IMG/VR virus record: IMGVR_UViG_3300030118_002460
Coordinates: 1 to 64,000 of that record
Length of the DNA stretch: 64,000 nucleotides
DNA from: a virus
Strand: one strand, 5' to 3'
The first letter of the stretch is position 1; every line of letters begins with the position of its first letter. The notes beneath the pieces are model-generated. The model worked only from the letters and a program-made list of their open reading frames with translations, made no database searches and had not been told where the DNA came from. The position numbers were made by a program, and so were the translations under genes. This document shows positions 1 through 64,000 of the stretch, in pieces.

Positions 1-50
1 CCCCTACGAAAAAAGGCATACTTCCCTAACCTACAAAAGTATATTCCTCT

Positions 51-75
51 GAGACCTATTGAAGTCTCTTTTTTT
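51..75 (+). terminator. Putative intrinsic terminator of the gene left of the window
   Basis: GAGAC (51-55) can pair with GTCTC (64-68) across an 8-base loop and is followed by seven Ts (69-75). The stem is short, so this is a weak candidate. It sits just before the first gene and its possible promoter. Confidence 0.4.
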
Positions 76-101
76 GTGCCTGAGAGGTGCCTCTATATAA
101 T
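74..101 (+). promoter_or_regulatory. Possible sigma-70 promoter with inverted repeat in spacer
   Basis: A perfect -10 hexamer TATAAT lies at 96-101, with a poor -35 (TTGTGC, 74-79) 16 bases upstream. AGAGG (83-87) and CCTCT (90-94) form a small inverted repeat ending next to the -10. It would give a leader of about 14 bases for the gene at 122. Confidence 0.35.
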
Positions 102-121
102 TCAAAAAGTAAAACAAAGGT

Positions 122-343
122 ATGAAAAAAATTGCCCCAGAAAAATTGCTCCCTGAAAAGGTTTTTCACATTTACCTGAAAGATCAGTGCCTGGTTCCCA
201 ATGTACCAGAAGAACAATTCAGAGAAAAGTGGACTGAACTGCAAGGGATGGTGGGGTTAATGAAAACTGAGTATGAACTTGAAGATTTGTCATATGAATT
301 GGTAGAGAGAACCCCACCAAGTAATGAAGAGGATTCATATTGA
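122..343 (+). CDS. Small hypothetical protein (73 aa)
   Basis: I do not recognise a named family. The 73-residue product is soluble, mixed-charge and acidic toward its C-terminus, with no membrane segment or cysteine motif. It starts at the ATG at 122, 21 bases after a TATAAT box. Its stop codon (341-343) lies inside the -35 element of the next promoter, so it is probably transcribed separately from the genes that follow. Codon use matches its neighbours, which supports real coding. Similar short proteins occur in T4-like cyanophages as far as I recall, but no function can be given. Confidence 0.65.
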   Translation: MKKIAPEKLLPEKVFHIYLKDQCLVPNVPEEQFREKWTELQGMVGLMKTEYELEDLSYELVERTPPSNEEDSY

Positions 344-368
344 CATCTCATACATACTGAGATATAAT
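340..368 (+). promoter_or_regulatory. Perfect consensus sigma-70 promoter
   Basis: TTGACA (340-345), a 17-bp spacer, then TATAAT (363-368): both hexamers match the bacterial consensus exactly, at optimal spacing. The expected start is near 375, 17 bases before the ATG at 392. The spacer holds an inverted repeat, ATCTCA (345-350) and TGAGAT (358-363), which could be an operator. It should drive the accessory cluster at 392-2550 with unmodified host RNA polymerase, that is, early in infection. Confidence 0.85.
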
Positions 369-391
369 TGAGTGGTAGTGAATTATCAATC

Positions 392-1165
392 ATGGCAAAA
401 GGATTTACTGTAAAAGCACAGAAACCCAAGGAGAAGAAACCAGAGTGGGATTATGATGCTATCAAAGCAAGGATGAAGGGAAAGGCAATTGTATTCTGTT
501 TGCCTGGAAGGGGGTGCAGTTATACATTCATGAAGAACTTTGTACAACTGTGCTTTGATCTAGTACAGAATGGAATGAGTATCCAAATCAGTCAGGACTA
601 TTCTTCCATGGTTAACTTTGCAAGATGCAAGTGCCTGGGGGCAAATGTATTGCGTGGACCTGATCAGAAACCTTGGGATGGTCAGTTGAATTATGATTAT
701 CAGTTGTGGATTGATAGTGATATTGTATTTGACAGTGCAAAGTTCTGGCAACTGTGTGATATGGCAATTGCAGAAGATGGTACACAGAGAGAGATTGTAG
801 CAGGTTGGTATTCCACTGAGGATGGTAGAACTACATCTGTTGCACACTGGTTGGATGAAGATGATTTCAGGAATAATGGTGGTGTCATGAATCATGAGAT
901 GGTTGATGGTATTACTAAGCGTAAGAAACCATTCACTGTGGATTACACAGGGTTTGGATGGGTGATGATTCAGAATGGTGTATTTGAGAATGAGAAGATG
1001 AAGTATCCTTGGTTTGCTCCCAAGATGCAAGTCTTTGAATCTGGTGCAGTACAGGATATGTGTGGAGAGGATGTTTCATTCTGTCTTGATGCTATTGAGG
1101 CAGGATATGACATCTGGTGTGATCCTAGGGTCAGAGTTGGTCATGAAAAGACAAGAGTTATTTGA
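392..1165 (+). CDS. Glycosyltransferase-like protein (GT-A fold type)
   Basis: Likely nucleotide-sugar-dependent glycosyltransferase of 257 residues. The segment around residues 105-113 reads LWIDSDIVF, an aspartate-rich DxD motif (D108, D110) after a hydrophobic strand, as in GT-A enzymes that bind a metal and sugar nucleotide. A conserved-looking GEDVSFC motif and a CDPRVRVGHEKT stretch near the C-terminus fit the acidic/His end of such folds. I chose the ATG at 392 because the TTG farther upstream would lie upstream of or at the predicted transcription start. The gene directly follows the consensus promoter and leads a run of five genes. The acceptor (virion protein, DNA or host envelope) cannot be told from sequence. 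Confidence 0.65.
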   Translation: MAKGFTVKAQKPKEKKPEWDYDAIKARMKGKAIVFCLPGRGCSYTFMKNFVQLCFDLVQNGMSIQISQDYSSMVNFARCKCLGANVLRGPDQKPWDGQLNYDYQLWIDSDIVFDSAKFWQLCDMAIAEDGTQREIVAGWYSTEDGRTTSVAHWLDEDDFRNNGGVMNHEMVDGITKRKKPFTVDYTGFGWVMIQNGVFENEKMKYPWFAPKMQVFESGAVQDMCGEDVSFCLDAIEAGYDIWCDPRVRVGHEKTRVI

Positions 1166-1166
1166 T

Positions 1167-1172
1167 AGGAGG
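1167..1172 (+). promoter_or_regulatory. Strong Shine-Dalgarno AGGAGG
   Basis: Perfect AGGAGG five bases before the ATG at 1178. It is one of very few full Shine-Dalgarno sequences in the window and validates the tiny 49-codon gene that follows. Confidence 0.75.
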
Positions 1173-1177
1173 TTATT

Positions 1178-1327
1178 ATGGCAAAAGTAAAGAAGTCACT
1201 GCAAGGCACAGCATTCATTGAATCCAGACCCAAGAAGTCTAGACAGGGGCAGGGGAAACATACAAAGTATGCTGCATCCAGCAGCAATACAGCAAAGAAG
1301 CGTTATAGGGGTCAAGGCAGAGGATGA
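1178..1327 (+). CDS. Tiny Lys/Arg-rich basic protein (49 aa)
   Basis: A 49-residue protein beginning MAKVKKSLQG and ending KKRYRGQGRG, with 9 Lys and 5 Arg and almost no hydrophobic core. A perfect AGGAGG precedes the ATG. Its stop overlaps the start of the SET-domain gene (ATGA at 1324-1327), so the two are probably translated as a coupled pair. The composition (SRPKKSRQGQGKHTKY) resembles nucleic-acid-binding or ribosomal-protein tails. I recall similar very short basic proteins in other marine T4-like phages but know no function. Possible roles are nucleic-acid binding, host ribosome or nucleoid interaction, or serving as substrate of the adjacent methyltransferase (inference). Confidence 0.8.
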   Translation: MAKVKKSLQGTAFIESRPKKSRQGQGKHTKYAASSSNTAKKRYRGQGRG

Positions 1328-1698
1328 GTTTCTCCTTGTCACTATACACCTACCTCTCACCTTCTAAGGTTTGTGATGGGGTGGGTGTTTTTTCTTTGGT
1401 ACATATACCTGCTGATACTTTGATCTTTAAATCAAAAAATGCGCAAAAAATCCGCTGGGGGGAAGTCCCAGAGGAAGTGAGAGGGGCAATGAGAAACTTG
1501 ACTTATTATGATAAGGATGGTTTCTGGGTTGATGATGACCTGGATAGACTAGGTGCTCAATATTATATTAACCACTCACTTACACCTAATGTGTCCTATA
1601 ATAAGGACAATGGTTGTCTTTATGCTACTAGGGACATCAAACCTCATGAAGAACTACTAGACTACTACTATCCCAATGAGAGAGAATGGCTTACTTAA
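1324..1698 (+). CDS. SET-domain protein (putative protein lysine methyltransferase)
   Basis: A 124-residue minimal SET domain. Visible motifs are the N-terminal GVGVFSLVHIPADTLIF (residues 19-35), the cofactor-binding pseudoknot motif NHSLTPN (83-89), and the EELLDYYY motif (109-116) that normally supplies the catalytic Tyr. SET enzymes move a methyl group from S-adenosylmethionine to a protein lysine. The fold is rare in phages and commoner in eukaryotes and some bacteria. There is no pre-SET or post-SET cysteine cluster, so this is a bare core. The start overlaps the stop of the 49-residue basic protein, and the 3' end overlaps the next gene by 13 bases. The cotranscribed Lys-rich peptide is an obvious candidate substrate, but this is inference. 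Confidence 0.85.
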   Translation: MSFSLSLYTYLSPSKVCDGVGVFSLVHIPADTLIFKSKNAQKIRWGEVPEEVRGAMRNLTYYDKDGFWVDDDLDRLGAQYYINHSLTPNVSYNKDNGCLYATRDIKPHEELLDYYYPNEREWLT

Positions 1699-2360
1699 AT
1701 CACAGTTTACCTGATTGGTCTTGTTACATTCGTAATGAGTTCCTGTTTAATCACAAGAAAGGGCATGGGGAATTCACTAGATGTGATGTTCACTCTGTTG
1801 CTAGTATGGAGAAACGTGTCCCTCTGTTTGAGGCATTTCTGGAAAATGGAGTCAACTGGACACGTAGACCTCTTCATGCCTTTTGCTGGCATACTGATGC
1901 CCCTCTGGAACCATTAGAGGACATTATGTACTGGGACTGCTTCTCTCCTTATGTTGATGTACAAAGGAGACATAGATTAGCAGGTCTTGAAGCAGAACTG
2001 ATTCGTCCTGACAATAAGAAAGTCAAAGGGTCTTATATGTGGACTTTGGACTGGTCATGGGAGAACAAGAGTGTGCCTGACTTGAACTTCTCTGAAACAC
2101 CAGAACATAAGTGTGCCCATTTGTTCAAGATGGACAATGGTAACTATTATGCATATCCTAATAATAGAATCATCTGGTATGATAATGCATGGACCTTCAA
2201 CAGGATTGATAAGAACCCTGGATATGAGATTGACCTTACAGTGTATAGTGTAGAAAACAAGCGAAGGATTGAAACATCAGATCATTACATGTATGAGGTT
2301 ACTCAATTAGACAATGAAGTTATGGCTCAACAAATAGATAGTAAAGTAATGAGAGGTTAA
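1686..2360 (+). CDS. Hypothetical protein (224 aa)
   Basis: No family recognised. The product is soluble and rich in aromatic residues (many W, Y, F and H), with aromatic clusters near residues 65-90 and 110-130. It has no signal peptide or membrane segment. It starts at an ATG overlapping the SET-domain gene by 13 bases and ends one base before the next ATG, so it belongs to the same early operon. Composition and codon use match the surrounding phage genes. The many aromatics suggest a beta-rich fold, possibly carbohydrate-binding or oxygenase-like, but no diagnostic motif was found. Confidence 0.7.
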   Translation: MAYLNHSLPDWSCYIRNEFLFNHKKGHGEFTRCDVHSVASMEKRVPLFEAFLENGVNWTRRPLHAFCWHTDAPLEPLEDIMYWDCFSPYVDVQRRHRLAGLEAELIRPDNKKVKGSYMWTLDWSWENKSVPDLNFSETPEHKCAHLFKMDNGNYYAYPNNRIIWYDNAWTFNRIDKNPGYEIDLTVYSVENKRRIETSDHYMYEVTQLDNEVMAQQIDSKVMRG

Positions 2361-2361
2361 C

Positions 2362-2550
2362 ATGCATGATTTTCTGGACAACCTAGCAAATGATCAGCAT
2401 CAGAAGATGTTGCGTGAGATTGCTAATGATGGTCTCACTCCAAAAAACAGGGTGAAAAGAAATACTGATGGTTTATTTGAAACCACTGATTGTTCTCATC
2501 CTGACCATGAATGTACCTGTGGTCAGAAGAATATATTAATTGAAGATTAG
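2362..2550 (+). CDS. Small protein with Cys/His cluster (62 aa)
   Basis: A 62-residue protein ending in a compact Cys/His-rich segment (CSHPDHECTCGQ, about residues 44-55) that could bind one zinc ion. The N-terminal half is helical and charged (MHDFLDNLANDQHQKMLREI). It starts two bases after the upstream stop, and its own stop is followed within a few bases by the late promoter of gp25, so it closes the early cluster. Function unknown. Confidence 0.65.
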   Translation: MHDFLDNLANDQHQKMLREIANDGLTPKNRVKRNTDGLFETTDCSHPDHECTCGQKNILIED

Positions 2551-2554
2551 TGTA

Positions 2555-2561
2555 CTAAATA
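2555..2561 (+). promoter_or_regulatory. Late promoter box CTAAATA (gp25 unit)
   Basis: CTAAATA 21 bases before the GTG start of gp25. It matches the recurring late box of this phage and the core of the T4 late -10 element TATAAATA read by gp55. Confidence 0.6.
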
Positions 2562-2582
2562 AGGTAGAATTCTTGTACCATT

Positions 2583-2984
2583 GTGCCTGTTCAAAGGGTC
2601 AGTAAACCATTTAAGGATATAAGTGCTACATTTCAGATCAATCCAGTTAATCGCGACTTGATTGGATTGACTAATGCAAATGCTATTGCACGCTCTGTCC
2701 GTAACCTGGTTTTAACTGGTCCTGGTGAAAGACCCTTTGCTCCTGCATTAGGGTCTCAGGTCAATCAACTCTTATTTGATGTTGTTGATTCTCTCACTGC
2801 AAAAAATATTGATTTTGAAATTAGAAATACTATTGAAAATTATGAACCCAGAGTTGAACTGATTGATGTCATTGTCAAACCAAATGCTGATAACAATGCA
2901 TTTGACGTGAAGATTCAGTATGAAATTATTGGTATTAATGCACAACAACAAGAACTCACCTTTGCATTAGAACCCACTAGGTAA
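2583..2984 (+). CDS. gp25: Baseplate wedge protein gp25
   Basis: T4 gp25-like baseplate wedge subunit, related to the TssE sheath-initiator family of contractile machines. It joins gp6 and gp53 and helps start sheath polymerisation. Recognisable are the N-terminal FKDISATFQINP region, the TGPGERPFAPALGSQVNQLLFD core (about residues 45-66, containing the family's conserved E-R-P-F and G-S), and the DVKIQYEI strand near the C-terminus. At 133 residues it matches T4 gp25 (132). The start is GTG: the product contains no internal Met that could serve instead, and the late box sits 21 bases upstream. It directly abuts gp6, as expected for wedge partners. Confidence 0.9.
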   Translation: MPVQRVSKPFKDISATFQINPVNRDLIGLTNANAIARSVRNLVLTGPGERPFAPALGSQVNQLLFDVVDSLTAKNIDFEIRNTIENYEPRVELIDVIVKPNADNNAFDVKIQYEIIGINAQQQELTFALEPTR

Positions 2985-5165
2985 ATGCCTTTAGTTAATT
3001 TCAGCAACTTAGATTTTGATCAGATAAAAACGTCCATCAAGGACTACCTTCGTGCGAACTCAAACTTCACTGATTATGATTATGAAGGATCTAATCTATC
3101 TACCATTATAGACGTCCTTGCCTATAACACTTATATCACCTCATATAACGCCAATATGGTGACTAATGAGGTGTTCATTGATGGAGCAACATTGAGAGAG
3201 AATGTTGTTTCATTAGCAAGAAACATAGGTTATGTGCCTAAGTCAAGGAATGCATCAAAGTCAAAGATATCCTTCACTGTTGATACAACAGGCACCACAG
3301 CAGTTGCTGTGACCCTTAGGAGAGGCATTGTAGCAACATCCTCCAATAGGTTCACAAACACATCTTTTGTGTTCTCTATCCCTGATGACATCACAGTTCC
3401 AGTGGATAGTAATAATCTTGCACTGTTTAATGCTATTGATGTTTATGAGGGCACACACCTCACACAGACATTTAATGTAAGTTCCAGGACACCTAATCAG
3501 AAGTATATCCTCAAGAACAGTGGAATTGATACTGATCTGATTACTGTATCAGTAAGAGAGTCTCCCACATCAACTATTACAAGAGTTTACAAACAGTTCA
3601 ATAGTTTGTATGAAGTAGATGATAAGTCACCAGTCTATTTCCTGCAAGAAATTAATGATGAGAGATATGAACTGTTGTTTGGTGATGGTATATTTGGTAT
3701 CAAGTTGCAGGAACCTAATGTTGTAGAAGTAGGTTATATTACATCAGGTGGTGAAACTGGTAATGGTATTAATGAATTTACCTTTGCTGGTCAATTAGTA
3801 GATAACAATGGTGCTCCTATTACTAGTGGCATTTCACTGATTAATGCAGATCAAACATCCTTTGGTGGTTCTGCTATTGAATCTGTTGAGTCTATCAAGA
3901 AGAATGCTCCACAGATCTATGCATCACAGAATCGTGCTGTGACAGCAGCAGACTATGAGGTATTGATTCCTAGAATTTATCCTGAAGCAGAATCTGTTTC
4001 TGCTTTTGGTGGTGAGGAACTTTCACCTCCACAGTATGGTAAGGTCTTTATCAGTGTGAAACCAGAGAATGGTGTTCACCTTTCCACTACTATTAAAGAA
4101 GATATTAGCAGAGAACTGAGGAAGTTCTCTGTTGCAGGTATTGTAAGTGAAATTGTTGACCTGAAGTATCTGTATATTGAGACTGACTCTTATGTTTATT
4201 ACAATGAGAACAAGGCACCTTCTTCCAGTGTAGTTCAATCATTAGTCACTAGTAACATTGGTGCTTATGCTAGATCCACTGAGATGAATAAGTTTGGTGC
4301 TAGATTTAAGTATTCCAAGTATCAGAAGATTATTGATGATACTCATCAGTCTATCACATCTAACATCACCACAGTTCAGATCAGAAGGGATATGGAACCT
4401 GCTCTGAATGCATTTGCAGAGTATGAACTTTGCTTTGGTAATAGATTCTTTATTAAGAACCATGGACATGGAACTCATGGTGGGCAGATTGGATTCAATA
4501 TTAAGTCATCTGCATTTAGAGTAAGTGGTATTGCTGATACACTATACCTGGGTGATAGTCCTGACAAGACTCTTGCAAAGGGTAGATTGTTCTTGTTCAA
4601 ACTTAATTCAGCAACTGAACCAGTCATTGTAAAACAAAATGTTGGAATGATTGATTATCTTAAAGGTGAACTCAAATTGAACCCAATTAAGTTCGTTTCT
4701 ACTAGCGTAAATAGAGGCACACCCCTTATTGAAGTATCTGCTGTCCCATATTCAAATGATGTTATAGGTCTCCAAGATCTGTATTTGCAACTAGACACAA
4801 ATAATGTTTCAGTCAGTGCTGTATCAGATCAAATTGCATCTGGAGATGATATCTCAGGTAGTAATTACATTGTAACTTCCAGTTACTCAAATGGCTCCCT
4901 GGTCAGAGGAACACCCATCTTAACAGTCAAGAAACCCACAGCAGCTGATACTGACACTACATTGCTTGCAGATGCAACAGATGTTGATAGAACCACAAGA
5001 GTTACTGTCACAACTGGCACAGCAGGTCAATCACAGTCAACTGTCTACACAACAACTTCTAATACTGCAACAAACACAAGCAGTACTACTAGTAGCACTC
5101 CCTCTGGTGGCAGTTCTTCATCTGGTGGCAGTTCTTCATCATCGCCCACTTCATACTCCTATTAA
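2985..5165 (+). CDS. gp6: Baseplate wedge subunit gp6
   Basis: T4 gp6-like (baseplate J family) wedge protein; two copies per wedge form the inner ring around the hub. It has the expected N-terminus (NFSNLDFDQIKTSIKDYLR) followed by NLSTIIDVLAYNTYITSYNANM, typical of gp6/BaseplateJ proteins. At 726 residues it is longer than T4 gp6 (660). The extra length includes a C-terminal tail of almost pure Ser/Thr/Gly (about residues 670-722) that looks disordered. ATG follows the gp25 stop with no gap. The low-complexity tail may be a flexible tether or a site of fibre attachment (inference). Confidence 0.9.
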   Translation: MPLVNFSNLDFDQIKTSIKDYLRANSNFTDYDYEGSNLSTIIDVLAYNTYITSYNANMVTNEVFIDGATLRENVVSLARNIGYVPKSRNASKSKISFTVDTTGTTAVAVTLRRGIVATSSNRFTNTSFVFSIPDDITVPVDSNNLALFNAIDVYEGTHLTQTFNVSSRTPNQKYILKNSGIDTDLITVSVRESPTSTITRVYKQFNSLYEVDDKSPVYFLQEINDERYELLFGDGIFGIKLQEPNVVEVGYITSGGETGNGINEFTFAGQLVDNNGAPITSGISLINADQTSFGGSAIESVESIKKNAPQIYASQNRAVTAADYEVLIPRIYPEAESVSAFGGEELSPPQYGKVFISVKPENGVHLSTTIKEDISRELRKFSVAGIVSEIVDLKYLYIETDSYVYYNENKAPSSSVVQSLVTSNIGAYARSTEMNKFGARFKYSKYQKIIDDTHQSITSNITTVQIRRDMEPALNAFAEYELCFGNRFFIKNHGHGTHGGQIGFNIKSSAFRVSGIADTLYLGDSPDKTLAKGRLFLFKLNSATEPVIVKQNVGMIDYLKGELKLNPIKFVSTSVNRGTPLIEVSAVPYSNDVIGLQDLYLQLDTNNVSVSAVSDQIASGDDISGSNYIVTSSYSNGSLVRGTPILTVKKPTAADTDTTLLADATDVDRTTRVTVTTGTAGQSQSTVYTTTSNTATNTSSTTSSTPSGGSSSSGGSSSSSPTSYSY

Positions 5166-5170
5166 GATAA

Positions 5171-8100
5171 ATGGCAGTAGATAGAGTTAAGTTCCAGGAT
5201 ATAGTTGCGAGTCAAGTCCCTGATTTTGTAAAGGATGACTTTCCACTCCTTGTTGACTTTTTAAAGGAGTATTACGTATCACAAGAATTTAAAAGTGGAA
5301 CATATGATTTGATCCAAAATTTGGATCAGTATGTTAAGGTTGATCAACTATACAATATCAAGAATTCTACTGTCCTCAGAGAGGATATTGACTTTCTTGC
5401 TACAACCATCATCACATCTGCTGATGGTAATTTTACTGATGGATTCCCAGATACTAATGGTCTTCTTCAAATTGATGAAGAAATCATTCTGTACCAGTCC
5501 AAGACAGATACCACTTTTGAGGGGTGCGTAAGGGGTTTCAGTGGGGTTACAGACTACACTGGGACCAATACCCCTGATCAACTGACATTTAAGGAATCAC
5601 TCTCTGCTGATCACAAAAAGGGTGCAACTATTGTCAACCTGAATGTAAAATTTCTGCAAGAGTTCTTTTCAAGAATTAAGACACAGTTTGTTCCTGGTTT
5701 TTCTGAAAGAACTCTTTTCCAAGGATTGGACCAGAGAAACTTTATCTACAATGCTGACAGTTTCTACAAATCAAAAGGAACAGATCAATCATTTGAGATT
5801 TTGTTCAGAGCATTGTATGGTGTAGATGTAGAAGTTGTCAAACCCAGTAAGTTTCTGTTCAAACCATCTGATGCTGATTATAGACTTACAGAAGACTATG
5901 TGATTGAGGGTTATACTGGTGATCCTCTTGAACTTAAAAATCTTACTTTCTACCAGGATTCCACTCAGGCAAGAGGAACTGTAACTAATGTAGAGAAGAT
6001 TGACTATGCTGATGGAGACTTTTATCAGATTGCAATTGACTATGGATATCAAAGAGACACCAATGTAGATGGGACAATCTATGGTAAATTCTCACCAAAT
6101 CCTAAAACTAAGATCATCAACAATGTATCAGTGGGTTCAACTGTAATTGATGTTGACTCAACAGTAAGCTTCCCACAGTCAGGCACACTGGTGTTGACTG
6201 ATGTTGATGGTGATGATTTTGAATTGGTATATCAGGACAAGACTCTTACCCAATTCCTTGGTGTAACCACCACAACATCTTCCTTTGAATCAGCAGGTGA
6301 TATTTGTCTGGATGGTTATGGTTACGCCATAGGTCCAAATGGTAGGATTGAAGTAAAGATTATTACAACTCTCACTAACCTGAGACTGGATAGCAATACA
6401 TTTTTCTTCAAGAAAGATGATACTATCAATATTAAATCAATTGGTCTTGAATCCAAGCAAGAGAAATCAGAGGATTGGTATTACAATGTAAAGACACATT
6501 GGATTGTAAAAGAATTTACACTAATTGATGCCACTCAGAAAACATATAATATTAAAACCTTTGACAATCAGTTTATCCAACCTGGTTACAGGTTAATTGT
6601 GAAAAGCACTGCTGGTGATACAAGAACACTGACTGTTGATAATTGCCTTTCTAAAACTGAGTTTGTTGCTGTACTTTCTGACATCATTCTTCCAGAAGAC
6701 CTCAAACTGATTTGGACACTTGAAAATCAGATCCTCAAAGGTGTATCCACCAAATATAATGAAATCAATAATATCAATGCTAATGTTCTCAATACCTATG
6801 AGAAGTTTGATGGCAGTTTCCTTGTAGCGTCTAACTCCATTCCTAACTATTCTGGTGCAACTGATCCATTTGGTAGAAAAATTATATTCAGTGGAACTGC
6901 GAATGGTGATAATCTAGTCCTTGCTCCTAATGGAGATCATGGATTCTATACTGGTGATGCAGTTTATTATAGTCCTAAGACAATCATTCAAACCATTACC
7001 ACACCTAATGGTTTCTCATATGATGTTACATCTCTGAGTGGATTTGATAATCTGAATGAAGGAGTTTACTACATCAAGAGAATCAGTGCAACCACTGTCA
7101 AACTTGCTAGAAGCACATCAGATATCTTCAATAATAGATTCCTTATTCCCACTGGAACTGTAACTAACAATGAGTTTTGTTACTATGACTTCTATCAGAA
7201 GAATGTTTCTCCACAGAAGATTTACAGAGAAGTCAATGACCCCTCTCCACAAGTTGGTCAGTATTTAACTGCTGCTGGTTACAATGGTATTTTGGTCAAT
7301 GGTGTTGAATTGATCAACTATAAGTCATTTGATACCATTTTCTATGGTGGCATTAAAACATTTGACATCAATAATAGAGGTCAGGGTTATGATGTAGTCA
7401 ACCCACCTAAGATTAATGTCACTGATAACATTGGTACAGGAGCAACAGGAACAGTTGCAGTAGAGGGATCTCTTAGAGAGATCAGAGTTATTGATAGTGG
7501 ATTTGACTATACTGATGATCCTATTGTAGTTATCAGTGGTGGTCAAGGAGAGGATGCATCTGCCAGAATTAATCTTGCTTCTGTTGACCATGAGGTATTG
7601 TTTAATGCTGGTCCTGGTCCCAAGAGTGGATTGAATTTTAGTGCCAACACTGTTGGATTCACCTCTTTCCACAAATTCAGAGATAATGAAAGAATTGTCT
7701 ATGTATCAGATGGTGTTCCTGGTGTCACTGGTCTGACCACTAACGCTGATTATTATGCCAATGTTGTTGATGCATCCACCATCACATTGCACGACAACTA
7801 CAATGATGCTAATGCTGGTATCAATACAGTCAACATTAGTGGTTATGGTATTGGTAATCAAGTATTCAAATCATATGATAGAAAGAAAGTTGTTTCCAAT
7901 ATTGTTGTAGATAATCAGGGTAAAGGATATAAAAACAAAGAAAGACTCATTGTTGGTGTAAACACAGCAGCCAATACATTTACCATTGGTGGTCATGGTT
8001 ATGAAGAGGGTGAAATAATTCAATACACAGCAGGTTCATCTCCTATTGTAGGTCTAGGTGCAACCACAAAGTATTATGTTTGCAAAATTGATAGTGATAC

Positions 8101-11100
8101 CTTTGCACTTTCTGAGGTTGGAACTGGTCAGACTGCAAGAGATTACTTCTACAATAATAAGATTAAGACCAATCTCCTATCAACTGGTAATGGAACATTC
8201 AACTATGAACCCATCACAGTTAGAGTTCAAGGAACAATTGGTGTAAACACAGCAACCAGTCAAGACTTCTCCTGTCAGGTTCAACCCATATTCAGAGGGT
8301 CTATTGATTCAATTGATGTTACAGACCAAGGTGTTGGTTATGGTGCATCAGAGATTCTTAATTTCAACAGACAACCTGTTATCACCTTTAATAGTGGAGA
8401 GGGAGCACTTCTGACCCCTATCATTTCTAATGGTAGAATTATTGAGGTTTTGGTCAATATGGGTGGTGAGGGTTATAATTCTCCACCTAATCTGACAATA
8501 AGTGGAATTGGTTCATTCTGCAGACTGACACCAATCATTGAGAATGGTTCTATCACAGAAGTTAAAGTTATCAGTGGTGGTGCTGGTTATGGTCCTGACA
8601 CTACTGTTCTTGTGCAACCTGCTGGTATTGAGGCATCAGTATTCACAAACATCAATCAATGGACAGTCAACCTCTTTGCTAGAAGTTTCAATAATATCAC
8701 AGATGATGATGGTATCATAGAGACCTCCTTGGATCTAGGTAGTCTGCAATATTCTCATCTATATCCCCCCAGACCTCTCAGAGAAAATTCTTATTCAATT
8801 GATTCAGAGGGAAATACCCTTTACTCTGAAAGAGATCTGCAAAGACAGAATGATATAGAAGTCAATTCCTCAAAACACTCACCAATCCTGGGTTGGGCAT
8901 ATGATGGACATCCAATCTATGGTCCATATGCCTATAACTCACCAGATGGTGGTCCAGTAACCAGAATGAAGTCTAGTTATGAACTAGCAGTTGACACTTC
9001 CAATAGACCACCTGTATCACAGTATAGTGAGGGATTCTTTGTAGAGGATTATGTTTATAGAGAAACAGGTGACCTGGATGAATGCAATGGTAGATTTGCC
9101 ATTACACCTGACTACCCAGAGGGCACCTATGCATACTATACTACTATTGCAGAATTCTCTGATACATTTGGTCCCTTCAATAATTCTAGAAGACCAGTAT
9201 TCCCATATGCAATTGGTAATAGATTCAATTCAAAACCAAATGCATTTAACTATGACTCTTCCTCTAATCATGTAGATTATGACATTCAGAAGAATGAGTG
9301 GTTTAGAAATACTACTCCATATCGTTTGAATTCTTCTTTGAGTGGTTATGATTATATTTTCAACTCTAACTCAATCAAAAAACAAGTGATTGATGTTACA
9401 TCAGCATCTGTTGGTAATATTCAAGGTGTTGGTATTCTCACTGGTGGTAGAGATTATAGAGTTAAAGATCAACTTATCTTTGATAACTCTTTCACCAGTG
9501 GTAAGAATGCTGCTGGTAAGGTTGAGAGAGTCTCTGGTAAGGTTGTAGACAGTGTTAGTGTTGCATCTACACAAGTCTTTGATATTGAGTTTACCCCATT
9601 TGCAGCAAGGGGTGAGTTTGTTGGTTATAGTTCAGTTCCCCACAATCTCTCAAATAATGATATAGTTAATATATCTGGTCTTTCAGAACATTATGATGGA
9701 CTAGATGGTAATTACACGATTGGTATTGGCACAGGTGATTTTGTCCTGCTTACAGCAGTTGGTGATGCAAGTGTAACAGGATTGACCACTTTCCTCAATC
9801 TTGGTGGTGCTCTTCAATATCCTTTTGTCAGACCAGATGATATCATGGTCATTGATAGTGAGAAATTCAAGGTTCTTAATACTGATAGACAGAATCAAAG
9901 ATTGAGAGTCCTGAGGGCACAAGCAGGAACTGCTGCAACATCCCACCTTGCTTTGACTAAGGCATTTAAGGATCCAAGAAGTTTCACAATCACTGCTGGC
10001 ACTGCTAGAACAACTAAGACGCCTAGATTGAATAATGTACTGTACTTCAATCCTGCTGAGTCAGTAGGTTTGGGCACTGTTCTGGGAACAGGTGTTGGAA
10101 CAACTATCACATTCTCTAATCCAGGTGCTGGTGCATCTGTGACAGTTATTCCTCCTCAAGCAATTCTCTATCCTAATCATGGTCTCCTGCTGAATGAGGT
10201 TGTTGAATACTCAACCAATGGTGGTGCTTCTATTGAGGCATGGAATGGTGTGACAGGTTCTTCTTCTACTGTACCCATTACAGGTATGGGAACATTCTTT
10301 GCTGTACCTCTTACAAATAGATTTGTTGGTCTTTCTACCAATAAGGTGGGTATCTCCACCCTTACTGGTAAGTATGTTGGTATCAATAGCACACCAGGTC
10401 TTCTTTTCTTCACAGGAGTTGGCACTGATGTCTATCATAGTCTGAGAACAAAGCGTGCAGATGTCATCAGTGGTGAACTTCAAAAGAATGTAGTAACTGT
10501 ATCAACTGCTTCAACTCATGGTCTCTTTGTCAATGATAGCATCAACTTCAATTTGAAACCAAAAGATGAGGTGGTAGTAAGGGTCAAGTACAATGAATTC
10601 AACAGAAGGATTGTATTTGATTCTCAGTCATTCTTGGCATCTGATGTATCTACATCTGACAACAGCATCACCTTTGCCAATAATATATTCAAAACTGGTG
10701 ATAAAGTAATCTACTCATCAACTACTCCCTCTGGTGGTCTGGTGAATGAGAAGATGTACTACATTGTAGTCCATACCCCTGTAAAGGTCAGACTGGTTGA
10801 GACCAGAGCAGAGATTAAGGCAGTACAACCAAGATTTGTAAACATCACCTCTGCTACTGCTGGAACTCTTTCCAAGGTTAATCCCAGAATTGATATTAGT
10901 AAGAATAATACTCTCAAATTTGACCTGTCAGATCCATCATTGGCATTTGTCTCTAATAATAATCTATATTCTGCATTTGACTTTAATCTTTACTCTGATT
11001 CTTTCTACAGATCACTTTATTTGACATCTGCCAAGAGCAGTGCATTTGAAGTAACCAAGAGTGGACAGGTTGGTATTGATTCAACAGCAAATCTAACTCT

Positions 11101-14100
11101 GTTTGTATCTGACTTTGTTCCCTCTGTTCTGTGGTATTCATTCAAGAATGTAAACACAACATTCTCTCCCCTCTCTAAGAGAGAACTTCTCATTGATGAA
11201 GATGTATCTTCCTTCAATCAAGTCAACCTGGTTGGTAGTCAATACGATGGATCACATACTGTCACTGGTATTGCATCCACATCATTCACATACAACCTTA
11301 GTAAAGTTCCTGATGTTGTGTCTTATGGTTCAACCAATTCATCTCCTACCTATGATACATCATCTCTGACTGCTTATGGTTCTATCACCAAGGCAGTAGT
11401 CACTAATCCTGGTGCAGGATATAGAAGTTTGCCTGGTATCAACACTGTAAGAAGTGGATTTGGTACTGATGCAATTCTTTTCCCTGAAAGTAGAAATATT
11501 GGTCAGATTCTGAATTATCAGTATTCATCTAAGAATATTGGTTTTGACTATCCATCTGATTACACACTCAGAACAGTTGCAAATCTTCCTGAAATACTTG
11601 AAATTGAATCTCTCAACTCATTTGTCAGAATTGGTATTTCATCAAATGGTAAGAATTATCTCTTAGCACCTGATTTGGTTGTTATTGATGGATATTCTAA
11701 CAGAATTGTTGATGAAGTCATTTTGACTTATGAACTTGGTGATAATCAAGTCTCAATTATTAGAAATACCACTGGATTGTATGAGACACCCCCTAGAATC
11801 ATACCAATCAACAATAGTAATGGTGTTGGAATTAATTCCATTGTCTATAATTCAAGCACTAAAATTGTCAGAGCCTTCTTTGACACTATTTTCAATGATC
11901 CAGAGGACTTCCCCTATGTAATTGGTGAAAAAGTGATGATTGAGGGAGTTAATGTTGGTCTCTCCACTGTTGGAACAGGATATAATTCAGACCAATACAA
12001 TTATTCTCTCTTCCCCATCACTGGTGTTCTTCCCAATCTAGGTGGAACAGGTGCATTTATTGATTATGATATGTCTGATGTCTTAAATGGCACTCAACAC
12101 CCTGGAAGTCCAATCTCTCCAATTAATGGTAGGGTAATTCCTGAGTCCCACTTGCCTATTTTTGACCCTGTTCTTGAACCTAATGATTATTTCCAAGATG
12201 AGACTGTAACAAATGGTTTGATTGAAGGAAATGTTGAAAGTTATAACAAAAATACAGAAATTCTGAAAGTTTCTACTCCTTTTGACTTCCAAATTGGTGA
12301 TACTGTAAGAGGTCTCACATCAAATACTCAGGGTATTGTAAAAACCAAGTATGATTTCAATGCAGAAGTCCAAACTGGTGCAGGTGCAACCATAATCAAT
12401 GGTTGGAATAGAAATACTGGTTTCTTGAATGACAATTTGCAAAGAATTCCTAATAATGAGTACTATCAGAACTTCTCATATTCACTGAAATCCAGTGTTG
12501 ACTTTGATACTTGGAATAATTCAGTTGGAGCACTTAACCATACTGCTGGATTCAAGAGATTTGGTGATCTTGAGGTTGAAAGTGCTGCTGCATCAGTTGG
12601 AGGACAGTCTGTTCCTATCAATGCTATTGATTCCAACCTTGAAACCATTGTGGATATTGTTGGTGAAGGTCATCTAAACTGTTTCTATGATTATGACAAT
12701 GTAACAGAGACAAGTTTCCTGGTAAATGGCAAAGAGTTCTCAAATGAGATCATCTTTGATAATAGAATCCTGTCTGACTTCTTCCAATCTGTTGGTAACA
12801 GAGTATTGAGTATTGATGATATCTCATCACAGTTCAATAGCAATGAAAGACCAACACCATTTCAACCAGTAGCATCATTTAATTCTGATTACACCTATAA
12901 CAAGATCATCACCTACGCAAGAGATAGGATATTTACTGATGAGAGACAATTTTCTATTGTTTCTATGATTCAGGATGAAAGTGTAGCATATATGCAAGAA
13001 TATGCCACAATTTATTCATACCCCCCTCTTGGATATTATGACTATATTACCACTGCTGATGGTTGGGACCTTCTGTTCTACCCAGTTAAGTATGAATTTA
13101 ATGTATATGATGTATCAGCAGTTGCTTTCAGCATCTTGGGTGATAAGGCAACAGTTGGAAGCAGACCATATGGTGATATTGCACTTGTTGACTCCCAGAG
13201 AGAACCAATTCCTGCAAGCACTGTAACCACTATTGTATCTGTGGGAACATCTTACAGAGCATTGAAGGTTATGACTCTGATTGAGGAAGTTTCAAGTGAT
13301 ATCTTCCATTCTGCTGAACTGAACATCCTCCATAATGGCACAGATGTTCAACTTCTTGAATATGGAAATATGAGTGAGGATGAAACTCTGGTATTCCAAG
13401 GAATTGGCACATATGGTGCAAGAATCAATGGTGGTAATGTAATTGTTGAATTCCATCCTAGTGTTGGGACAGCACTCACTGCAAATTCTGCTGTTATTGC
13501 TATTTCTAGTGGTGCTTCACCTGGAAGTGAAGATCTGAATGTTTCAAGAGTAGGTTCTGCTTACACCTTTATCGCTGCATCAGGCACCCCAACAGCAAAT
13601 GTCATTGATAACTATGAAGCTCCATATGAAACTGGTTATCATTTGGTTGTTGTAGAGAACACAACAGATAATGAGTTTGAATTCTTTGAATTTGCTGCTC
13701 TTGACTCCTCTTCTAATGAGTGTTGTGTTGAATGGGCAAACCTGTCAACAGGTTCAGGAATTGGAACTATTGGTGTAACCTCTACAACAGGTGGTCTTGA
13801 CCTTGTTTATACTCCAATTGCCAATAAAGCAGTTACAGTAAGGTCATATTTCAATAAATTACAAATTTTCAACAATAATACAAATCCTGATGAAATTGAT
13901 CTCAACAATTTAGTCATCAATAGTGATTTTGGTGATTATGCAGGTACAAAAATCAGTGTCAGGGATTCATTTGAACTTACTCATAAGGGTAATCCAATTT
14001 TCTCAAGAAGATTTGATGGTTCTAGTTCAGTTGTTGTTGATTTGAGCAATGACTTCATTCAAATCCCTAATCACTTCTTTGTAAGTGGTGAAAATGTTTC

Positions 14101-17100
14101 TTATGCAGCACAAGGCATAGGTCACACAGCTGCTATTGGTATTGTTACTGCCACAATTCCTGGAATTGGTGCAACTGCCAAACTTCCTGAGGATATATTC
14201 GTTGTCAAAATTGATGAGGGCAAAATTAAATTTGCTGCCACTGCTGAAGATGCACTTTCTGACCCACCAGTGACTTTAACCCTTAATTCTGTTGGTATTG
14301 GTAACTCACATACTATTACTGCTAAGAAGCAGAATTCAAAAGCATTGGTTGCCATTGATAATATGATTCAGGCTCCCATCGCCCCCACTCCTCATACTTC
14401 ATCCCTTGTAAATGGTATTACTTTTGACTTGACCTTCCTCACAACTCTTACAACTGGAATTTCCTCTTCAAAATTTGTCTCTGGTGACATTATCAAGATT
14501 GATGATGAATTTATGATTGTTAGAGCAGTTGATACCTTTGGTATTGATGGAAATATATCTGTCAGAAGACCAGTGCTTGGTTCTGTTCTTGCTGGACATG
14601 CTCCTGGTTCTACTATACAGAGATTTAGTGGAAATTACAATATTGTTGGAAATAGTATCAATTTTGCCTCTGCACCATATGGTAATATTCCCATTGGATC
14701 AACTACCAACCCACCTGATGAGCAAGATTGGACTGGAATCACTTCTAGTTCAACTTTCCAAGGTAGAACCTTTATGAAGGGTGCTGGTGCTGGAACCACA
14801 CTTGAAACTTATAACAGAAATCACGTATTTGATGATTATTCAACTTCTTTCACAGGTGTTACTAGTATATTCACACTTCAGAGTGAAGGAGTCAATGTTA
14901 CTGGAATTAATACTGATACAGTAATTTTGACTAACAATATCTATCAATCACCACAAGGTGTTCAGGTTGTTCAGGGTGATTATCAAGTTATTGAGAATAA
15001 TGGCATCAGTTCAGTCAGATATCTGAGTGAAGGAACACCAGAGGGTTATGATCCCAACAAATCCAGATTCCCTGCTGGTGGATTGATTGTTTCTGTTGGA
15101 TCTACTGAGGGTAATGGATATCAACCACTTGCATCTGCTGGTGGAACAGCAACTGTCTCTGCTGCTGGCACTATCTCTGCTATTAGCATTGGAAACAGTG
15201 GATCTGGTTATAGAGCAGGTGCTCAGGTTGTTAATGTTGGTGTTCAGACCTTTAATGGTGTTATTCCTTCAATTGAGAACATTGGAACAGCAACAATCCA
15301 GAATGGTCACATCGTAAGTGTCAATATTACTAATCCTGGTTCTGGTTACACCTCAACTAATACACCAGTTGTTGTATTTGATGATCCATTGAGTTATACA
15401 GATATCCCTCTTGAATATGCTGCACATAGTTCTGGTATTGGCAACAGTGCTACTATTGACATTGTGGTTGGGGCAGGATCTAGTGTAATCAGTTTTGAAC
15501 TCAGAGATCAAGGATTTGGTTATAGTTCTACTGAGGTTCTGACTATTCCTACTGGTGGTTTGAATGGTATTCCTCTGACTGGCACAGGATTCACTGAATT
15601 CCAACTCACAATTGATACTGTTTACAGTGATCAATTCAATGGTTTCTCACTGGGTGAGTTTGAAGTCTTTGATTCACTTTCTTCACAGTTTGATGGAACA
15701 CAGAAGTCATTCAAACTGCTGATTAATGATCAACCAGTATCAATCAGATCAAAAGCTGGTTCTAATGTTGATGTAGAGCAAACACTGCTTGTATTCCTCA
15801 ATGACATTCTGCAAGAACCTGGTGTTGCATATCAGTTCAATGGTGGTAGTATAATTAAATTTACTGAACCACCTAATGGTCCTCTTGATGGTGTTCCAGG
15901 CAGTGGTGACACATCAAAGGTTATCTTCTACAAAGGTTCAGGTGATGCTGATGTCATCTTCACTGACATTTTGGAGACAATCAAGGTTGGAGATACTCTT
16001 GACATCAATAACAATCCTGAACTTGGTCAACCCATTACTCTTGACCAAACTAAGAGAACTGTGACTGGCATCAATACTCTTGATTCAGTTGAAACTAACA
16101 ACTATCCTGGTCCTGGCATTTCAAGCGATCAAACCATCCTTAGACCAGTAACTTGGTGTAAGCAGATTACTGATAAGTTCATCAATGGTGGATTTGTAGG
16201 TAAAGATAGAATTGAATATGAACCAGAAATTTATCCTGCTTCATATCTCATTCAGACAATGGGTGTTTCTACAACCACTGCTTATGTTGATACTGTAAGA
16301 CCTCTTTACAATTCAAATAATGAGGCTGCAAATAGATTGTTCCAAAATGCAATCACAATCATATCACAGGATTCAAAGGTTGGAGCAAGTGCAACAGCAA
16401 CAGTCTCTGTTGGTGGTTCAATCACTGCTCTTAATATTACTAATGCTGGTGCTGGTTATACAGTGTCCACAGCATCTGTGACTATTGGTTCTGGTGGAAC
16501 TGCTACTGCCATTGCAAATATTACAAATGGAAGTGTAACATCCTTTACTATTTCTGAGGCAGGAACAGGATACACAGCAACAAATCCACCATCTATCCTC
16601 ATTGATACACCAGTTATAGTGAAAGAAGAGATGCCTATCAATTCATTTGCAGGTGACTTTGGTAGAGTTGTAGGATTTAGTTCTACAAAAGTAGGAGCAC
16701 AGAGTAAGTTTATCTTTGACCTGTTTATTGACAAAGATTCCTTTATGAGAGATCCAACTTATGTTGGAACTGGTGTTACAGTCAGTCAACTTGATGTTGG
16801 TGATTATCTGACCATCTTCAACACAAACATCAATGCTGGTGGTTCATTTGAAACACAAGATGCTTCTGGTGCTTCTGTTGGAACTGCAATTACATTCTCT
16901 GATGGAGTTTATGAAGTTACAGCAGTATCAACAGAACTGACTCCTGTTGCTGGTTATGGTGTAACTGCTGTGAGAAGAATCACCACTAATGTTGGGGCAG
17001 TTGGTAATGTAAGTTTTGGTTCTACTGTTTCAGGTGAATTTAGTTGGGGCAAGATCTTGATTAAGAATAGAAAAGAAGCAAATCTTTTCAATTCTCACAC

Positions 17101-17179
17101 TGATCAAGGATTTACAGGTCTCTCAACCAGCACTCTTGTTACTAGATCTGAGTCTCTTAGGTTCACAAACTACTTATAA
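5171..17179 (+). CDS. gp7: Giant gp7-like baseplate wedge protein with YHYH domain (4002 aa)
   Basis: Very large virion protein in the T4 gene 7 slot between gp6 and gp8. Residues about 160-290 resemble the C-terminal wedge domain of T4 gp7 as I remember it: SFYKSKGTDQSFEILFRALY followed by an aligned VEVV strand. T4 gp7 is about 1030 residues, so some 3000 residues are additional. A YHYH-type segment (ILGWAYDGHPIYGPYAY) lies near residue 1237. At least a dozen copies of a G-x-G-Y module occur, for example near 736, 1050, 1095, 1133, 2076, 3340, 3385 and 3755. DE...RG...H modules lie near 102, 1561 and 3111. It is one open frame with uniform composition and an ATG five bases after the gp6 stop. 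It probably acts as a wedge base plus long peripheral beta-rich extension, perhaps involved in receptor or glycan binding. Confidence 0.75.
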   Translation: MAVDRVKFQDIVASQVPDFVKDDFPLLVDFLKEYYVSQEFKSGTYDLIQNLDQYVKVDQLYNIKNSTVLREDIDFLATTIITSADGNFTDGFPDTNGLLQIDEEIILYQSKTDTTFEGCVRGFSGVTDYTGTNTPDQLTFKESLSADHKKGATIVNLNVKFLQEFFSRIKTQFVPGFSERTLFQGLDQRNFIYNADSFYKSKGTDQSFEILFRALYGVDVEVVKPSKFLFKPSDADYRLTEDYVIEGYTGDPLELKNLTFYQDSTQARGTVTNVEKIDYADGDFYQIAIDYGYQRDTNVDGTIYGKFSPNPKTKIINNVSVGSTVIDVDSTVSFPQSGTLVLTDVDGDDFELVYQDKTLTQFLGVTTTTSSFESAGDICLDGYGYAIGPNGRIEVKIITTLTNLRLDSNTFFFKKDDTINIKSIGLESKQEKSEDWYYNVKTHWIVKEFTLIDATQKTYNIKTFDNQFIQPGYRLIVKSTAGDTRTLTVDNCLSKTEFVAVLSDIILPEDLKLIWTLENQILKGVSTKYNEINNINANVLNTYEKFDGSFLVASNSIPNYSGATDPFGRKIIFSGTANGDNLVLAPNGDHGFYTGDAVYYSPKTIIQTITTPNGFSYDVTSLSGFDNLNEGVYYIKRISATTVKLARSTSDIFNNRFLIPTGTVTNNEFCYYDFYQKNVSPQKIYREVNDPSPQVGQYLTAAGYNGILVNGVELINYKSFDTIFYGGIKTFDINNRGQGYDVVNPPKINVTDNIGTGATGTVAVEGSLREIRVIDSGFDYTDDPIVVISGGQGEDASARINLASVDHEVLFNAGPGPKSGLNFSANTVGFTSFHKFRDNERIVYVSDGVPGVTGLTTNADYYANVVDASTITLHDNYNDANAGINTVNISGYGIGNQVFKSYDRKKVVSNIVVDNQGKGYKNKERLIVGVNTAANTFTIGGHGYEEGEIIQYTAGSSPIVGLGATTKYYVCKIDSDTFALSEVGTGQTARDYFYNNKIKTNLLSTGNGTFNYEPITVRVQGTIGVNTATSQDFSCQVQPIFRGSIDSIDVTDQGVGYGASEILNFNRQPVITFNSGEGALLTPIISNGRIIEVLVNMGGEGYNSPPNLTISGIGSFCRLTPIIENGSITEVKVISGGAGYGPDTTVLVQPAGIEASVFTNINQWTVNLFARSFNNITDDDGIIETSLDLGSLQYSHLYPPRPLRENSYSIDSEGNTLYSERDLQRQNDIEVNSSKHSPILGWAYDGHPIYGPYAYNSPDGGPVTRMKSSYELAVDTSNRPPVSQYSEGFFVEDYVYRETGDLDECNGRFAITPDYPEGTYAYYTTIAEFSDTFGPFNNSRRPVFPYAIGNRFNSKPNAFNYDSSSNHVDYDIQKNEWFRNTTPYRLNSSLSGYDYIFNSNSIKKQVIDVTSASVGNIQGVGILTGGRDYRVKDQLIFDNSFTSGKNAAGKVERVSGKVVDSVSVASTQVFDIEFTPFAARGEFVGYSSVPHNLSNNDIVNISGLSEHYDGLDGNYTIGIGTGDFVLLTAVGDASVTGLTTFLNLGGALQYPFVRPDDIMVIDSEKFKVLNTDRQNQRLRVLRAQAGTAATSHLALTKAFKDPRSFTITAGTARTTKTPRLNNVLYFNPAESVGLGTVLGTGVGTTITFSNPGAGASVTVIPPQAILYPNHGLLLNEVVEYSTNGGASIEAWNGVTGSSSTVPITGMGTFFAVPLTNRFVGLSTNKVGISTLTGKYVGINSTPGLLFFTGVGTDVYHSLRTKRADVISGELQKNVVTVSTASTHGLFVNDSINFNLKPKDEVVVRVKYNEFNRRIVFDSQSFLASDVSTSDNSITFANNIFKTGDKVIYSSTTPSGGLVNEKMYYIVVHTPVKVRLVETRAEIKAVQPRFVNITSATAGTLSKVNPRIDISKNNTLKFDLSDPSLAFVSNNNLYSAFDFNLYSDSFYRSLYLTSAKSSAFEVTKSGQVGIDSTANLTLFVSDFVPSVLWYSFKNVNTTFSPLSKRELLIDEDVSSFNQVNLVGSQYDGSHTVTGIASTSFTYNLSKVPDVVSYGSTNSSPTYDTSSLTAYGSITKAVVTNPGAGYRSLPGINTVRSGFGTDAILFPESRNIGQILNYQYSSKNIGFDYPSDYTLRTVANLPEILEIESLNSFVRIGISSNGKNYLLAPDLVVIDGYSNRIVDEVILTYELGDNQVSIIRNTTGLYETPPRIIPINNSNGVGINSIVYNSSTKIVRAFFDTIFNDPEDFPYVIGEKVMIEGVNVGLSTVGTGYNSDQYNYSLFPITGVLPNLGGTGAFIDYDMSDVLNGTQHPGSPISPINGRVIPESHLPIFDPVLEPNDYFQDETVTNGLIEGNVESYNKNTEILKVSTPFDFQIGDTVRGLTSNTQGIVKTKYDFNAEVQTGAGATIINGWNRNTGFLNDNLQRIPNNEYYQNFSYSLKSSVDFDTWNNSVGALNHTAGFKRFGDLEVESAAASVGGQSVPINAIDSNLETIVDIVGEGHLNCFYDYDNVTETSFLVNGKEFSNEIIFDNRILSDFFQSVGNRVLSIDDISSQFNSNERPTPFQPVASFNSDYTYNKIITYARDRIFTDERQFSIVSMIQDESVAYMQEYATIYSYPPLGYYDYITTADGWDLLFYPVKYEFNVYDVSAVAFSILGDKATVGSRPYGDIALVDSQREPIPASTVTTIVSVGTSYRALKVMTLIEEVSSDIFHSAELNILHNGTDVQLLEYGNMSEDETLVFQGIGTYGARINGGNVIVEFHPSVGTALTANSAVIAISSGASPGSEDLNVSRVGSAYTFIAASGTPTANVIDNYEAPYETGYHLVVVENTTDNEFEFFEFAALDSSSNECCVEWANLSTGSGIGTIGVTSTTGGLDLVYTPIANKAVTVRSYFNKLQIFNNNTNPDEIDLNNLVINSDFGDYAGTKISVRDSFELTHKGNPIFSRRFDGSSSVVVDLSNDFIQIPNHFFVSGENVSYAAQGIGHTAAIGIVTATIPGIGATAKLPEDIFVVKIDEGKIKFAATAEDALSDPPVTLTLNSVGIGNSHTITAKKQNSKALVAIDNMIQAPIAPTPHTSSLVNGITFDLTFLTTLTTGISSSKFVSGDIIKIDDEFMIVRAVDTFGIDGNISVRRPVLGSVLAGHAPGSTIQRFSGNYNIVGNSINFASAPYGNIPIGSTTNPPDEQDWTGITSSSTFQGRTFMKGAGAGTTLETYNRNHVFDDYSTSFTGVTSIFTLQSEGVNVTGINTDTVILTNNIYQSPQGVQVVQGDYQVIENNGISSVRYLSEGTPEGYDPNKSRFPAGGLIVSVGSTEGNGYQPLASAGGTATVSAAGTISAISIGNSGSGYRAGAQVVNVGVQTFNGVIPSIENIGTATIQNGHIVSVNITNPGSGYTSTNTPVVVFDDPLSYTDIPLEYAAHSSGIGNSATIDIVVGAGSSVISFELRDQGFGYSSTEVLTIPTGGLNGIPLTGTGFTEFQLTIDTVYSDQFNGFSLGEFEVFDSLSSQFDGTQKSFKLLINDQPVSIRSKAGSNVDVEQTLLVFLNDILQEPGVAYQFNGGSIIKFTEPPNGPLDGVPGSGDTSKVIFYKGSGDADVIFTDILETIKVGDTLDINNNPELGQPITLDQTKRTVTGINTLDSVETNNYPGPGISSDQTILRPVTWCKQITDKFINGGFVGKDRIEYEPEIYPASYLIQTMGVSTTTAYVDTVRPLYNSNNEAANRLFQNAITIISQDSKVGASATATVSVGGSITALNITNAGAGYTVSTASVTIGSGGTATAIANITNGSVTSFTISEAGTGYTATNPPSILIDTPVIVKEEMPINSFAGDFGRVVGFSSTKVGAQSKFIFDLFIDKDSFMRDPTYVGTGVTVSQLDVGDYLTIFNTNINAGGSFETQDASGASVGTAITFSDGVYEVTAVSTELTPVAGYGVTAVRRITTNVGAVGNVSFGSTVSGEFSWGKILIKNRKEANLFNSHTDQGFTGLSTSTLVTRSESLRFTNYL

Positions 17180-17182
17180 ATA
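17175..17182 (+). promoter_or_regulatory. Late promoter TATAAATA (gp8)
   Basis: Exact T4-type late box TATAAATA overlapping the stop codon of the 4002-residue gene and 20 bases before the gp8 ATG. Confidence 0.75.
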
Positions 17183-17202
17183 ACAAAAAAAGTCCTAACA
17201 AA

Positions 17203-18756
17203 ATGGCAGCGATAATTACTGACCAATTAAGAATTCTGAATGCAAAGAATTTTGTCGCTGGTGTTCAATCCAGTACAAACTCTTACTATGCATTTCTTGG
17301 TCTCCCTAATTCAACTGACTATCAGTCAGACTGGGATACAAATCCTCCTGCTCCCAAAGATAGTTTAGATCAGTCTAATGATTATTGGGACACTATGATT
17401 GCATTGAAGAAAATCAATGCTAGTGATATCAGTCAAGTAGTGAGAAAGATTACTTGGCAATCTGGTATCACATATGATATGTGGAGAAATGATATCACTA
17501 GAAGTAATGCTTCTCTGCCATCAGGATCTTTTGATATCTACTCTGCAAATTACTATGTAATGAATAAAGATTATAGAGTCTATATTTGCCTCTATAATAA
17601 TGCTGGTCCAGAGAATAACTTCAATGGTGGTCCTTCACTTGATGAACCAACATTTACTGATCTAGAACCAAGATCTGCTGGTTCTAGTGGTGATGGTTAC
17701 ATCTGGAAATATCTTTATACTATCAAACCAAGTCAGGCAATCAAGTTTGAATCTACAAACTATATTCCTGTCCCTAGTGACTGGGAGTCAAATAGTGATG
17801 ATGCTGCTGTTAGGCAAAATGCAGCATCTAGTGGTCAGTTGAAAATTGTAACTATTAGAAATCGTGGTGCAGGACTTGGAACTGCTAGAACTTATACACA
17901 GGTTCCCATTAAAGGTGATGGAGCAGATGGTGAAGCAACTGTTGTAATTAATGCTGACTCCAAAGTTGAATCAATTACTGTTTCAAAAGGTGGTTCTGGA
18001 TACACCTTTGGGACAGTAGATCTTGTTGCTGGTGGTGTTCCTGTTGGTTCTACCAGACCCCAATTCAATATTATCATCCCACCTGATGGTGGTCATGGTG
18101 CTGATGTATATAAGGAACTTGGTGCATACAATGTTCTGACTTATGCAAGATTTGAGAATGACACTGAAAACCCTGATTTTATCACAGGTAATCAGTTTGC
18201 AAGAGTGGGTTTGATTGAGAATCCACAGGCATTCAATTCATCATCTGTTCTCAATATTGATAAAGCAAGTGCTGTATATGCACTCAGACTAACAGGAGCA
18301 GGTTATAGTTCAGCAGTATTCACTGCTGATGCTGAAATCACACAAACTGTTGGTTTGGGTTCCACTGCTGTTGGTAGAGTCATTTCTTATGATCAAGTCA
18401 CTGGTGTTTTGAAGTATTGGCAAGACAGAACTAATTCAGGTTTCAACTTTGATGGAACACAAAATGCAACCCCCACATATGGGTTTGAAACACTCAGATT
18501 TAATGCCACACCCACAATTGATGGTAGTATCAATATTTTAGGAGGCAATATTACTCTTGGAATTGATACTGGTTTTACAGGTCTGACAACAGTAATAAAT
18601 AATAGGACATATAACCTAGGTCAGGACTTCACCAAAGGTGTTGCCCAACCAGAGTCTAAAAAGTATTCTGGGAACATTGTATATGTTGACAATAGACCAT
18701 CAGTTACAAGATCGTCATCACAAAAAGAAGACGTAAAGATTATCTTGCAGTTCTAA
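17203..18756 (+). CDS. gp8: Baseplate wedge subunit gp8
   Basis: T4 gp8-like wedge protein, which dimerises and clamps gp6 and gp7 in the baseplate. Diagnostic stretches are SGDGYIWKYLYTIKPS (about residues 164-179; T4 gp8 has a similar GDGYVWEYLFEI) and the C-terminal IVYVDNRPSVTRSSSQKED ending in IILQF, which parallels the T4 ending. At 517 residues it exceeds T4 gp8 (334). The excess lies mainly in the middle, where two G-x-G-Y modules occur (GGSGYTFGTVDL near 262 and TGAGYSSAVF near 366). It is preceded by an exact late promoter and followed closely by the next structural gene. Confidence 0.85.
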   Translation: MAAIITDQLRILNAKNFVAGVQSSTNSYYAFLGLPNSTDYQSDWDTNPPAPKDSLDQSNDYWDTMIALKKINASDISQVVRKITWQSGITYDMWRNDITRSNASLPSGSFDIYSANYYVMNKDYRVYICLYNNAGPENNFNGGPSLDEPTFTDLEPRSAGSSGDGYIWKYLYTIKPSQAIKFESTNYIPVPSDWESNSDDAAVRQNAASSGQLKIVTIRNRGAGLGTARTYTQVPIKGDGADGEATVVINADSKVESITVSKGGSGYTFGTVDLVAGGVPVGSTRPQFNIIIPPDGGHGADVYKELGAYNVLTYARFENDTENPDFITGNQFARVGLIENPQAFNSSSVLNIDKASAVYALRLTGAGYSSAVFTADAEITQTVGLGSTAVGRVISYDQVTGVLKYWQDRTNSGFNFDGTQNATPTYGFETLRFNATPTIDGSINILGGNITLGIDTGFTGLTTVINNRTYNLGQDFTKGVAQPESKKYSGNIVYVDNRPSVTRSSSQKEDVKIILQF

Positions 18757-18762
18757 AGAATT

Positions 18763-21700
18763 ATGCCACAGGAAACTAACCTTAACGTTGCTCCTTACTT
18801 TGACGATTTTGACAAAGGTAGCAACTATAACAAAGTCTTATTCAAGCCTGCATATCCTGTTCAGGCAAGAGAGTTAAATAATCTTCAGTCTATTCTTCAA
18901 GGTCAGATTGAGGATATGGGCGATAACCTCTTTAAAGAGGGTTCTGTAATCATCCCAGGTCAACTATCTTATAGTGATAAATTCTACTGCATTCAGATTC
19001 AAGCAGAGTATCTAGGTATTCCAGTTTCCTTGTACCTAGATCAACTGATTGGAAAGAGAATTGTTGGTAGGTCTTCTGGTGTAACTGCAACTGTTGTAAC
19101 TTTCATTTCAAATGAGCAATCTGTAAGAGGTCTTTATACACTTTATCTCAACTACGAAAACTCAGGTGATGATAATACCACTGAGTTCTTCCAAGATGAT
19201 GAGGTTCTGGTAACTGAATCTACAATCTCTTATGCAACTACATTTATTGCTGCAGGAGAGGGTTTTGCCAATACCATTGCAGTTGATGCAGCATCTGCTG
19301 GTTCTGCATTTGTCCTTCAGCAAGGTGTATATTATCTGAGAGGCCACTTTGTCAATGTTGACAGTCAGATCCTGATTCTTGAGCAATATGGAACTGCTGC
19401 CAGTTACAGAGTTGGTTTCACAGTCAATGAGGAGATTATATCATCTGATATTGATCCTGATCTGAATGATAATGCGCAGGGGTATAATAACTTTACAGCA
19501 CCTGGTGCTGATAGACTTAAAATTACAGCAACTCTGAGTAAAAAACTTCCTGATGACTTTACAGACCAGGGTTTTGTTCAACTTGCTGAATCACAGAATG
19601 GCATCCTGAGAGATGTCTCTAATGACACTAGATACAATATTTTAGGTGATGAACTTGCAAAAAGAACATTTGATGAGTCAGGTCATTATTATGTCAAAGA
19701 GTTTGTTACAAGTTGTAGAGAAAGTTTAGATAATCAAGAAGGCAATAAAGGAATCTATCGTGCTGGTCAGGTCACTGCTGGTGGTGGTATTCCATCTGAT
19801 GATATGATGGTTTACAAGATTTCCCCTGGTAAGGCATATGTAAGGGGATTTGAAGTAGAAAGACTGGCAACCACTCTGGTTGATGCCAAGAAACCAAGGA
19901 CAACTAGACTTGTTAAGAATCAAGGTATCAACTTTGGTTTTGGACCAACCTTTGCAGTTAATAGAGTCAGTGGTTCACCAATTATTGGAATTGATACATC
20001 TCTCACAATCAGTCTGAGAGACCAGAGAATTGGTGTAGGTTCATACACTGCTCCTGGTAAAGAAATTGGTGAAGCAAGACTTTATGACTTTGCATTAGAA
20101 TCAGGTTCATACAATAGTCTTAATCAAAACACCAACCAGTGGGATCTTTCACTATTTGATGTCACCACTTATCAAGATCTGGAAATCAATATTCCAGCAA
20201 CTTTGACATCACCACTTCACATTGAAGGTGAGTCCAGTGGTGCTACTGGTTTCCTTAAGTATAATGTTGCAAATGGCATAGGTCTTACAGCATACAGTGT
20301 TCAGGGTGAATTCTTCCAGGGAGAGAGACTCAAGTTTAATGGTGTTCTTGATGATGCCAGATTCCTCACAGATGCAAGAAAATACAACATTGGTGATATT
20401 AAGTCTGTCTTTTCTATTGTAGGAACAGGTAATACTTTCTCAGCAGATGTCATTCAGGAATCATCATTCTCATTTGATGTTTCTGAAATCACTGCTGCTT
20501 CTTTGGGCGTATCTACTATCACCACTCCTGCCCTTGGAAGCAGATCAATGACTGGCATTGCCACTGTTGGCAATCTAGTACAATATTCAAGACCAGGACT
20601 TTCTGTACCTTCACTTGCTAGAGTTAGAGAAGTTCTTACACAGTCAATTGTCATTGAACCAGTAACATCTATTGTTGGTGTATGTGATGGTTCTCTTCCA
20701 TCAGCAACATTTACTGTCAATGATCTTAAGATTGTTGATGCTGCTCTTCAGAATTCAAAGGGTTCAGGCAACTTTGCTAATAATGAATCACTGTACAGTA
20801 TATTCCCCAGACAGAACATTGAATCAGTAGATCTCACTGGTTCTGATATGATTTTCAGACAGAAGTTCAGCACTGTCATTGATGCTAATGGATCTTCTTC
20901 TGCTATTAATGTATCTGATCCCAATACTGAGAACTTCCTTTCCTTTGATGAGGAAAGATATTCACTGATTACATCTGATGGTGTGACAGAGGTATTGACT
21001 GCTGATAAGTTTAATTTTGCAGGTGGTTCAACTATTCTGACCATTGATGGTCTAAGTGGACCAGACCCCAACGCCACTCTGATTGCTACTGTTCGTAAAC
21101 AGAATGTTACATCTAAGACTAAACTGAAGAATGTAGCAAATAGAGTTATTGTTGATAAGTCTATCCTTTCTGGTTCTGGTATTGGTGGAACTACACTCAA
21201 TGATGGTCTCACTTTTGGTGATTTTCCATTTGGTACAAGAGTACAAGATAAGATTATCTCACTCAACACTCCTGACATCATAAGAGTTTATGGTGTATTT
21301 GAATCTGCTGATACAAGTGATCCAGAATCACCATTCATGAATGTTGCAAACATGAATGGTCCATCAGCAACCACCAATGACTTGATTATTGGTGAAACTG
21401 TAACTGGTGCAGTCAGTGGTGCAAAGGCAATTTACCTGACCAGAAAATCAGATACTGCCATTGGATTTGTATATCAGAATGACAGTGTTTTTGAGAACAA
21501 TGAAGTTCTCACATTCTCTCAATCAGGAGTTCAGGGACAAGCTAATAATCTTCAACCAGGTTCACTCAATGTAACTAGTGACTATCTGTTCTTCAATGGT
21601 CAAAAAGAGAGTATCTATGACTATGGTAGAATTTTGAGAAGAGGAGATAGAGCAACACCAACCAAAAAGTTGATTATCTACTTCTCAAATGCATTCTATG

Positions 21701-24700
21701 ATTCAGCAGATGATGGTGATATTACCACTGTAAATTCATATAATGATCTAGATTATTCCAAAGAGATTGCATCTGTCAATCAGGTCAGAGTGACTGACAT
21801 GATTGATGGTAGACCAAGAGTTAGTGACTATGTTGTGACACCTGGTGCTGCTTCACCACTGGAATTTGCTGGTAGAGCATTTGATGGTGGTCAACACAGT
21901 TCTAGTAGAATTATTGCATCAGATGAATCAATCACTCTTGACTATAACTACTATCTTGGTAGATCAGACAGAATCTTCCTGAATAAGGAAGGTGAACTCT
22001 CTATCAAGTATGGTGCTCCTGATGATATTCCTGTTCTCCCTGATGATGAGACTGGTTCATTGAATATTGCCAATGTCTTTATGCCTGCCTACCTTTACAA
22101 TGTGAAGGATGCCAGAATTAAGACTGTTGAGCATAAGAGATATCAGATGACTGATATCGCAAAACTTGAAGGAAGAATCAAGAATCTTGAATATTACACT
22201 TCATTGAATCTCCTTGAGCAGACTACTCTCAATACATTTGTTCCTGACATTAATGGTCTGAATAGATTTAAGTCTGGTATCTTTGTTGACAACTTCACTA
22301 CAACTCAACCACAGGATACTAGCATTGGTGTTAGAAACAGTATTGATGTTAAGAGAAAGGTTCTGAGACCTGCTCACTACTCCACATCATTCAACCTGAC
22401 TCTGGACCCCAATGCTAGTGGTGATACCAGATTTAATAACCTGATTGGTTCTGGTATTAGAAGAAATGGTCAGATGTTGACCCTTGATTACAGTGAAGTT
22501 CCCTGGATTACACAACCATTTGCTACAAGGGTTGAGAATGTAACTCCATTCCTTTCATTCTACTATCAAGGCAATATTGCTCTTGAACCAACTGCTGATA
22601 TCTGGATTGAAACCAACAGATTGGAGATGAGAAATGTCTCCATGGAAGGTTCATTCAGAGGTGTTGCAGAGGCACTTGGAGCAGAAATTACTGACAATGC
22701 TGATGGTTCAAGAATTGGTGCTACACCTGTTCTCTGGGACTCCTGGGAGACTACAAATGTTCAGGTTGATATTACATCAGCAACAACCAGATCAGAATCT
22801 GTTGCTGCTAGTGCTCAAAGACAGGGAACCAGTATTGGTGAATTGACTGGTGGTGCTGGTGCTGGTGCTGATATGAGTGCCAGTACAGTTGAAATAACAA
22901 CTATCAATGGCACTACAACCCTTGCACAGGAGAGAAGTGGCACTCAGCAGATTATTAATGAAGTAATTAACACTGAATCATTTGGTGACAGGATTGTTAA
23001 TAGAGAGATCCAACACTTCATGAGATCTCGTAACATTCAGTTTACTGGAACTAGATTGAAACCATTCACTCAACTCTATTCATTCTTTGATGGTGTTGAC
23101 GTCACCAGATTCAGTGTTCCTAAACTGATTGAAATTCAGATGCTTACTGGAACTTTTGTTCCAGGTGAAACAGTGACAGGTGTAATGCCCTCTTCTGAGA
23201 ATTCACAACTTACTAATGCTAATTCTAATGCATCAATTACATTTAGAGTTGCTAATTCAAATCACAAGTATGGTCCAATCCTTGCACCTACTGATACTTA
23301 CACTGCCAATCCATATGCAAGATCAAATGCAATCTCAACTGGATATACACAGTCATCAACTATTCTTAATGTAGACACATTCAGTCTTCAATCTGAGGAG
23401 TTCCCTGAATTCAATGGATATATTCAACAGGGCATGTTCCTTAGAGGTGAAAATGGTGCTGAGGCATTTGTAAGTCAGGTCAGATTGATTACTGACAATG
23501 TTGGCACACTCATTGGTTCTTATCTGGTTCCAGATAGTTCCAACCCTGCCAATCCTCTGTTTGAAACAGGTAGAAATCTGTTTAGACTTACCAGCAGTCC
23601 AATCAACAGTTTGATTAGGGGAACCACTTCAACATCTGGTCAGGAGATCTTCTACTCACAAGCAGATATTGATAATACCCAAGAAGTCACACTTTCACTG
23701 AGAAATGCATCTGTTGAGACTAATGATGACCTCCAGGATACTAGACAGGTAACAGAAACATTTACCAGAGAGGAAGTCACTGGATTTACCTTTGTACCCC
23801 CACCACCGCCACCACCACCACCAGATCCACCACCAGCACCCCCACGTCCTAGACCTGCTAGAACACGTAGGTCTAGTGATCCTCTGGCACAAACATTCTT
23901 TGTTGATGATGAGACAGGTGTGTTTGTTACTAAAATTGATCTCTTCTTCAGAACTAAGGCATCAACACTGCCTGTAACTCTGCAACTCAGAGAGACAATG
24001 ATGGGGATCCCCAGTCAGACTATTCTCCCCTATTCAGAGGTAGAAATCTTACCACAGAATATATTGACATCTGATGATGCAACAGCAAGGACTCAGATTC
24101 AGTTTGAGGCACCTGTTTATCTTGCAGGGGATAGGGAATATGCGATTGTGATGATGTCTCAGTCAACAGATTATACAGTCTATATTTCTAGATTGGGTGA
24201 ACCAGATGTAACAACTCTGGGAACTGAGGCAGGGCAAGTACTTGTAACATCACAACCACTTCTTGGTTCACTGTTCAAGTCACAGAATGCCACTGCATGG
24301 ACACCATCCCAGTATGAAGATCTTAAGTTCAATCTATACCGCTCTGACTTTGTTGGTGCTGGTAATGTTCAGTTCTTTAATCCAGATCTTCCTACCAACC
24401 TTGAAAGGATCAGTAGAAATGGTGTAACAGCAATTCCTAGAAACCTGAGTGTTGGCATTGGAACTACTATTTCTGATGGTGAACTCAGAATAGGTAACAC
24501 TATTCTTCAAGCTGATTCAGATGCAACTGGTGAACTTGTAGGATTTGCAGGTTCTATCACTGGTGCTCTTGCACTCACCAATGTTGGTTCAGGTTATACA
24601 CCTGCTAATGGTCAGTTCTCATATACTGGTGTTGCTCTGACAGCAGTGACTGGCACAGGTCTCAATGCAACTGCTGATATCACAATCAACAATGGTGTTG

Positions 24701-26331
24701 CTATTGCAGCAACAGTCAATGCTGGTGGTAAAGGATTCAGGGTTGGTGATGTTCTCACACCATTGAGTATTGGTAGTGAAGAACTTGGAAGTGGAATGCA
24801 ACTGTCTGTTCCTGAACTGAAAGGTTTCAATGAACTGATTCTTGATAAAGTCCAAGGAACATTTGGTCCCAATAACAGACTTCAATTCAAGGATGTATCT
24901 GGAATTGCTACTGATATCAATGCTGGCATTGGTGGAAGTGTATTCCCAGTTGGTCCACAGAGAATCAACAGTGATGGAAGGCATCTCAAGATCTTCCAAA
25001 GAAATCATGGCATGTACTCTGGTATCAACAGAGTCAATCTTCAGAATATTCAAACTGATGTTCCTGCAACTCAACTTACAAATGGATATCAGAAGGTTGA
25101 AACTGGTGTAATCTCTGTTGGTAATACTGCTAACTTTGGTGTCTTTGAAGGTGTTGGAGTTGGAGCTACTAACCCAGGTTATGTAAGAATTGGTGATGAA
25201 ATCATTGAATACACTGGTGTTTCTGATACTAACACATTGACTGGTATCACCAGCAGAGGTGTTGATGGCACACTGCCAGTTACACACAATGTAAATGATC
25301 TGGTCTACAAGTATGAGTTTGCTGGCATCTCTCTGAGAAGAATCAACACACAGCATACACTTGCTGATGCATCAGTTATTGAACCAATTGGAATTGACTA
25401 CTATCATGTCAGACTGGATATGTCTAAGAATGGCAATGATAAGTCTGAAACCTCTGCATCATTTGGTGCTAGATATCTGACTGAGATTAAACTTGGTGGT
25501 GGTATCAATGCAAGAGGAACATACAATCTTCCTTACAGTTTGATCATTCCTAATTTCAACACTACATCACCTACTGGCACTAATATCTTTGGTGCTGTAA
25601 GATCTGTGACTGAAACAAGTGTGTCTGGTACTGAGGTCTCATACATTGACCAAGGATTCCAAGAGATTGCAATGAAGGAGAAGAACTATTTTGATACACA
25701 GAGAATGGTTGTTTCTAAACCCAATGAGCAAGCATATCTGGGTTCTCTTCCTGGTAATAAGTCATTCACTATGAATCTCAATCTGAATTCATATGACAGA
25801 AGACTTTCACCTGCAATTGACCTCAATAGTTCTGCTGTTGTCTTTGTTTCCAATAGAGTCAATGCTCCTATCAGTGATTATGTCAGAGATTCAAGAGTCA
25901 ATGGCATAGGTCTGGACCCCAACAGTCTGATGTATGTAACCAAGAATGTTACTCTTGAAAATCCTGCAACATCTCTGAGAGTCTTTATTGATGGATATGT
26001 ATCTAACTTTAATGATGTAAGATTGTTCTATGCATTGGATCAAGATGTACCTGCTGTTGAGGCAGTCTACACTCCATTCCCTGGATTTAACAATATTGAT
26101 GATTTTGGTAATGTAATTAATCCAACATTGAATGATGGTACATCTGATGTTGTTGTCAGAAAGTCTGATCAGTACACACAGGAACCTGCTATCAACCTGT
26201 TCCAGGAGTATCAATTCTCAATTGAACAACTCCAACCATTCAGGACTTTCAGGGTCAAACTGATTGGAACATCTTCCAACCAAGCATGTGTTCCACAGTT
26301 CAGAAACCTTAGAGTGATTGCACTAGCATAA
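18763..26331 (+). CDS. Giant baseplate/tail structural protein, DUF4815-like N-terminus (2522 aa)
   Basis: Large virion protein occupying the T4 gene 9-12 region after gp8. The N-terminus (NVAPYFDDFDKGSNYNKVLF, then ARELNNLQSILQGQIEDMGD) is of the type annotated as DUF4815 in phage baseplate proteins. A proline-rich hinge with a run of nine Pro lies near residues 1680-1700, followed by basic residues and a second domain beginning SDPLAQTFFVDDETG, a motif shared by many marine phage tail proteins. G-x-G-Y modules occur near 1939 and 1985, and a DE...RG...H module near 2144. Start ATG lies six bases after the gp8 stop. It could be the platform for tail fibres, replacing gp9-gp12 (inference). 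Confidence 0.75.
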   Translation: MPQETNLNVAPYFDDFDKGSNYNKVLFKPAYPVQARELNNLQSILQGQIEDMGDNLFKEGSVIIPGQLSYSDKFYCIQIQAEYLGIPVSLYLDQLIGKRIVGRSSGVTATVVTFISNEQSVRGLYTLYLNYENSGDDNTTEFFQDDEVLVTESTISYATTFIAAGEGFANTIAVDAASAGSAFVLQQGVYYLRGHFVNVDSQILILEQYGTAASYRVGFTVNEEIISSDIDPDLNDNAQGYNNFTAPGADRLKITATLSKKLPDDFTDQGFVQLAESQNGILRDVSNDTRYNILGDELAKRTFDESGHYYVKEFVTSCRESLDNQEGNKGIYRAGQVTAGGGIPSDDMMVYKISPGKAYVRGFEVERLATTLVDAKKPRTTRLVKNQGINFGFGPTFAVNRVSGSPIIGIDTSLTISLRDQRIGVGSYTAPGKEIGEARLYDFALESGSYNSLNQNTNQWDLSLFDVTTYQDLEINIPATLTSPLHIEGESSGATGFLKYNVANGIGLTAYSVQGEFFQGERLKFNGVLDDARFLTDARKYNIGDIKSVFSIVGTGNTFSADVIQESSFSFDVSEITAASLGVSTITTPALGSRSMTGIATVGNLVQYSRPGLSVPSLARVREVLTQSIVIEPVTSIVGVCDGSLPSATFTVNDLKIVDAALQNSKGSGNFANNESLYSIFPRQNIESVDLTGSDMIFRQKFSTVIDANGSSSAINVSDPNTENFLSFDEERYSLITSDGVTEVLTADKFNFAGGSTILTIDGLSGPDPNATLIATVRKQNVTSKTKLKNVANRVIVDKSILSGSGIGGTTLNDGLTFGDFPFGTRVQDKIISLNTPDIIRVYGVFESADTSDPESPFMNVANMNGPSATTNDLIIGETVTGAVSGAKAIYLTRKSDTAIGFVYQNDSVFENNEVLTFSQSGVQGQANNLQPGSLNVTSDYLFFNGQKESIYDYGRILRRGDRATPTKKLIIYFSNAFYDSADDGDITTVNSYNDLDYSKEIASVNQVRVTDMIDGRPRVSDYVVTPGAASPLEFAGRAFDGGQHSSSRIIASDESITLDYNYYLGRSDRIFLNKEGELSIKYGAPDDIPVLPDDETGSLNIANVFMPAYLYNVKDARIKTVEHKRYQMTDIAKLEGRIKNLEYYTSLNLLEQTTLNTFVPDINGLNRFKSGIFVDNFTTTQPQDTSIGVRNSIDVKRKVLRPAHYSTSFNLTLDPNASGDTRFNNLIGSGIRRNGQMLTLDYSEVPWITQPFATRVENVTPFLSFYYQGNIALEPTADIWIETNRLEMRNVSMEGSFRGVAEALGAEITDNADGSRIGATPVLWDSWETTNVQVDITSATTRSESVAASAQRQGTSIGELTGGAGAGADMSASTVEITTINGTTTLAQERSGTQQIINEVINTESFGDRIVNREIQHFMRSRNIQFTGTRLKPFTQLYSFFDGVDVTRFSVPKLIEIQMLTGTFVPGETVTGVMPSSENSQLTNANSNASITFRVANSNHKYGPILAPTDTYTANPYARSNAISTGYTQSSTILNVDTFSLQSEEFPEFNGYIQQGMFLRGENGAEAFVSQVRLITDNVGTLIGSYLVPDSSNPANPLFETGRNLFRLTSSPINSLIRGTTSTSGQEIFYSQADIDNTQEVTLSLRNASVETNDDLQDTRQVTETFTREEVTGFTFVPPPPPPPPPDPPPAPPRPRPARTRRSSDPLAQTFFVDDETGVFVTKIDLFFRTKASTLPVTLQLRETMMGIPSQTILPYSEVEILPQNILTSDDATARTQIQFEAPVYLAGDREYAIVMMSQSTDYTVYISRLGEPDVTTLGTEAGQVLVTSQPLLGSLFKSQNATAWTPSQYEDLKFNLYRSDFVGAGNVQFFNPDLPTNLERISRNGVTAIPRNLSVGIGTTISDGELRIGNTILQADSDATGELVGFAGSITGALALTNVGSGYTPANGQFSYTGVALTAVTGTGLNATADITINNGVAIAATVNAGGKGFRVGDVLTPLSIGSEELGSGMQLSVPELKGFNELILDKVQGTFGPNNRLQFKDVSGIATDINAGIGGSVFPVGPQRINSDGRHLKIFQRNHGMYSGINRVNLQNIQTDVPATQLTNGYQKVETGVISVGNTANFGVFEGVGVGATNPGYVRIGDEIIEYTGVSDTNTLTGITSRGVDGTLPVTHNVNDLVYKYEFAGISLRRINTQHTLADASVIEPIGIDYYHVRLDMSKNGNDKSETSASFGARYLTEIKLGGGINARGTYNLPYSLIIPNFNTTSPTGTNIFGAVRSVTETSVSGTEVSYIDQGFQEIAMKEKNYFDTQRMVVSKPNEQAYLGSLPGNKSFTMNLNLNSYDRRLSPAIDLNSSAVVFVSNRVNAPISDYVRDSRVNGIGLDPNSLMYVTKNVTLENPATSLRVFIDGYVSNFNDVRLFYALDQDVPAVEAVYTPFPGFNNIDDFGNVINPTLNDGTSDVVVRKSDQYTQEPAINLFQEYQFSIEQLQPFRTFRVKLIGTSSNQACVPQFRNLRVIALA

Positions 26332-26561
26332 TGGATTTGTTACCAGTTCAAGGAAAAGATGATTTGCACAGGGACTCCCAGTCCCGTGCAATCATCAATA
26401 CTGATCATTCAAGATTTGAGGCATACATGAATTCAAGGAATAGACTCTCTGCTGAAAAACAGAGAGTTGAGAATCTTGAAAAGAAAGTTGAAGACCTCTC
26501 TGATAATATAAATGACATCAAGTCAATGCTCCAAACTATCATAAAGCAAAATGGCCAATAA
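26331..26561 (+). CDS. Small coiled-coil protein (76 aa)
   Basis: Unknown 76-residue protein. Residues about 40-72 form a heptad-like coiled coil (SAEKQRVENLEKKVEDLSDN, then INDIKSMLQTI). The ATG overlaps the final base of the giant tail gene, and the 3' end overlaps the next gene by 11 bases, so it is translated within the baseplate operon. Its size and coiled coil suggest a virion assembly factor or a small oligomerising structural component; no named homologue is recognised. Confidence 0.7.
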   Translation: MDLLPVQGKDDLHRDSQSRAIINTDHSRFEAYMNSRNRLSAEKQRVENLEKKVEDLSDNINDIKSMLQTIIKQNGQ

Positions 26562-26928
26562 CACCATTACATTTGACCCTGCTGCTGGTGTAGCATATGG
26601 AGTCAATTTTACTATTAACAAAGGTGCTTCTTTCAGATCAACCTTTCAGGTGACAAACAATGATAACTCAAACTTTGACTTCACTGGTTATGCTGGAACT
26701 GCAATGATGAAAAGATCCAATAATGTTGGATCTAGTGTGGCAATCGCTGCAACCTTTGCAGTTGGATTTACTAGTGCAAGTAGTGGTCAATTTAAACTAT
26801 CTTTAACTGACACAGAGGTTAATACTCTAAAACCAGGGAGATATTACTATAATATGAATGTCAGTATTGGTTCAAGCGTTTACAGAATCATTGAAGGTAA
26901 TGCTCTGGTTGTTGGTGGGGCTGTCTAA
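26551..26928 (+). CDS. Small beta-rich virion protein (125 aa)
   Basis: A 125-residue protein with alternating hydrophobic strands and Ser/Thr/Asn-rich loops (FTINKGASFRSTFQVTNND, and GRYYYNMNVSIGSSVYRIIEG near the C-terminus). This pattern resembles the immunoglobulin-like domain found in several phage baseplate and upper-tail proteins (BppU N-terminal type). It has no signal peptide. It lies between the giant tail protein and gp13 in the structural operon, so a small baseplate or fibre-linked component is likely. Family assignment is by pattern only. Confidence 0.6.
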   Translation: MANNTITFDPAAGVAYGVNFTINKGASFRSTFQVTNNDNSNFDFTGYAGTAMMKRSNNVGSSVAIAATFAVGFTSASSGQFKLSLTDTEVNTLKPGRYYYNMNVSIGSSVYRIIEGNALVVGGAV

Positions 26929-26931
26929 ATA
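26925..26931 (+). promoter_or_regulatory. Late promoter box CTAAATA (gp13 unit)
   Basis: CTAAATA, overlapping the stop of the upstream gene, 19 bases before the gp13 ATG. Confidence 0.55.
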
Positions 26932-26950
26932 GTAAAAAAAATAGTGTATA

Positions 26951-27829
26951 ATGGCTCAACCTTCTACACGACAAGAATTGATAGATTATTGCCTGAGACA
27001 GTTGGGAGCACCTGTCCTGGAAATAAATGTAGCAGAAGAACAGGTTCAAGACTTGGTTGATGATGCTATACAATTCTTTCAAGAAAGACATTTTGATGGT
27101 GTTCATCAGACGTATCTGAAATATCGTATCACACAAGATGATGTTGATAGAGGTTTGGCGCGTCCACCAGGAGCACCAACTAGTGATGCAGGAAGTGTTG
27201 GTATTGCTTCCACCTCAGCAACTACAAATATTGTAGGAACTGCCACAACATTCACATATTATGAGAACAGCAATTATCTGCAAGTAAATCCTGATATCAT
27301 TGGTATCAATAAAGTATTCCAGTTTGATGGATCTTATAGTGGATCTGGAATGTTCAATATCAAATATCAATACATGCTTAATGATGTATTTGGTATGTGG
27401 GGAGGATATGGTGCATCAGGAATGGACCTGACCTCCTATGATATGACTATGAGTTATTTGGAGACTATGAACTTCCTTCTGAATACTCATAAACAGATTA
27501 GATTTAATCAAAGAAAAGATAGAATGTATCTTGATATTGATTGGGAAACTTTGAAAAAGGATGATTATCTGGTTATTGACTGTTGGAGAGCAATGGATCC
27601 CAATGACTACTCAAGAGTCTGGAATGATTCATTCCTGAAACCATATCTGACTGCTCTTATTAAGAAGCAGTGGGGTCAAAACCTTATCAAATTCCAGGGT
27701 GTCAAACTTCCTGGTGGCATTGAGTTTAATGGCAGAGCAATCTTTGATGATGGTCAGAGAGAACTTGATGAGATTAGACAAAAGATGCTGAGCACCTATG
27801 AACTTCCACCATTAGATATGATAGGTTGA
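26951..27829 (+). CDS. gp13: Neck protein gp13
   Basis: T4 gp13-like head completion (neck) protein. With gp14 it closes the portal after DNA packaging and forms the site for tail attachment. The N-terminus (SRQELIDYCLRQLGAPVLEI pattern, residues about 5-25, then VAEEQVQDLVDDAIQFFQE) is characteristic, as is the C-terminal GGIEFNGRAIFDDGQRELDE. At 292 residues it is close to T4 gp13 (309). It follows a CTAAATA late box and is followed after four bases by gp14, its functional partner. Confidence 0.88.
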   Translation: MAQPSTRQELIDYCLRQLGAPVLEINVAEEQVQDLVDDAIQFFQERHFDGVHQTYLKYRITQDDVDRGLARPPGAPTSDAGSVGIASTSATTNIVGTATTFTYYENSNYLQVNPDIIGINKVFQFDGSYSGSGMFNIKYQYMLNDVFGMWGGYGASGMDLTSYDMTMSYLETMNFLLNTHKQIRFNQRKDRMYLDIDWETLKKDDYLVIDCWRAMDPNDYSRVWNDSFLKPYLTALIKKQWGQNLIKFQGVKLPGGIEFNGRAIFDDGQRELDEIRQKMLSTYELPPLDMIG

Positions 27830-27833
27830 TTCC

Positions 27834-29237
27834 ATGCTCAATCCATTTTTCCTCAACAGTAGCACTAGTGAGCAGAATCTGATTCAGAGTCTGGTCAATG
27901 AACAACTGAAGATGTATGGCGTTGAGATATTTTATATACCAAGAAAGTATCTCAAAAAGAACACTGTAATCAAAGAGGTTATTCAGTCTGAGTTCACTAG
28001 TGCTTTCCCTATTGAAGCATATGTGGATAACTATGAGGGATATGGTGGTCAGGGAACTCTGCTGTCAAAATTTGGCATCATGGAGAAGGATGACCTGACT
28101 TTGATTGTGTCAAGAGAAAGATATGAAGGTTACATTACCCCCCTCATAAAGAATCTTCCACACATTGAGTTAGCAGATAGACCAAAAGAAGGAGATCTAA
28201 TTTATTTCCCTCTTGGTGATAGGTTGTTTGAGATCAAGTATGTAGAACATGAGCAACCATTCTATCAACTTCAAAAGAACTATGTCTATCAGTTGAGATG
28301 TGAACTCTTCAGATATGAGGATGAAGTTCTGGATACAGGTGTTGACACTATTGATGATGAGATTGAACAAATTGGTTATATCCAAACTCTTGGATTAGTT
28401 GGCACAGGTGAAACTGCAACTGGAACTGCTGGTCTATGTACAAGTGGTGCAGTTCAGAGAGTTTACATTACCAATATGGGTAGAGGATATACAGCACCAC
28501 CTAGTGTTGGTTTCAGTTCTGCCCCAGATGGTGGTGTGACAGCACAGGGTGTGGTATCTATCTCAGACCAATATGTTGGTTGTAAGGGATTTGGTGATGG
28601 TAAGGTGGTATCTGTATGCTTAACCAACGCTGGTTGTGGATATACAGTTGCCCCTATGGTCAAGTTCACTGGTGGAGGAGGATTAGGTGCTGCAGCAACC
28701 ACTGGAATATGCACTCATGGTTCTATACAGTTCATTACTATTACCAATCCAGGTGCAGGATATACTAACAATGTTGATATCTCAATTGGATACACAGGAG
28801 CAACTGGACCAGGATTTGTAACTGCAACTGCTACTGGTGTGGTTAACAATGCTGGTATTGTCACTTATGTCTGTATCACAAATGCAGGATGTGGTTACAC
28901 CATTGCACCTGAACTTGAATTCAATAATCCACCAGGTATTGGATCATCAATAGGGGGTTCATTTATCTTCAATGAAATTGTTATTGGACAAACATCCAAC
29001 ACTGAGGCAAGAGTCAAGGAGTATGATGCTGTGAATAACACACTAGAGATATCTGTTGTCTCTGGTGAGTTTGGAGTTGGTGAGACCATTGTTGGTCAGG
29101 AGTCAGGAGCAAGACATGTTGTCAGAACTTTGACCACTGATGACCTAGTGACACCATTTGCAGATAATGATACAATAGAATTAGAAGCAGACAAGATTAT
29201 AGATTTTACAACTACTAACCCATTTGGTATGCCCTAA
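27834..29237 (+). CDS. gp14: Neck protein gp14 with repeat insertion
   Basis: T4 gp14-like neck protein. The first ~170 residues are typical (EQNLIQSLVNEQLKMYGVEI, then YIPRKYLKKNTVIKEV) and the ending (LEADKIIDFTTTNPFG) is also conserved-looking. T4 gp14 has 256 residues; this one has 467. The excess, about residues 200-370, is a set of four G-x-G-Y repeats (ITNMGRGYTAPPSVGF, LTNAGCGYTVAPMVKF, ITNPGAGYTNNVDISI, ITNAGCGYTIAPELEF). Two of these carry a Cys before Gly-Tyr, unlike the copies in other proteins. The insert probably forms a surface-exposed beta domain on the neck, perhaps a whisker or collar substitute. The gene is followed directly by an Asp-hydroxylase family gene. Confidence 0.88.
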   Translation: MLNPFFLNSSTSEQNLIQSLVNEQLKMYGVEIFYIPRKYLKKNTVIKEVIQSEFTSAFPIEAYVDNYEGYGGQGTLLSKFGIMEKDDLTLIVSRERYEGYITPLIKNLPHIELADRPKEGDLIYFPLGDRLFEIKYVEHEQPFYQLQKNYVYQLRCELFRYEDEVLDTGVDTIDDEIEQIGYIQTLGLVGTGETATGTAGLCTSGAVQRVYITNMGRGYTAPPSVGFSSAPDGGVTAQGVVSISDQYVGCKGFGDGKVVSVCLTNAGCGYTVAPMVKFTGGGGLGAAATTGICTHGSIQFITITNPGAGYTNNVDISIGYTGATGPGFVTATATGVVNNAGIVTYVCITNAGCGYTIAPELEFNNPPGIGSSIGGSFIFNEIVIGQTSNTEARVKEYDAVNNTLEISVVSGEFGVGETIVGQESGARHVVRTLTTDDLVTPFADNDTIELEADKIIDFTTTNPFGMP

Positions 29238-29239
29238 CA

Positions 29240-29812
29240 ATGAAGAACATTATTATTATTAAAAGTGACTTGAATGTAGAACCAATACTAAACCAAATCA
29301 AGCAGAATTGGAGAGACTGGGATTGGGTTTCCTCTCTCCAGAAAGAGACTATTGGTGGTGACAAAGATCCATATGGATTCTTGCCCCTTGTTTGGGCTAA
29401 GGTTAAGAATGGTGAGAGTCCCAAAGATGTGGATGTGACACAAAAGACACCTCTTTTTGATCATTTCTCTGAGGTGCATAAGTTTTGGAAAAAGAATAAA
29501 ATATACAAGACTGGCAGAGCAGCATTCTTCAAATTAGAACCTGATGGGACTGTTGGAGAGCATATTGATGAAGGTAAATATTACCTCACCAAGGATAGAT
29601 ATCACCTATCACTACAATCCAGATATCATTACACTGTTGGAGATGAAGAGATGATTGTTGAACCAGGGACCTTCTTCTGGTTTAACAATAAACTCCCACA
29701 TAGTGCTCATAACATTGGAGACGTTGATAGAGTTTCCTTGGTATGGGATGTTCCTCATAATACTAGAAATCCCCATCACAGAACTGGGACAAGAGGTCAG
29801 GGTTTTGGATGA
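29240..29812 (+). CDS. Aspartyl/asparaginyl beta-hydroxylase family protein
   Basis: Fe(II)/2-oxoglutarate-dependent dioxygenase of the Asp/Asn beta-hydroxylase family, 190 residues. The double-stranded beta-helix signature is visible: HID (108-110) after FKLEPDGTVGE, RYHLSLQSRYHY (about 120-131), and EPGTFFWFNNKLPHSAHN (about 141-158), followed by R164 and D170, which fit the 2-oxoglutarate and metal ligands. These enzymes hydroxylate Asp or Asn in proteins. It starts three bases after gp14 and precedes gp15's late promoter, so it is made with neck and tail proteins and may modify a virion component. A small-molecule substrate or a host regulatory target are alternatives. Confidence 0.85.
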   Translation: MKNIIIIKSDLNVEPILNQIKQNWRDWDWVSSLQKETIGGDKDPYGFLPLVWAKVKNGESPKDVDVTQKTPLFDHFSEVHKFWKKNKIYKTGRAAFFKLEPDGTVGEHIDEGKYYLTKDRYHLSLQSRYHYTVGDEEMIVEPGTFFWFNNKLPHSAHNIGDVDRVSLVWDVPHNTRNPHHRTGTRGQGFG

Positions 29813-29814
29813 CT

Positions 29815-29821
29815 CTAAATA
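29815..29821 (+). promoter_or_regulatory. Late promoter box CTAAATA (gp15)
   Basis: CTAAATA 22 bases before the gp15 ATG in a short intergenic gap. Confidence 0.6.
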
Positions 29822-29843
29822 GAAATATAATCAATTCACAACA

Positions 29844-30854
29844 ATGTTTGAGTATTTCTATAATGAGATTTTCAGATCTGTAATTATTGGATTTGGATCA
29901 CTCTTCAATGGTATTGAGATCAAGCATAAGGATGCTAGTGATGATGTTTATAGCGTCATCAAAGTTCCTCTTGCATATGGTCCTACTCAAAAGTTTCTTG
30001 CAAGATTAGAGCAAACTCCTGATCTGAATACACCAGTTCAAATGACTCTTCCTAGGATGTCATTTGAGTTCACTAACTTGCAATATGACCCTGAGAGAAA
30101 GGTAACTCAATCTCAGGCATTTTTTGTTGTGGGTGATGATGGTCAAAAAGTCAAAAAGACTTTTATGCCTGTCCCATATAATATGACTATTGAGTTGTCT
30201 GTAATGACTAAACTCAATGATGATATGCTTCAGATCACTGAGCAAATCCTTCCATACTTTCAACCAGGTTATACACTTCCTATCAAGTTCCTTGGTGAAC
30301 TTGCAGAGGTTCAGAATGTTCCAATTGTGATTGAAAGCATTCAAATGGAAGATGATTATGAAGGCAACTTTGACACCAGAAGAGCACTAGTATATACCTT
30401 CCAATTCACTGCAAAAACCTATCTGTATGGTCCCACAACTGATGTTACAGGTGAGATCATTAAGAAGGTTCAGATTGGTTATATTTCTGGTAACAGATCC
30501 ACATCATCTAATATCAACTTCAATAGAGATGTAACATATCGTGTTGAACCAAGGGCAGTCATTGATCATAATGATTCAACACTTACCCAACTGGAAAAAG
30601 ATCTTGATAAGACCACAACTTACATTGATGTTGAGGATGGTACTAAACTAATTAAGGGTGGTTATGTTGATATTAATGGAGAAAGTCTATACATTAAGGA
30701 TATCTCTGGTAACAGAGCAACAGTAAGAAGAGCACAAGATAAAACTAGGGCAGCAATTCACCCATCTGGTTCTGCAATCAACAGCATCACCAAAGCAGAT
30801 GTGCCATTCATTGATGATGGTGACAACTTTGGTTTTGATGGTAGCACTTTCTGA
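29844..30854 (+). CDS. gp15: Tail sheath stabiliser gp15 with C-terminal add-on
   Basis: T4 gp15-like tail terminator that caps the sheath and tube and joins the tail to the head. The N-terminal FEYFYNEIFRSVIIGFGSLF, the LPRMSFEF segment (about residues 70-77) and MLQITEQILPYFQPGYTLP (about 129-147) match the family. At 336 residues it is longer than T4 gp15 (272). The extra C-terminal part (about 240-336) contains a VDINGESLYIKDIS ... TVRRAQDKTRAAIHPSG segment, the same DE...RG...H-type module seen in the giant baseplate proteins. It follows a late box and is followed by gp16. Confidence 0.9.
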   Translation: MFEYFYNEIFRSVIIGFGSLFNGIEIKHKDASDDVYSVIKVPLAYGPTQKFLARLEQTPDLNTPVQMTLPRMSFEFTNLQYDPERKVTQSQAFFVVGDDGQKVKKTFMPVPYNMTIELSVMTKLNDDMLQITEQILPYFQPGYTLPIKFLGELAEVQNVPIVIESIQMEDDYEGNFDTRRALVYTFQFTAKTYLYGPTTDVTGEIIKKVQIGYISGNRSTSSNINFNRDVTYRVEPRAVIDHNDSTLTQLEKDLDKTTTYIDVEDGTKLIKGGYVDINGESLYIKDISGNRATVRRAQDKTRAAIHPSGSAINSITKADVPFIDDGDNFGFDGSTF

Positions 30855-30866
30855 TAGGAATGAATC

Positions 30867-31289
30867 ATGTCTAACAAATTTGATAAATTAAATGAAACAT
30901 TTGATGTAACTCCTACTGAAGTAGAAATACAGCAGACTACACCAGAGGACAGAATCAAACAAATTAAAAGTTCCTCAGAAGATATACGTAAAGACTACGA
31001 ATATACTAGGGGCAATCTGTATTCCATCATTGAAAAGGGTCAAGAAGCAATCAATGGGATTCTAGAACTTGCTCAAGAGAGTGAAATGCCCAGAGCATAT
31101 GAAGTTGCTGGTCAGTTGATCAAAAATGTCTCTGATGCAACAGATAAATTGATGGATCTTCAGAAAAAACTGAAGGATGTCAATGAAGAGAAAGAACAAA
31201 AGGGTCCAACCACTGTAAATAATGCTCTATTTGTTGGTTCAACTGCTGATTTACAAAAAATGTTGAAGCAGGCATCACAAGATAAATAA
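30867..31289 (+). CDS. gp16: Small terminase subunit gp16
   Basis: T4 gp16-like small terminase, which recognises DNA and stimulates the large terminase during headful packaging. The central helical hairpin (RKDYEYTRGNLYSIIEKGQE, then AINGILELAQESEMPRAYEV, about residues 45-80) fits the family's coiled-coil oligomerisation core. The C-terminal VGSTADLQKMLKQA matches the conserved V-F-V-G-S-T/P-x-x-L-x-x-x-L ending. At 140 residues it is slightly shorter than T4 gp16 (164). Unlike in T4, the large subunit is not next door; five genes intervene. Confidence 0.87.
   Translation: MSNKFDKLNETFDVTPTEVEIQQTTPEDRIKQIKSSSEDIRKDYEYTRGNLYSIIEKGQEAINGILELAQESEMPRAYEVAGQLIKNVSDATDKLMDLQKKLKDVNEEKEQKGPTTVNNALFVGSTADLQKMLKQASQDK
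31281..31288 (+). promoter_or_regulatory. Late promoter GATAAATA
   Basis: GATAAATA overlaps the gp16 stop codon and lies 26 bases before the next ATG (31315). Confidence 0.65.
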
Positions 31290-31314
31290 TAACAAAGAAA
31301 TTCTTACCTATAAA

Positions 31315-32292
31315 ATGAATGATTTAGGAGATTTCTTCAGTCTGATTGGAGAAGAGAAGAGAAAAAAGGAAGAAAAGCAGAAAGAATTGATTGGAGAAGT
31401 CACTCTTGGAGACCTTTTTGCGTCTTTGAGTGAAGAAAAGAAGAAATTAAAGGATAAAGAAGACAAAAAAGCAAAAGAAAGAGCAGAATTAATCAAAAAT
31501 GCAAAGGTTTTTGAGACATTTTTGTTCTCAGAACCCAAAAAAGAGGTAGATACTAGTGATTGGAGGGACAATTACGTTCCAACAGAGATAGAAACCACTA
31601 ATATCATTGAACCAGAACCCCTAAAACCCTCCTCTGAATCAGAAATTATTGAGGAATCAATAGAAGAACTAGAAACCCTCTCCAAAATCAGGAAAGATGT
31701 GGATGTTGAGGTAGATAAGTCCAACAATATACTCAAAAGCATTGAACTTCTGGACAAGTTGACACCAGATGAAGAGATTGATGAGGATGGAAAGGATAGT
31801 GATGTCAATAGGTTGAGGAGAGAGATAACTCAACTGCGTAAAATGGTCTATGAGACTGTTAGACAAACTTCTACAATTGGTGGAGGGGGTGCAGGATTCT
31901 TGAAAGACCTTGATGATGTCAGTATTGCTGGTATTCAGAGTGGATATGTTCTCACTTGGGATGAACCAAACAATAAGTGGGTTCCTAGACCTGCATCACA
32001 AGAGGTTGATCTTGGACCACTGACTAATGTTGCTGCTTCTGACAGTTCAACTATCATACAATCATCTACATTGTCTTTTGATTCTTTGCAGGGTCAGTTT
32101 ATCTCCACTACCACAGCAGGTGCTGCCACTACAAACATTGCAGGATTCCCAGTTACAACAGGAACACCACCAGACAATACCATACTCACCTTTGATACAT
32201 CTCTACAAAAATGGATCTATGACACTCCATTTAATGTTGTGGATCTTTCAGATGGTGTACAAGATGGAACTCTTGATGCTGGAGGCTTCTGA
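31315..32292 (+). CDS. Virion-associated protein: charged coiled coil plus fibre-type C-terminus (325 aa)
   Basis: The first ~70 residues are an extremely Lys/Glu-rich helix (GEEKRKKEEKQKELIGEVTL) repeated in part as LGDLFASLSEEKKKLKDKED. A second acidic helical stretch follows (about 100-185). From about residue 190 the style changes to a fibre-like region: FLKDLDDVSIAGIQSGYVLT followed by WDEPNNKWVPRPA, a short motif seen in many phage tail fibre and appendage proteins. It has its own late promoter and lies next to the fibre-like 683-residue gene. A rod-like connector or fibre-assembly protein is likely; no exact family is recognised. Confidence 0.65.
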   Translation: MNDLGDFFSLIGEEKRKKEEKQKELIGEVTLGDLFASLSEEKKKLKDKEDKKAKERAELIKNAKVFETFLFSEPKKEVDTSDWRDNYVPTEIETTNIIEPEPLKPSSESEIIEESIEELETLSKIRKDVDVEVDKSNNILKSIELLDKLTPDEEIDEDGKDSDVNRLRREITQLRKMVYETVRQTSTIGGGGAGFLKDLDDVSIAGIQSGYVLTWDEPNNKWVPRPASQEVDLGPLTNVAASDSSTIIQSSTLSFDSLQGQFISTTTAGAATTNIAGFPVTTGTPPDNTILTFDTSLQKWIYDTPFNVVDLSDGVQDGTLDAGGF

Positions 32293-32298
32293 TAAATA
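32291..32298 (+). promoter_or_regulatory. Late promoter GATAAATA (fibre-like gene)
   Basis: GATAAATA overlapping the upstream stop codon (TGA 32290-32292), 48 bases before the ATG at 32347. A small hairpin lies between the box and the gene. Confidence 0.6.
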
Positions 32299-32305
32299 AT
32301 ATAAC

Positions 32306-32325
32306 CCTGCTACATAGCAGGTTTT
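32306..32325 (+). terminator. Weak hairpin with T-run between box and gene
   Basis: CCTGCT (32306-32311) pairs with AGCAGG (32316-32321) around ACAT, followed by four Ts. It could be a weak terminator, or a 5' mRNA hairpin of the fibre-like gene because the late box lies upstream of it. Confidence 0.4.
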
Positions 32326-32346
32326 CCAGGTACATACCAACTTATA

Positions 32347-34398
32347 ATGGCAAATCCAAAGATTAAGTTTAAGCGATCTGGTGTCGCCAATAAGAGACCT
32401 ACGCTGGCAAATTTAGAGTTAGGCGAGATAGCTCTAAACACTTATGATGGTAAACTTTTCACCAGACAAGATACTGGTGGTGTTGGTATTGCCACAACAG
32501 TTATTGTTGTAAACCCCTGGACAGAGAATTTTGGTGGAACCCAAGTCACCTATGATGGTGGCATAAATGTAAAAGATATAGTTGTTACTGGTGTAACAAC
32601 TCTTGGGCAGATTAATGGAACAACTGCCTCATTCAGTGGTAATATTTCAGTTGGTGGCACACTTACTTATGAAGATGTAACTAATGTAGATTCAGTTGGA
32701 TTAATAACTGCCAGAACTGGAATTAATGTTCTAGCAGGTGGTGTTGATGCAGTTGGTATTTCAACATTCAGCACAGGTATTGGAACAGTCCATATTGGCA
32801 CTGGCACCACAGCATTAATGGTTGATGGTGATGCTAGGATTCTAGGCATCCTGACTGTTGGTAGATCATCTGTTACTATTGATGGTGAGAACAATACAGT
32901 TAGTGTTGGTATTGTTACTATTACCAATTCTGAGGTGGTGCTTGGTAATAATGTTACCATCAATGCAAGTGCAACAGGTATTAACTCTGCACCTAATGTA
33001 TTCTATGTTGCCAAAGATGGCAATGATACTAACAATGGAACATCTATTGATAATGCTTTCCTGACCATCAAGGCAGCAGTTGGAGTAGCACAATCAGGAA
33101 CAGTTATCAAAGTTCTATCTGGTAACTATGTTGAAAATAATCCTATCACACTTCCTGCTTTTGTCTCTGTGGTTGGTGATGATTTGAGGAGTGTTAAGGT
33201 TCTTCCAAACAATAATACACAAGATATTTTTCATGTCAATAAAGGATGCAAGTTGGCAAATATGACCTTCTCTGGTCATTTGCATCCCTCTGCTGCTGTT
33301 GCTTTCCCAACTGCTGGTGCTACTAATGTTGGTGGTGGTAAGTGGAAAGGACCATACATTCAGAACTGCACTAGTGACACCACAACAGGCACAGGGATTT
33401 TTGTTGATGGTGATAAGGCAGTTAAAACAAAGTCTATGAATGTGGACTCCTTCACTCAATATAATCAGGGTGGAGTTGGAGTAGCAGTCACTAATGAAGG
33501 ATACGCTCAGTTAGTATCTGTATTCACTATATGTTGCAATAAAGGAGTAAGTGCCCATAAGGGAGGTCAGGCAGATCTTGCTAACAGTAATTCCAGTTTT
33601 GGCACATTTGGATTGGTTGCTGATGGTGTCAGTACAGAGCAGTTTACAGGTATTATCACATCAAGTGGTGCTGCTGGACAAGACAATGTTGTAGTTAATG
33701 TTGGTGCAGTCACAACTAGACCATATGATGGTCAGGTTATCTATTTTGATCAACTGTTCAAGTCAGTAGATACTATCAGCATTACCAATGGTGGTAGTGG
33801 ATATACCAGCACACCATCTGTAACATTATCATCACCAACTGGACCTAATGGTGAAGTTGCCACTGCATTTGCAACTATTGAGGGTGGGGCAGTCACAGAG
33901 ATAAGTATAATCAGTAGTGGAAGTCAGTACACTGAAACTGCAACTGTTACAATCTCTGCTCCTGATTCAGGAACTACTGCCACTGCCACAGCAGTTATGC
34001 AAGATATCTACTATACCATAAATAGTTCCACTCCTATTACTGCTGGAATAACCACAATAACTCTTGCTGAAAATCTTATTAACACAGTTGGTGTTGGTAG
34101 TACAGCATACTTCTTCCAACAGAGTAAAATCATTGCAAGTTCTCATACTTTTGAATACATTGGTTCAGGTGATGACATAACATTGGCAACACCCAAGAGA
34201 GGTGGAGTTACTATTCAAGAAAATGAAGTTTTGAGTCAAAATGGAGGAAAGGTTATTTACACCAGTACAGATCAAGCTGGTAATTTCAAGATTGGAGATG
34301 ACTTCCAGATAAATCAAAACACTGGAACAATTAGTGGTAGAGCATTCTCCAAGAGTTTGTTCTCAGAAATCACACCCTTTATTCTAGCTCTGAGTTAA
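32347..34398 (+). CDS. Tail fibre-like protein with beta-helix region (683 aa)
   Basis: Probable tail fibre or surface appendage protein. The N-terminus (IKFKRSGVANKRPTLANLELGEIALNT pattern, residues 5-31) is the short adaptor-type motif found at the start of many phage fibre and receptor-binding proteins. Next comes a run of Val/Thr/Gly repeats (GVTTLGQINGTTASFSGNIS). Residues about 215-460 look like a right-handed beta-helix (pectin-lyase type) with repeated N and G turns. Two G-x-G-Y modules follow (ITNGGSGYTSTPSVTLSSP near 479; IISSGSQYTETATVTI near 521). The C-terminus contains the DQAGNFKIGDDFQI motif common in marine phage fibres. It has its own late promoter. Confidence 0.7.
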   Translation: MANPKIKFKRSGVANKRPTLANLELGEIALNTYDGKLFTRQDTGGVGIATTVIVVNPWTENFGGTQVTYDGGINVKDIVVTGVTTLGQINGTTASFSGNISVGGTLTYEDVTNVDSVGLITARTGINVLAGGVDAVGISTFSTGIGTVHIGTGTTALMVDGDARILGILTVGRSSVTIDGENNTVSVGIVTITNSEVVLGNNVTINASATGINSAPNVFYVAKDGNDTNNGTSIDNAFLTIKAAVGVAQSGTVIKVLSGNYVENNPITLPAFVSVVGDDLRSVKVLPNNNTQDIFHVNKGCKLANMTFSGHLHPSAAVAFPTAGATNVGGGKWKGPYIQNCTSDTTTGTGIFVDGDKAVKTKSMNVDSFTQYNQGGVGVAVTNEGYAQLVSVFTICCNKGVSAHKGGQADLANSNSSFGTFGLVADGVSTEQFTGIITSSGAAGQDNVVVNVGAVTTRPYDGQVIYFDQLFKSVDTISITNGGSGYTSTPSVTLSSPTGPNGEVATAFATIEGGAVTEISIISSGSQYTETATVTISAPDSGTTATATAVMQDIYYTINSSTPITAGITTITLAENLINTVGVGSTAYFFQQSKIIASSHTFEYIGSGDDITLATPKRGGVTIQENEVLSQNGGKVIYTSTDQAGNFKIGDDFQINQNTGTISGRAFSKSLFSEITPFILALS

Positions 34399-34399
34399 G

Positions 34400-34732
34400 A
34401 TGGCACAATTAGCATTAAATAGATTTCAAACAGTGACATTGGAAGTCACAAATAGTGAACAGACTGTATATACAGCACCAACTGGATATAGTGCTATTGT
34501 TCTCTATGCCCATATTGCTAATCATGGCACTGTGAATGCTACCACCACTATGAAGCATAAAAGATCTTCTGTTGAGACTGAGATAATTCATCAAGCTGCT
34601 GTACCAACTAATGATGCACTTGTCCCTATTACAGGCAAGTTGGTGTTAGAAACCAATGATTCAATCAGAATTATTGGAAGTGATAATAATACATTAAAAG
34701 TAATTTTAAGTATCTTGGAGACTGCTAACTAA
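34400..34732 (+). CDS. Small virion protein (110 aa)
   Basis: A 110-residue beta-rich protein with no recognised family name. Its pattern (TVTLEVTNSEQTVYTAPTGY, then an inner strand pair ending SILETAN) resembles small beta-sandwich head or tail decoration proteins. It starts two bases after the fibre-like gene and its stop overlaps the ATG of the next, similarly sized protein. The two look like divergent relatives: both begin with a short strand, carry TVYTAPTG/STLVEVHSG-type segments and end in a hydrophobic strand. Likely structural by context. Confidence 0.6.
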   Translation: MAQLALNRFQTVTLEVTNSEQTVYTAPTGYSAIVLYAHIANHGTVNATTTMKHKRSSVETEIIHQAAVPTNDALVPITGKLVLETNDSIRIIGSDNNTLKVILSILETAN

Positions 34733-35109
34733 TGCCTTACATAGTATCCCAAGGTGGCAACACAACCACAGCACCTCAACTTACACTTGATGCTGGTATT
34801 GTAAATTCTGGTATTCTAACTACCACTACTACCAATGAATCAACTTTGGTTGAGGTGCATTCAGGGTCATATCGTTCAGTTCAATTTCAGATTCAGGCAC
34901 AGGAAGGAGGAAATATTAATGCAACTACTATCAATGTAGTACATAATGGTTCAGAAACATTTATGTCTGAATTTGGCACTATCAATGAACCTGTTGGTAT
35001 AGCAACTTACTCCACTGACCTATCAGGAAATCAGATTAGATTGCTAGGATATCCAGCATCAGCAAACTCAACTACCTTCAATGTGGTATATACTGCCCTA
35101 AGAGTATAA
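34732..35109 (+). CDS. Small virion protein (125 aa)
   Basis: A 125-residue Ser/Thr/Asn-rich beta protein; its ATG overlaps the preceding stop (TAATG). Segments such as GSYRSVQFQIQAQEGGNINA and TTFNVVYTALRV resemble small structural domains in phage appendages. It lies directly downstream of the fibre-like gene and a 110-residue protein of the same style, so a role as fibre partner or decoration protein is plausible. No family recognised. Confidence 0.6.
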   Translation: MPYIVSQGGNTTTAPQLTLDAGIVNSGILTTTTTNESTLVEVHSGSYRSVQFQIQAQEGGNINATTINVVHNGSETFMSEFGTINEPVGIATYSTDLSGNQIRLLGYPASANSTTFNVVYTALRV

Positions 35110-35112
35110 ATA
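35105..35112 (+). promoter_or_regulatory. Late promoter TATAAATA
   Basis: Exact TATAAATA overlapping the upstream stop, 23 bases before the GTG at 35136. Confidence 0.75.
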
Positions 35113-35135
35113 TAAAGAGACTCTCTGTTAGCACT

Positions 35136-36446
35136 GTGACTATTAACGAAAATCTTAGAGATTGGTTTGGCAAAGGACCCAAAGGTGGTGCTGGTGGCGG
35201 TGGATGGGATCGCTACAATACCAAGGGTGAAAGAGTTGGCAAATGTGCACGTGAAGACAAGGATGGTGATGGTAAAGGTGATGGACCTAAACCAAAATGC
35301 TTATCCAGAGAGAAAGCAGCAAGCATGTCCAAAGCAGAGAGAGGTGCTTCTGTAAGACGCAAGAGAGCAAAGGATTCTAATCCAGACAGAAAGGGAGCAG
35401 CAATTAACGTGAACACCAAATCTAAAAAGAAAACAACAAGTGAAGGGAAAGAGCATCCTAAGAATGTAAAAGGAATTGCAAAAGAACTGGACAAAGCAGT
35501 TGAGATGCATAAGAGTCAGGCAAAAAGATTGAGAAAGGCAGATATCTCTGAGGGTGAGGGTAAGAAGGATGCTTGTTATCATAAGGTGAAAGCATCTGCA
35601 AGTGTATGGCCCTCTGCTTATGCTTCTGGTCGTCTGGTTCAGTGCCGTAAGAAAGGTGCCAAGAACTATGGTAAGTCCACAAAGAAAGAAGGGTTCCTGG
35701 AACTGCCTGAGTTTTCACAAATTCAGATTGATGCTATGAGAAAGGCAGGCATTGAAGTTGAAATTGTGGATGAGGACTGCTGGGATGGGTATGAGAAAAA
35801 GGGTATGAAGACTATGTTTGGTAAAAGATACCCAAACTGTGTCAAAAAGAAAAAGACCAAGAAAGAAGAAGTAGATACAGAGGGTGAAATTATTAACGAG
35901 AATGAGAAAGAATGTCACAAGTGCCTTGGTGAAGGTTGCAGATATTGTGATGGAACAGGTACAATTGATGAGGCAGTAAGAATGCCTTCACAACAGGGAA
36001 ATGTCTATCTTGTTGGTTTCCAATGGAGAGGCAAGTACATGATGATGAAGATTTTCTTCCCAGAGGTTAAGAGACCCAGTAGAGATGAAGTTCAATCTGC
36101 TCTTGAAAAGATCTACCCTGGTTGCCGTGTTATGAGATATGACATGGCACCATACCAACCTGGTGACACTTACTTGAATATTGGTGAAGAATTAGAAGAG
36201 GCTGCTGCCTGGACTAAGAAATCTGGTAAAAATGAAAAAGGAGGTTTGAATGAAAAAGGTAGAAAGTCGTATGAACGTGAAAACCCAGGAAGCGATCTTA
36301 AGGCACCTTCAAAAAAAGTTGGAAATCCTAGGAGAGCGTCTTTTTGTGCGAGAATGAAAGGTATGAAGAAGAAGTTGACTTCTTCTAAGACTGCTAATGA
36401 TCCTGATAGCAGGATTAATAAATCTCTTAGAGCTTGGAATTGCTGA
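35136..36446 (+). CDS. Mosaic basic protein with DUF5872-like and DnaJ-type zinc segments (436 aa)
   Basis: A 436-residue protein made of several short basic blocks. Residues 6-90 (WFGKGPKGGAGGGGWDRYNT, then KGERVGKCAREDKDGDGKGD) resemble a DUF5872-type domain. About 145-185 is a Cys/Lys block (DACYHKVKASASVWPSAYAS). Residues about 257-275 read CHKCLGEGCRYCDGTG, a single DnaJ-style CxxCxGxGCxxCxGxG zinc motif. The last 70 residues (SGKNEKGGLNEKGRKSYERE, then RRASFCARMKGMKKKLTSSK) form another basic module I recall from marine phages. The start is GTG, because the first domain begins at residue 6 and no suitable ATG precedes it. A late box precedes it and gp17 follows. A nucleic-acid-binding or packaged virion role is possible. 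Confidence 0.65.
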   Translation: MTINENLRDWFGKGPKGGAGGGGWDRYNTKGERVGKCAREDKDGDGKGDGPKPKCLSREKAASMSKAERGASVRRKRAKDSNPDRKGAAINVNTKSKKKTTSEGKEHPKNVKGIAKELDKAVEMHKSQAKRLRKADISEGEGKKDACYHKVKASASVWPSAYASGRLVQCRKKGAKNYGKSTKKEGFLELPEFSQIQIDAMRKAGIEVEIVDEDCWDGYEKKGMKTMFGKRYPNCVKKKKTKKEEVDTEGEIINENEKECHKCLGEGCRYCDGTGTIDEAVRMPSQQGNVYLVGFQWRGKYMMMKIFFPEVKRPSRDEVQSALEKIYPGCRVMRYDMAPYQPGDTYLNIGEELEEAAAWTKKSGKNEKGGLNEKGRKSYERENPGSDLKAPSKKVGNPRRASFCARMKGMKKKLTSSKTANDPDSRINKSLRAWNC

Positions 36447-36453
36447 TTAATTT

Positions 36454-38097
36454 ATGAGTGAAATTTATCTTGGTAATCCTAATCTAAAAAAAGCAAATAC
36501 TCCAATTGAGTTTACTCAAGAACAGATTGAGGAGTATATTAGATGTAAAAATGATCCTGTATATTTTGCAAGAAACTATGTCCAGATTGTGACTCTGGAT
36601 CATGGTCTTCAACCTTTCAAGATGTATGACTTCCAGGAGAAACTGGTAAGGAATTTTCACGAGCATAGATTCAACATCTGTAAGATGCCCAGACAGACTG
36701 GCAAATCTACTACTGTTGTCTCTTTCCTTTTACACTATGCAGTATTCAATGATAGTGTTAACATTGGCATCCTAGCAAACAAAGCATCCACTGCTAGGGA
36801 ACTTCTCAGTAGACTGCAAATTGCATATGAGAACTTACCTAAATGGATGCAGCAGGGTATTTTATCATGGAACAAAGGTTCATTGGAGTTGGAAAATGGC
36901 AGTAAGATATTGGCAGCTTCTACGTCTGCAAGTGCTGTCAGAGGCATGTCGTTTAACATTCTCTTCCTCGACGAGTTTGCCTTCGTTCCAAACCATATTG
37001 CGGATGCCTTCTTTGCATCTGTTTATCCTACTATTACTTCTGGTAAATCAACAAAAGTAATTATTGTCTCAACGCCTCATGGCATGAACCACTTCTACAG
37101 GATGTGGCATGATGCAGAGAAAAAAAGAAATGAATATGTCCCCACTGATGTTCACTGGTCAGAAGTGCCAGGAAGGGATAGTAAATGGAAAGCACAGACT
37201 ATTGCAAACACATCTGAGCAGCAGTTCAAGATTGAGTTTGAGTGTGAATTTTTAGGATCTGTTGACACACTGATTGCAGCAAGTAAGTTGAAGTCGCTAA
37301 TATACGAGCAACCACTTCAAAGGAATGCTGGACTAGATGTATATGAAGGGTCTAGAGATAAACATGATTACGTTGTCACTGTTGACGTTGCACGTGGTGT
37401 TGGTAATGACTACAGTGCTTTTATTGTTGTTGACATAACAGAGTTCCCACATAAGGTAGTGGCAAAGTATAGAGACAATACTATCAAACCAATGCTATTC
37501 CCTAGTGTGATCTATGAGGTAGCAAAGAAATATAATGAGGCATTCATTTTATGTGAGGTAAATGATGTTGGTGATCAGGTTGCCTCTATCTTACAATATG
37601 ATTTGGAGTATCAGAATATATTGATGTGCTCTATGAGAGGTAGATCAGGTCAAGTTGTTGGTCAAGGATTTTCTGGCAGTAAGACCCAATTGGGTGTTAA
37701 GATGTCCAAGACTGTAAAGAAGGTTGGTTCACTCAATCTCAAAACAATGATTGAGGAGAACAAGTTGATATTCTGTGATTATGAGATTATCTCTGAATTG
37801 ACTACCTTTATATCCAAGCATAACTCATTTGAAGCAGAGGAGGGTTGTAATGATGACCTTGCTATGTGTCTGGTCATTTATGCTTGGTTGGTTGCACAAG
37901 ATTACTTTAAGGAGTTGACTGATCAAGATGTCAGAAAGAGATTATACGAAGAACAAAAAGATCAAATTGAGCAAGACATGGCACCCTTTGGTTTTATTAA
38001 TGATGGACTTGATGATAATAGTTTTGTGGATTCAGAGGGAGACAGGTGGACTACAGCAACCTACGGAGAAATGTCCTACATGTGGGACTACCAGTGA
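36454..38097 (+). CDS. gp17: Large terminase subunit gp17
   Basis: Packaging motor ATPase and nuclease of T4 gp17 type. The Walker A region is CKMPRQTGKSTTV (about residues 76-88) and Walker B is NILFLDEFAF (about 168-177) with the catalytic Glu. The C-terminal RNase H-like nuclease domain begins around VTVDVARGVGNDYSAFIVVD (about 307-327, first metal-binding Asp) and has the late acidic pair in CNDDLAMCLVIYAW (about 465-478). At 547 residues it is shorter than T4 gp17 (610). It has no late box directly upstream and probably reads from the 35105 promoter. Its stop overlaps a small zinc-ribbon ORF. Confidence 0.95.
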   Translation: MSEIYLGNPNLKKANTPIEFTQEQIEEYIRCKNDPVYFARNYVQIVTLDHGLQPFKMYDFQEKLVRNFHEHRFNICKMPRQTGKSTTVVSFLLHYAVFNDSVNIGILANKASTARELLSRLQIAYENLPKWMQQGILSWNKGSLELENGSKILAASTSASAVRGMSFNILFLDEFAFVPNHIADAFFASVYPTITSGKSTKVIIVSTPHGMNHFYRMWHDAEKKRNEYVPTDVHWSEVPGRDSKWKAQTIANTSEQQFKIEFECEFLGSVDTLIAASKLKSLIYEQPLQRNAGLDVYEGSRDKHDYVVTVDVARGVGNDYSAFIVVDITEFPHKVVAKYRDNTIKPMLFPSVIYEVAKKYNEAFILCEVNDVGDQVASILQYDLEYQNILMCSMRGRSGQVVGQGFSGSKTQLGVKMSKTVKKVGSLNLKTMIEENKLIFCDYEIISELTTFISKHNSFEAEEGCNDDLAMCLVIYAWLVAQDYFKELTDQDVRKRLYEEQKDQIEQDMAPFGFINDGLDDNSFVDSEGDRWTTATYGEMSYMWDYQ

Positions 38098-38327
38098 TGG
38101 ACTTCAATGAGCAAATCAAATTAGGGCATTTGCTCCTTGATACTAGAAAATGTAGATCTTGTGGAGAAGTGAAAAATTTGATTGAAAGTTTTTACAGGAC
38201 AAGAAGAGATAGAGGACCAGTTGCATCTTCTTATTCATATGAATGTAAAGAATGTACTATCAAAAGAGTATTAGAGCAGAAGAGAAAAAGAGACCCATTT
38301 GTGGACTGGAACTACCCAGATTGGTAG
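38097..38327 (+). CDS. Small zinc-ribbon protein (76 aa)
   Basis: A 76-residue protein with two CxxC pairs, CRSCGE and CKEC, spaced about 27 residues apart, predicting one zinc site. This arrangement resembles the N-terminal zinc module of phage HNH or endonuclease VII-like proteins, but the catalytic part is missing, so it may be a remnant or an independent zinc-binding protein. The ATG overlaps the gp17 stop (TGATG), which favours this start over in-frame codons inside gp17. It ends before the gp18 promoter region. Confidence 0.7.
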   Translation: MDFNEQIKLGHLLLDTRKCRSCGEVKNLIESFYRTRRDRGPVASSYSYECKECTIKRVLEQKRKRDPFVDWNYPDW

Positions 38328-38364
38328 TTCACCACATGTTTCCCCACTGAAAATGCCATTTTTC

Positions 38365-38371
38365 CTAAATA
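38365..38371 (+). promoter_or_regulatory. Late promoter box CTAAATA (gp18)
   Basis: CTAAATA 36 bases before the gp18 ATG. An AGGAG Shine-Dalgarno lies at 38397-38401, consistent with high expression of sheath protein. Confidence 0.6.
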
Positions 38372-38407
38372 TTTTTTAGTTAAACTGAGACATTTTAGGA
38401 GAAAAAC

Positions 38408-40609
38408 ATGGCGACTCCTCAATTATCTCCTGGTGTAATTATCAGGGAGGTTGATCTAACAGTTGGAAGAGCTGATAATGTTTTAGATAATATTGGTGCA
38501 ATTGCTGGTCCTTTCACACAGGGTCCAGTTGATGAACCAACTGACATCAACACACAGGGCGAACTTCTACAAGTTTTTGGTGAACCACAAAGTAATGATA
38601 GACAGTATGAGTACTGGTTGACAGCTTCTGAATATCTAACCTATGGAGGAGTCCTTAAGGTTGTAAGAACAGATGGTGACAATCTTAGAAACTCCAATGC
38701 AGGTGTGGGTATTGCATCAACTACAACTCTTAAGATCAAGAGTTATGAAGACTATACTCTCAACTATGAGACAGCAACAGACTTTAACTTTGCTTCAAGG
38801 AACCCTGGTTCATATGCAGATGGTCTGAAAGTTTGTGTCATTGACAATGCAGCAGACCAGACTCTGGGTATCAACACAACCAGTCTTGCTGATTCAAACA
38901 TCATTGTAGGTAATGGTGTTACAGCAGCACTTTCAAGTGCAGTCATTCCTGGTGCAGGTTCCACCTCACTCTTCAATGGTTACATCAAAGGTATCATCAC
39001 TGGTGTAAGCACTGATGCTACAAATGGTGCTAGTACTATTGATGTTAGAATTCTGCAAAGAATTTCTAATGATGGAACAGAGACACAGATTGACTATCAG
39101 CAGAATGATTCCAACAGGTCTATTGAAGTCAATGACTCAATTCAGATCTATAACAATGCTGGTATTCAAACTGGTAAGGAAGCATCACCAGAATCATTCA
39201 CTGCTGTAACAGCAGTTGACTGGTATGAGCAACAGCAACTTGGTCTGACAAACTCAACATTGTTCTGGAAGACTATTGCTCCAAAACCAGTAGACACCAA
39301 CTATGTTGCATCAAGAAAGGGTAGAAATGATGCTCTGCACGTTGCTATTGTTGATGATGAAGGTAAGGTCACTGGTATTCAGGGTAACATCCTTGAAAGA
39401 TTCACCTTCCTCTCCAAAGCAGTTGATGGTGAGACAGATGGTGATGCACCCACCAAGTCCTATTATAAGGACTTCATAGCACTGAATTCTAGATACATCT
39501 TTGCTGGTAGAAACCTTTCTTCTGGTAATGACTCCTACAACAACACCTATCCTGCTGCATCTGGATTTAGTTCAGGTTATGTAGAGGTAACACAAGGTGG
39601 TGGTCTTTGGAGTCAAGAAGCACAAGGCATTCAATTCAACAGCATTGGTAATGTAACTTACACCTTGCTTGGTGGTAAAGACTATGGTGCTAATGAGGGA
39701 ATGAATGCAACTCTTGGTGATCTGACTACTTCTTACAATCTGTTCTCTAATAAAGATGAGATTTCACTGGATTACCTGATCATGGGTCCAGGTTGTGGTT
39801 CAATTGTTGAGTCACAAGCAAAAGCAAATCTGCTGATTTCTATTGCTGATCAAAGAAAGGATTGTATTGCTACTATCTCTCCTGATAGAACCAATGTTGT
39901 AGGTCAGTCAATTAGTAATGAGCAGCAAAATGCACTGGTGAAATTCTTCTCACCACTTACATCATCTTCATACTGTGTATTTGACTCTGGATACAAGTAC
40001 ATGTATGACAGATTCAATAATACTTTCAGATATGTCCCACTTAATGGTGATATTGCTGGATTGATGGTAAGAACAAGCATTGAAGCATTCCCTTGGTTCT
40101 CCCCTGCTGGACAACAAAGAGGTACTATCAACAATGCTGTTAAGTTGGCATTCAACCCCAACAAAGCACAAAGAGATGTTCTGTATGGTAACAGAATTAA
40201 CTCTGTAATTAATTCAGCAGGTCAAGGTATTGTACTGTTTGGTGACAAGACAGGTCTTGGATTCAATTCTGCCTTTGACAGAATCAATGTCAGAAGACTG
40301 TTCCTCACTGTTGAGCAAGCACTTGAAAGTGCAGCAAATGATCAACTCTTTGAACTGAATGATGATGAAACCAGAGCAAACTTCATCAACATTGTTGAGC
40401 CATATCTGAGAGATGTTCAATCTCAAAGAGGCATTGAAGAGTTTATTGTTATCTGTGATAACACCAACAACACGCCTGATGTCATTGACAACAATGAATT
40501 CAGAGCAGACATCTTCATTAAGCCTGCCAGAGCAATCAACTTTGTCACCCTGACATTTGTTGCTACTAGAACTGGAGTAAGCTTTGATGAAGTAGTTGGT
40601 TCAGTTTAA
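38408..40609 (+). CDS. gp18: Tail sheath protein gp18
   Basis: Contractile tail sheath subunit of the T4 gp18 family. The N-terminus (QLSPGVIIREVDLTVGRADN) and the following ADNVLDNIGAIAGPFTQGPV are diagnostic. The C-terminal domain has the family's EPYLRDVQSQRGIEEFIVIC stretch (about residues 658-680) and the IKPARAINFVTLTFVATRTG ending. At 733 residues it is somewhat longer than T4 gp18 (659). It is preceded by a late box and a good Shine-Dalgarno and followed by the tube gene, as in T4. Confidence 0.95.
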   Translation: MATPQLSPGVIIREVDLTVGRADNVLDNIGAIAGPFTQGPVDEPTDINTQGELLQVFGEPQSNDRQYEYWLTASEYLTYGGVLKVVRTDGDNLRNSNAGVGIASTTTLKIKSYEDYTLNYETATDFNFASRNPGSYADGLKVCVIDNAADQTLGINTTSLADSNIIVGNGVTAALSSAVIPGAGSTSLFNGYIKGIITGVSTDATNGASTIDVRILQRISNDGTETQIDYQQNDSNRSIEVNDSIQIYNNAGIQTGKEASPESFTAVTAVDWYEQQQLGLTNSTLFWKTIAPKPVDTNYVASRKGRNDALHVAIVDDEGKVTGIQGNILERFTFLSKAVDGETDGDAPTKSYYKDFIALNSRYIFAGRNLSSGNDSYNNTYPAASGFSSGYVEVTQGGGLWSQEAQGIQFNSIGNVTYTLLGGKDYGANEGMNATLGDLTTSYNLFSNKDEISLDYLIMGPGCGSIVESQAKANLLISIADQRKDCIATISPDRTNVVGQSISNEQQNALVKFFSPLTSSSYCVFDSGYKYMYDRFNNTFRYVPLNGDIAGLMVRTSIEAFPWFSPAGQQRGTINNAVKLAFNPNKAQRDVLYGNRINSVINSAGQGIVLFGDKTGLGFNSAFDRINVRRLFLTVEQALESAANDQLFELNDDETRANFINIVEPYLRDVQSQRGIEEFIVICDNTNNTPDVIDNNEFRADIFIKPARAINFVTLTFVATRTGVSFDEVVGSV

Positions 40610-40643
40610 TATTACCAGTTAACTTATAAACGAGGAAACAACA

Positions 40644-41279
40644 ATGGCAGACGTAAGAACACTATCTCAATTTAAGAACAGATTGGCGGGTGGCGGTGCC
40701 CGCCCCAATCTATTTGAGGTACTCATTCCTTCATTCCCTAGCGCTGTTGGTGATAGGGTTTGGAGAACAGGTGCTGGTAGAGAAGCACAAACTTTCCAAT
40801 TCCTTTGCAAGGCAGCACAACTTCCAGCATCAACAATTGCTGAAGTTCCCATTCCTTTTAGAGGCAGAGTCCTCAAGGTTGCTGGTGATAGAACCTTTGA
40901 ACCTTGGGTAGTTACCGTCATCAATGATGAAGACTTCCAACTCAGAACTGCATTTGAGATTTGGATGAATACTATGAGCAAGTTGGATGATGCTACTGGT
41001 GTCACCAATCCTTCTTCCTACATGACTGATGCATATGTCACTCAGTTTGGTAGAGGTAGACAGGCAAATGCAACCAAGAATGTTGGTGGTAAGTCATCTG
41101 AACTTAGAACTTACAAGTTCTTTGATATTTTCCCAACTGAAATCAGTGCAATTGATCTCAACTATGAAAACACTGATACCATTGAGGAATTCCAGGTAAC
41201 CTTCCAGGTTCAGCACTTCACAATTGGTAACTCTGCTCAGGCAAATAGAGCTGCTGCAGGACAGACTCTGATTCAGTGA
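40644..41279 (+). CDS. gp19: Tail tube protein gp19
   Basis: T4 gp19-like tube subunit, which stacks in rings inside the sheath to form the DNA channel. Typical features are the N-terminal LSQFKNRLAGGGARPNLFEV, the FLCKAAQLPASTIAEVPIPF segment (about residues 53-72), RTFEPWVVTVINDEDFQLR (about 87-106) and a terminal strand VTFQVQHFTIGN. At 211 residues it is longer than T4 gp19 (163). A GAGGA Shine-Dalgarno lies before the ATG. The upstream TATAAAC (40625-40631) is a degenerate late box. It sits between gp18 and gp20, conserving T4 order. Confidence 0.93.
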   Translation: MADVRTLSQFKNRLAGGGARPNLFEVLIPSFPSAVGDRVWRTGAGREAQTFQFLCKAAQLPASTIAEVPIPFRGRVLKVAGDRTFEPWVVTVINDEDFQLRTAFEIWMNTMSKLDDATGVTNPSSYMTDAYVTQFGRGRQANATKNVGGKSSELRTYKFFDIFPTEISAIDLNYENTDTIEEFQVTFQVQHFTIGNSAQANRAAAGQTLIQ

Positions 41280-41285
41280 TAAATA
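41278..41285 (+). promoter_or_regulatory. Late promoter GATAAATA (gp20)
   Basis: GATAAATA overlaps the gp19 stop and lies 29 bases before the gp20 ATG. Confidence 0.65.
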
Positions 41286-41314
41286 ACTAGAACAGAATCT
41301 AGTTTACATAGATA

Positions 41315-42991
41315 ATGGCGAAATTATTTGGTTTCTCAATTGAGAATAATGAAAAAGAATCCCCAGGGGTAGTATCTCCGGTCCCTCCTAATAATCAGGA
41401 TGGATCGGAGCATTACGTTTCCTCTGGGTTTTATGGTTCTTATGTGGATATTGAGGGTGTCTATAAAAATGAGAATGAATTAATCAGAAGATATAGATCA
41501 ATGGCACTCTATCCAGAGTGTGATAGTGCCATTGAAGATATTGTAAATGAAGCAATTGTTTCAGATACAAATGACAGTCCAGTAAGTGTTGAATTGTCTA
41601 ATCTGAAAGCAAGTGATGGCATCAAAAAAATCATTAGAGAAGAATTTAAATACATCCTTGAACTTCTTGATTTTGATGCAAAAGCACATGAGATTTTTAG
41701 GAATTGGTACATTGATGGGAGACTTTACTACAATAAAGTCATTGACCAAAAGAAACCACAAGAGGGTATTCAAGAACTGAGATATATTGATGCATCAAAG
41801 ATGCGTTATATTCGTCAGGTTAAAAAACCAAAAGAGAGGGGTGTGGCAATCAATAGGGATAATCCCTCCACATATGACTTCCCTGAAATTGAAGAATATT
41901 TCCTCTACAATCCAGGTGGATATCAGACAAATACCAATGGATATGGTACTGGTGCTACTGCATCTAATAAAGGAATCAGACTGACTCGTGATTCTGTTAC
42001 TTATTGCACCTCTGGATTGGTAGATAGAAACAAGGGATCAACACTTTCCTGGTTGCATAAAGCAATTAAACCACTCAATCAGTTGATGATGATTGAGGAT
42101 TCTCTTGTCATTTACAGACTTTCAAGAGCACCTGAAAGAAGAATTTTCTACATTGATGTTGGTAATCTGCCTAAGGTAAAAGCAGAACAATACCTTAGAG
42201 ATGTGATGATGCGTTATAGAAATAAGCAAGTCTATAATGCAGATACTGGTGAAGTCAGAGATAGCAACAAGCATATGAGTATGCTTGAAGATTTTTGGTT
42301 GCCTAGAAGAGAAGGTGGTAGAGGAACAGAAATTACCACACTTCCTGGTGGTCAAAACCTTGGTGAAATCACTGACATCAATTACTTCCAGAAGAAACTT
42401 TATAGAGCACTGAATGTTCCTGAAACTAGACTTCAAGGTGATACTGGTTTCTCAATGGGACGTTCTTCTGAAATCCTCAGAGATGAAATCAAGTTCTCCA
42501 AGTTTGTTGGAAGAATGAGAAAGAGATTCTCTCATATGTTCAATGATATGTTGAAGACTCAACTTATCTTGAAGAATGTGATTACTCCTGAAGATTGGGA
42601 GATCATGGAAGATCATATTCAGTATGACTTCCTTTATGATAATCACTTTGCAGAACTCAAAGAGGCAGAACTTCTTACAGAAAGAATCAACCTTGCAGCT
42701 CTGGTTGAACCTTATGTTGGTAAGTATTACTCTAATGATTATGTTAGAAGGAGAATCTTGCAACAGACTGATGCTGACATCATTGATCAGGACAAACTGA
42801 TTGAGAAGGAAATCAAGGATGGTGTGATTCCTGATCCAAATGCAATGCCAGTTGATCCACTGACTGGACAACCTGCTCCACCAGAAATGGGAGGAATTGC
42901 ACCAAATGGTAGTGGAAATTCTATCAATGGTGATGGTGGTAAAGTTCCAGTTACACCTGAAATCAAATCACCCACTGGTGGAGAGATCTAA
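41315..42991 (+). CDS. gp20: Portal vertex protein gp20
   Basis: Dodecameric portal at the head vertex and the nucleus for prohead assembly. The region ENELIRRYRSMALYPECDSA (about residues 52-71), then AIEDIVNEAIV, and the segment FYIDVGNLPKVKAEQYLRDV (about 274-293) are strongly characteristic of T4-type portals; this gene is the standard marker for cyanomyovirus diversity. At 558 residues it is close to T4 gp20 (524). The C-terminus is Pro/Gly-rich. A GATAAATA late box precedes it, and a gp67-like core gene follows. Confidence 0.95.
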   Translation: MAKLFGFSIENNEKESPGVVSPVPPNNQDGSEHYVSSGFYGSYVDIEGVYKNENELIRRYRSMALYPECDSAIEDIVNEAIVSDTNDSPVSVELSNLKASDGIKKIIREEFKYILELLDFDAKAHEIFRNWYIDGRLYYNKVIDQKKPQEGIQELRYIDASKMRYIRQVKKPKERGVAINRDNPSTYDFPEIEEYFLYNPGGYQTNTNGYGTGATASNKGIRLTRDSVTYCTSGLVDRNKGSTLSWLHKAIKPLNQLMMIEDSLVIYRLSRAPERRIFYIDVGNLPKVKAEQYLRDVMMRYRNKQVYNADTGEVRDSNKHMSMLEDFWLPRREGGRGTEITTLPGGQNLGEITDINYFQKKLYRALNVPETRLQGDTGFSMGRSSEILRDEIKFSKFVGRMRKRFSHMFNDMLKTQLILKNVITPEDWEIMEDHIQYDFLYDNHFAELKEAELLTERINLAALVEPYVGKYYSNDYVRRRILQQTDADIIDQDKLIEKEIKDGVIPDPNAMPVDPLTGQPAPPEMGGIAPNGSGNSINGDGGKVPVTPEIKSPTGGEI

Positions 42992-42994
42992 ATA
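42988..42994 (+). promoter_or_regulatory. Late promoter box CTAAATA (gp67-like)
   Basis: CTAAATA overlapping the gp20 stop, 23 bases before the next ATG (43018). Confidence 0.6.
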
Positions 42995-43017
42995 ACAACG
43001 AAGTCATTTTATAGACC

Positions 43018-43230
43018 ATGGAAGAATTAATGGATTTGATGGTGAGTGATGAGTCTCCATCACAAATCAGTGATCAGATTAAAGATATCCTCTTTGCTAA
43101 AACAGCAGAAAAAATTGAAGCAATCAGACCCAATGTTTCTGCATCAATTTTTGATGAACCTGCTGAAGTAGAAGCAGAGGAGGAGGAGACTTTTGACACT
43201 GAACCAGAAGAGGAATCAGAGTCAGAATAA
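43018..43230 (+). CDS. gp67: Prohead core protein, gp67-like (70 aa)
   Basis: Small acidic protein in the T4 gene 67 position between portal and prohead protease. The N-terminal half is a short helix (MEELMDLMVSDESPSQISDQ). The C-terminal third is almost all Glu/Asp/Ser (ETFDTEPEEESESE), matching the layout of T4 gp67 (80 residues), a scaffold component that is cleaved to internal peptides. The assignment rests on size, charge pattern and synteny rather than strong sequence identity. Confidence 0.7.
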   Translation: MEELMDLMVSDESPSQISDQIKDILFAKTAEKIEAIRPNVSASIFDEPAEVEAEEEETFDTEPEEESESE

Positions 43231-43233
43231 ATA

Positions 43234-43240
43234 CTAAATA
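43234..43240 (+). promoter_or_regulatory. Late promoter box CTAAATA
   Basis: CTAAATA 28 bases before the ATG at 43269; an overlapping AATAAATA lies just upstream (43226-43233). Confidence 0.6.
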
Positions 43241-43268
43241 TCGTATAGAAACATTGTAATTTAAAATA

Positions 43269-43817
43269 ATGGCTGCGTTAAAACCAGTAGGAGTCAATCT
43301 CAATATCACAACCAGCGCCACTTCTGCTCAAAGTGCTGCTATTGCTCAACAGACTGATTCAGTCAGAATTGTAGCAGAAACTGCAGGGTGTCATGTTGCT
43401 ATTGGTACTAATCCAACTGCAACCACTGCTGATTTTTATGTGTCACCTACTGATGATGCAATTATTTCTCTTGGACCTGTTGGATCACAGAGAGTGGTTA
43501 ATGTAACTAAGGGTGCATCTACTGTCATTGATTTTCCTGAGGGCACAGGAAGTCCTTTTGCAGTTGGTGATGCTGTATCTCTTACAGTGCCAAATGCTAG
43601 CACATATGATTTTGAGCATAAGATTGTAACTGCTGTGGATTCTACATCAAATGTAGGAGGTTTTTATAATACCAGGATCACTGTTGACCATGATTCAAGT
43701 TCTGTAACTGCAGGATTTAATAATGCAGGTGCATCATTAAGAAGATCCATCAAAGTTGCAGTTAGAACTGTAAGTGCAGCTGGTAAAGCCTATGTCCAAC
43801 AAGTACAAGTATCCTGA
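43269..43817 (+). CDS. Putative head-associated structural protein (182 aa)
   Basis: A 182-residue beta-rich protein (TSATSAQSAAIAQQTDSVRI, then CHVAIGTNPTATTADFYVSP) inserted between the gp67-like core gene and the prohead protease, with its own late promoter. No family name is recognised. Composition (Ala, Thr, Ser, Val; few charges) and size fit a capsid decoration or minor head protein. The clean C-terminal strand (KAYVQQVQVS) suggests a single compact domain. T4 has gp68 in this neighbourhood, but that is a core protein of different character. Confidence 0.6.
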   Translation: MAALKPVGVNLNITTSATSAQSAAIAQQTDSVRIVAETAGCHVAIGTNPTATTADFYVSPTDDAIISLGPVGSQRVVNVTKGASTVIDFPEGTGSPFAVGDAVSLTVPNASTYDFEHKIVTAVDSTSNVGGFYNTRITVDHDSSSVTAGFNNAGASLRRSIKVAVRTVSAAGKAYVQQVQVS

Positions 43818-43825
43818 GAAGACCA

Positions 43826-44476
43826 ATGAAACTCATCAGAGAAGAAATCGAGCAAGTTGATTTTATCGTTGAAGAGAGAAACGGTAAAAAGAATATGTTC
43901 ATTGAGGGTATCTTCCTTCAAGGAAATATCCAGAACAGAAATGGACGTATGTATCCTATGGAAACCTTGAGAAAGGAAGTCCTGAGATATAATGAAAACC
44001 ATGTTCAATCAGGAAGAGCACTTGGAGAACTGGGACACCCAGATGGCCCAACTGTTAATCTTGATCGCGTCAGTCACAAGATTGTTTCTCTCAAAGAGAA
44101 TGGCACCAATTTTATTGGTAAAGCAAAGATCTTGGGCACTCCAATGGGCAAGATTGCAGAATCTCTCATCAGTGAAGGAGTCAAGTTGGGTGTTTCTTCT
44201 AGAGGTATTGGATCCCTCAAACAAACAAGAGAGGGAGTAAATATTGTAGGGGAAGACTTTATGCTTTCCACAGCAGCAGATATTGTTGCTGATCCATCTG
44301 CACCTGATGCTTTTGTTGAAGGTATTATGGAAGGTAAAAATTGGGTGTGGGATGGTGGCATCCTTAGAGAACAGAAAGCTGCTAAGACTTACAAGACTAT
44401 CAATACTCTTGTAGATCAAGGTCAACTTGATGAGCAGAAAGCAAAACTGTTCAGTGATTTCTTGAACAATCTTTGA
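43826..44476 (+). CDS. gp21: Prohead protease gp21
   Basis: Serine-type prohead maturation protease of the T4 gp21 (herpes assemblin-like) fold. It degrades the scaffold and trims capsid proteins before DNA packaging. The start of the fold is FIEGIFLQGNIQNRNGRMYP (about residues 26-45). The catalytic His lies in GELGHPDGP (about 66-74) and the Ser in LGVSSRGIGSL (about 117-127, with V-S-S-R-G). At 216 residues it matches T4 gp21 (212). It sits eight bases after the 182-residue gene and precedes its substrate gp22. Confidence 0.93.
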   Translation: MKLIREEIEQVDFIVEERNGKKNMFIEGIFLQGNIQNRNGRMYPMETLRKEVLRYNENHVQSGRALGELGHPDGPTVNLDRVSHKIVSLKENGTNFIGKAKILGTPMGKIAESLISEGVKLGVSSRGIGSLKQTREGVNIVGEDFMLSTAADIVADPSAPDAFVEGIMEGKNWVWDGGILREQKAAKTYKTINTLVDQGQLDEQKAKLFSDFLNNL

Positions 44477-44497
44477 TTGTAACAGAAATATCTAAAT

Positions 44498-44505
44498 TAT
44501 AAATA
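44498..44505 (+). promoter_or_regulatory. Late promoter TATAAATA (gp22-gp23)
   Basis: Exact TATAAATA in the gp21-gp22 gap, 37 bases before the gp22 ATG; a GGAG Shine-Dalgarno lies at 44530-44533. Probably the main promoter for scaffold and major capsid protein. Confidence 0.75.
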
Positions 44506-44542
44506 AATATAGATTATACATAGGTAATCGGAGTTAGTTCAA

Positions 44543-45625
44543 ATGTCTCGTGGAGATTTACAAGAAATGGAGCAATCTAAAACTGCTGTGAACGCGAACG
44601 CTAAACCTGCTGAGTCCATGCCTAAAATGGCAGACCCAGGTACGCAATTGGGTTCAGTAGAAGATCTTGGGGGTCCTACTCCTGAGAACTACAAGCCAGA
44701 TGATGATTCAGCAAAACTAAGAGAACCCAAGATCAAAACCGTTAAGGATGTGGTCAATAAGGGTGCCAAGGCAGCAGATCCAATGAAAGGAATGAAGGAA
44801 GAGGAAGAAGTTTCTTCTGACGAAGAAGTCCTTGAAGAGGATCAAGTAACTGATGAAGATCAGGAAATTGTTGCTGAGGAAGAAGTTGCTGAGGTTGACA
44901 TTGAAGAAGATGTCAATGCTCTCCTTGGTGGTGAAGAACTCTCCGAGGAATTTAGAGAAAAGGCAAAGGTTATCTTTGAAGCTGCTCTGAACTCCAAAAT
45001 TAAAGAAATCCAGGAAACTCTGGAAGAACAATATGCAGTAGCACTGCAAGAAGAAAAAGAAGGTCTTAAGGAAGCTCTTACTGAAAGAGTTGATGCTTAT
45101 CTTGAGTATGTCTGCGAAGAGTGGATGACTGAAAATGAGCTTGCTGTTGAAGCAGGTCTTAAGACTGAAATGACTGAATCATTCCTTTCTGGAATGAAGG
45201 GTCTTTTTGAAGAACATTATGTAACAATCCCTGAAGAGAAATATGATGTACTCGAAAGCATGGTAGAAAAACTTGATGAAATGGAGACCAAGCTCAATGA
45301 GCAAATTGATAAGAACATTGGTCTGAATAAGAGACTCGCTGAGTCCACTGCAGTATCAGTTCTTGATCAAGTCTCTGAAGGTCTTGCACAGACCCAGAAA
45401 GAGAAGCTCGCCTCACTTGCTGAAAGTGTAGAGTTTGAAAGTGAAGAAGAATATCGTGAGAAACTGGAAACTCTGAAGGAGTCATACTTCTCCAGAACAC
45501 CAGCTGCTAAAGCATCTACCTCTGCTACTCAAACCCTTTCTGAGGGTGTAGACAGCACAACCGCTCCTGTTTCACAGGGGATGGAGTCATACATGAGAGC
45601 ACTGGGTGCTTTCAAGCAAAATTGA
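44543..45625 (+). CDS. gp22: Prohead scaffold protein gp22
   Basis: Major core (scaffold) protein around which the capsid shell forms; it is later digested by gp21. Residues about 85-135 are very acidic (EEEEVSSDEEVLEEDQVTDE). The rest is long amphipathic helix and coiled coil (EKAKVIFEAALNSKIKEIQE; LVESMVEKLDEME-type segments), typical of T4 gp22. At 360 residues it is longer than T4 gp22 (269). Multiple L-x-E and I-x-E sites would allow gp21 cleavage. It follows a strong late promoter and precedes gp23. Confidence 0.88.
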   Translation: MSRGDLQEMEQSKTAVNANAKPAESMPKMADPGTQLGSVEDLGGPTPENYKPDDDSAKLREPKIKTVKDVVNKGAKAADPMKGMKEEEEVSSDEEVLEEDQVTDEDQEIVAEEEVAEVDIEEDVNALLGGEELSEEFREKAKVIFEAALNSKIKEIQETLEEQYAVALQEEKEGLKEALTERVDAYLEYVCEEWMTENELAVEAGLKTEMTESFLSGMKGLFEEHYVTIPEEKYDVLESMVEKLDEMETKLNEQIDKNIGLNKRLAESTAVSVLDQVSEGLAQTQKEKLASLAESVEFESEEEYREKLETLKESYFSRTPAAKASTSATQTLSEGVDSTTAPVSQGMESYMRALGAFKQN

Positions 45626-45641
45626 ATTTTATACAATTCAA
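45622..45641 (+). promoter_or_regulatory. Inverted repeat in gp22-gp23 gap
   Basis: TTGAATT (45622-45628) and AATTCAA (45635-45641) are perfect 7-bp arms around TTATAC. The U-rich hairpin has no T-run, so it is not a classical terminator. It lies 33 bases before the gp23 ATG and may influence mRNA processing or stability. Confidence 0.35.
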
Positions 45642-45674
45642 ACCAAACACAATCTAATTAATAGGTAAAAGCAA

Positions 45675-47093
45675 ATGTTCCAATCAGAACAATTGCAGGA
45701 AAAGTGGGCACCTCTTCTGGACTATGAAGGTCTTGATTCAATCAAAGACAATCACAGAAGAGCTGTAACCGCAGTCCTGCTGGAAAACCAAGAGAAATTC
45801 CTCAGAGAGGAATCCGCATTCAATTCAGGTATCAACCTGATGGAAGCACCTACCAACTCAGCTGGCTCTAACCCTGCTGGTTTCTCTGGTAGTGCAACTG
45901 AAACTGGCCCTGTTGCTGGTTTTGATCCAGTCCTGATCTCTCTGATCAGACGCTCTATGCCTAACCTGGTTGCTTATGACCTGGCAGGTGTTCAGCCAAT
46001 GTCTGGTCCTACTGGACTGATCTTTGCAATGCGCTCCAGATACACCAATCAGAGTGGCGATGAGACCTTCTACAATGAAGTTGATTCCGCATTCTCTGGT
46101 CAGGATGCTGGATTTGACCTCACTGGTGGCATGTCTGATGTTGCTGCTGGTATGGGTACTACTGCCCAGTCTGGTGTTAACCCTGCAGTTCTGAACCCAG
46201 TTGGTTCTGCATCCTCCACTGGCTACACAGTTGGTCAGGGCATGCAAACTGGTGATGCAGAAAACCTTGATGGTACTGCTGGTAATGCCTTCAATCAGAT
46301 GGCATTCTCCATTGAGAAAGTCACTGTTACTGCCAAGTCCAGAGCACTGAAAGCAGAGTACAGTCTTGAACTGGCTCAAGACCTGAAAGCAATTCATGGT
46401 CTGAATGCTGAAGCAGAACTTGCTAACATTCTCTCCACTGAGATCCTTGCTGAGATCAACAGAGAAGTTATCAGAACCATCTATAAGGTTGCTGAGCAAG
46501 GTGCTGTTTCTAACACTGCTACTGCTGGTACATTCGACCTGGATGTAGACTCCAATGGTAGATGGTCTGTTGAGAAGTTCAAAGGACTTCTGTTCCAGAT
46601 TGAAAGAGATGCAAACGCAATTGCACAAAGAACACGTAGAGGGAAGGGCAACATTGTCATGTGCTCTGCAGACGTTGCTTCTGCACTGACCATGGCTGGT
46701 ATCCTGGATTATACTCCTGCCCTGAATGCAAACCTGAATGTTGATGACACTGGCAACACCTTTGCTGGCACCATCAATGGTAAGTTCAGAGTTTACATTG
46801 ACCCATATTCTGCAAACCTGACCCCAACCAACACTGCTGGTGGTAACCAGTACTATGTTGTAGGTTATAAGGGTACTTCCCCTTATGATGCAGGTCTCTT
46901 CTACTGCCCATATGTACCTCTGCAGATGGTACGTGCAGTTGGTGAGAACAGCTTCCAGCCAAAAATTGGCTTCAAGACCAGATATGGTATTGTTGCTAAC
47001 CCCTTCGCAGAAGGAACCAACCAAGGCATGGGAAGACTGGGTGTCAACCAAAACCGTTACTACAGAAGAGTTGCTGTTAAGAACCTTATGTGA
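45675..47093 (+). CDS. gp23: Major capsid protein gp23
   Basis: T4-type major capsid protein (HK97 fold). Recognisable segments include LISLIRRSMPNLVAYDLAGV (about residues 87-106), PMSGPTGLIFAMRSRYTNQS (about 108-127), and VEKVTVTAKSRALKAEYSLE-type sequence (about 213-235). At 472 residues it is shorter than T4 gp23 (521). Maturation cleavage by gp21 is predicted after E57 in the motif L55-M56-E57, consistent with the protease's L/I-x-E preference (inference). The usual late box is lacking immediately upstream; the gene probably shares the gp22 promoter. A strong terminator follows, matching its role as the most abundant product. Confidence 0.96.
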   Translation: MFQSEQLQEKWAPLLDYEGLDSIKDNHRRAVTAVLLENQEKFLREESAFNSGINLMEAPTNSAGSNPAGFSGSATETGPVAGFDPVLISLIRRSMPNLVAYDLAGVQPMSGPTGLIFAMRSRYTNQSGDETFYNEVDSAFSGQDAGFDLTGGMSDVAAGMGTTAQSGVNPAVLNPVGSASSTGYTVGQGMQTGDAENLDGTAGNAFNQMAFSIEKVTVTAKSRALKAEYSLELAQDLKAIHGLNAEAELANILSTEILAEINREVIRTIYKVAEQGAVSNTATAGTFDLDVDSNGRWSVEKFKGLLFQIERDANAIAQRTRRGKGNIVMCSADVASALTMAGILDYTPALNANLNVDDTGNTFAGTINGKFRVYIDPYSANLTPTNTAGGNQYYVVGYKGTSPYDAGLFYCPYVPLQMVRAVGENSFQPKIGFKTRYGIVANPFAEGTNQGMGRLGVNQNRYYRRVAVKNLM

Positions 47094-47118
47094 TTCTTAC
47101 ACACTTCTGTGTTATACT

Positions 47119-47146
47119 GGGAGGTCCCAAGGGACCTCCTTTTTTT
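47119..47146 (+). terminator. Strong intrinsic terminator after gp23
   Basis: GGAGGTCC (47120-47127) pairs with GGACCTCC (47132-47139) around the tetraloop CAAG, followed by seven Ts (47140-47146). It is the clearest rho-independent terminator of the window. Confidence 0.92.
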
Positions 47147-47156
47147 ATACCTTTTA

Positions 47157-47163
47157 CTAAATA
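47157..47163 (+). promoter_or_regulatory. Late promoter box CTAAATA (gp3-like)
   Basis: CTAAATA directly after the gp23 terminator and 24 bases before the ATG at 47188. Confidence 0.6.
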
Positions 47164-47187
47164 ATCAAATAGTCCATCTACATTGGT

Positions 47188-47820
47188 ATGGCAGCAGGTA
47201 ATCCAAATTTAAAACCATCAGCAACTGCAGCACAAGTAAGAACAAGAAACCCTACCAGAACAATTGGTGGAGTAGTAACAAGGGAGCAGATTGAAAATAG
47301 AAACTACCTGCAACCACAGGGGTTTAAATTTAATATATCAAGAGCACCCAATGTTGCTTACTTTGGAAATGCAGTCAATATTCCTTCAATGGAATTAAGG
47401 ACAACAATGCAACCAAATTATTTGAAGGAGATTCCCCAACCAGGTGAGATCATTGATTTTGAAGATCTTTCTCTTAGATTCTTGGTTGATGAGGATCTTG
47501 CAAACTATATGGAGATTCAAAATTGGATCAGAGGTTTAGGATTCCCTGAGTCTTTGGAGCAAATTTATAAACTTCAAGAGCAAACAGTTGGTGTACCCAA
47601 TCCTGATCTTCAGGTTGGAATGAATATCTATTCAGATGCCACACTGACTATCATGAACAATATGAATCAACCAAACTTTAAGGTTGTATTTGAAGACATA
47701 TTCCCATATTCCTTGAGCACTCTTGAATTTGATGCTACACTACCTGATGTACAGTACTTCACAGCTGAGGTCAGATTTAAGTACACTATATACCATATTC
47801 GTGATATTGGTTGTTGCTAA
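47188..47820 (+). CDS. gp3: Tail completion protein, gp3-like (tentative)
   Basis: A 210-residue tail protein. The QGFKFNISRAPNVAYFGNAV segment (about residues 44-64), followed by MELRTTMQPNYLKEIPQPGE, resembles the strand order of tail-tube-fold proteins (gp19, gp54 and terminator relatives). Gene order gp23 - this gene - uvsY - uvsW fits the position of gene 3 in T4-like cyanophages as I remember it. T4 gp3 (176 residues) caps the tail tube. The Cys-Cys terminus is unusual. A tube-initiator role is the alternative. A late box precedes it. Confidence 0.6.
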   Translation: MAAGNPNLKPSATAAQVRTRNPTRTIGGVVTREQIENRNYLQPQGFKFNISRAPNVAYFGNAVNIPSMELRTTMQPNYLKEIPQPGEIIDFEDLSLRFLVDEDLANYMEIQNWIRGLGFPESLEQIYKLQEQTVGVPNPDLQVGMNIYSDATLTIMNNMNQPNFKVVFEDIFPYSLSTLEFDATLPDVQYFTAEVRFKYTIYHIRDIGCC

Positions 47821-48254
47821 TGATTGACTTGGATACAATCCAAAAAATGTGGAGAGAGGATGCTCAGATTGATCCTGATAACTTACATACAGAATCATTA
47901 AAAATTCCTATTCTCCATTCAAAATATTATGAACTTTACAATAACATTCTCTTGCTAAGGAAGAAATCTGAGCAGCAGAGAAAAAATATTAGACATGAAA
48001 GATATGAATACTTTTCAGGAAAAGCAGATCCTGATGTCTATATTCAAAACCCATTCCCTAAGAAGATAAGAGATAAAGATACTATGCAAAAGTATCTTGA
48101 TGCTGATGAAAAACTCTCAAGTGCATCTCTGAAAATTGAATACTATGATACTATGCTTAAGTTTCTAGAAGAGATTCTTAAACAAATCACTAATAGAACA
48201 TATCAGATTAAAAATGCAATAGAGTACATGAGATTCTCCTCTGGCTTAGGATAA
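47820..48254 (+). CDS. uvsY: Recombination mediator UvsY
   Basis: UvsY loads the UvsX recombinase onto gp32-coated single strands. Landmarks shared with T4 UvsY (137 residues) are YEYFSGKADPDVY near the middle (T4 has YYSGRGDGDEF) and the C-terminal KNAIEYMRFSSGLG (T4 has KHIQDMRAFEAGK). The product is 144 residues. The ATG at 47820 overlaps the stop of the upstream gene (TAATG). Upstream in-frame TTG codons are inside that gene and are less likely starts. It is co-transcribed with a late tail gene and precedes uvsW, its partner in recombination-dependent replication. Confidence 0.88.
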   Translation: MIDLDTIQKMWREDAQIDPDNLHTESLKIPILHSKYYELYNNILLLRKKSEQQRKNIRHERYEYFSGKADPDVYIQNPFPKKIRDKDTMQKYLDADEKLSSASLKIEYYDTMLKFLEEILKQITNRTYQIKNAIEYMRFSSGLG

Positions 48255-48266
48255 CCCACCTCTAAA

Positions 48267-48458
48267 ATGGAAAAAGAACCAGATTACACAGTGTTCATGC
48301 AGATAGAAGATGTTCATCTGCTACATCACTGCGTCACAGAAACAATAGAAAAATGGCCAGGTTCACCTGCTAGACCAGCAGAAGAGCAAGAACACCTTTG
48401 GCAGGTAAGGGACTGGTTATACAGAATGATATTAGAGCATAGATTTAATAACTCATAA
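48267..48458 (+). CDS. Small hypothetical protein (63 aa)
   Basis: Unknown 63-residue protein, EPDYTVFMQIEDVHLLHHCV with WQVRDWLYRMILEHRF near the end; helical, with a His-Cys cluster at residues 20-22. It lies between uvsY and uvsW in the recombination block. I recall a similar small ORF at this position in cyanophage genomes but no assigned function. Confidence 0.7.
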   Translation: MEKEPDYTVFMQIEDVHLLHHCVTETIEKWPGSPARPAEEQEHLWQVRDWLYRMILEHRFNNS

Positions 48459-48465
48459 TTGAGCA

Positions 48466-48472
48466 CTAAATA
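48466..48472 (+). promoter_or_regulatory. Late promoter box CTAAATA (uvsW)
   Basis: CTAAATA 20 bases before the uvsW ATG. In T4 uvsW is a late gene, so a gp55-dependent box here preserves the known timing. Confidence 0.65.
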
Positions 48473-48492
48473 TCACCAGGTAGGATTATATT

Positions 48493-49956
48493 ATGTCTAA
48501 TCTGGTGATACAGAAGGTAAACGAAGTTTACCTGAAGATTACAACTGAACCTCATGTAGAATATGAACTGAGAGATAGATTCACCTTTGAGGTCCCTAAC
48601 AAGAAGTTCATGCCACAGTACAGAAGTAAGTACTGGGATGGATATGTGCATCTATTCAATATGAAGACCAAGAGAATCTATGTGGGTCTCTTGGATAAAG
48701 TTGTTGCGTTCTGTGAGAATGCAGGATACTCATATCAGTTTGAACCTAATAAGTTCTATGGTCTCCCCTTTGAAGTCAATGAAATGATTTCAGAAGAGGG
48801 AGTGAAAGACTTTATGGCGTCTATCACTCACTTACAACCCAGAGACTATCAGATTGAAGCAGTGCATGATGCATTGAGATACAATAGAAAATTACTCATC
48901 TCACCTACTGCATCAGGTAAGTCATTTATGATTTACACTATTGTGAGATACTTTGTAAATGCAGGAAAGAAGATTCTTCTTGTAGTTCCCACAACATCTC
49001 TTGTAGAACAGATGTTTAAGGACTTTCAGGATTATGGATGGGCAGCAGAGAACCACTGCCATAGAATCTATGCAGGTAGAGAAAGAGTCAATACTAGTGA
49101 AGTAACTATCACCACTTGGCAATCTGTCTACCAGTTAGATAGAACCTTCTTTGAGGAGTATGATGTGGTGATTGGTGATGAGGCGCACCTTTTTAAGAGT
49201 AAGTCTCTCATTGGTATTATGGATAAGTTACATCATGCAAAATATAGATATGGATTCACAGGTACACTAGATGGCACACAGACCCATAAGTGGGTGTTAG
49301 AAGGTCTCTTTGGACCCTCTTATAGGGTTACTCAGACAAAGAAGTTAATTGATGAAGGACACCTTGCCACTCTTGATATTCAATGTCTGGTATTGAAGTA
49401 CAAACCAAGAAAGTTTGACACATATGAGGATGAGATTCAGTTCTTGATTAATAATGAAAAGAGAAACAAATTCATCACAAATCTCGCTAATGATCTGAAA
49501 GGAAACACTCTAATTCTATACAGCAGAGTAGAAGCACATGGTGCTGTGCTTTTTGATATGCTAAATACAAAAGTTAAGGAAGGCAGAAAAGTCTTCTTTA
49601 TTCATGGTGGTGTAGATGCTGAAGATAGAGAACAAGTAAGAGCAATTACAGAAACAGAAAGCGATGCAATCATTGTTGCATCTTATGGAACATTCAGCAC
49701 TGGCATCAACATCAAAAACCTTCACAATGTAATATTTGCCTCTCCATCAAAGTCTAGGATTCGTAATCTGCAGTCTATTGGTAGAGTCCTAAGAAAAGGC
49801 AAAAACAAGGTCAAAGCAAAACTATATGATATTGCTGATGACTTAACTATTGGGTCAAGAAAAAACTATACACTGAATCATTTTATTGAAAGAGTGAAGA
49901 TCTATGTCCAAGAACAATTCAACTATGACATCATATCAGTCAACATAAAAGATTAG
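48493..49956 (+). CDS. uvsW: DNA/RNA helicase UvsW
   Basis: Superfamily 2 helicase that unwinds R-loops and branched DNA and drives the switch from origin-dependent to recombination-dependent replication. Motif I is LLISPTASGKSFM (about residues 134-146), motif II VVIGDEAHLF (about 225-234), motif III YGFTGTLDG (about 252-260) and motif VI QSIGRVLRKGKNK (about 427-439). The N-terminal ~100 residues form the UvsW-specific domain (EYELRDRFTFEVPNKKFMPQ). At 487 residues it is near T4 UvsW (503). A late box precedes it. Confidence 0.94.
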   Translation: MSNLVIQKVNEVYLKITTEPHVEYELRDRFTFEVPNKKFMPQYRSKYWDGYVHLFNMKTKRIYVGLLDKVVAFCENAGYSYQFEPNKFYGLPFEVNEMISEEGVKDFMASITHLQPRDYQIEAVHDALRYNRKLLISPTASGKSFMIYTIVRYFVNAGKKILLVVPTTSLVEQMFKDFQDYGWAAENHCHRIYAGRERVNTSEVTITTWQSVYQLDRTFFEEYDVVIGDEAHLFKSKSLIGIMDKLHHAKYRYGFTGTLDGTQTHKWVLEGLFGPSYRVTQTKKLIDEGHLATLDIQCLVLKYKPRKFDTYEDEIQFLINNEKRNKFITNLANDLKGNTLILYSRVEAHGAVLFDMLNTKVKEGRKVFFIHGGVDAEDREQVRAITETESDAIIVASYGTFSTGINIKNLHNVIFASPSKSRIRNLQSIGRVLRKGKNKVKAKLYDIADDLTIGSRKNYTLNHFIERVKIYVQEQFNYDIISVNIKD

Positions 49957-49959
49957 AAA

Positions 49960-49965
49960 AGGAGG
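49960..49965 (+). promoter_or_regulatory. Shine-Dalgarno AGGAGG that sets the start
   Basis: AGGAGG directly abuts an ATG at 49966 (no spacer) but is six bases before the in-frame ATG at 49972, so the second ATG is the likely start. Confidence 0.75.
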
Positions 49966-49971
49966 ATGTGC

Positions 49972-50358
49972 ATGATAGAGGATGACTTTTATTGCACTAT
50001 CAAGTTTAAATGTGGTGATGAGGTCTTTGCTAAGGTAGCAGCCTCAGAGGAAGATGATAGAACTATGCTTCTGATATCTAACCCTATTACAGTAGAGGAG
50101 GTTTCAATCAGAGGACAAGTAACTGGTTATAAATTTGAACCTTGGTTAAAGACTACCAAGGAAGATATGTTTATTGTTAATCTTGAAGATGTCCTTACTA
50201 TGTCTGAATCAGAGGACATAGAGATGATTTTGTACTATCAAGAATATGTACGTAAATCTAACAAGACTAATCATTCTAAATTAGATAGGAAGATGGGATA
50301 TCTCTCATCTGTTAATGATGCCAAAGAGGTTCTAGAAAAGCTTTACGAATCTAGCTAG
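49972..50358 (+). CDS. Hypothetical protein, possibly Sm-like (128 aa)
   Basis: A 128-residue protein. The first ~75 residues alternate beta strands: DFYCTIKFKCGDEVFAKVAA, then MLLISNPITVEEV and MFIVNLEDVLTMSES. The order (substrate-like KFKCGDEVFAKV, then NPITV, then FIVNLEDVL) resembles LSm/Sm-type barrels, and a cyanophage-derived Sm-like protein has been described structurally. This assignment is by pattern only. The remainder is a helical tail. The start at 49972 is chosen from the Shine-Dalgarno spacing. It lies between uvsW and gp55 and could bind RNA. Confidence 0.6.
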   Translation: MIEDDFYCTIKFKCGDEVFAKVAASEEDDRTMLLISNPITVEEVSIRGQVTGYKFEPWLKTTKEDMFIVNLEDVLTMSESEDIEMILYYQEYVRKSNKTNHSKLDRKMGYLSSVNDAKEVLEKLYESS

Positions 50359-50380
50359 AACTTATCTTTCATCCTGGACA

Positions 50381-50447
50381 AACCTAGTCTACATCCATTT
50401 CACTAGGTTGTCAACTATCTTTCTATCTGTTATAATATCAACAGATA
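50381..50447 (+). promoter_or_regulatory. gp55 promoter with two inverted repeats
   Basis: A host-type promoter TTGTCA (50408-50413), 17-bp spacer, TATAAT (50431-50436). Two 8-bp inverted repeats overlap it. AACCTAGT (50381-50388) and ACTAGGTT (50402-50409) end on the -35. TATCTGTT (50424-50431) and AACAGATA (50440-50447) are centred on the -10 and expected start site (about 50443). These may be operators or RNA hairpins. No late box is present, so gp55 is expressed before late transcription. Confidence 0.75.
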
Positions 50448-50457
50448 AAGTAACATT

Positions 50458-50964
50458 ATGGGTTTCTCTAATCAATACACAGTCATGGCAAGACCAAAAA
50501 AGTCAGAGCATTATGTAAACAACAAAGAGTTTCTTGCTGCTTTGGAAGCCTATGCTGCTGATGTAGAAAGAGCAAAACTCAATGATGAACCTAAACCACA
50601 GATCCCTAGGTATGTTGGTGAGTGTTTCTTGAAGATTGCCAATCACTTATCATACAAACCAAACTTTGTGAACTATATGTTCAAAGATGATATGATCTGT
50701 GATGGTATTGAAAATTGTGTAAGATATATCCATAACTTTAACCCAGAGAAATCCAAGAACCCCTTTGCTTACTTCACTCAAATCATTTACTATGCATTCC
50801 TAAGAAGGATCTCACAAGAGAAGAAGCAACTAGAAATCAAGAACAAGATCCTAGAAAGAACAGATTTTGATGAGGTCTTTGATGCAAATGACCTTGACAG
50901 TGGAAACTACTCAGATTACAATAGCATCAAAGATGCTGTACACAGCAAACTGCGCTATCAATGA
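50458..50964 (+). CDS. gp55: Late transcription sigma factor gp55
   Basis: T4 gp55-like sigma factor that directs host RNA polymerase to late promoters, working with the gp45 clamp. Diagnostic region: MICDGIENCVRYIHNFNPEK (about residues 80-99), then NPFAYFTQIIYYAFLRRISQ (about 101-120), the region-2-like core that in T4 gp55 reads IADGIEASIKGLHNFD...NPHAYITQ. At 168 residues it is slightly shorter than T4 (185). ATG at 50458 is used; an in-frame ATG at 50485 is possible, and neither has a Shine-Dalgarno. Driven by the palindromic sigma-70 promoter, with its 3' end overlapping gp47. Confidence 0.93.
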   Translation: MGFSNQYTVMARPKKSEHYVNNKEFLAALEAYAADVERAKLNDEPKPQIPRYVGECFLKIANHLSYKPNFVNYMFKDDMICDGIENCVRYIHNFNPEKSKNPFAYFTQIIYYAFLRRISQEKKQLEIKNKILERTDFDEVFDANDLDSGNYSDYNSIKDAVHSKLRYQ

Positions 50965-52010
50965 CAAAGGTTGCAATCATTACAGACACACACCATGGAG
51001 CACGTAAAGGTTCCAAGTTGTTTCATGATTATTTTGAGCAGTTCTATAATGATGTATTCTTTCCAACACTAGACAAAGAAGGTATCACTACTGTAATTCA
51101 CATGGGTGATGCTTTTGATAGTAGGAAGGGTGTAGAGTTTAAGACACTCAAATGGTCAAAGAGAGTTATGTTTGATCCTCTTAAAGAGAGAGGTATCAAG
51201 ATGCACTTGATGGTTGGTAATCATGATGCATATTATAAGAATACTAATGATATCAATGCAGTAGATCTTCTACTCAAAGAGTATGAGAACATTACTGTTT
51301 ATTCTTCTGCAAAAGAAGTTAAGGTAGAAAATTTAGATATTCTATTTCTCCCCTGGATCAATGAAGAGAATAGGGAAGAAACACTCAATCTTATTAAAAA
51401 GACAAGTTGCAACTGCGCTATGGGGCATCTTGAACTCAATGGATTTAGAGTCAACAAACAAGTTGTCATGGATCATGGTTTGGATACCTCAATATTTGAG
51501 AAGTTCAAAAAGGTTTATTCTGGTCACTATCATACAAGATCAGATAATGGAAAAATCTACTACCTAGGAAATCCATATGAGATGTTCTGGAATGATGTAA
51601 ATGATAAGAGGGGGTTCCATCTGTTTGAAACAGATACTATGGAACACACACCTGTAAACAATCCATATCAACTCTTTAAGGTCATCTACTTTGATGACAC
51701 TGACTATCAACTCTTTGATACCAGACCTTATGAGAATAAGATTGTGAAGGTAGTTGTAAAGAACAAGAGCAATCCCACACAGTTTGAAAAATTTATTGAT
51801 AAACTATATGCAGCAGGTGTTGCAGAACTGAAAATTGTTGAAAACTTCAACTTCACTGGTTGGTATGATCATGATGATGAAGACCTTCAAACAGAAGATA
51901 CATTTTCTATATTAAATAGATATATTGATGAGGCAGAGGTCAGTCTTGACAAATCTGTGATTCAAAAAGTAATCAGAGAAGTTTATCAAGAGGCTTGTGA
52001 GTTGGTATAA
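50961..52010 (+). CDS. gp47: Recombination endonuclease subunit gp47 (Mre11/SbcD-like)
   Basis: Nuclease subunit of the gp46-gp47 complex that resects DNA ends for recombination-dependent replication and host DNA degradation. Calcineurin-like phosphoesterase motifs are visible: ITDTHHGARKGS (about residues 7-18), HMGDAFDSRKG (about 47-57), MVGNHDAYY (about 82-90) and a late SGHYHTR (about 193-199), which together hold two metal ions. Length is 349 residues (T4 339). The ATG overlaps the gp55 stop (ATGA), giving translational coupling. A short DUF3110-like ORF separates it from gp46. Confidence 0.95.
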   Translation: MTKVAIITDTHHGARKGSKLFHDYFEQFYNDVFFPTLDKEGITTVIHMGDAFDSRKGVEFKTLKWSKRVMFDPLKERGIKMHLMVGNHDAYYKNTNDINAVDLLLKEYENITVYSSAKEVKVENLDILFLPWINEENREETLNLIKKTSCNCAMGHLELNGFRVNKQVVMDHGLDTSIFEKFKKVYSGHYHTRSDNGKIYYLGNPYEMFWNDVNDKRGFHLFETDTMEHTPVNNPYQLFKVIYFDDTDYQLFDTRPYENKIVKVVVKNKSNPTQFEKFIDKLYAAGVAELKIVENFNFTGWYDHDDEDLQTEDTFSILNRYIDEAEVSLDKSVIQKVIREVYQEACELV

Positions 52011-52282
52011 TGTACATCATCACAATTGAGGGGAAAGAAAAAGATGGGGCATACTCTGTTGTAGATAATGAGGGTGAGCAAGTTCTTTATATGTTTGTGG
52101 AGGAAGATGATGCCACAAGATACTCTATTCAATTGGAGGAGATGGGATATCCAGAGATGCACGTAATTGAAATAGAAGATGATATAATGGTCAAAACCTG
52201 TGAGATGCATGGTCACAGGTATGCTATAATTACTAAAAATGACATTGTGATTCCACCTGAAACTGAGTATGATTATATTTGA
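52010..52282 (+). CDS. DUF3110-like small protein (90 aa)
   Basis: A 90-residue protein between gp47 and gp46. The segment EQVLYMFVEEDDATRYSIQL (about residues 25-44), then EEMGYPEMHVIEIE, is strongly reminiscent of the cyanobacterial DUF3110 family (V-L-M-F-x-x-E-D-D-A-x-R-Y/F-x-x-x-L-E-x-x-x-F/Y-P), and the late DIVIPPE resembles that family's M-P-P-E ending, from memory. The ATG overlaps the gp47 stop, and the 3' end overlaps gp46 by 14 bases. A host-derived gene held inside the recombination operon is implied; its function is unknown. Confidence 0.65.
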   Translation: MYIITIEGKEKDGAYSVVDNEGEQVLYMFVEEDDATRYSIQLEEMGYPEMHVIEIEDDIMVKTCEMHGHRYAIITKNDIVIPPETEYDYI

Positions 52283-53981
52283 GAAGATTAAATGGAAGAA
52301 CCTTCTTTCCACAGGTAATCAATTCACAGAAGTAAAACTGAATACTAGTGCAACCTCACTGATTATTGGAACTAATGGTGCAGGTAAGAGCACTATTCTT
52401 GATGCACTTACATTTTCATTGTATGGAAAGTCTTTCAGAAAGATCAACAAGGCGCAATTGATCAACAGCACAAATGAGAAGAGTTGTCTGGTAGAGATTG
52501 AGTTTACTGTCAATAGTACCAAGTGGAAAGTAGAGAGGGGAATCAAACCAGCAGTATTCAAAATCTATAAAGATGATGAACCACTAGACCAATCACACTC
52601 TGCACTGGATCAGCAGAAGTGGTTGGAGCAGAATGTATTGAAGATGAACTACAAATCATTTACCCAGATTGTTATTCTGGGCAGTAGTTCTTTCATCCCT
52701 TTTATGCAACTCCCTTCAAATAGTAGAAGAGAGGTTGTAGAAGATTTGTTGGATATCAAGATATTCTCCTCTATGAATGATATTGTGAAGAGTAGAATTC
52801 GTCAGATCAAGGATGAGATCAAGACACTTGACTTGAAAAAGGAATCACTCAAAGATAAAGTCTCAATGCAGAAGGATTTCATTGAGAAGATTGAGAACAA
52901 GAGCAAGGGTGACATCAAAGAAAAAGAGGAGAAGATTGAAAGTCTTCTGAATCAAGAATGCGGCAAGATGAATGATAATGAAAACTTGAATTTGAGTCTG
53001 GTTGAATTGCAGAATGAACTCAAAGACTACTCCAACTCCACAGAGAGGTTGAGAGAGATGGGAAATATCAAAGGTAAACTATCTCAGAAGATTGCAGGTA
53101 TTGTGAAGGAGCACAAGTTCTTCACTGACAATAGGGTTTGCCCCACCTGTGAACAGAATATTGAAGAGTCCTTTCGTGTAAATAGAATTGAGGACTCCCA
53201 AAATAAAGCACAAGAATTGCAAGAGGGGTATAAGAAACTCCAAGAGGCAATTAAAGAGGAAGAGTTGAGGGAGTCCATTTTTAAGCAAACCTCAGGGGAA
53301 ATCAGTAAAGTACTTAATGACATTTCTACAAACAATACTCAGATATCTGGGTTTCAGAAACAGATCAGAGGACTGGAATCTGAAATTCAAACTATTACCA
53401 GTCAGATCGCAAACAGAAATACTGAACATGAGAAGTTAGAAGAGTATAGAGAAAGTCTTCAAGATACATACAAGTTACTTGCTGATAAGAAAGAGAATAT
53501 TTCCTACTACGACTTCACTTATAATCTTCTCAAAGATGGTGGAGTAAAATCTCAAATCATTAAGAAGTATCTTCCCTTGATTAACCAGCAGGTTAATAAG
53601 TATCTGCAAATGATGGACTTCTACATCAACTTTAAACTTGATGAAGAATTTAATGAAACTATTGAAACACCCATTCATGAAGACTTTTCATATTCCTCAT
53701 TTTCAGAGGGTGAAAAAATGAGAATAGATCTATCCCTCCTCTTCACTTGGAGGGAGATCGCAAGAATGAAAAACTCTGTCAATACTAACCTATTGGTTAT
53801 GGATGAGGTGTTTGATTCATCTCTTGATGGAATGGGAACAGATGAGTTCTTGAAGATCATCAAATATGTGATCAAAGATGCTAATATCTTTGTGATATCT
53901 CACAAGACTGGGATGGAAGACAAGTTTGATAGTCTTCTTAAATTTGAAAAAGTAAAAGGATTCTCTACACTGACACCATGA
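52269..53981 (+). CDS. gp46: Recombination endonuclease subunit gp46 (Rad50/SbcC-like)
   Basis: ATPase subunit of the end-resection complex with gp47. Walker A is GTNGAGKST (about residues 34-42). A long coiled coil is interrupted by the zinc hook CPTCEQN (about 291-297). The ABC signature FSEGEKMRIDLS is near 477-488 and Walker B LLVMDEVFDSSLD near 508-520. The size (570) is equal to T4 gp46 (560) within a few residues. It is the third gene of a tightly overlapping set with gp47 and the DUF3110-like ORF; the stop overlaps the following 51-residue gene (ATGA). Confidence 0.95.
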   Translation: MIIFEKIKWKNLLSTGNQFTEVKLNTSATSLIIGTNGAGKSTILDALTFSLYGKSFRKINKAQLINSTNEKSCLVEIEFTVNSTKWKVERGIKPAVFKIYKDDEPLDQSHSALDQQKWLEQNVLKMNYKSFTQIVILGSSSFIPFMQLPSNSRREVVEDLLDIKIFSSMNDIVKSRIRQIKDEIKTLDLKKESLKDKVSMQKDFIEKIENKSKGDIKEKEEKIESLLNQECGKMNDNENLNLSLVELQNELKDYSNSTERLREMGNIKGKLSQKIAGIVKEHKFFTDNRVCPTCEQNIEESFRVNRIEDSQNKAQELQEGYKKLQEAIKEEELRESIFKQTSGEISKVLNDISTNNTQISGFQKQIRGLESEIQTITSQIANRNTEHEKLEEYRESLQDTYKLLADKKENISYYDFTYNLLKDGGVKSQIIKKYLPLINQQVNKYLQMMDFYINFKLDEEFNETIETPIHEDFSYSSFSEGEKMRIDLSLLFTWREIARMKNSVNTNLLVMDEVFDSSLDGMGTDEFLKIIKYVIKDANIFVISHKTGMEDKFDSLLKFEKVKGFSTLTP

Positions 53982-54133
53982 CTGATTGGACCATTCGCAG
54001 ACCAGTTGACATCTCAAAGGATTTCAAGGATACTGGTATGACCCTCATCACTGACCCTGCATCAGACAGGTATCTCAATGAATACGCCAAACTGGCAACA
54101 CCACAGCAAGAAAGCACAGAAGAGGAAACTTAA
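53978..54133 (+). CDS. Small hypothetical protein (51 aa)
   Basis: A 51-residue ORF beginning MTDWTIRPVDISKDFKDTGM and ending in a Gln/Glu-rich tail. Its ATG overlaps the gp46 stop (ATGA), the arrangement used by many genuine genes in this window. No motif is recognised. A second ORF overlaps its 3' part in another frame. Confidence 0.55.
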   Translation: MTDWTIRRPVDISKDFKDTGMTLITDPASDRYLNEYAKLATPQQESTEEET

Positions 54134-54227
54134 ACCTCAAGCCCTTAGGGCAAGAAAGGAAGCACTGCGCCACTTCAAGAAGAGGCACATGGGTCGCCCC
54201 AAGGGTGACCCTTTTGTTTTATTATGA
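54078..54227 (+). CDS. Possible small basic protein overlapping a terminator (49 aa)
   Basis: A 49-residue ORF (MNTPNWQHHSKKAQKRKLKP to the C-terminal GDPFVLL) with about 17 Lys/Arg and several His. It overlaps the preceding 51-residue ORF by 56 bases in a different frame, and its last codons run through a terminator hairpin. I recall comparable short K/R-rich ORFs in cyanophages, but the overlap makes this tentative. If real, its mRNA end would double as coding sequence and terminator. Confidence 0.45.
   Translation: MNTPNWQHHSKKAQKRKLKPQALRARKEALRHFKKRHMGRPKGDPFVLL
54191..54220 (+). terminator. Intrinsic terminator after the gp46 unit
   Basis: GGGTCGCCC (54191-54199) pairs with GGGTGACCC (54203-54211), with one G-T wobble and loop CAA, followed by TTTTGTTTT. 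It ends the gp55-gp47-gp46 transcript. Confidence 0.8.
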
Positions 54228-54248
54228 GTTCATCAAAGCAAAGGACCC

Positions 54249-56354
54249 ATGCCAGTCAATTATGAAATCAAGTCCCAGCTTGCAAAGTTGCTGGCCACTG
54301 AGGACATTATTGTGGAGAACAGGGAAGTTCAAACTGCACAGTTCAATGTTGATACTCGTGTCCTGACTCTTCCCATGTGGAAGCGTGCAAGTAATAGTGT
54401 ATATGATATGTTGGTTGGGCATGAGGTGGGTCATGCTCTCTACACTCCTAATGAAGATCCCCCATCACACATTCCCCATGGTTACATCAATGTGACAGAG
54501 GATGCACGCATTGAGAAACTGATGAAGCGTCGCTATCCTGGTCTGCATAAAAGTTTCTATGCTGGATACAAAGAACTTTCTGAACAGGACTTTTTCTGTA
54601 TTGAAGATTCTAATGTTGAAGAGATGACTCTTGCTGATCGTGTCAATCTGTATTTCAAGATTGGCAACTTCATTGATGTCTCTTTCAATGATGAGGAGAT
54701 TGAGATCAGAGATATGATTGCTGATGCAGAGACATTTGCAGATGCAGTTCTTGCAGCAGAGGTTCTCCACAACTATTGTAGAAGTGCTCAACCACCAGAG
54801 AAAGTTGGTGATCTTCCTAACCTCAATGACCAGGAAGGTTCAGGCACTGGACAATCTGTTGATACACCACAACAGCAACAGCAAGAATCAGAGGAAGGTG
54901 AGGAAGATGGTGATGAGGGTCAGGCAGGAGATGAGATAGAGGAAGAAGAACAGGAAGAACCTGACACATATTCAGATGGTGGTTCCAATAAAGCTCCTGA
55001 TGTCACCACTGATGATATCTTCAATGAGCGTACCCAAGAATTCAATGGACAGGATATGGGTCAGGAAATTGGATACTATGATCTCCCTATCATTGATCTT
55101 GACAACACCATCATCAGCAATGAGAGTGTTCACAAAGACCTGAATGAAGCATGGGAGAGAGAACTCACACCCCTTGAAGATGCCTATGGCAACAAGCATG
55201 TTGGTGATTTTACCTATGCTGATCTGAAATACCAGAACTTCAAGAAGTCAGCACAACGTGAAGTCAACTATCTTGTGAAGGAGTTTGAGTGTAAGAAGTC
55301 TGCTGATGCCTATGCACGTGCTGCTACCTCAAAGACTGGTGTTCTTGATTGCAGCAAACTGCACACCTACAAGTACAATGAGGATCTGTTCAAGAAGGTT
55401 ACTATCCTCCCTGATGGTAAGAATCATGGTCTGATCTTTATGCTTGACTGGTCAGGTTCTATGGCACATGAGATTGTTGACACTGTGAAGCAAGTTTACA
55501 ATCTTGTTTGGTTCTGCTCCAAGGTCAACATTCCCTTTGATCTTTATGCCTTCACTAATTCCTATCACTCCTGTGTACGCAAGCAACTTACAGAAGAGGA
55601 TGATGGTAGATTCCTTGTCCATGACTTCAATCTCCTCAACCTTCTGACCTCTGGTCACAACAGAAAGACTCTTGATGAGCAGATGAAGTCTGTATGGCGT
55701 CTTGTTTATGCAATGAGATACTATGTCAACTATCATGTTCCTCCTGGTTATGGTCTTTCTGGAACACCTCTCAATCAATCTATTGCTTGTCTCTATGAAT
55801 TGATTCCTCAGTTCAAGGCAAAGCATGGTCTTCAAAAGGTTCAGTGTGTAATCCTGACTGATGGTGAAGCAAATGTTCTTCCTATTGTTCGTAGAAGGGA
55901 CTGGGTTGATGATACTGGTTATTACAGTTGCTATCCTGCTGCAATCAACAGTTATCTTCGTAATAGGAAGAATGGATGCACTTATCAAATCCAATATGAT
56001 TACTACAAGTTCACTGATATTCTCCTCACTGACTTGAAGAGAACATTCCCTGATACAAACTTCATTGGATTCAGATTGGTTGATGGTCGCTCTATGAAGC
56101 ACTTTGTCAACAAGTATGAGATTGTTACAGATAAAGAGATCAAAGTTATGAAGAAGGACAAGTTCTTTGCAATCAAGAACTCTGGTTACACATCATACTT
56201 TGCTATGACTACCTCTGCTTTGAACTCAGAGACTGGTCTGGATGTTGATGAAGGTGCTACCAAGGCAAAGATCAAAGCAGCATTTGCTAAGAATCTTAAA
56301 GCAAAGGCACTAAATAAAAAAGTTCTCAGTCAGTTCATGGATCTGGTCTGCTGA
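54249..56354 (+). CDS. CobT-like VWA protein with metallopeptidase motif (701 aa)
   Basis: A 701-residue, probably metal-dependent protein. The N-terminal domain has HEVGH (58-62), a HExxH zinc motif, and a following INVTEDARIEK helix (E84 or E89 as possible third ligand), as in the putative metallopeptidase domain that accompanies VWA domains. A disordered Gln/Glu/Asp linker occupies about 195-245. The C-terminal von Willebrand A domain has the MIDAS motif DWSGS (400-404) and a later LTDGE segment. The layout (acidic linker plus C-terminal VWA) resembles cobaltochelatase CobT. It is directly followed by a CobS-like AAA+ gene, so the pair likely forms a MoxR-type AAA/VWA machine. It lies between two terminators. 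Confidence 0.8.
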   Translation: MPVNYEIKSQLAKLLATEDIIVENREVQTAQFNVDTRVLTLPMWKRASNSVYDMLVGHEVGHALYTPNEDPPSHIPHGYINVTEDARIEKLMKRRYPGLHKSFYAGYKELSEQDFFCIEDSNVEEMTLADRVNLYFKIGNFIDVSFNDEEIEIRDMIADAETFADAVLAAEVLHNYCRSAQPPEKVGDLPNLNDQEGSGTGQSVDTPQQQQQESEEGEEDGDEGQAGDEIEEEEQEEPDTYSDGGSNKAPDVTTDDIFNERTQEFNGQDMGQEIGYYDLPIIDLDNTIISNESVHKDLNEAWERELTPLEDAYGNKHVGDFTYADLKYQNFKKSAQREVNYLVKEFECKKSADAYARAATSKTGVLDCSKLHTYKYNEDLFKKVTILPDGKNHGLIFMLDWSGSMAHEIVDTVKQVYNLVWFCSKVNIPFDLYAFTNSYHSCVRKQLTEEDDGRFLVHDFNLLNLLTSGHNRKTLDEQMKSVWRLVYAMRYYVNYHVPPGYGLSGTPLNQSIACLYELIPQFKAKHGLQKVQCVILTDGEANVLPIVRRRDWVDDTGYYSCYPAAINSYLRNRKNGCTYQIQYDYYKFTDILLTDLKRTFPDTNFIGFRLVDGRSMKHFVNKYEIVTDKEIKVMKKDKFFAIKNSGYTSYFAMTTSALNSETGLDVDEGATKAKIKAAFAKNLKAKALNKKVLSQFMDLVC

Positions 56355-56375
56355 CCAGTTCTGAAACTGTCACCA

Positions 56376-56405
56376 GGGGATCCAAAAGGGGTCCCCTTTC
56401 CTTTA
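56376..56405 (+). terminator. Intrinsic terminator between the VWA and CobS-like genes
   Basis: GGGGATCC (56376-56383) can pair with GGGTCCCC (56389-56396) with one wobble pair and loop AAAAG, followed by TTTCCTTTAT. The tail is imperfect, so read-through into the CobS-like gene is likely. Confidence 0.7.
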
Positions 56406-56433
56406 TAATAAACCTGTTGAACAAACAAACCAA

Positions 56434-57531
56434 ATGGCACTCTCTACTGAATTCATTGTTTCCTCTCTTCAATCCCTTTATGGTGATAATGTAACTACTG
56501 GTGATGTTCGTGCCTGGTGTGCTCTGAATGGTACTACCTATCAGACTGTCTCAAAGAAGATTGATCAATATAAGACTGGTCGTGGCAAGTGGGATCTGAC
56601 TGAGAAAGAAACCCTTGAGCAAACCTATCAAGCACCTGCTGCTCTCCCTGCTCTGGAACAAAACCTTATCCCTAGTAAAGATGATACCTTCGTCAGCTTT
56701 GGCAACTTCACTGATATTAAAAAGATTATTAAGTCCCGTCTTTTCTATCCTACATTTATTACAGGACTTTCTGGCAATGGCAAAACGTTCTGTGTTGAGC
56801 AAGCTTGTGCTTCTCTCAAGAGGGAACTGATCCGTGTCAACATCACGATTGAGACTGATGAGGATGATCTTATTGGTGGCTTTCGTCTTATTAATGGTGA
56901 AACTGTCTGGCACAATGGACCAGTCATTGAGGCTCTTGAAAGGGGAGCTGTTCTTCTTCTAGATGAGGTTGACCTTGCATCAAACAAGATCCTCTGCCTG
57001 CAATCTATTCTGGAAGGCAAAGGTCTGTTCTTGAAGAAGATTGGCAAGTACATTCAACCTGCTGATGGTTTCACTATCATTGCTACTGCCAACACCAAGG
57101 GCAAAGGTTCTGATGATGGACGCTTCATTGGCACCAATGTTCTGAATGAGGCATTCCTGGAACGCTTCTGTGTGACCTTTGAGCAGTCCTATCCTGCTCC
57201 TGCTACTGAGCAGAAGATCCTTGAAGGCATTTCTCTGGACCTTGATGTTGTAGACCGTGCCTTCTGCAAGCACCTGGTTGACTGGGCAGACATTATTCGC
57301 AAGACCTTCTATGATGGTGGTATTGAGGAAGTAATCAGCACTCGTCGCCTGGTTCACATCATTCGTGCTTACAGCATCTTTGGTGACAAGGAGAAAGCAA
57401 TTCAGGTCTGCATCAATCGCTTTGATGATGAGACCAAAGCATCCTTCCTGGAACTGTATGACAAGGTTGATGCTGATTTCCAACTGACCACTGAGGATTC
57501 AGTTGACGTTGCCACAGCAGCACCTTTCTGA
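56434..57531 (+). CDS. cobS: CobS-like AAA+ ATPase (MoxR group)
   Basis: A 365-residue AAA+ ATPase annotated as CobS in cyanophages. Walker A is TGLSGNGKTFC (about residues 109-119), Walker B AVLLLDEVDLA (about 171-181), followed by FTIIATANTKGKGSDDGRF (sensor 1 region, about 212-230) and an arginine-finger-type LNEAFLERF (about 237-245). The N-terminal ~85 residues form a small helical domain. CobS is the ATPase of aerobic cobaltochelatase, but no CobN or corrin genes are visible here. The upstream VWA/metallopeptidase gene is the likely partner, suggesting protein remodelling rather than vitamin B12 synthesis (inference). Confidence 0.9.
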   Translation: MALSTEFIVSSLQSLYGDNVTTGDVRAWCALNGTTYQTVSKKIDQYKTGRGKWDLTEKETLEQTYQAPAALPALEQNLIPSKDDTFVSFGNFTDIKKIIKSRLFYPTFITGLSGNGKTFCVEQACASLKRELIRVNITIETDEDDLIGGFRLINGETVWHNGPVIEALERGAVLLLDEVDLASNKILCLQSILEGKGLFLKKIGKYIQPADGFTIIATANTKGKGSDDGRFIGTNVLNEAFLERFCVTFEQSYPAPATEQKILEGISLDLDVVDRAFCKHLVDWADIIRKTFYDGGIEEVISTRRLVHIIRAYSIFGDKEKAIQVCINRFDDETKASFLELYDKVDADFQLTTEDSVDVATAAPF

Positions 57532-57537
57532 TATAAT
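57509..57537 (+). promoter_or_regulatory. Sigma-70-type promoter before the gp45 cluster
   Basis: TTGCCA (57509-57514), a 17-bp spacer, TATAAT (57532-57537), inside the 3' end of cobS. The expected start (about 57543-57545) would trim the GGAGG at 57541-57545, leaving an almost leaderless message for the gene at 57552, so the promoter is plausible but needs mapping. Confidence 0.6.
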
Positions 57538-57551
57538 ATTGGAGGATTATT

Positions 57552-57983
57552 ATGACTGAATATATGTCTAATGGAGATGTGACACTGAGTGACTATCAAG
57601 ACTTCTGGGGCACCACTGATGTAATCACAGGTGCCTTGGGTGCAGACTCTATCAGTCTGACTATTCCTGACCTTGATGAATCAATCACAGTGACAAATAA
57701 GTACAAATATGATGAGGAAGCTATCCTCAAAGAACTGACTGAATACATTGCTGGCACATACAAACAGCATTATTCAGCAGGAACAGATAAGATTCAAACA
57801 CTGGATCTTATTGATGCTTGTGGTGATGGTGAAGCATTTTGTAGATCCAACATTCTCAAGTATGCCTCTCGTTATGATAAGAAGGGCACAGCAAGAAGGG
57901 ACATTCTGAAGATTTTGCATTATGCAGTTCTTCTGCTACACTTTAATGATAAGTCCACAAAACGTGAAACCTACCCTCAATGA
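57552..57983 (+). CDS. DUF3310-like protein (143 aa)
   Basis: A 143-residue protein. The segment KIQTLDLIDACGDGEAFCRS, then NILKYASRYDKKG (about residues 80-112), resembles the DUF3310 (phage nucleotide kinase-like) motif with P-x-x-x-I-D/E-x-x-x-x-x-x-F-x-x-G-N-x-x-K-Y-x-x-R-x-x-x-K-G. It heads the gp45 replication cluster, has a GGAGG Shine-Dalgarno six bases before the ATG, and its stop overlaps gp45. A role in nucleotide metabolism is often assumed for this family but is not proven. Confidence 0.65.
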   Translation: MTEYMSNGDVTLSDYQDFWGTTDVITGALGADSISLTIPDLDESITVTNKYKYDEEAILKELTEYIAGTYKQHYSAGTDKIQTLDLIDACGDGEAFCRSNILKYASRYDKKGTARRDILKILHYAVLLLHFNDKSTKRETYPQ

Positions 57984-58651
57984 ATATGAAACTCTCTGAA
58001 ACAACTGTAAACCTTCTCAAGAACTTCTCTTCTATCAATCAGTCCATTCTTTTCAAAGAGGGTAGCAAACTCAGGTCAATCTCTGTGATGAAGAACATCC
58101 TGGTTGAAGCAAATGTAAGTGAAGACTTCCCTAAGGACTTTGGTATCTATGATCTGAACCAGTTCCTTAATGGTCTCTCTCTGCATCAGAGTGCAGATCT
58201 AGACTTTACTAATGATCAGTATGTGGTTATCAAAGAAGGTAAGATGCGCTCCAAGTATTTCTTTGCTGATCCTACAGTCATTGTTGCACCCCCTGAGAAA
58301 GATATCTCACTGCCCACAGAGGATGTATGTTTTGTCTTGACCAGTCAGCAACTGGAGAAACTGAAGAAAGCAGCATCTGTCTATCAACTCCCTGATATCT
58401 CTGCTATTGGTGAAAATGGTGTAGTCAAATTGGTTGCACGTGACAAGAAGAATGACACCTCTAATGACTTCTCCATCATTGTTGGTGAGACTGATGCTGA
58501 GTTTGTTTTCAACTTCAAAGAAGAGAACTTGAAGATTGTCCCTGGAACATATGATGTAGTTGTTTCTCAGAAACTGCTGTCACGTTTTACAAATCAGAAT
58601 GTTGATGTGACTTATTTCATTGCACTTGAACCTGATTCAACTTTTGGGTGA
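57980..58651 (+). CDS. gp45: Sliding clamp gp45
   Basis: DNA polymerase processivity clamp, which also activates late transcription by contacting gp55. The N-terminus MKLSETTVNLLKNFSSINQS parallels T4 gp45 (MKLSKDTTALLKNFATINSG), and GIYDLNQFLNGLSL (about residues 54-67) and the IALEPDSTFG ending are equally close. Length 223 (T4 228). ATG at 57980 overlaps the upstream stop; an alternative ATG at 57986 would align better with the T4 N-terminus. It is the first core replication gene of the cluster that continues with gp44, gp62 and regA. Confidence 0.95.
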   Translation: MNMKLSETTVNLLKNFSSINQSILFKEGSKLRSISVMKNILVEANVSEDFPKDFGIYDLNQFLNGLSLHQSADLDFTNDQYVVIKEGKMRSKYFFADPTVIVAPPEKDISLPTEDVCFVLTSQQLEKLKKAASVYQLPDISAIGENGVVKLVARDKKNDTSNDFSIIVGETDAEFVFNFKEENLKIVPGTYDVVVSQKLLSRFTNQNVDVTYFIALEPDSTFG

Positions 58652-59106
58652 TGAGAGACTGGGAAACTCTATACAACAACCTCTCTGACTCTGAGAAAGA
58701 CAAGATTGCCATTCTCAGAGTTATGGAGTGTGCTAATGGTGTAATTCAACATGCATACAGAGATAAGTCTGACTTTGCCTTCCCTATTGAAGAAACAAGA
58801 AGGTCAATGAAGTTCAGTATGTCATGCATGAAAAGAATGGAAATTCCTCTCAAAGAGGAAACTATCACCTTTGAACCAGAGACACAAGAGTTAATGCGTG
58901 AAGCAAGAAGACTTTATGTCAGTGGATTCAAGAAAGATAATCCTGATGACCTTGAAGAGTTTATGGAGGTATCAAGGGCATCAGCAAAAGCATGTGGTCT
59001 GATGAGACTAACAAAGGCAAGACAGATCTTGGAAGATAATGTTGACGCCATTCCCACCAGTGCCCTAAACTGGGGTCTAGCATACCTAATGCAATTCTTA
59101 GTATGA
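58651..59106 (+). CDS. Hypothetical protein (151 aa)
   Basis: Unknown helical protein (MRDWETLYNNLSDSEKDKIA; later RASAKACGLMRLTKARQILE). The ATG overlaps the gp45 stop (TGATG), preferred to the GTG three bases upstream. The 3' end overlaps the next gene (ATGA). It has no recognised motif. Its position in a translationally coupled replication operon suggests expression with the clamp. Confidence 0.65.
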   Translation: MRDWETLYNNLSDSEKDKIAILRVMECANGVIQHAYRDKSDFAFPIEETRRSMKFSMSCMKRMEIPLKEETITFEPETQELMREARRLYVSGFKKDNPDDLEEFMEVSRASAKACGLMRLTKARQILEDNVDAIPTSALNWGLAYLMQFLV

Positions 59107-59633
59107 ACATCTTTGTCACTGATCCTAGTCCTTGGAAGAGTGCTAGGGTCCTGCCTGACAAGCATATTGTCAAGATGCCCTTAGAGACCTGTCAGATGCT
59201 CTCTATTGTCTGCTCTGAGAAGTGGGGTCATGGGTTTGGGACTCTGCCTAGGCAGGATGGACAACCCTACAAGACCACCACAGGTGCTTTCAGAAACCAT
59301 CCCTGCACAGTCTGGGCAAACTCTTTTGTGATGAACTGGCAGTGGTTATTGCAACATGGTCTTGCCTTATGCTCTGAGTACAGAGATAGGTACAATAAAG
59401 AACATACCTGCTATCATACTCTCCTAGAAGCAAAGAGAATTCTACCCACTGGTGATCCCACAGGAAGGTCTGGTAAAGGTCCAACACCCTTTGTTTTTGC
59501 AGGACCAGATGAGTTCAAGTATGACAAAAGCATAGATATTTTTACTGCATACAAGAGATATATTGCATCCAAACCATGGGTATCAGACAATTATCTACGC
59601 ATTCCTGATCGTAAACCAGAATGGATTCAATGA
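59103..59633 (+). CDS. Conserved phage protein of the DKHxVKM type (176 aa)
   Basis: A 176-residue protein with the N-terminal pattern VTDPSPWKSARVLPDKHIVK, continuing MPLETCQMLS, and a central NHPCTVWANSFVMNWQWLLQ. I recall related uncharacterised proteins in many phages starting D-x-D/S-P-x-x-x-A-x-x-x-x-D-K-H-x-V-K-M. The conserved Lys-His and Trp residues could form a nucleic-acid active site resembling a glycosylase, but no function is established. It overlaps both neighbours by four bases. Confidence 0.6.
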   Translation: MNIFVTDPSPWKSARVLPDKHIVKMPLETCQMLSIVCSEKWGHGFGTLPRQDGQPYKTTTGAFRNHPCTVWANSFVMNWQWLLQHGLALCSEYRDRYNKEHTCYHTLLEAKRILPTGDPTGRSGKGPTPFVFAGPDEFKYDKSIDIFTAYKRYIASKPWVSDNYLRIPDRKPEWIQ

Positions 59634-59965
59634 GACACATACTATTCACTCTTAAAGGTTGTCCATTTGGTCTACTGGATGATGAGGCACATGTTCGTGT
59701 TGTTCTGACAAATGCTGCAACACTATCTGAAAGTCAATTGTTAAACATTGCCTCTCATAAATTTAACCCACAAGGTGTGACTGCTGTTGCTCTTCTTGCT
59801 GAGAGTCACATTAGCATTCATACCTGGCCAGAGGAGGGTATGGCAGTGTGTGATGTATTCACATGTGGTGAACATACTAATCCAAGATGTGGTGCTGCAT
59901 ACATGTATGAAGCAATGGGTGCCACTGACATTGTATCTGAAATCTTTACAAGACCTCTTTCATGA
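59630..59965 (+). CDS. speD: S-adenosylmethionine decarboxylase SpeD
   Basis: Makes decarboxylated AdoMet for spermidine synthesis. The short prokaryotic proenzyme form is recognised by ESHISIHTWPEEGMAVCDVF (about residues 58-77): self-cleavage at Glu-Ser turns the Ser into the pyruvoyl cofactor, with the His, Cys and downstream FTCG conserved. It is 111 residues from the ATG at 59630, which overlaps the upstream stop (ATGA); an in-frame ATG at 59621 is less likely. speD is a well-known auxiliary metabolic gene of T4-like cyanophages, thought to support polyamine supply for DNA condensation or host metabolism. Confidence 0.95.
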   Translation: MRHILFTLKGCPFGLLDDEAHVRVVLTNAATLSESQLLNIASHKFNPQGVTAVALLAESHISIHTWPEEGMAVCDVFTCGEHTNPRCGAAYMYEAMGATDIVSEIFTRPLS

Positions 59966-60540
59966 ATAAACTAATAGTAACACTGATTGCATCTTTTCTA
60001 TTTGCAAGTCCAACATTAGCAGGAGGACCAGTTACACGTGAAGTCAGAGAACTTAGAATCAGAGAAAACTATCCTGAAGAAGTAAAAAATATCCTGACTC
60101 AACTGAATGACTTGGAGGTTGATGTTTACCTTGCCCCTGATAAGCAGTTCCCCAAACAATATCGTGGGTTGTATTATCCAGATAAAAATATGATTTACTT
60201 GAATAATAAGTATGTCAATAATGATGAAGAGTTGTTGAAAATTTTGAGACATGAGGGATGGCATGTGGCACAAGACTGTATGTCTACACTGGCAAACTCA
60301 ACTCTACTCAATGTATTAGATCACCACATTATCCCAATTGAGATAAAGGAAGAAACCATAGAGAGATATGGTCTTGATCCATATGTTGTTCGTATTGAGA
60401 GAGAAGCAGTCTGGGCATCAACTATTCCTGGAATGACTGCAACTGCCCTGTCTGTGTGTAACTCAGAATTTCCAATGTGGGAGGAGTATGATCCTCCATC
60501 AAGAACAAGAAGTTGGCTTTACATCAATGGTTATCTCTGA
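59962..60540 (+). CDS. Secreted metallopeptidase-like protein with signal peptide (192 aa)
   Basis: A 192-residue protein with a clear N-terminal signal peptide: MNKL, a hydrophobic core IVTLIASFLFA, then cleavage expected after SPTLA (residues 17-21). The mature part has HEGWH (about residues 96-100) in the context LKILRHEGWHVAQDC, a HExxH zinc motif, and a later ERYGLDPYVVRIEREAVWAS stretch whose Glu could be the third ligand. It would act in the periplasm or envelope. The ATG overlaps the speD stop. The substrate is unknown; roles in lysis, envelope remodelling or superinfection exclusion are possible. Confidence 0.8.
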   Translation: MNKLIVTLIASFLFASPTLAGGPVTREVRELRIRENYPEEVKNILTQLNDLEVDVYLAPDKQFPKQYRGLYYPDKNMIYLNNKYVNNDEELLKILRHEGWHVAQDCMSTLANSTLLNVLDHHIIPIEIKEETIERYGLDPYVVRIEREAVWASTIPGMTATALSVCNSEFPMWEEYDPPSRTRSWLYINGYL

Positions 60541-60706
60541 CGTCCCACCTGAAATACTTGATTTCTGTGACAAGTTCACTTATGATACTGAAAGAGATAC
60601 CCTCAAGTATCTGGACTGTGTTTACATGAATATGGGTCTTTATGGGAATGACCCAAAACAACTCCAAGAGATGAGACAAAACATTATTATCCCTGTATTT
60701 GATTGA
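60527..60706 (+). CDS. Small hypothetical protein (59 aa)
   Basis: A 59-residue acidic helical protein (MVISDVPPEILDFCDKFTYD). The ATG at 60527 is preferred because it overlaps the preceding gene by only 14 bases, as is usual here; an in-frame ATG farther upstream would overlap by 53. It is followed directly by gp44. No motif is recognised. Confidence 0.6.
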   Translation: MVISDVPPEILDFCDKFTYDTERDTLKYLDCVYMNMGLYGNDPKQLQEMRQNIIIPVFD

Positions 60707-60708
60707 TT

Positions 60709-61656
60709 ATGAGTCGTGATGAGTTTATTTGGGTAGAGAAATATCGCCCAAAGACAATTGAAGATTGTATCCTGCCAGAGGGTACAAAGAAAACATTCAA
60801 AGATTTCCTGGAGAGAGGTGAAGTTCCAAACTTGCTTCTATCTGGACCTCCAGGTTGTGGTAAAACCACAGTAGCAAAGGCACTGTGTCAAGAACTTGGT
60901 GCTGACTACTATGTAATTAATGGCTCTGATGAGGGTCGTTTCCTAGACACTGTACGTAATAATGCCAAGAACTTCGCTTCAACTGTATCGCTATCTTCTT
61001 CTGCCAAACACAAAGTCATCATTATTGATGAGGCAGATAACACAACCCCTGATGTACAACTCTGTCTTAGGGCATTTACAGAGGAGTTTATTGGTAACTG
61101 CAGATTTATCTTTACCTGCAACTACAAGAACAAAATCATCGCACCACTTCATTCCCGTTGCAGTGTGGTTGAGTTCTCAATCAAAGGTAGAGACAGACAA
61201 GAACTTGCAGCAAAGTTCTTCAAACGCCTCCAAGAAATCTTGGGTGCAGAAGGTGTTGAATATGATAACAAGGTCCTGGTAGAACTTATCCAGAAACACT
61301 TCCCTGATTGGAGACGTGTCCTCAATGAGTTGCAGAGATACTCAGTCAGTGGTAAAATTGATTCTGGTATTCTGGCAACATTCAGTAATGTAAAGACAGA
61401 TGATCTCTTTAAAACGCTCAAAGAAAAGGACTACCCGCAAGTTCGCAAGTGGGTTGTTGATAACTTGGACAATGATCCTGCTGTACTTCTTAGGAGCATC
61501 TATGATGCTCTTTACACACACTTGGCTGGTCCTGGGATTGCTGCTGCTGTCCTCATTATTGCTAAGTATCAGTACCAGTCGTCATTTGTGGCGGACCAGG
61601 AAATAAACATGCTTGCATGTCTAACAGAAATTATGGTGGAATGTGAATTCAAATGA
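60709..61656 (+). CDS. gp44: Clamp loader large subunit gp44
   Basis: AAA+ ATPase of the gp44/gp62 clamp loader, which opens and loads gp45. Walker A is SGPPGCGKTTVAK (about residues 45-57), Walker B KVIIIDEADNTT (about 102-113) and the SRC-type motif HSRCSVV lies near 148. The N-terminal WVEKYRPKTIEDCILP is the classic clamp-loader opening. Length 315 (T4 319). The ATG at 60709 follows the upstream stop by two bases; a TTG six bases earlier is less likely. Confidence 0.95.
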   Translation: MSRDEFIWVEKYRPKTIEDCILPEGTKKTFKDFLERGEVPNLLLSGPPGCGKTTVAKALCQELGADYYVINGSDEGRFLDTVRNNAKNFASTVSLSSSAKHKVIIIDEADNTTPDVQLCLRAFTEEFIGNCRFIFTCNYKNKIIAPLHSRCSVVEFSIKGRDRQELAAKFFKRLQEILGAEGVEYDNKVLVELIQKHFPDWRRVLNELQRYSVSGKIDSGILATFSNVKTDDLFKTLKEKDYPQVRKWVVDNLDNDPAVLLRSIYDALYTHLAGPGIAAAVLIIAKYQYQSSFVADQEINMLACLTEIMVECEFK

Positions 61657-61868
61657 CCTCTGAAATGTATAGTAGTAAAACAGGTCTCTATACTATCAGA
61701 TTTAAATCTGATATAATTCATGAGGGTATTGAACACACAGAGTGTTCTGAACTTATGAATTATTATAGGGACAGATATGAATCTATGAAGGATACTGGAT
61801 GGCCACTTGAACCTGAACACTTACATGTAGAAGAGTTCTCTGGTAAATTTGTATTGAAGAAAAAATGA
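61653..61868 (+). CDS. Small hypothetical protein (71 aa)
   Basis: A 71-residue protein, GLYTIRFKSDIIHEGIEHTE with a C-terminal VEEFSGKFVLKKK; mixed charge, no cysteine motif or membrane segment. It overlaps gp44 by four bases and the next gene by four bases (both ATGA), placing it firmly in the replication operon. Unknown function. Confidence 0.6.
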   Translation: MTSEMYSSKTGLYTIRFKSDIIHEGIEHTECSELMNYYRDRYESMKDTGWPLEPEHLHVEEFSGKFVLKKK

Positions 61869-62137
61869 TTGACTTTTTGATTAGTACACAACTAGAAGCA
61901 CTTGGTAATCATACCATTGCTGAATTCCTGGTTGGATATCTGTTTGGTGGTGCTCTGATTATTGGAGCACCTGGTGTGTTCTTCTTTGTTGTATTCAATG
62001 CATCACTACAAAGAACTAAAGGAGCACAGATTGGTTACAAAGATCATAAGGATTATGGTGATTCCTCTACCTATGAGAATGGTAAGATGGCAGACCAGAA
62101 ACCATACAAACATTACATTAGGGCAGCAGTACAATGA
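61865..62137 (+). CDS. Small membrane protein (90 aa)
   Basis: A 90-residue protein with a hydrophobic segment from about residue 20 to 45 (LVGYLFGGALIIGAPGVFFF, then VVF), predicting one long transmembrane helix or a hairpin. The C-terminal half is soluble, charged and Tyr/Lys-rich. It overlaps its neighbours by four bases each. A role in anchoring to the host membrane is plausible; it could also act on membrane physiology or lysis timing, but it lacks a recognisable holin signature. Confidence 0.65.
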   Translation: MIDFLISTQLEALGNHTIAEFLVGYLFGGALIIGAPGVFFFVVFNASLQRTKGAQIGYKDHKDYGDSSTYENGKMADQKPYKHYIRAAVQ

Positions 62138-62322
62138 TTAAACAAATTAAATCACATTGGTATTATGTGTTCTGGGGCATTGCAACTGTCTCAGTAGTGG
62201 CAGGACAAATCTATGTTGGTTCTGGATATAGAGAGATGGCAAATGAAATCAGAACAGTGAGAGTAGAGGTGAAGCAAGTAGTTGATGAATTCAACTCTTG
62301 GATGCCTTGGGTCACATGGTAA
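62134..62322 (+). CDS. Small single-pass membrane protein (62 aa)
   Basis: A 62-residue protein with one predicted transmembrane helix (YYVFWGIATVSVVAGQIYVG, about residues 10-29) followed by a short helical tail (EIRTVRVEVKQVVDEF). It directly follows another membrane protein with a 4-base overlap, so the two may act together. Basic residues before the helix predict the N-terminus on the cytoplasmic side. Unknown family. Confidence 0.65.
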   Translation: MIKQIKSHWYYVFWGIATVSVVAGQIYVGSGYREMANEIRTVRVEVKQVVDEFNSWMPWVTW

Positions 62323-62340
62323 TTATTATTAGGATTGATT

Positions 62341-62628
62341 ATGATTGTTAAAGTATTGCGTATGAGCACAGGTGAAGAAGTTATCTTCACTTTTATCAGA
62401 GAAGATGATAAAGTTATTGAGGTTGAGAATCCTCTTGTAGCAGTTCCTAATGCTCAGGGACAAGTTGGTTTTGTCCCATATTCCATGTTACAGAAAGAAG
62501 ATACCACTCTTGAAATTGGTAAAGAGTTTGTTATTTACTCTTGTGATGCAAGAGAAGAAGTTGTAGAGAGTTATTGTAAGATCTTCTCACCCATTGAGAC
62601 TCCTCCTGCCAAGAAACTGATTCTGTGA
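62341..62628 (+). CDS. Small possibly Sm-like protein (95 aa)
   Basis: A 95-residue beta-rich protein: MIVKVLRMSTGEEVIFTFIR, then VENPLVAVPN and a terminal variable tail. The opening (strand, TGEEVIF, strand, xxNPLxV) parallels the possible Sm-like protein at 49972 (CGDEVFAKV ... NPITV), suggesting that both belong to the same family. The ATG at 62341 is preferred over a TTG six bases upstream; an AGG at 62331 is its only Shine-Dalgarno. It overlaps the dam gene. Confidence 0.6.
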   Translation: MIVKVLRMSTGEEVIFTFIREDDKVIEVENPLVAVPNAQGQVGFVPYSMLQKEDTTLEIGKEFVIYSCDAREEVVESYCKIFSPIETPPAKKLIL

Positions 62629-63482
62629 TGAAGTCATATAAGACACCACTTAGATACCCTGGTGGTAAGTCACGTGCTTGTAAGAAGATTGATCCATACT
62701 TCCCTGATCTTCGTAACTATGATGAGTTCAGAGAACCATTTCTTGGTGGTGGTAGTGTCTCATTGTATGTGACTAAGAAGTATCCTAGAATAAAAATCTG
62801 GGTCAATGATTTGTATGAACCTCTGGTAAACTTCTGGAAGAATGTTCAGGAAGATGGTAGAGGTATGAGATTGAAGTTGACTGAACTCAAGTCAAAGTAT
62901 CCTGATCCCACCTCTGCTAAGGGATTGTTTCTTTCATCAAAGGATTACCTGTCTGGTGATAATGATGATGACTTCTGGAGAGCAATTAGTTTCTATATTG
63001 TCAATAAGTGTTCATTCTCTGGTCTTACTGAGAGTTCTTCTTTCTCAAAGCAGGCATCCATTGGTAACTTCTCTATGAGAGGAATTGATAAACTAGAAGG
63101 TTATTCAAAACTTATTAAGGAATGGGACATCACAAATCACTCCTATGAGAAGCTTCTTGATGAGCAATCTGAGAGAAATGCTTTTGTATATCTTGACCCA
63201 CCTTATGATATCAAGGATAATATCTATGGTAAGAGAGGTGCCATGCACAAGGGATTTGACCATGACCTCTTTGCACAGACTTGTAATGAGTCTAATGTAC
63301 ATCAACTAATTAGTTATAACTCAGATCAACTGGTTAAGGATAGATTCAAAGATTGGAGAGCAGCAGAGTTTGATCATACTTATACTATGCGCTCTGTTGG
63401 TGAATATATGAGAGAACAGAAGAACAGGAAGGAATTGCTGCTATTTAATTATGGAACTGAAGGATTGGTTGAATTCAATTAA
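62628..63482 (+). CDS. dam: DNA adenine methyltransferase (Dam)
   Basis: N6-adenine methyltransferase of the Dam (D12 class) type, 284 residues. Motif I for AdoMet is LRYPGGKSRA (about residues 7-16) followed by FREPFLGGGSVSL (about 35-47), and the catalytic motif is YLDPPYD (about 187-193). In phages these enzymes usually methylate GATC or similar sites and protect DNA from host restriction. The ATG at 62628 overlaps the upstream stop (TGATG). The gene sits inside the clamp-loader operon, and its 3' end overlaps gp62 by 32 bases. Confidence 0.93.
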   Translation: MKSYKTPLRYPGGKSRACKKIDPYFPDLRNYDEFREPFLGGGSVSLYVTKKYPRIKIWVNDLYEPLVNFWKNVQEDGRGMRLKLTELKSKYPDPTSAKGLFLSSKDYLSGDNDDDFWRAISFYIVNKCSFSGLTESSSFSKQASIGNFSMRGIDKLEGYSKLIKEWDITNHSYEKLLDEQSERNAFVYLDPPYDIKDNIYGKRGAMHKGFDHDLFAQTCNESNVHQLISYNSDQLVKDRFKDWRAAEFDHTYTMRSVGEYMREQKNRKELLLFNYGTEGLVEFN

Positions 63483-63831
63483 CCTCACTAAGAAGAATAT
63501 CATTGAGGATGAACCTCACCTGGCAAGGGAGTATCCTCCTTTTATTATCAACAAGTGTTTGTCTGGACATCTAGATTGCATTCTATTTGCAAATGAGATG
63601 AATAAGTACCACTTCTTAGACAAGGATATGCAATACGAATTTTATATAAATATCCTGAGAAAGAGGAAAAGATTCTCTCCTTGGATTCGCAAAGATAAAG
63701 TCACAGACTTAGATTGTGTAAAACAATACTATGGTTATAGTAATGAAAAAGCATCTCAAGCACTGAAAGTTTTATCATCTGATCAAATCCAATTCATTAA
63801 ACAAAGACTTGAAACTGGTGGTACAAAATGA
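63451..63831 (+). CDS. gp62: Clamp loader small subunit gp62
   Basis: Non-ATPase subunit that, with gp44, loads the gp45 clamp. Sequence ELKDWLNSINLTKKNIIEDE and YPPFIINKCLSGHLDCILFA (about residues 27-46), then RKRKRFSPWIRKDK, matches the gp62 type found in T4-like cyanophages as I remember it; T4 gp62 shares only the general pattern and is longer (187 versus 126 here). The start overlaps dam by 32 bases, and the stop overlaps regA (ATGA). The order gp44 ... gp62 - regA matches T4 apart from the inserted genes. Confidence 0.88.
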   Translation: MELKDWLNSINLTKKNIIEDEPHLAREYPPFIINKCLSGHLDCILFANEMNKYHFLDKDMQYEFYINILRKRKRFSPWIRKDKVTDLDCVKQYYGYSNEKASQALKVLSSDQIQFIKQRLETGGTK

Positions 63832-64000
63832 CACAAACTCCTGAACCACAGGTAACTTGGTCTCAAGATAAAATGATTGAGATCAAATTGAATGAACCTG
63901 ATGACTTTTTGAAAGTGAGAGAAACACTGACAAGAATTGGCGTTGCTTCACGTAAGGAGAAGAAACTTTACCAATCTTGTCACATTTTGCATAAGCAAGG
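63828..64000 (+). CDS. regA: Translational repressor RegA (partial)
   Basis: N-terminal part of RegA, which binds ribosome-binding sites of early phage mRNAs to shut off their translation. The portion after residue 15, MIEIKLNEPDDFLKVRETLT followed by RIGVASRKEKKLYQSCHILH, aligns closely with T4 RegA (MIEITLKKPEDFLKVKETLTRMGIA). Here the frame has about 15 extra N-terminal residues, or translation starts at the internal ATG (63873), which would match T4 exactly. Only 57 codons are in the window; the rest lies beyond base 64000. Confidence 0.93.
   Translation, partial: MTQTPEPQVTWSQDKMIEIKLNEPDDFLKVRETLTRIGVASRKEKKLYQSCHILHKQ

Follow-up and report, generated by a model that had tools for sequence, protein, structure and literature searches.

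A minimal SET-domain protein of a marine cyanophage and its conserved neighbour P3704

It is already known that small SET proteins are annotated in cyanophage records and that vSET of the chlorovirus PBCV-1 (PDB 3kma), a histone H3K27 methyltransferase of about 120 amino acids, is a minimal viral SET enzyme. PMC7019647 calls vSET the smallest of the histone methyltransferases. The structural model of the phage SET protein presented here is likewise minimal and matches vSET with a Foldseek E-value of 2.1e-5 and a TM-score of 0.65 normalised to vSET, but the two share only 16% identity, and vSET belongs to a virus of eukaryotic algae and targets histone H3, whereas our protein comes from a bacteriophage. 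The host of this phage is presumably a cyanobacterium, which, unlike the host of vSET, has no histones. For vSET we know of no P3704 partner, P3704 being the protein (phrog_3704) that is encoded next to SET in the phage. The best fold match of the phage protein is Set7 of S. pombe (PDB 5h6z; Foldseek E 6.8e-7, probability 1.00), and lysine methyltransferases of the Set7, MLL3 and SET7/9 types were also found by a profile search. These differ from the phage protein in being eukaryotic, with about 25% identity and with histone or other protein targets.

The nearest precedent for a SET enzyme paired with a small substrate is Go1-SET of Methanosarcina mazei, a prokaryotic SET protein which is reported to methylate the small DNA-associated nucleoid protein MC1-alpha (Manzur and Zhou 2005, cited in PMC6776556). 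Go1-SET is archaeal and cellular, and it further differs from our case in that the small basic protein of the phage is not tied to SET. Closer in sequence are proteins of the Synechococcus phages Sf-CH1b, S-B05, S-B43, RB11-B, RN05-S and SynMITS9220M01, which belong to the same SET subfamily (49-61% identity) and whose genes adjoin P3704, as here. These entries are annotations only and read SET domain methyltransferase, methyltransferase or hypothetical.

In the open-access literature we found no paper on the cyanophage SET gene, and within the literature searched the linkage of SET to P3704 appears to be undescribed. Protein-lysine methylation by enzymes of bacteriophages appears to be little studied. 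A SET subfamily that is nearly always found beside P3704 offers a concrete and testable partner, and isolates carrying SET exist; for one of them, S-B43, biochemistry on another enzyme has been published (PMC12783734). We propose that the phage SET protein is an active, early lysine methyltransferase with a functional link to P3704, which it would methylate or by which it would be directed, and we give this reading a probability of about one half (0.5).

Layout and promoters of the SET operon

The window that was analysed is a stretch of 64,000 nucleotides from an 86-kb IMG/VR virus record, which derives from a marine T4-like cyanophage with baseplate genes (gp25 is identified by its Pfam and PHROG matches, and gp6 by comparing the gene order with that of annotated phages). 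The operon runs in the order glycosyltransferase-like gene, basic ORF, SET and P3704 (Table 1). The first product matches best to phrog_1574, which carries the label 'unknown function', and its name follows the weaker match to phrog_34859, a glycosyltransferase family. The interval that was singled out by the sequence-only reading, 392-1698, also spans this 257-aa gene (392-1165), which was not mentioned there, and it leaves out the ORF at 1686-2360 that overlaps the 3' end of SET.

Table 1. Positions of the features at the SET locus, numbered from the first letter of the window
Feature	Position	Strand	Basis or remark
Consensus sigma-70 promoter (TTGACA-17-TATAAT) preceding the operon	340..368	+	12/12 match
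Glycosyltransferase-like protein, 257 aa, operon gene 1	392..1165	+	phrog_1574 E 4.5e-117; phrog_34859 E 1.3e-7
Shine-Dalgarno AGGAGG of the basic ORF	1167..1172	+	5 nt before ATG at 1178
Lys/Arg-rich protein, 49 aa, phrog_516, widespread in cyanomyoviruses	1178..1327	+	phrog_516 E 4.3e-24
Minimal SET-domain protein, 124 aa, candidate protein-lysine methyltransferase	1324..1698	+	PF00856, fold model, invariant motifs
P3704 (phrog_3704), 224 aa, conserved partner, shares 13 nt with the 3' end of SET	1686..2360	+	phrog_3704 E 5.5e-53
Conserved ORF, 62 aa, final gene ahead of the baseplate cluster	2362..2550	+	
CTAAATA, late-promoter-like, 28 nt before gp25, end of the early-type operon	2555..2561	+	Resembles S-PM2 late promoter
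gp25 (baseplate wedge), a structural gene adjacent to the operon	2583..2984	+	PF04965 E 2.4e-15

A consensus promoter had been claimed for this locus, and the claim holds: the site agrees at all twelve positions and is the only perfect one in the 6 kb scanned. It stands before the glycosyltransferase-like gene. In the related loci listed, this site is kept 51-67 nt upstream of the same gene, and therefore it is not a chance match.

Downstream, the motif CTAAATA resembles the late promoter of phage S-PM2, NATAAATA (PMC2984593). The window contains ten copies, all on the + strand, and this total equals chance expectation. Seven of the ten precede a gene start by 20-45 nt (2555, 26925, 29815, 38365, 43234, 47157 and 48466), a number that was reached in none of 20,000 random draws, and this placement is as would be expected of a late promoter motif. 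Since a host-type promoter lies ahead of the SET operon and CTAAATA precedes gp25, the SET operon looks early and the baseplate genes look late, as far as promoter motifs can indicate timing. SET would thus be transcribed early, from a host-type promoter, within the operon of the glycosyltransferase-like gene, the basic ORF, SET and P3704.

The SET protein and its predicted fold

The 124-aa ORF had been recognised from its letters as a minimal SET enzyme, and our analysis agrees, with the predicted fold and the catalytic motifs intact: NHSLTPN occupies residues 83-89 and EELLDYYY residues 109-116. The ATGA overlap is likewise as it was read, the start codon of SET sharing positions 1324-1327 with the TGA of the preceding basic ORF. 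The protein matches the Pfam family PF00856 with an E-value of 6.1e-12, and its score of 46.3 bits is well above the curated cut-off, which is 22.4. An AlphaFold2 model built from 30 homologues has a mean pLDDT of 79.6, with residues 71-78 as a low-confidence stretch. In Foldseek this model gives 157 matches in the PDB at E up to 0.001, and among the 50 matches listed all are SET or PR domain structures with a probability of 1.00, including S. pombe Set7, PFL0690c and MLL3, with chlorovirus vSET in thirteenth place. The TM-scores of the PDB matches are moderate (0.53-0.62).

In the 30 homologues, down to 27% identity, the residues P13, S14, V16, C17, G19, V20, G21, F23, N83, H84, N89, E110, Y115 and W122 are invariant. 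The AdoMet motif GxG, the NH....N motif, the E-x4-Y motif and the C-terminal Trp are thereby conserved. Y115, five residues past E110, takes the position that the catalytic tyrosine has in SET enzymes. Because the motifs are invariant over 30 diverse homologues, the catalytic site appears to be under purifying selection, and from the fold match together with these motifs we predict that the enzyme is very probably active. The product of the SET ORF would then be a phage-specific and catalytically competent protein-lysine methyltransferase, minimal in size like vSET. A single scan of GTDB genome contigs for the conserved motif PSKVC[DG]GVG found no SET relative carrying it, and as far as this one motif can tell, the subfamily looks virus-specific.

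Linkage between SET and P3704

The constant companion of SET is P3704 and not the basic ORF. P3704 was detected in 129 of 132 SET loci, a count in which some contigs were fetched twice, so that the distinct contigs are fewer. One of the three loci in which P3704 was not detected starts at a contig edge (L056), and the other two (L057 and L058) carry a divergent subfamily of 162 aa. Among phage records the SET gene occurs in seven, and all seven have P3704 at the SET locus. The two genes usually overlap, by 13 nt when P3704 is of type A (also in the distant loci L044 and L045) and by 4 nt when it is of type B, the exceptions being L035 and L039, in which the genes stand about 480 nt apart. The order can also be reversed, with P3704 preceding SET and again overlapping it (L046-L049, L051-L054 and most of L194-L203). 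In seven P3704-SET contigs of this kind, which were searched whole, neither T4 gp23 nor phrog_516 was detected, and both were detected in two T4-like control contigs; since the seven are fragments of 10-64 kb, the absence is no proof. Among contigs in which gp23 and the basic ORF were not detected, SET and P3704 are adjacent in both orders.

The dependence is one-way: SET is nearly always found with P3704, and P3704 is often found without SET. SET was not seen in 57 of 85 P3704 loci and in 67 of 71 further loci, some of them with little upstream sequence, and homologues of P3704 were found in 112 phage records. As P3704 is far commoner than SET, it must have a function of its own, to which SET is optional. 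When presence of SET is placed on the P3704 tree, eight changes are needed against 37 expected if the labels are shuffled, and at least five are forced by well-supported branches. SET presence is therefore clustered, yet SET was gained or lost several times. Over 74 loci the distances of SET correlate with those of P3704 with an r of 0.71, against 0.31-0.35 for the basic ORF, gp25 and gp6, but within type A the correlation with P3704 is 0.30 and does not exceed that with the other neighbours, so that the overall value mostly reflects the split between types A and B. The link to P3704 is also confined in scope, since the SET proteins of L204-L230 have no P3704, which makes it a property of the subfamily of the 124-aa protein.

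The main rival explanation is that the target of SET is a host protein, such as a ribosomal, nucleoid or photosynthetic one, and that P3704 is adjacent merely through inheritance in a conserved early operon. It is a possible explanation, if a rather unlikely one. The gene order around gp25 is strongly syntenic in T4-like cyanophages, so neighbouring genes can hitch-hike; an early-type promoter would suit a takeover of the host, and the chlorovirus vSET acts on a host protein, histone H3 (PMC7019647). However, the adjacency of SET and P3704 persists in reversed order and in contigs that lack the other operon genes, which simple hitch-hiking fails to explain, and no host protein is indicated by our data. 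A role together with P3704 is the reading that we prefer. SET would either methylate P3704 or reach its target through it. When the P3704 sequences of loci with and without SET were compared, no lysine specific to the SET-bearing loci was found.

Candidate roles of P3704 and of the basic protein

In databases P3704 is labelled PurM, phosphoribosylaminoimidazole synthetase or ferredoxin, and phrog_3704 itself is labelled ferredoxin. No PurM or ferredoxin profile matched it in Pfam (22 homologues scanned) or in NCBIfam (two homologues scanned). The label therefore looks wrong and seems, on the profile evidence, to be a propagated misannotation. The correction matters because surveys count phage purM as a purine-synthesis host gene. 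One such survey is PMC9983427, whose purM may or may not be P3704. Searches of P3704 against Pfam, NCBIfam, PDB sequences and PADLOC gave no meaningful match. The Pelagibacter phage HTVC008M (L151) has a P3704 homologue at 3001-3648, with the genes for the alpha and beta subunits of ribonucleotide reductase on either side.

The structural model of P3704, with a mean pLDDT of 66.8, allows one suggestion as to its role. Its best Foldseek match in the PDB is the tandem Tudor domain of SETDB1 (E 0.023, probability 0.96), followed at lower ranks by Spindlin, RDM15, PHF1/PHF19, 53BP1 and PWWP domains. One hypothesis is accordingly that SET writes a methyl-lysine mark and a Tudor-like P3704 reads it, which we hold to be improbable. 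The SETDB1 match has a TM-score of only 0.22, no PDB match reaches an E-value of 0.001, and the same list includes other small beta-barrels such as YorP and subunits of photosystem I and of the ribosome. Moreover, Pfam gives no Tudor family match, and P3704 mostly occurs without SET. An internal duplication, as a tandem Tudor would have, was also looked for and rejected, since the profile comparison gave a probability of 1.6% and no repeat was detectable. From the weak scores, the other beta-barrels and the missing repeat it follows that a Tudor-type methyl-lysine reader is a lead only. The fuller version, in which SET marks a phage or host protein and a tandem Tudor-like P3704 recognises that mark, we consider more improbable still; if it were true, bacterial viruses would have, in SET and P3704, a signalling pair of the kind known from chromatin.

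Another hypothesis, which was proposed in the sequence-only reading, is that SET methylates the Lys/Arg-rich protein with which it is co-translated. Several of its premises are sound. The basic ORF has 9 Lys and 5 Arg among its 49 residues (28.6%), the AGGAGG ahead of it is perfect, it is present in 110 of the 132 SET loci, and the ATGA overlap is found here and in many relatives. Nevertheless, we hold such an enzyme-substrate pair to be very improbable and have dropped it as the leading idea. Matches to phrog_516 occur in 435 phage records, mostly of Synechococcus and Prochlorococcus phages, as against seven with SET, and the basic ORF therefore does not depend on SET; near gp25 it is found without SET in S-SSM5, ACG-2014a and ACG-2014b. 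Conversely, SET loci that lack the basic ORF include L018 and L030, both with ample sequence on the upstream side, as well as L044-L049 and L051-L054, among them non-T4-like contigs. Constant co-occurrence is thus contradicted by the genomes compared, which show the frequent separation that the sequence-only reading had itself named as evidence against the pair. Nor is the distance between the two genes fixed, as it ranges from -4 to about +147 nt. The two invariant lysines of the basic protein, K19 and K41, show 100% conservation both in SET-bearing loci and in those that lack SET, and the comparison of such loci revealed no SET-specific conserved lysine. What survives of the earlier interpretation is the minimal SET enzyme, the overlapping genes and the conserved host-type promoter, but not the basic protein as a dedicated substrate, and nothing that we observed calls for histone-tail mimicry. 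The 49-aa protein would rather be an independent cyanophage protein that lies upstream by happenstance. Two misleading leads are hereby corrected: that the basic protein is the substrate, and that a gene common in cyanophages is PurM or ferredoxin, as it has been labelled.

The least probable explanation that we considered is an inactive SET protein, serving purely as a structural or binding module, which would fit its being optional among close relatives and the change of the canonical RFINHSC to YYINHSx, but which is opposed by a catalytic Tyr, an NH motif and a GxG that are invariant in homologues as low as 27% in identity.

Other SET proteins were also seen in viruses. A second viral subfamily of about 160 aa (L204-L219), in most of whose loci the SET match lies around 3001, has a conserved neighbourhood of its own, with a transporter-like and a beta-barrel-like protein upstream and no P3704. 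Further small phage SET proteins (L221-L230) carry a SKIHGVGVFAIRDIPKGT-type motif, and the phage SET proteins therefore fall into several distinct groups.
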